Shown here piece after piece: positions 1-13,809 of a stretch of 13,809 nucleotides of DNA. The stretch's first letter is position 1. Each line of letters begins with the position of its first letter. Position numbers and translations under genes: made by a program. A model generated the notes under the pieces. The model was not told the DNA's origin. It did not search any database and saw only the letters and a program-made list of their open reading frames with translations. The DNA comes from Cryomorphaceae bacterium (GTDB taxonomy: Bacteria > Bacteroidota > Bacteroidia > Flavobacteriales > Schleiferiaceae), in contig DNWN01000019.1 in the NCBI GenBank assembly GCA_003507115.1, forward strand, positions 285 to 14,093. The letters run 5' to 3'.

Positions 1-2561
1 ACTCGCCCGCGCATTTGGTGCAAATCACTCAATCCAAACATATGCGCCTGGTGAATGATCATGGTGTTCGCATTGGGGACGTCCAAGCCGCTTTCGACAA
101 TGGTGGTACTGACCAAGATGTCAAAGTTGCCGGCCATGAAGTCGAGCAAGATTTTCTCGAGGTCATGACCATGTAACTGTCCATGCCCAATGGCAATGCG
201 GGCATCGGGGAGCATTCGCTGAAGCATACCCGCGACTTCTTGGATATTTTCGACGCGATTGTGGATGAAAAAAGCTTGACCTCCGCGGCTTATCTCGTAA
301 GACAGGGCATCGCGAATTCCCTCCTCGTTGAAGCCCATGATATGCGTTTCGATAGGTTGACGGTTGGGGGGTGGAGTCGTCATGACGCTCAAGTCGCGGG
401 CCGCCATCAGGGAAAATTGCAGGGTTCGAGGAATGGGCGTGGCCGTCAAAGTAAGGGTGTCGACATTGACTTTGAGCGTCTTGAGCTTGTCCTTGACGTT
501 CACGCCAAATTTTTGCTCCTCATCAATAATGAGCAATCCTAAATCTTTAAAAATCAGATCTTTGCTGACTAGTTTGTGGGTACCAATCAAAACGTCAATG
601 CGCCCCTTTTCCAAATCTTCTGCGATGGCGCGCACTTCTTTGGCACTGCGGGAACGGTTGATGTACTCCACGCGGGCGGGCAAGCCCTCCAGTCGTTTCG
701 TGAAAGTTTGGTAGTGCTGGAAAGCCAAAATGGTCGTGGGAACGAGCACCGCCACTTGCTTGCTGTCTGCCACTGCTTTGAAGGCAGCGCGCACGGCCAA
801 CTCAGTTTTCCCAAATCCCACGTCCCCGCAAATCAATCGATCCATGGCAATGGGACTTTCCATATCCGCTTTGATGTCCGCGGTCGCTTTTTCCTGGTCG
901 GGGGTGTCTTCGTATTGAAAAGAAGCTTCCAATTCGTGCTGGAGGTAGCTATCCGGAGAAAAACCAAATCCTTGGGCCTCCTTGCGCTTGGCATAGAGTT
1001 GAATCAAGTCGTACGCCAATTGCTTGACCCGGGTCTTGGTTTTCTTTTTCAGGCTTTGCCATGCGGGGGAACCCAATTTGTGGAGCACGGGGGTGCTTCC
1101 CTCTTTGCCATTGAATTTGGCAATCTTGTGCAAGCTATGAATACTGACATACAGGATGTCCGAATCTTTGTAGACCAATTTGATGGCCTCCTGCATTTTC
1201 CCTTGGACATCAATTTTTTGGAGCCCCCCAAACTTGCCTATGCCGTGGTCAATGTGGGTCACAAAGTCGCCCACCTGAAGGGAGTTGAGTTCCTTGAGCG
1301 TGATGGCCTGGGCCTTGTCCAATCCATCGCGGAGGCGGAATCGCTGGTAACGCTCAAAAATTTCGTGATCCGAATACACCACGCGCGGCCCCGTGGGATC
1401 TTCCCAGCCTTGGTGCAAGGCAATATCTAGCCAATGGATGTCGAGGGCTTCCTCGGGTTGGAGGTCGTGAAGGATACTGGCGAGGCGCTTTTGTTGTTGA
1501 GGCAAGCTGCACATGATCCACAATTCTCGTCCGGCCTTGTGCTGTGCAGTCAGATGCTCCAGAAGCAGGGTAAAATTCTTCCCAAAGGCTGGCTGGGCTA
1601 GGCTTTGCCATGCGACGACCGTTCCTGGGGTGGTGGCTTCTGTGACATAGGTTCGTCCTTGAAGCAGGTGGCGGATGTGCGCGCCTGATGAATACAGCGC
1701 ATGGGGCTCCATGGGTCGAACGCCCCCATCAAACGCCACGTAGGCGGCTTCTGCGAGGTCATAGCCCTGATTGAGTTTATCGACCAAAAAGTCGGCGTCC
1801 TCCATCCATAGGAGGCTCTCTTGGCCCGCATACTCCAGCAAGGACTCCCGCTGCTCGGTGCGGATTTTGTCTTCAACGTTGGGCACCAGGGTCATCGCCG
1901 CTACATGCCCCTCGCTCAGCTGACTATCGACTTCAAAAGGCCGGATGTCATCGATTTCATTTCCAAAGAATTCAATACGGTGTGGGTGGCCATGGGCAAA
2001 AGAGTACACGTCTACGATGCCTCCACGTACGGCGAATTGTCCGGGCTTTTCTACAAAGTCAACCCGTTCAAACCGCATGTCGAAGAGGCTTTCGTTGAAG
2101 AATTCCAGATCTAGTTTGTCCCCGCGAGCAATACGGAGCGACTTGCTGCCAAAAGTTTTGCGGGTAACCACCTTTTCGGCGAGGGCTTCAGGGTAGGTGA
2201 CGATGATGCACCGATCCCGTTGGAGGCGCTCCAGCGCCTCGGCGCGTAGTCCAATGTTTGCATTGTCTACTTGATCTCGGTCGGCGTATGGTTTCCGATA
2301 GGAATCGGGGAAGAAAAAGGCCTTTCCAGGACCCAGCAATTTCTCCAGGTCATTGAGGAAATAGGCGGCCTCCTCCTTGTCCGAGCGCACCACGACCAGG
2401 GGGCGTTGGAGTTCTTCCCAGGCGAGGGCGGCGAGGACAGATTTCAGGGAGCCGCGCACGCCCGACAGCCCCACGGGGCTTCCGGTGGGGGTGGCAGACC
2501 ATGCGGTGAGAAACGCATGTAGCCGCGCATCGGCGCGGTAGGCATCAAGAAGTGCTCTCAT
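1..2561 (-). CDS. mfd: Transcription-repair coupling factor Mfd (3' end cut off by window edge)
   Basis: Mfd is an ATP-driven translocase that displaces RNA polymerase stalled at DNA lesions and recruits UvrA for nucleotide excision repair. Reading leftward from ATG at 2559-2561, 853 complete codons are open to the edge, with no stop. The N-terminal UvrB-like module (about residues 1-350) has the usual degenerate P-loop (SGVRGSLKS, 33-41). A CarD-like RNA polymerase interaction domain follows at about 425-500 ([16 protein letters not shown]). The helicase core shows Walker [10 protein letters not shown] (579-587), the DEEQ box (680-683) and TATPIPRT (706-713). The second RecA lobe has [15 protein letters not shown] (818-832) and runs out at QMRGRV, the start of motif VI. 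Family members are about 1100-1150 residues, so roughly 270 C-terminal residues, including the UvrA-regulating D7 domain, lie outside. The start overlaps the fbp stop as ATGA, so the two are probably co-transcribed and translationally coupled. Identification is secure. Confidence 0.97.
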
Positions 2562-3577
2562 TCATTGTGGTCCGACCGCAAAAATGACTCGGCCTCGAGG
2601 ACCATCGCGGTGGATCCCACAAAGTACGGGACTCGCTGATGAAGTTCGGTGGGTTGTAAGTCTAAAATTCGAGTAAATCCATCCGTCGCGCGTCCCCCGG
2701 CTTGCTCGACAATAAAGGCCAGCGGATTGCACTCGTAAAGGAGACGGAGCTTCCCTTTTGGACTCATCGTTCCTGTAGGATAAATGTAAATACCGCCCTT
2801 AATCATGTTGCGATGGACATCGCTCACCAAGGAACCAATGTATCGGCTGGTATAAGGGCGGCCGGAGGGCGGATCCAGTTCTTGACAGAACTTCAAATAA
2901 CGCTTTACCCCCTCGGGGAAATGGATGTAGTTCCCCTCATTGATGGAATAAATCTGTCCGCGTTCCGGGAAACGCATGTTGGGATGGGAGAGGCAAAAGG
3001 TTCCGATACTCGGATCGAGCGTAAAACCATGTACCCCATGTCCCGTGGTAAATACCAACATCGTACTTGATCCGTAAATCACATAGCCTGCGGCGACTTG
3101 CTTGTGACCAGGCTGTAAGAAATCTTCGAGCTTCACGGGCGATCCAATCGGAGTAATTCGCCGATAAATGCTAAAAATGGTTCCCACGGAAACATTCACA
3201 TCCACATTACTGGAACCATCCAAAGGGTCCATGAGGACGACATACTTGCTTTCGTTGTGTAATTCGTCGTCGAACACAATGAAATCCTCGAGCTCCTCGG
3301 AGGCCACGCCACACACTTCCCCCATGCTGCGTAAAGTGCGCAGAAAAGTATCATTCGCGAAGACATCCAACTTCATTTGGTTCTCCCCTTGAATGTTCTC
3401 GGCTCCTGATAAACCAAGAATATCGGCAAGACCTGCTTTGTTGATTTCGCGATTGACGACTTTGGCCGCCAAGCGAATAGAAGAGAGAAGCTGAGTGAGT
3501 TCCCCAGTGGCATACGGGAAATTCTCTTGGTTTTCTACTAAAAATTCTCCCAGCGTAGTGGGTCGTTGAGTGCGCAT
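2558..3577 (-). CDS. fbp: Class I fructose-1,6-bisphosphatase
   Basis: Hydrolyses fructose-1,6-bisphosphate to fructose-6-phosphate and phosphate, the committed Mg2+-dependent cytosolic step of gluconeogenesis. The 339-residue protein from ATG at 3575-3577 matches the usual class I length (about 330-340). Visible hallmarks are the metal-site glutamates in SEELEDF (93-99), the core signature DPLDGSSN (117-124) followed by VGTIFSIYR, and the C-terminal active-site segment [22 protein letters not shown] (274-295). The reading frame stays open 61 codons upstream to 3760, but that extension would run through the promoter and 5' end of the divergent acetyltransferase, and homologs begin close to [12 protein letters not shown], so the shorter start was chosen. 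No Shine-Dalgarno is evident. The last codons overlap the mfd start by 4 bp. Divergent neighbours are the acetyltransferase and aspartate kinase genes. Confidence 0.97.
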
Positions 3578-3600
3578 AAAGATGATATCAAGGGTTGCCC

Positions 3601-3608
3601 TAAAGATA
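3601..3608 (-). promoter_or_regulatory. Possible -7 box for fbp-mfd
   Basis: On the minus strand this reads TATCTTTA, one mismatch from the Bacteroidota -7 consensus TAnnTTTG. It lies about 23 bp before the fbp ATG, which would give a leader of under 20 nt. I see no TTG at the expected -33 distance, so this is a weak call. Confidence 0.3.
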
Positions 3609-3619
3609 CGGGAAGGTGC

Positions 3620-3627
3620 TACTTTTG
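3620..3627 (+). promoter_or_regulatory. Candidate Bacteroidota -7 promoter box for the acetyltransferase-aspartate kinase operon
   Basis: TACTTTTG is an exact match to TAnnTTTG, the -7 element used by the Bacteroidota primary sigma factor. A TTG at 3595-3597 could serve as the -33 element, although the 22-bp spacer is a little long. Transcription would begin near 3632, almost on the GTG codons at 3633 and 3639. This argues that the real acetyltransferase start is one of these rather than the upstream GTG at 3570 or ATG at 3582. Confidence 0.5.
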
Positions 3628-3632
3628 GCATT

Positions 3633-4148
3633 GTGAAGGTGTATTTTAAAGATGTTTCGCTCCGTTGGGCAGACAATTCAGATTTTCCTCGGGTTTTCGA
3701 GCTAATTAAAGAGTTAGCTGAGTTTGAACGCGCCCCGCTCGAAGTCACGGTCTCGGTCAAGACTCTTCAGGCGGACCATGCCGCCGGACATTTTGTGTGC
3801 ATCCTGGCCGAATCCGCTTCGCAGGGCATTTTGGGCATGGCCCTGTGTCATCGTCGTTATTCGACGTGGAAAGGATTAACGGGACATTTAGAAGACCTCA
3901 TTGTTCAGGAAAAATACCGAGGCCAGGGGATCGGTCGCCGGCTCCTTGAAGCATCCATTCAATGGGCTGAGTCCATCGGTGCCCAGCGCCTCCATTGGGA
4001 GGTGCTCGACTGGAATCAACCGGCCATAGATTTTTATGAAGGAGTGGGGGCCCAGGTCCTCCGCGATTGGTACCCCTGCCGCCTCACAGCGGCAGATATG
4101 GCTGCGTTTCCGTTCGCCTATCCACGCTTTATTGCTTCCGCATCATGA
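3633..4148 (+). CDS. GNAT-family N-acetyltransferase, spermidine/thialysine acetyltransferase-like
   Basis: Predicted soluble acetyl-CoA-dependent N-acetyltransferase of 171 residues from GTG at 3633. The fold is visible end to end: N-terminal strand and helix with ELAEFERAP (27-35), core strand [16 protein letters not shown] (86-101) containing the R-G-x-G-x-G acetyl-CoA pyrophosphate loop, and the C-terminal [14 protein letters not shown] (127-140). This motif set resembles the SSAT1/SSAT2 group, which acetylates polyamines or thialysine, but the substrate cannot be read from sequence. The start is uncertain. The frame extends to GTG 3570 and ATG 3582, but those overlap or crowd the divergent fbp start at 3577. 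GTG 3639 is equally possible, and 3633/3639 sit just downstream of a good promoter box. The stop overlaps the aspartate kinase start as ATGA, indicating one operon. Confidence 0.88.
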
Positions 4149-5410
4149 GTGCTTGGTCTGTGTTCAAATTTGGTGGGGCGTCGGTCAAAGACATCCCCGC
4201 GCTCCGAAATGCGGTCCAAGTGGTTCGTCGTCACGGGAGGAGTCCCCTCATCGTGGTAGTTTCTGCCATGGGCAAAACGACCAATGCCTTGGAAGCCTAC
4301 TTACAGCAGCGGGAACTGGGCGATTTGTCCGCCGCGGAGGCCATCCTCTCGGAGCTGCAGTCATTTCACATCGACATGGCCCAAGGACTGGGTTTGTGGG
4401 ATGGAGCATTGCCCGCCCAGATCTCGGCAGAATGGGCGCGTGTAGCGTCTATCGATCCGAGTATGCCCTATGGTCGCCGCTACGATGCCATCGTGTCGGC
4501 AGGCGAAGTGGTCTCGTCGCTCATCCTTCACGCCGCCCTCTGTGCGGGGGGCTTGGACGCCCACTGGGCGGATGCTCGGCAGATGATTAAGACCAATGCC
4601 GACCATCGCCGTGCGGTGGTCGACTGGGAGGCCACGGAAAAGGGAGTTCAGACCATCCTACCGCATCCAGGCATCTATGTCACCCAAGGCTTCATCGCCT
4701 CGGGTCCGGAGAACCGGATAACCACCTTGGGCAGGGAGGGTTCCGACTATTCGGCCGCCATTTTTGCTTATGCCCTGCACGCGTCAGAGCTCACCATATG
4801 GAAAGATGTTCCCGGGGTTTTGAGCGGAGACCCCAAATTTTTCTCCGATGTGCTCTTATTGGAGCAAATCCCCTATTCAACGGCCATCGAATTGGCCTTT
4901 TACGGAGCGTCGGTTATTCACCCCAAAACGATACAACCTCTGCAGGGCCGGGGAATTGTATTGCATGTGCGTTCATTTCTCCATCCCGATGCACCCGCCA
5001 CCCGAATTGGGGCGTTTGATGCGCTGATTCCCGAGGTGCCTTGTTGGATCCGCAAAGCCAATCAAATAATGATCACGGTTGGGACGCATGACTTGAGCTT
5101 TTTGTCGGAAGGGCACTTGGCCGAAGTTTATCGGATCTTTTCTGATTTGGGGTTATTGGTGAATTTGGCTCAGCATGCCGCGGTATCCTCTCGTTTTTGT
5201 GTAACGGCGGACCGGGTGACTGTTCCCAAGGCAGTTTCGGAATTGAAGGCAAACTACCGCGTTCAACTTATGGAGGATCTAACCCTTTTCACCGTGCATC
5301 GTCCCGATGAAGGGGCACGCACGTGGCTATCGAATCAGGGACAGATCCTCTTAGATCAACGAAGTGGCGTCGTTGACCAAGTAGTTATCCGTTTGAATTC
5401 TCCGGGATGA
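4145..5410 (+). CDS. Monofunctional aspartate kinase (aspartokinase)
   Basis: Phosphorylates L-aspartate to aspartyl-4-phosphate, the entry step for lysine, threonine, methionine and diaminopimelate synthesis. The protein is 421 residues from the ATG that overlaps the previous stop. It has the amino-acid-kinase signature KFGGASV (8-14), VVSAMGKTTNAL (38-49), SAGEVVSS (118-125), the ATP-site block TTLGREGSDYSAA (193-205), WKDVPGVLSGDP (219-230) and the IELAFYGASVIHPKTIQP region (248-265). The C-terminal third (about 305-421) forms the regulatory ACT region that binds feedback amino acids. There is no homoserine dehydrogenase domain, so it is not the bifunctional ThrA type. A longer reading from ATG 4067 was rejected because the 26 extra residues precede the universal N-terminal kinase motif and lie inside the acetyltransferase gene. 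lysC is the likely symbol, but the paralogue (lysC or another isozyme) cannot be fixed here. The stop overlaps the next start by 4 bp. Confidence 0.95.
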   Translation: MSAWSVFKFGGASVKDIPALRNAVQVVRRHGRSPLIVVVSAMGKTTNALEAYLQQRELGDLSAAEAILSELQSFHIDMAQGLGLWDGALPAQISAEWARVASIDPSMPYGRRYDAIVSAGEVVSSLILHAALCAGGLDAHWADARQMIKTNADHRRAVVDWEATEKGVQTILPHPGIYVTQGFIASGPENRITTLGREGSDYSAAIFAYALHASELTIWKDVPGVLSGDPKFFSDVLLLEQIPYSTAIELAFYGASVIHPKTIQPLQGRGIVLHVRSFLHPDAPATRIGAFDALIPEVPCWIRKANQIMITVGTHDLSFLSEGHLAEVYRIFSDLGLLVNLAQHAAVSSRFCVTADRVTVPKAVSELKANYRVQLMEDLTLFTVHRPDEGARTWLSNQGQILLDQRSGVVDQVVIRLNSPG

Positions 5411-6042
5411 AGCCATCCCCTCGCCCCATCTCCCGCATGAATCGATGGCTATTCGACCTAGGGTGGATTGGGGCCGAATGGTTCCTGCGGAGGACTTTTT
5501 GGGGGCATTTTATTTCCCGGCATCCAACAAATCATCCAAGCTGGTGGACGGTCATTCAAGCCCGCTGGCCGATGGTGTTAAAATCAAAACCTATTGCACT
5601 CCCAAAAGGTCCCATCCGGCTGCATGTGTGGCACACCCGAGGGGTATTGGATGGCTTTCTCCTAGGGCAATGGTGTGAGCAATGGGGCCGTTCCTGGCGC
5701 ATGTGGATGCACCCGAAGGTGTATGTCGAATTAGGGGCGCCCTCCTGGGCCTACTCGGCGCCCACAAATGGCAGGGCGTGGGTTGATTTGTACCGGTGGG
5801 CGGAAGCTGAGCAAGCGATACTGGTTATTTTTCATGCTTCTCCTCCACGACCTCGGCGTCGAACCAGCACGGGATCATTTGTCGACTTGGTGGGACGTTT
5901 GGTTGTCACGGAGGAGGACGGCACGGCCATTCCTCCCATGAGGGAATTCCAAAGCATTCGTTGGGCGGCACGGCGCCCAACGGGAAAAAAAATGTATCTA
6001 GACTGGGAATGGGAGGACGAAAGTCCGAATCACCAAGTATAA
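5407..6042 (+). CDS. Hypothetical tryptophan-rich protein, third gene of the aspartate kinase operon
   Basis: I do not recognise this family. The 211-residue protein starts at ATG 5407, overlapping the aspartate kinase stop as ATGA, so translational coupling is likely. An internal ATG at 5437 (residue 11) is an alternative start. It is strikingly rich in tryptophan: 18 of 211 residues (about 8.5%), including SWW, SWRMWM and the DWEWED tail. It is also basic (RR and PRPRRR clusters). No signal peptide, confident membrane helix or known catalytic motif is visible. A VWHTRGVLDGFLLGQW segment (about 79-94) loosely recalls an acyltransferase H-x4-D box, but the spacing is one residue too long. Conserved-looking aromatic patches and clean operon coupling favour a real gene. 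The 3' end overlaps the convergent barrel gene by 13 bp. Confidence 0.8.
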   Translation: MKPSPRPISRMNRWLFDLGWIGAEWFLRRTFWGHFISRHPTNHPSWWTVIQARWPMVLKSKPIALPKGPIRLHVWHTRGVLDGFLLGQWCEQWGRSWRMWMHPKVYVELGAPSWAYSAPTNGRAWVDLYRWAEAEQAILVIFHASPPRPRRRTSTGSFVDLVGRLVVTEEDGTAIPPMREFQSIRWAARRPTGKKMYLDWEWEDESPNHQV

Positions 6043-6689
6043 AATGAATAAATCATCCCGAGGCGCAGCCCTGTGAGGCGATCCCACGTCGCATCGTCCG
6101 CCGTATGCCAGCCCTCTAATTCGTCGCCTGGCACGAGGGTATTGAAGTATTCGACTGTACTGGAGATGTGCTCCGTATGACGGATTTTGAAGCCCAGCCC
6201 TCCTCCGAGAGTGGCGCTCAAATTTGTTCCTGGATCAAACGTGATTTGGGTGGGGTACGCGATGTCCTCCATATACGTGGATTGGCTAAAGCAACCGCCG
6301 AGAGTTCCAAAGAGATACGGAGTCATCCCGTTGCGTTTCCAATACTTGCCATACGGAAGCAGGTGATGCGTGATGCGCACGGCCGAAGTGATATACGTCG
6401 TGTTTAGATTGACACCTGTAAACGAACCCTTGTGATTGGCATTCGAAGCATAAAGACTGCCGTAATCCAATTCGGCGCCAAAGCCCCATCTCGATCCCGT
6501 GTAAAAACTGAATTCCGCACCCAGAGAGGGCCGAGTCTCTTGCAACATGGCATTGATATCTCCCGTAGCGAAGTCTCCGATATGGTTGGAACTGCCAAGG
6601 TGCACATTCAGGTTCAGGGACTGTAAGGAACGTTGTCCCATGACTGGGAAGGCCAAGGTCAAAAGGAGGGCAGGGAGGAAGTATCTCAT
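6030..6689 (-). CDS. Outer-membrane beta-barrel protein, DUF6089-like
   Basis: A 219-residue exported protein with a clear signal peptide, MRYFLPALLLTLAFPVMG, and likely cleavage before Q19. The mature part alternates polar and aromatic residues in short strands (LNLNVHLGSSNHIGDF, ETRPSLGAEFSFYTGSRWGFGAELDYGSL, TTYITSAVRITHHLLPYG, TPYLFGTLGGCF, LSATLGGGLGFKIRH, SSTVEYFNTL). It ends in an aromatic barrel-like strand, LRLGMIYSFYTW, as expected for an eight-to-ten-stranded outer-membrane barrel. The N-terminal pattern of glycines, an IGDF turn and RPSLG recalls the DUF6089 family of Bacteroidota, although I assign this from memory and cannot search. Function is unknown; such proteins are structural or porin-like. 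It stands alone, convergent with the preceding operon (13-bp tail overlap), and is probably transcribed from its own promoter in the gap to its right. Confidence 0.88.
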   Translation of the reverse strand: MRYFLPALLLTLAFPVMGQRSLQSLNLNVHLGSSNHIGDFATGDINAMLQETRPSLGAEFSFYTGSRWGFGAELDYGSLYASNANHKGSFTGVNLNTTYITSAVRITHHLLPYGKYWKRNGMTPYLFGTLGGCFSQSTYMEDIAYPTQITFDPGTNLSATLGGGLGFKIRHTEHISSTVEYFNTLVPGDELEGWHTADDATWDRLTGLRLGMIYSFYTW

Positions 6690-6905
6690 GTCGCTAAAGT
6701 ATTCTGCTTCGGGTAGAAAAAGAAATAGGTCGCTTTATTGCTTCGTGTAAAGGTAAGGCGGTGGTTCAATTTTTAGTCCTGAGACGTTGCCCTGGAAGTC
6801 TTGGCCTATCCATGCCGAAGCGCACGAGGAGCGAAACGAGGAAAATGATGGCTTCGCAAACTTCCGTTCCAAGAATTTTCGGGATCCTAGGGCAAAAAAA
6901 TATCC
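6690..6905. other. Intergenic gap with no supported gene
   Basis: This is the only sizeable gap, about 215 bp, between the barrel-protein start and the stop of the dehydrogenase. Reading frames cross it on both strands, but none has a credible start, domain or family resemblance. It holds a candidate -7 box for the barrel gene and, at its right end, a weak hairpin plus T-run for the dehydrogenase operon. I see no tRNA or strong extended hairpin. Confidence 0.6.
6748..6755 (-). promoter_or_regulatory. Possible -7 box for the barrel-protein gene
   Basis: The minus strand reads TACCTTTA, one mismatch from TAnnTTTG and identical to the box in front of the dehydrogenase-peptidase fusion gene. It would give a leader of roughly 55 nt. 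The nearest TTG upstream (6767-6769) is only 11 bp away, too close for a proper -33 element, so support is modest. Confidence 0.3.
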
Positions 6906-6913
6906 TCAGGGAT
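6894..6913 (-). terminator. Weak intrinsic terminator candidate after the D-2-hydroxyacid dehydrogenase
   Basis: On the minus strand ATCC-CTGA-GGAT can form a 4-bp stem around the dehydrogenase stop codon and is followed by A and a run of seven or more T. Stem strength is poor, but the position at the end of the long leftward operon is right. Confidence 0.3.
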
Positions 6914-7841
6914 GGCCTTTTAAAATCTTTGTGATCAAAATCTCCCCCATTTTCGGGAAGGACTGCTCGCTCCAGCCCGCTATGTGCGGGGTCACCAGGA
7001 CTCGCGGGTCGCTCAAAAATGCATTCCACCAAGGGGGAAGGCCTTCCAATCCTTCCAAAGAGCGTTTTTCTAGATCCAGCACATCCAGAGCCGCCCCGCG
7101 AAGGTGACCTTGCTGAACCGCGTCCCACACGGCCGCGGTGCGAATCACGCCGCCTCGGCTCGTATTCACCAGGAAAGGGGCTTTGGCACATTGCCGCAGG
7201 AACGGCGCGTCGACCATTCCTTCTGTTTCGGCGGTCAGGGGCAGATGAAGACTAAGGACATCACTTTCGCTAAGAACCCGATCGAGCGTCGCTTCCTTCA
7301 CATAGGCCGGAGCATACCCGGTTTTGTACTTATCGTAGGCGAGAATGCGCACGCCAAAACCCTGCAAACGCTGGGCAAAGGCGGAGCCCATGTGTCCAAA
7401 GCCGATGATGCCGATCGTCGACCCTTCCAGTTCCCAGCCCGTGTTGGACGCGCGGTTCCACGCACCCCCGATGACCTCTCGGTGTGCCCAGCCAATTTTA
7501 TGGGTCAAGGAGAGCAACATCCCCAAGGCATGCTCTCCGACGGCGCTGCGATTGCCCTCTGGAGCCGAATACAGGGCGACTCCGCGGCGTTGGGCCGCCG
7601 CTTGGTCAATATTCTCGACGCCCGAACCCAATCGGCCAATCCACTGGAGGGCGGGGGCTTGGGCGAGAAGGGGCTCGGTGATGCGGATGCGGCTTCGAAG
7701 TAGGATTCCTTCGGCCGTGGCGAGGTAGGGTCCGAGTTCCGCTTCGGGGACGTGATAGGCTCGCATCAGGGTGTAGCCTGCTGCCTCGAGTCCCGCCTCC
7801 AGCCCTGCATCGGTCGAATCCAAGGCAAGGACCGGCTTCAT
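6906..7841 (-). CDS. D-2-hydroxyacid dehydrogenase (phosphoglycerate-dehydrogenase-like)
   Basis: A 311-residue NAD(H)-dependent oxidoreductase of the D-isomer-specific 2-hydroxyacid dehydrogenase family, soluble. The Rossmann domain carries GIIGFGHMG (144-152), with D170 about 18 residues later as the likely ribose-binding acidic residue favouring NAD. The catalytic set is complete: Arg229 in NTSRGGVI, Glu258 in LDVLDLEK and His286 in TPHIAGW. The split catalytic domain is formed by the N-terminal ~95 and C-terminal ~25 residues. At this length there is no C-terminal ACT/serine regulatory domain, so it is the short form. 3-Phosphoglycerate is a reasonable substrate guess (serine synthesis), but glyoxylate, hydroxypyruvate or other 2-keto acids are not excluded. 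Its ATG overlaps the mgtE stop by 4 bp and it is the last gene of the leftward operon. Confidence 0.93.
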   Translation of the reverse strand: MKPVLALDSTDAGLEAGLEAAGYTLMRAYHVPEAELGPYLATAEGILLRSRIRITEPLLAQAPALQWIGRLGSGVENIDQAAAQRRGVALYSAPEGNRSAVGEHALGMLLSLTHKIGWAHREVIGGAWNRASNTGWELEGSTIGIIGFGHMGSAFAQRLQGFGVRILAYDKYKTGYAPAYVKEATLDRVLSESDVLSLHLPLTAETEGMVDAPFLRQCAKAPFLVNTSRGGVIRTAAVWDAVQQGHLRGAALDVLDLEKRSLEGLEGLPPWWNAFLSDPRVLVTPHIAGWSEQSFPKMGEILITKILKGHP

Positions 7842-9184
7842 AGCAAGGCGTTTGCGATGGCAAAATAAATGCTCAATCCGAGCACGTCATTGGTCGTCGT
7901 AATAAAGGGTCCAGTCGCCAAAGCCGGATCGACTCCGTAGTGGTCCAGGACCCAGGGGATGGCGGTGCCGAACAAGGAAGCAAAAAGAATGACGGCGAGG
8001 AGAGAGCCTCCCACGGTGGTCGCAAAGAGCAATCCATGCCCCATGCCCCAGCTGTAAAGCAAAATAACCAAGGCGCAAATCAAGCCGTTGAAAAGACCCA
8101 CCCCGAGCTCGCGACGTAGGCGGGTCCAAAGATTTTTCTGCAAGGTGCTATTGGCAATGGCTTGGACGACAATGGCCGAAGATTGAACCCCTACATTGCC
8201 TCCCATGGCCGCAATCAAGGGCATAAAGAAGGCGATTTGGGGAATGAGAATGAGCTCGCTTTCATTCCGCGCAATGACGGTGGAGGTGAGGACCCCACCC
8301 AGGAGCCCGACAAGCAGCCAAGGCAGGCGTGCCCGCGTCATGTCAAATAAGCCGTCATCATTCGTGACTTCATCCGATAGACCGGACATCAACTGGTAAT
8401 TGCTGTCGGCTTCTTCTTGAATGACATCTACCACGTCGTCCAGGGTGATTCGGCCGAGGAGTCGCCCCAATTCATCCACGACGGGAATGACAAAGAGGTC
8501 GTACTTCTTCATGATACGCGCCACTTCTTGATCTTCGGTGGTGGACGTCACGGAGCGGACTTTGCGTTCAAACACCTCTGAAATCGGAGTACGGGTGCTC
8601 GTTGTCAGTAATTTTTTCAATGAGAGTGACCCGAGGAGGACGTCATTGTCATCCACGACGTAGACGGCATGCACCACTTCCACGTCTTCGGCTTGCCGGC
8701 GCATCTCTCGAACACAATGTAGAACGGTCCAATTCTCATTGACTTTCACGAGTTCTGTTGCCATCAAGGCCCCAGCTGTTCCCTCGGCATGGGTGAGTAG
8801 ATCCGCCAAATCCTTGGCCAAATCCAAGTCCTCCAAGTTGGAGAGAACCTCGCGTTTTTTGTCCTCGGGGAGTTCCGAAATCAAATCGGCGGCATCGTCC
8901 GTGTCCATGTTGTCCAGGACGACCTGCGCAATTTCTTTTCCTGTATAGTTTTCTAAAATTTCACCTCTGCGCTCTTCGTCAAAATACACGATGACATCGG
9001 AGAAGCGCTCGGGGCCGAGCGTTTGCATGAGGGCGTAGGCCTGTTCGGCATCGAGACTTTGGGCGATTTCAGCAACATCCGCAGCGTGAAGGTCCAGCAA
9101 AAGGCTTTCCAGCCCGGAGAAGTTTTTATCCTCCAGGTGTTGGCGCAGGGCCTTGATGTATTCCGGGGTGATCTGGAACGCCAT
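7838..9184 (-). CDS. mgtE: Magnesium transporter MgtE
   Basis: A 448-residue Mg2+-selective channel of the inner membrane, the usual MgtE length. Order of parts: N-terminal helical superhelix domain (about 1-135), a CBS pair (about 138-260, including TELVKVNENWTVLHCVREMRR and VARIMKKYDLFVIPVVDELGRLLGRITLDD) that senses cytosolic Mg2+, an acidic plug-like linker, then a membrane domain with about five hydrophobic helices from residue 287. The signature PLIAAMGGNVGVQSS (322-336) and the last-helix DPALATGPF...TTNDVLG block (419-435), with the conserved pore aspartate in NDV, are present. The start at ATG 9184 gives the standard N-terminus, and no later in-frame ATG precedes residue 53. This places the first 59 bp inside the rsmA tail. 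No room exists for an M-box riboswitch, so expression should follow the operon and gating should occur at protein level. Confidence 0.97.
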   Translation of the reverse strand: MAFQITPEYIKALRQHLEDKNFSGLESLLLDLHAADVAEIAQSLDAEQAYALMQTLGPERFSDVIVYFDEERRGEILENYTGKEIAQVVLDNMDTDDAADLISELPEDKKREVLSNLEDLDLAKDLADLLTHAEGTAGALMATELVKVNENWTVLHCVREMRRQAEDVEVVHAVYVVDDNDVLLGSLSLKKLLTTSTRTPISEVFERKVRSVTSTTEDQEVARIMKKYDLFVIPVVDELGRLLGRITLDDVVDVIQEEADSNYQLMSGLSDEVTNDDGLFDMTRARLPWLLVGLLGGVLTSTVIARNESELILIPQIAFFMPLIAAMGGNVGVQSSAIVVQAIANSTLQKNLWTRLRRELGVGLFNGLICALVILLYSWGMGHGLLFATTVGGSLLAVILFASLFGTAIPWVLDHYGVDPALATGPFITTTNDVLGLSIYFAIANALL

Positions 9185-9947
9185 GGGTCATACTTTGTGC
9201 CAGGGCGATGAATTCGTGGACATCTAGTTGTTCAGCACGGCGCTGGGCTAGTGTCTCCATCGGTCCTGTCTCCGCAAAATTAAGGGATTTCAGCGCGTTA
9301 CGCAGGGTTTTTCTCCGTTGGTTGAAGGCCGTCTTGACCACGAGGGCTAAATGTTTGGGGTTGACATCCGGCATTTCGGCTCTTCGCCGGCAATGGATGA
9401 CCCCGCTTTTTACCCTAGGTGGCGGGTCAAAGGCGCCTTCGTCCAAAGTAAAGAGGTAGTCGACCTCATAATAGGCTTGGGTGAGGACGGATGTTATGCC
9501 GTACACCTTGCTTCCTGGTCCCGCGGCTATGCGCTGGGCTACTTCTTTTTGGAACATGCCGACCATTTCGGGAATCTGCGCGCGCCGATCGATCATCCAA
9601 AAGACGATTTGCGTCGAGATGTTGTACGGGTAGTTGCCTACCAAGGCGAAGGGTTCACTGGCAAGAGCCTCGGGAACGCTCCACTTGAGGAGGTCCGCAT
9701 GGTACAATCGCGCACTGATCTCGGGAAACTTGCTTTGAAGCACGGGAATGCTTTCGCGGTCCAGCTCGATGGCATGGAGTTCGAGGTTCCTGGGCAAGAG
9801 GTACTGGGTCAGCACCCCAGTACCGGGTCCCACTTCCAATACGCGGTGATACCCGTCTAAGGAAAGGCGATCCGCCATGCGTTCGGCGGCGCTCAAGTCC
9901 CGCAGAAAATGTTGGCCGAGGGCCTTTTTAGCACGAATTTCAGCCAT
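9126..9947 (-). CDS. rsmA: 16S rRNA (adenine1518-N6/adenine1519-N6)-dimethyltransferase RsmA (KsgA)
   Basis: Uses S-adenosylmethionine to dimethylate the two adjacent adenines in the helix-45 loop of 16S rRNA during small-subunit maturation. The 273-residue protein has every expected landmark: KKALGQHFL (7-15), SAM motif I VLEVGPGTGVLT (36-47), acidic ribose-binding ELD (61-63), the methyl-transfer motif NYPYNIS (105-111), FDPPPRVKSGVI (173-184) and FNQRRKTLRNAL (208-219). The family normally ends near FIALAQ (about 250). The remaining ~20 residues (a Pro/Gly-rich tail ending PAPTPGG) are encoded where the frame overlaps mgtE and may have no function. The ATG lies 8 bp inside the 3' end of the fusion gene upstream, so the genes are co-transcribed. 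Confidence 0.97.
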   Translation of the reverse strand: MAEIRAKKALGQHFLRDLSAAERMADRLSLDGYHRVLEVGPGTGVLTQYLLPRNLELHAIELDRESIPVLQSKFPEISARLYHADLLKWSVPEALASEPFALVGNYPYNISTQIVFWMIDRRAQIPEMVGMFQKEVAQRIAAGPGSKVYGITSVLTQAYYEVDYLFTLDEGAFDPPPRVKSGVIHCRRRAEMPDVNPKHLALVVKTAFNQRRKTLRNALKSLNFAETGPMETLAQRRAEQLDVHEFIALAQSMTHGVPDHPGIHQGPAPTPGG

Positions 9948-12900
9948 GGAGTCCGGCGCGTTTTAGGAGGGCTTCGGGTCGGGGCACACGGCCTCGGAAG
10001 CGTTGGTACAAGACCATGGGATCCTCTGAGCCTCCTGCAGAGAGCAAGGCTTTGAAGTCCGCGGCCACTTGGGCTTCGTTTTGGGCCTCTTCCTGGAAGC
10101 GCTCAAAGGCATCGGCATCTAGAACTTCCGCCCATTTGTAGGAATAGTATCCCGCCGAATAGCCCCCTGCAAAGATGTGGGAGAAAGCGGGGGACATCCA
10201 GTTCCCTTCGGCAGCGGGCCACACCTCAACAGGCGCCAAGGCTTCGCGCTCCAGCGCAGCGGCATCCTCCACGGCTTCCGAGCGATCGTGCCAGGCCATG
10301 TCCAGCAGGCCAAAGCCCAGCTGGCGCACGGTGGCGAGGCCTTCGAGGAAGGTTTGGCTCGCTTGGATGCGGTGCAAGAGGTCTTCGGGAAGGGCCTCCC
10401 CGTTTTGGTGATGCCGCGCCCATTGGGCCAGTTCCGAAGGTTGGTAGCACCAGTTTTCCATGAACTGCGAAGGCAATTCGACAAAATCCCAGCGCACGCT
10501 CGTCCCAGTCAAGCTCGCATACCGGCCAGCGCCCAGCAAGCCGTGCAAGGCGTGCCCAAACTCATGGAACAACGTCAACACTTCGTTAAACGTCAGCAAC
10601 GCGGGCTGATCCCCCACGGGCGGGCTGAAATTGCCCACCATGGAGATGACGGGATAGTCGCGCCATCCCTGCTTCACCCGGGCGGCGCGGTAGCTGGTCA
10701 TCCAGGCGCCGTTTCGCTTGCCTTTTCTCGGGTGCCAGTCCGCATGGAGATGGGCGACCCACCGGCCCTCCGCATCTTTCACATCAAAGACGCGCGCATC
10801 GCGGTGGTAGGTGGGGGCGTGGGAGGGCGTAAAGGTCAAGCCGTAGAGGCGCTCCGCCACGGCAAAGGCCCAGGCTTCCACCCGTTGCAGCGGGAAGTAG
10901 GGCTTGGTCGTTTCGTCGTCAAATTCGAGGGTGGCTTTTTTGAACTTTTCACTCACGAAGGCCGCGTCCCAACGCAGCACATCCGTCAGTCCCATTTCTG
11001 CGGCCGCAAAGTCGCACAGGGCTTGAACGTCACGCTGGGCGGCGGGCAGCGCCTTGGTGGCCAGGTCGGTCAAAAAATTCGTGACAGTCGCGGGCGTTCC
11101 GGCCATGCGCTCCTCCAGAACAAAGGCGGCATGGCTGGGGTAGCCCAATAGCTGCGCGCGTTCTCGGCGCAGCTCCGCAATCTCCGCCGTCAACGCCCTG
11201 TTATCGTTGGCGTCACCGCGGGCGCCCCGCTGGGCAAAGGCGCGCCAGAGGGTTTCGCGCAGGCTGCGTGAGGGCGAATGCGTCATGACCCCCAGGTAGA
11301 GCGGGGCGTCTAAGGTGAATACAGCATGATCCAGGTCCCGAGCCTTGCCCGCTTCGCGCGCCATGTGGGACACGGCTTCCGGCAGGCCGGCTAGATCGGC
11401 CTCGCTGGCGGGGAGGTGCCAGGCCTCTGTGTCACGCAGAACATGCTCAGAAAATTCCAGGCTCGCTTGTCCCAGGCGCTCATCGATGGCGCGCAATCGG
11501 GTTTGGGCCTCTGCGTCGAGCAAGGCGCCGTTCCGCACAAAGCCTTTGTAGGCCTTTTCCAAGAGCATTTGCGAAGCTGCATCCAACTCGGGGGCCGCTT
11601 CATACACGGCTTTAATGCGAGCAAACAGCTGCGGATTCATGCGAATGTCGTTGCTCAAGGCCGCCAATTTGGGCGAATACGCTTTGGTGAGCGCCTGGAT
11701 TTCAGAGGTGGTGCAGGCCGAATTGTAATTAAACAAGCGCTCGGTGACCCCATCGAGGGAATCGCTCAATTCTTCGAGGGCGACCAAGGTGTTTTCAAAG
11801 GTGGGAGCCTCCTGCAGGCTGGCAAGTTTTTGGAGCCTGTCCTGGGCCTCGGCCAATCCCTGATCCAGGGCGGCTTCCCAATCGGAGGGTGTCCACGTGG
11901 GGAAATCCAAGGCATGGACGTAACTCGATAAGTAGCTAAATCGACCTTGCAAGCGACCGTCTTGGGTTTCGGTGGCGCGGTCTAGCATGCCTTCCGCATC
12001 GCCGGAGGTCAGGGCAGGAAGGACCCCTTGGATAAACTGTTCGCCAAAGCCGGTGGTGGCATCGCCTGGAACGGCACTTGGCAGGTTGTCTACGGCGAGG
12101 ACGCCCACACTGCCGGGAGTGCCGAGGGGCACTTCGGCGCCGCTGGCGGCATGCCAGGCGTAGAAGGGGTCCGACAAGGTGCTGGGTCGAAGGGTAGAGG
12201 GGATAGGGCCGGCAATATCGCAGCTGATATCCCCGATGAATTTCAACGAAAAGGCGGGGTCTTGAGCCTCTGCCGCGCTGAAGAAGCTCGGACTGTTTTC
12301 GGCCCAATAGTGGCAGGGAATGTACACATCGGCCGCACAGGCATAGGGGAAAAAGGTGGAGCGGTAGGCCTCCGGATGGGCGTAGAAATCTGCTTTGTCG
12401 TAGGGCTGACCATCGTTTCGGGCCACATAATGCTTCGTGTCCAGGACGGTAAATACCGGACGATTCCCAGCAGGGTGGGTGACGAAGTCTTCCGGGCTCA
12501 CTTCCTGAAACCCGCCGGCGAGGAGCATTTCTTTGGCCCCCTGACCCACACGACCCTTGCCGGTCAGGACGACTTTCCACGATCCTTTAGGATGAGCGTT
12601 TAATTGCGCTTTGAGATCGGCCACCCAGCCTAATTCCACCGCTGCGGGCAGGGGAGGCTGGCCTTCCTGAAGGGCGAAGCCTCGGATCGCTTCATAGGCG
12701 CCCACCAAACCGGCATAGAGGCCAAATCCAATGACGCGCTGCCCGTTCTGCTTGAGGAGTTCCCAGTCAATGAGCCGAACGTTTTTCTGCAAGCAAGCTT
12801 TGAGCAACGCACGATTGTAGGGCTGCTCCTTGTAGGTGTGTGAAAAGAAAAATTGGGTGGCACCTTCGTGCAGTTCCGCGATGGGAACCTCCTTCACGCC

Positions 12901-13101
12901 CAGAAGCACATCGCAGGTGCTTAGATCGCTGCTTAGCGCGCAGCCAACCGCGTTGTAATCGGCGTCGGGATAGCAGCGGATGGGGCTCGGTTCAACCACC
13001 ACTTGATGCCCTTGAGCAATCAAGTGCGCGCATTGAGCGGGGTTGAGCACTGCACGTCGGTCTGGGGGCGTTTTACCCTCTCGAATCAAGCCAAAAATCA
13101 T
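9940..13101 (-). CDS. Fusion: saccharopine/alanine-dehydrogenase-like oxidoreductase + M3 zinc oligopeptidase
   Basis: A single open frame encodes 1053 residues from ATG at 13099-13101, with homolog-like N-terminus MIFGLIREGKTPPDRRAV. The frame extends 24 codons further to 13173, but that part overlaps the lipoprotein gene. Residues about 1-396 form an AlaDH/PNT-type oxidoreductase: the N-terminal block with DVLLGVKEVP and FFFSHTYKEQPYN, a dinucleotide-binding loop LTGKGRVGQG (about 179-188) and an end block DNLPSAVPGDATTGFGEQF...FSYLSSYV, matching the ~400-residue Bacteroidota proteins called saccharopine dehydrogenase-like. Residues about 400-1053 form a full M3 oligopeptidase (Dcp/oligopeptidase A type): zinc motif HEFGHALHG (about 846-854), third ligand in DFVELPSQFMENW, and the substrate loop GGYSAGYYSYKW. 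No signal peptide, so probably cytosolic. An in-frame TTG at 11910 is a conceivable separate peptidase start. The fusion may be genuine or an assembly artefact. It sits 28 bp after the lipoprotein gene and overlaps rsmA by 8 bp. Confidence 0.92.
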   Translation of the reverse strand: MIFGLIREGKTPPDRRAVLNPAQCAHLIAQGHQVVVEPSPIRCYPDADYNAVGCALSSDLSTCDVLLGVKEVPIAELHEGATQFFFSHTYKEQPYNRALLKACLQKNVRLIDWELLKQNGQRVIGFGLYAGLVGAYEAIRGFALQEGQPPLPAAVELGWVADLKAQLNAHPKGSWKVVLTGKGRVGQGAKEMLLAGGFQEVSPEDFVTHPAGNRPVFTVLDTKHYVARNDGQPYDKADFYAHPEAYRSTFFPYACAADVYIPCHYWAENSPSFFSAAEAQDPAFSLKFIGDISCDIAGPIPSTLRPSTLSDPFYAWHAASGAEVPLGTPGSVGVLAVDNLPSAVPGDATTGFGEQFIQGVLPALTSGDAEGMLDRATETQDGRLQGRFSYLSSYVHALDFPTWTPSDWEAALDQGLAEAQDRLQKLASLQEAPTFENTLVALEELSDSLDGVTERLFNYNSACTTSEIQALTKAYSPKLAALSNDIRMNPQLFARIKAVYEAAPELDAASQMLLEKAYKGFVRNGALLDAEAQTRLRAIDERLGQASLEFSEHVLRDTEAWHLPASEADLAGLPEAVSHMAREAGKARDLDHAVFTLDAPLYLGVMTHSPSRSLRETLWRAFAQRGARGDANDNRALTAEIAELRRERAQLLGYPSHAAFVLEERMAGTPATVTNFLTDLATKALPAAQRDVQALCDFAAAEMGLTDVLRWDAAFVSEKFKKATLEFDDETTKPYFPLQRVEAWAFAVAERLYGLTFTPSHAPTYHRDARVFDVKDAEGRWVAHLHADWHPRKGKRNGAWMTSYRAARVKQGWRDYPVISMVGNFSPPVGDQPALLTFNEVLTLFHEFGHALHGLLGAGRYASLTGTSVRWDFVELPSQFMENWCYQPSELAQWARHHQNGEALPEDLLHRIQASQTFLEGLATVRQLGFGLLDMAWHDRSEAVEDAAALEREALAPVEVWPAAEGNWMSPAFSHIFAGGYSAGYYSYKWAEVLDADAFERFQEEAQNEAQVAADFKALLSAGGSEDPMVLYQRFRGRVPRPEALLKRAGLHG

Positions 13102-13106
13102 AGCCC

Positions 13107-13133
13107 TAAAGGTAGGGCCTGCAACGCGCTCAA
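13107..13133 (-). promoter_or_regulatory. Candidate promoter for the dehydrogenase-peptidase fusion and downstream genes
   Basis: Minus strand: TTG (13133-13131), a 16-bp spacer, then TACCTTTA (13114-13107), one mismatch from the Bacteroidota -7 box TAnnTTTG. The box ends five bases before the ATG at 13101, so transcripts would be leaderless or nearly so. It overlaps the last bases of the lipoprotein gene, giving the operon a possible internal promoter. Confidence 0.4.
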
Positions 13134-13462
13134 TTGTGCCAAATAGTCCCCTGAAAACTGGAATTTGACGCAAAGTCTAGCCCTTGGATTTGGGTGAAAC
13201 CCGCAAACCCTCCCAAAAATCCCAAGGTGTCGCACTGTGCATCCAACACATAGGTGGGCATATCGGCCCCGCAGGTTCCCGGATCAAAAAGGTAGACCGG
13301 CTGACCCTGGAATTGGTATTCGTCTACGTGGGCGCTCGAGGTGCAGCACCACGTTTGAAATGCATCCAACGCGGCGGGGAGGCAATCGGGTCCGCCGTGC
13401 ACACGGGAGCCGCAGTTCCAGGTGAGAAGTGATAGAATTAACAGACTCAGGAACGCTCTCAT
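13130..13462 (-). CDS. Small cysteine-rich lipoprotein-like protein, DUF6970-like
   Basis: A 110-residue protein starting at ATG 13462, which overlaps the stop of the NlpC/P60 gene as ATGA. The frame opens further upstream to 13528, but a hydrophobic export signal begins exactly at MRAFLSLLILSLLTWNC, supporting the shorter start. Cys17 is a plausible lipidation site, though LTWNC is a loose lipobox (Trp and Asn where small residues are usual). The mature part has further cysteines at 27, 39, 40, 64 and 77, and a core EYQFQGQPVYLFDPGTCGADMP...CDTLGFLGGFAG that resembles, from memory, the DUF6970 family of small Bacteroidota envelope proteins. Function is unknown. Five post-signal cysteines suggest disulphides in the periplasm. 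The link with a cell-wall peptidase gene is suggestive only. Confidence 0.82.
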   Translation of the reverse strand: MRAFLSLLILSLLTWNCGSRVHGGPDCLPAALDAFQTWCCTSSAHVDEYQFQGQPVYLFDPGTCGADMPTYVLDAQCDTLGFLGGFAGFTQIQGLDFASNSSFQGTIWHN

Positions 13463-13809
13463 GGGCGGTAATAGAATAACCGTCGGGCTCCCAGGTAGCG
13501 CCGTTCGTAGTAGGCTTGGCCTACCCAATTTTCAATCAAGACCCCGCTGTGGGTGGCGCTGTGCAGCATGTAGATGCCCGTGCTGTCTTTGCCCACGCAG
13601 AGTCCGACATGGCCTATTTCGGAGGCGTTTCGGCCCGAAAACAGCATGAAATCCCCCACGCGAATACTGTCTCTTGCGATTTTTTTGCCTTCCTGGGCAT
13701 AGCCGCGGCTGCTGGCCGGAAGCGTTTGGTCCATTTGGCCATAGATCCAATAAAGCAGGCCGGAGCAATCAAAGCCACCAGGCTGCTTGCCGCCCCCCTG
13801 GTAGCGCTC
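13459..13809 (-). CDS. NlpC/P60 family peptidoglycan endopeptidase (5' end cut off by window edge)
   Basis: The C-terminal 116 residues of a cysteine peptidase that cleaves peptide stems of peptidoglycan. The frame is open from the right edge to the stop at 13459-13461. The catalytic cysteine is in GGFDCSGLLYW (Cys codon 13765-13767), the catalytic histidine in SEIGHVGLCVG (His codon 13609-13611), and the third polar residue is probably the first His of HSATHSGV. RVGDFMLFSG and the C-terminal RRYLGARRLFY are typical of the fold. Only the catalytic domain is visible. Any signal peptide, SH3-like domains and the start lie outside, so localisation is inferred from family. An in-frame ATG at 13734 is inside the domain, after the catalytic Cys, and is not a start. 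The stop overlaps the lipoprotein start by 4 bp, making this the earliest visible gene of the leftward operon. Confidence 0.93.
   Translation of the reverse strand, partial: ERYQGGGKQPGGFDCSGLLYWIYGQMDQTLPASSRGYAQEGKKIARDSIRVGDFMLFSGRNASEIGHVGLCVGKDSTGIYMLHSATHSGVLIENWVGQAYYERRYLGARRLFYYRP

Follow-up and report, generated by a model that had tools for sequence, protein, structure and literature searches.

The fused gene and its two enzyme halves

The window, by which we mean the whole 13,809-nucleotide stretch of DNA analysed here, carries a gene in which a predicted lysine-ketoglutarate reductase (LKR) runs directly into an M3 oligopeptidase (Table 1). The frame starts with an ATG at 13101 and stops at 9940-9942, and its length, coordinates and motifs agree with those in the first-pass annotation, which had proposed a near-linkerless fusion of a saccharopine-dehydrogenase-like oxidoreductase with an M3 peptidase, both with intact active sites. 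A TTG at 13173 provides an alternative, longer in-frame start. The names given to this gene in source annotations (hypothetical protein, peptidyl-dipeptidase Dcp) conceal the LKR half. Pfam places AlaDh_PNT_N at residues 5-131 and Peptidase_M3 at 605-1050. In the AlphaFold2 model of the fused protein (mean pLDDT 93.8, pTM 0.86), the last LKR helix spans residues 386-396 and the first M3 helix residues 405-427, with about 8 residues between them.

Table 1. Features of the fused gene and of the genes downstream of it (window coordinates).
Feature	Coordinates	Strand	Remarks
Fused gene, predicted LKR (saccharopine dehydrogenase, L-lysine-forming type) + M3 oligopeptidase	9940..13101	-	1053 codons + stop
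LKR domain, residues 1-396	11914..13101	-	best PDB relative: LOR/LKR domain of human AASS
K70	12892..12894	-	equivalent of human AASS Lys93 (catalytic)
H88	12838..12840	-	equivalent of human AASS His111 (catalytic)
Junction, residues 397-404 (ALDFPTWT)	11890..11913	-	between two helices, non-helical in the model; gap-free in 18/18 rows
M3 peptidase domain, residues 405-1053	9943..11889	-	best PDB relatives: K-26 DCP, E. coli Dcp, oligopeptidase A
Zinc motif HEFGH, residues 846-850	10552..10566	-	H846, E847, H850 invariant in 18/18
Third zinc ligand E875 (DFVE)	10477..10479	-	invariant in 18/18
rsmA (ksgA)	9126..9947	-	8-base overlap with the 3' end of the fused gene
mgtE	7838..9184	-	next gene in the M3-rsmA-mgtE block
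2-hydroxyacid dehydrogenase	6906..7841	-	further gene of the M3-rsmA-mgtE block

By similarity, the oxidoreductase half is an AASS/LYS1-like LKR. Its profile matches the LKR domain of human AASS with an E-value of 7e-59 over residues 4-395 and yeast LYS1 with 5e-26, and Foldseek aligns it to 8e8u with a TM score of 0.82 by target. We rejected alanine dehydrogenase as an identity for this half, which scores 23 bits against the NCBIfam alaDH equivalog cut-off of 391.85. A preprint on the human enzyme (PMC13174811) names Lys93 and His111 as catalytic, Arg146 and Arg39 as substrate arginines, and also Lys114 and Gln116; these correspond to K70, H88, R122, R16, K91 and Q93. All six are identical to the human residue in 18/18 rows of fused proteins, and K70, H88, R16 and R122 are present as well in 112/112 separate LKR rows (those of 390-420 aa among the 116 listed, P0125-P0240). 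Other sites set the fused proteins apart. Position 137 is E in 18/18 fused rows versus N in 37/37 separate rows (N in 107/112 of the larger set), and the changes I54C, A/S290G and E343A/Q likewise affect positions that separate LKRs conserve. In the fused clade there is also drift at R128, which corresponds to human Gln152, a residue on an allosteric path reported in the same preprint (PMC13174811).

The separate LKRs of Bacteroidota (saccharopine dehydrogenase NAD+, L-lysine-forming; listed as P0125-P0240) belong to the same family, share the catalytic residues and are 45-51% identical to the fused half, but they stand alone, at about 400 aa, and in the genomes examined their genes lie elsewhere. 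Some go by the name of alanine dehydrogenase or NAD(P)-dependent oxidoreductase in their sources. When the 104 of them selected by length (396-407 aa, among the same 116) are placed on the fusion, 102 end at fused residue 396-401; the remaining two end at 461 and 465, in what looks like misalignment.

The peptidase half is, judging from its sequence and fold matches, an M3 oligopeptidase of the OpdA/Dcp group; we name it as neither, because it misses both NCBIfam equivalog cut-offs (454.7 of 927 bits for OpdA, 427.8 of 944 for Dcp). It aligns to 5l43 with a TM score of 0.93 by target at 40% identity. Residues H846, E847, H850, D872, E875, H975, Y981, Y985, Y986 and Y988 are invariant in 18/18 fused proteins and in 110/110 other M3 rows (10 from the family plus 100 listed proteins of 660-760 aa). 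The catalytic residues of each half being invariant, both active sites do appear intact. Fold and zinc site are shared with oligopeptidase A, Dcp and K-26 DCP; the difference is that roughly the first dozen residues of a separate M3 protein, as aligned with the fusion, are replaced here by LKR. The N-termini of 23 separate M3 proteins are scattered when placed on the fusion by fragment alignment.

The assignment to lysine metabolism can be set beside the presence of pathway partners. A match to PF16653, the SDH C-terminal domain, is found in 81/88 genomes of the family and in 20/22 of the genus; it is absent from G012 (fused, 96% complete) and G009 (63% complete). The copy in the genome of the window, the only one checked individually, has the SDH of human AASS as its best PDB match and is encoded apart from the fused gene, on a different contig. 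Relatives of L-piperidine-6-carboxylate dehydrogenase (E <= 1e-120) occur in 15/22 genomes of the genus and in 3/3 of g5, and the copy of G005 exceeds the NCBIfam equivalog cut-off. At the same threshold, which fragments would escape, no AASA dehydrogenase is found in the genome of the window (80% complete) or in 6 others of the genus. Two other enzymes of the saccharopine pathway thus appear to be present in much of the fused clade. The first-pass annotation had offered an amino-acid-handling enzyme or a redox sensor as the role of the oxidoreductase half. The former agrees with the similarity to LKR and with the partner enzymes found across much of the clade; we saw nothing that points to the latter.

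The domain order recalls the AASS of humans, other animals and plants, in which an N-terminal LKR domain also bears a second enzyme at its C-terminus, and almost the entire LKR half finds its best PDB match in the human LKR domain. The partner there is SDH and here an M3 peptidase, with SDH a separate gene. The connection differs too, a long helix with flexible linkers in AASS as described in the preprint (PMC13174811) versus a junction of about 8 residues here. Judged by title or the start of the abstract, no paper on an LKR-M3 fusion was found in the open-access PMC literature.

Reality and origin of the junction

The joining of LKR to M3 is a real fusion and no assembly artefact. Eighteen full-length genes, each from a different genome, read through the same junction at constant length and have no internal stop, even where identity falls to about 50%; the 18 genomes comprise 16/22 of the genus and 2/3 of a second genus of the same family (Bacteroidota). 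A further 3 gene pieces at contig ends run across it. In the 18-row alignment, the longest gap-free run (residues 318-503) contains the junction, and the least conserved block of 30 residues (391-420) lies at it. Purifying selection acts on both halves, with dN/dS of 0.05-0.19 where computable (9/10 pairs for LKR, 8/10 for M3; rough values, as dS is above 1 in several pairs); for the LKR half alone it is 0.08-0.19 in 9/10 pairs, the remaining pair not being computable. By title, all 18 fused loci come from MAGs. That of the window is fragmented into 172 contigs, a point in favour of misassembly or a sequencing indel having joined two genes. We nevertheless reject this explanation as having practically no chance of being right, given the identical in-frame junction in separate genomes and the selection on both halves. 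The CCCC run near 11898, singled out earlier as a place where an indel might hide, shows none, since the other 17 genes stay in frame.

Each half of the fused proteins forms one clade in its tree (LKR support 100/99; M3 SH-aLRT 99 in a tree by a quick method, with a long-branch warning for G027 and G028), so a single origin is the simplest reading, and the fusion appears to have arisen once. The stem branch of the fused clade in the LKR tree is long (0.45). Samples of 393 genomes from the order and 198 from the phylum showed no fusion outside the two genera. In the relatives examined from other genera of the family, LKR and M3 are separate genes at different loci, an arrangement that the first-pass annotation had named, for close relatives, among the signs against a fusion; none of the 18 fused genomes has the two genes split. 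Seventeen of these 18 give exactly one match to the fused query and therefore, as far as the search reached, appear to lack separate copies of the two enzymes; G028 has a second match, outside those listed.

Downstream of M3, rsmA is found in some unfused relatives as well, and the fusion occupies an older M3-rsmA-mgtE site, with LKR elsewhere in relatives. The suggestion that loss of a stop merged two genes that once overlapped is for this reason unlikely, and we rejected it for the loci examined. No M3 gene lies beside LKR at any of 60 unfused LKR loci (fetched flanks up to 6 kb, some well under 2 kb). There is hence no gene-order sign of an older LKR-M3 link, and no intermediate with adjacent separate genes was seen at these loci.

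Function of the fused protein

We favour, with a probability of about 0.6, a lineage-specific bifunctional polypeptide with both halves predicted to be active. In the common ancestor of the two genera, an LKR gene would have come to sit just upstream of M3 in the M3-rsmA-mgtE block and then have fused to it in frame, the last few LKR residues and about the first dozen of M3 being replaced (a step that we infer from comparison with separate relatives). The frame implies a single polypeptide, whose LKR half would turn lysine, 2-oxoglutarate and NAD(P)H into saccharopine and whose M3 half would cleave cytosolic oligopeptides; invariant active sites and the absence of separate copies suggest both activities. 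LKR probably forms an oligomeric core, as in human AASS, and would bear the peptidases outward at its C-terminus. A result on human LOR counts against this reading: a shorter construct lacking the C-terminal segment showed no activity, and the segment is suggested to reach a neighbouring monomer (PMC9490328), so that a near-linkerless peptidase at this end could disturb it. The pathway matches missing from some genomes, the fused clade's own LKR substitutions and the MAG origin of all 18 loci also count against it. The advantage of the bifunctional polypeptide, if any, would be joint production in a fixed ratio, not substrate hand-over.

It is rather unlikely that the fusion serves functional coupling, in which the two sites affect each other or lysine from peptides is used locally, for faster or controlled lysine catabolism. 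The gene is unsplit in every full-length case, its junction stays gap-free while the sequence there drifts, the model is confident with an ordered junction, and separate copies were not seen in 17/18 fused genomes, all of which speaks for coupling; a fusion that is merely hard to undo would, however, leave an identical pattern, and the 60 unfused loci lack M3 in their flanks. M3 enzymes of the Dcp/OpdA type, moreover, release dipeptides or shorter oligopeptides and are not known to release free lysine, which makes direct hand-over of lysine from M3 to LKR doubtful. A neutral fusion in small genomes fits the data about as well as peptide-lysine coupling. Also unlikely is a loss or change of enzyme function in one of the halves, with LKR serving for example as a sensor, as a scaffold or on another amino acid substrate. 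The clade-specific changes at conserved LKR sites, the drift at R128 and the fused G012, which has no PF16653 match at 96% completeness, lend this some weight; against it, the catalytic and substrate residues listed above do not vary, dN/dS of the LKR half is low, most genomes of the genus retain the pathway partners, and a stem branch as long as this one would by itself give fixed differences. We regard as improbable a sensor-peptidase machine, in which an LKR oligomer binding lysine, 2-oxoglutarate and NADPH would gate or array several M3 peptidases through the rigid, fixed-length junction and tune peptide breakdown to lysine and carbon-nitrogen status. Two products from the one gene, with a separate M3 made by internal initiation at the junction or by proteolysis, are very improbable. 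Residue 398 has a start-type codon (ATG, GTG or TTG) in 9/18 genes (ATG in 6, TTG in the window and in G005), but the other 9 have none there, and across residues 372-425 the remaining start-type codons are each common to at most 8/18. The start codon at 398 not being conserved, we rejected the internal start.

The fused protein is a new combination of two familiar enzymes, and it shows the C-terminus of LKR, which in animals and plants bears SDH, joined to a second kind of partner. Its hosts are small-genome bacteria known from environmental DNA, and in 17 of the 18 that hold the fusion whole it is apparently the only copy of each enzyme. Because other genera of the family keep the same two enzymes apart, nature has provided a clean test case for telling functional fusions in small genomes from accidental ones that have become fixed.

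The fused gene and its junction

The first-pass annotation described a near-linkerless fusion in a single frame of 1053 codons, and this holds. In the AlphaFold2 model of the fused protein (64 aligned sequences, mean pLDDT 93.8, pTM 0.86), the N-terminal lysine-ketoglutarate reductase (LKR) and the C-terminal M3 oligopeptidase are connected by about 8 residues of high pLDDT. The window belongs to contig 166 of a genome of 1.40 Mb in 172 contigs, 80% complete by estimate. A small ORF 5' of the fused gene matches DUF6970, and overlaps the fused gene if a longer TTG start is read. Another ORF of the window weakly resembles the T9SS protein PorG, scoring 44.8 bits where the cut-off is 130.

Coordinates of the features, in window nucleotides or residues of the fused protein unless stated otherwise
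Feature	Position	Strand	Source or remark
Fused LKR-M3 gene	13101 to 9940	minus	single frame
AlaDh_PNT_N	residues 5-131		Pfam
Peptidase_M3	residues 605-1050		Pfam
Last helix of LKR	residues 386-396		AlphaFold2 model
First helix of M3	residues 405-427		AlphaFold2 model
Longest gap-free run, spanning the junction	residues 318-503		18-row alignment
Least conserved 30-residue block	residues 391-420		18 rows
LKR sites 54, 137, 290, 343	11914-13101		conserved in separate LKRs, substituted across the fused clade
DUF6970-type ORF	13130-13528	minus	
PorG match	6030-6689	minus	
Aldehyde dehydrogenase pieces	G000:C114:10335-11803		in the window's genome

The junction keeps its length while its sequence drifts: it lies in the longest gap-free run of the alignment of 18 full-length fused genes, together with the least conserved block (mean commonest-residue share 0.45). 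Ten pairs of fused genes, several with dS above 1, give rough dN/dS values of 0.08-0.19 for LKR (9 of 10 pairs computable), 0.05-0.15 for M3 (8 of 10) and 0.12-0.47 for the junction block (8 pairs, 50 codons only). Residue 398 has a start-type codon in only 9/18 fused genes, so internal initiation is not a design common to the clade.

Distribution, origin and gene order

Within the genus (22 genomes, including the window's), the fusion query matches 20: the full fusion is present in 16, contig-end pieces crossing the junction in three (G008, G009, G018), and two pieces of the gene, neither crossing the junction, in G014. G007 and G010 give no match. Family-wide, 85/88 genomes match, and among the matches listed further fusions occur only in a second genus, g5 (2/3 genomes; the third, G029, has a contig-end piece). 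No other fused match appears among the 393 genomes sampled in the order, in the matches listed, where a fusion would rank highest, or among the 198 sampled in the phylum. In a protein search with 154 matches, both Pfam domains are present in 19 of the 120 listed. For the best 80 of 287 LKR-profile loci, M3 directly follows in frame in 18, two stop at or close to the end of their contig, and the flank retrieved for the other 60 lacks M3. The search for homologs with the same junction, proposed as a check on the fusion, gave 18 full-length genes in two genera. Their loci include Cryomorphaceae bacterium BACL7, Flavobacteriales UBA3431 and UBA972, Owenweeksia sp. TMED14 and two Schleiferiaceae MAGs. 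A Baltic Sea study gives 1.74 Mb for BACL7 and reports that most of the MAGs in the study show signs of streamlining (PMC4699468).

The fusion probably has one origin. Fused genes form a single clade in both trees, that of LKR (55 rows, bootstrap/SH-aLRT 100/99) and that of M3 (37 rows by a quick method, SH-aLRT 99, with a long-branch warning on G027 and G028). With midpoint rooting, the closest separate LKR is that of G087 (support 96/89). Comparison of gene order covered 15/18 fused genomes, leaving out G004, G012 and G021. In all 15, rsmA and mgtE come after the fused gene, and a hydroxyacid dehydrogenase is next in 14, the G013 contig stopping before it. Eleven family genomes without the fusion had M3 loci that could be used. 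In six of them (G052, G051, G053, G087, G023 and, more loosely, G044) rsmA lies 3' of M3, on the same strand and no more than 5 kb away; it was not found there in G081, G062, G079, G060 and G059, nor was it seen in the flanks, about 1.5 kb long at most, of a further four M3 loci of the family and seven of a different family in the order. Given the M3-rsmA order in unfused relatives, the fusion occupies a site at which M3 already lay in several of them, including G087. The unfused relatives examined keep LKR at loci other than M3, with neighbours that in G052, G051, G023 and G087 we take, by eye, to be rpoD, pnp or rpsO. Among the loci examined for gene order, no genome has LKR and M3 adjacent but unfused. 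The separate LKRs at loci L059, L060, L073 and L075 have the block of genes taken by eye to be rpoD, pnp and rpsO nearby, recurring in several genera.

Active sites of the two halves

The profile of the 18 LKR halves matches the lysine-ketoglutarate reductase domain of human AASS over positions 4-395 (E 7e-59), in agreement with Foldseek (8e8u, TM 0.82 by target), and yeast LYS1 partially (E 5e-26). According to a preprint (PMC13174811), Lys93 and His111 of the human domain are catalytic, the product is bound by Arg146, Arg39 and Gln116, and Lys114 may touch the substrate. These correspond to K70, H88, R122, R16, Q93 and K91 of the fusion, as mapped by profile alignment (chain position + 18, which is consistent with Lys93, His111, Lys114 and Arg146; positions outside the motifs were counted by hand). 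All six are identical in 18/18 fused genes, bearing out by sequence an intact LKR active site. LKR residue 137 is E in 18/18 fused genes and N in 37/37 separate LKRs of one alignment (107/112 of a larger set). The fused clade also differs at I54C, A/S290G and E343A/Q, and position 128, the counterpart of human Gln152, drifts. These substitutions may be the effect of a long stem branch alone, or may mark a functional shift.

The nearest relatives of the M3 half are K-26 dipeptidyl carboxypeptidase, E. coli Dcp and plant oligopeptidase A. It falls far under the cut-offs that NCBIfam sets for OpdA and for Dcp, so it is assigned to the OpdA/Dcp group only. All 18 fused and all 110 other M3 sequences share H846, E847, H850, D872, E875, H975 and four tyrosines; the zinc site (H846, E847, H850, E875) is intact, as first annotated. 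A second M3 fusion, P0099 (1628 aa), carries GlnE-type adenylyltransferase domains and a full M3 peptidase; its M3 partner is likewise an enzyme of nitrogen metabolism.

Lysine pathway and proposed working

The C-terminal domain of LYS9-like saccharopine dehydrogenase (SDH), PF16653, is matched in 81/88 family genomes and 20/22 of the genus, including the window's, on another contig; the best PDB match of that copy is the SDH domain of human AASS. An L-piperidine-6-carboxylate dehydrogenase relative (E <= 1e-120) occurs in 72/88 and 15/22. It was not found at that threshold in the window's genome. G005, with a fusion 91% identical to the window's, has a dehydrogenase of antiquitin type that scores over the NCBIfam cut-off for L-piperidine-6-carboxylate dehydrogenase. 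The window's genome also has an aldehyde dehydrogenase in two pieces that overlap, a single TGA interrupting the second; this may be a frameshift. With both relatives so widespread, much of the fused clade is predicted to hold the complete lysine-to-aminoadipate route. PF16653 was not found in G012 (96% complete) or G009 (63% complete). G012 has the fusion and the AASA (L-piperidine-6-carboxylate) dehydrogenase relative, but no SDH match.

Judged from their residues, LKR and M3 are probably both active enzymes on one chain; the fused clade's own LKR substitutions and the absent SDH match in G012 count against this. Two sources (PMC9490328, PMC13174811) report that the human LKR domain is a tetramer, that a shorter construct lacking its C-terminal segment was inactive, and that SDH dimers project from the LKR tetramer core of full-length AASS. 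Human AASS has SDH on the C-terminal end of LKR, where the fusion has M3. By analogy, the LKR core could bear M3 peptidases outward. Direct passing of lysine from M3 to LKR is unlikely, because M3 peptidases of the OpdA/Dcp group yield dipeptides or shorter peptides and are not known to liberate lysine itself.

A search of open-access literature listings found no account of the LKR-M3 combination. Each half belongs to a known family; what appears new is their combination in one chain. A single chain would ensure joint synthesis of LKR and M3 at a fixed ratio, which may have been selected or may be a frozen accident of small genomes.
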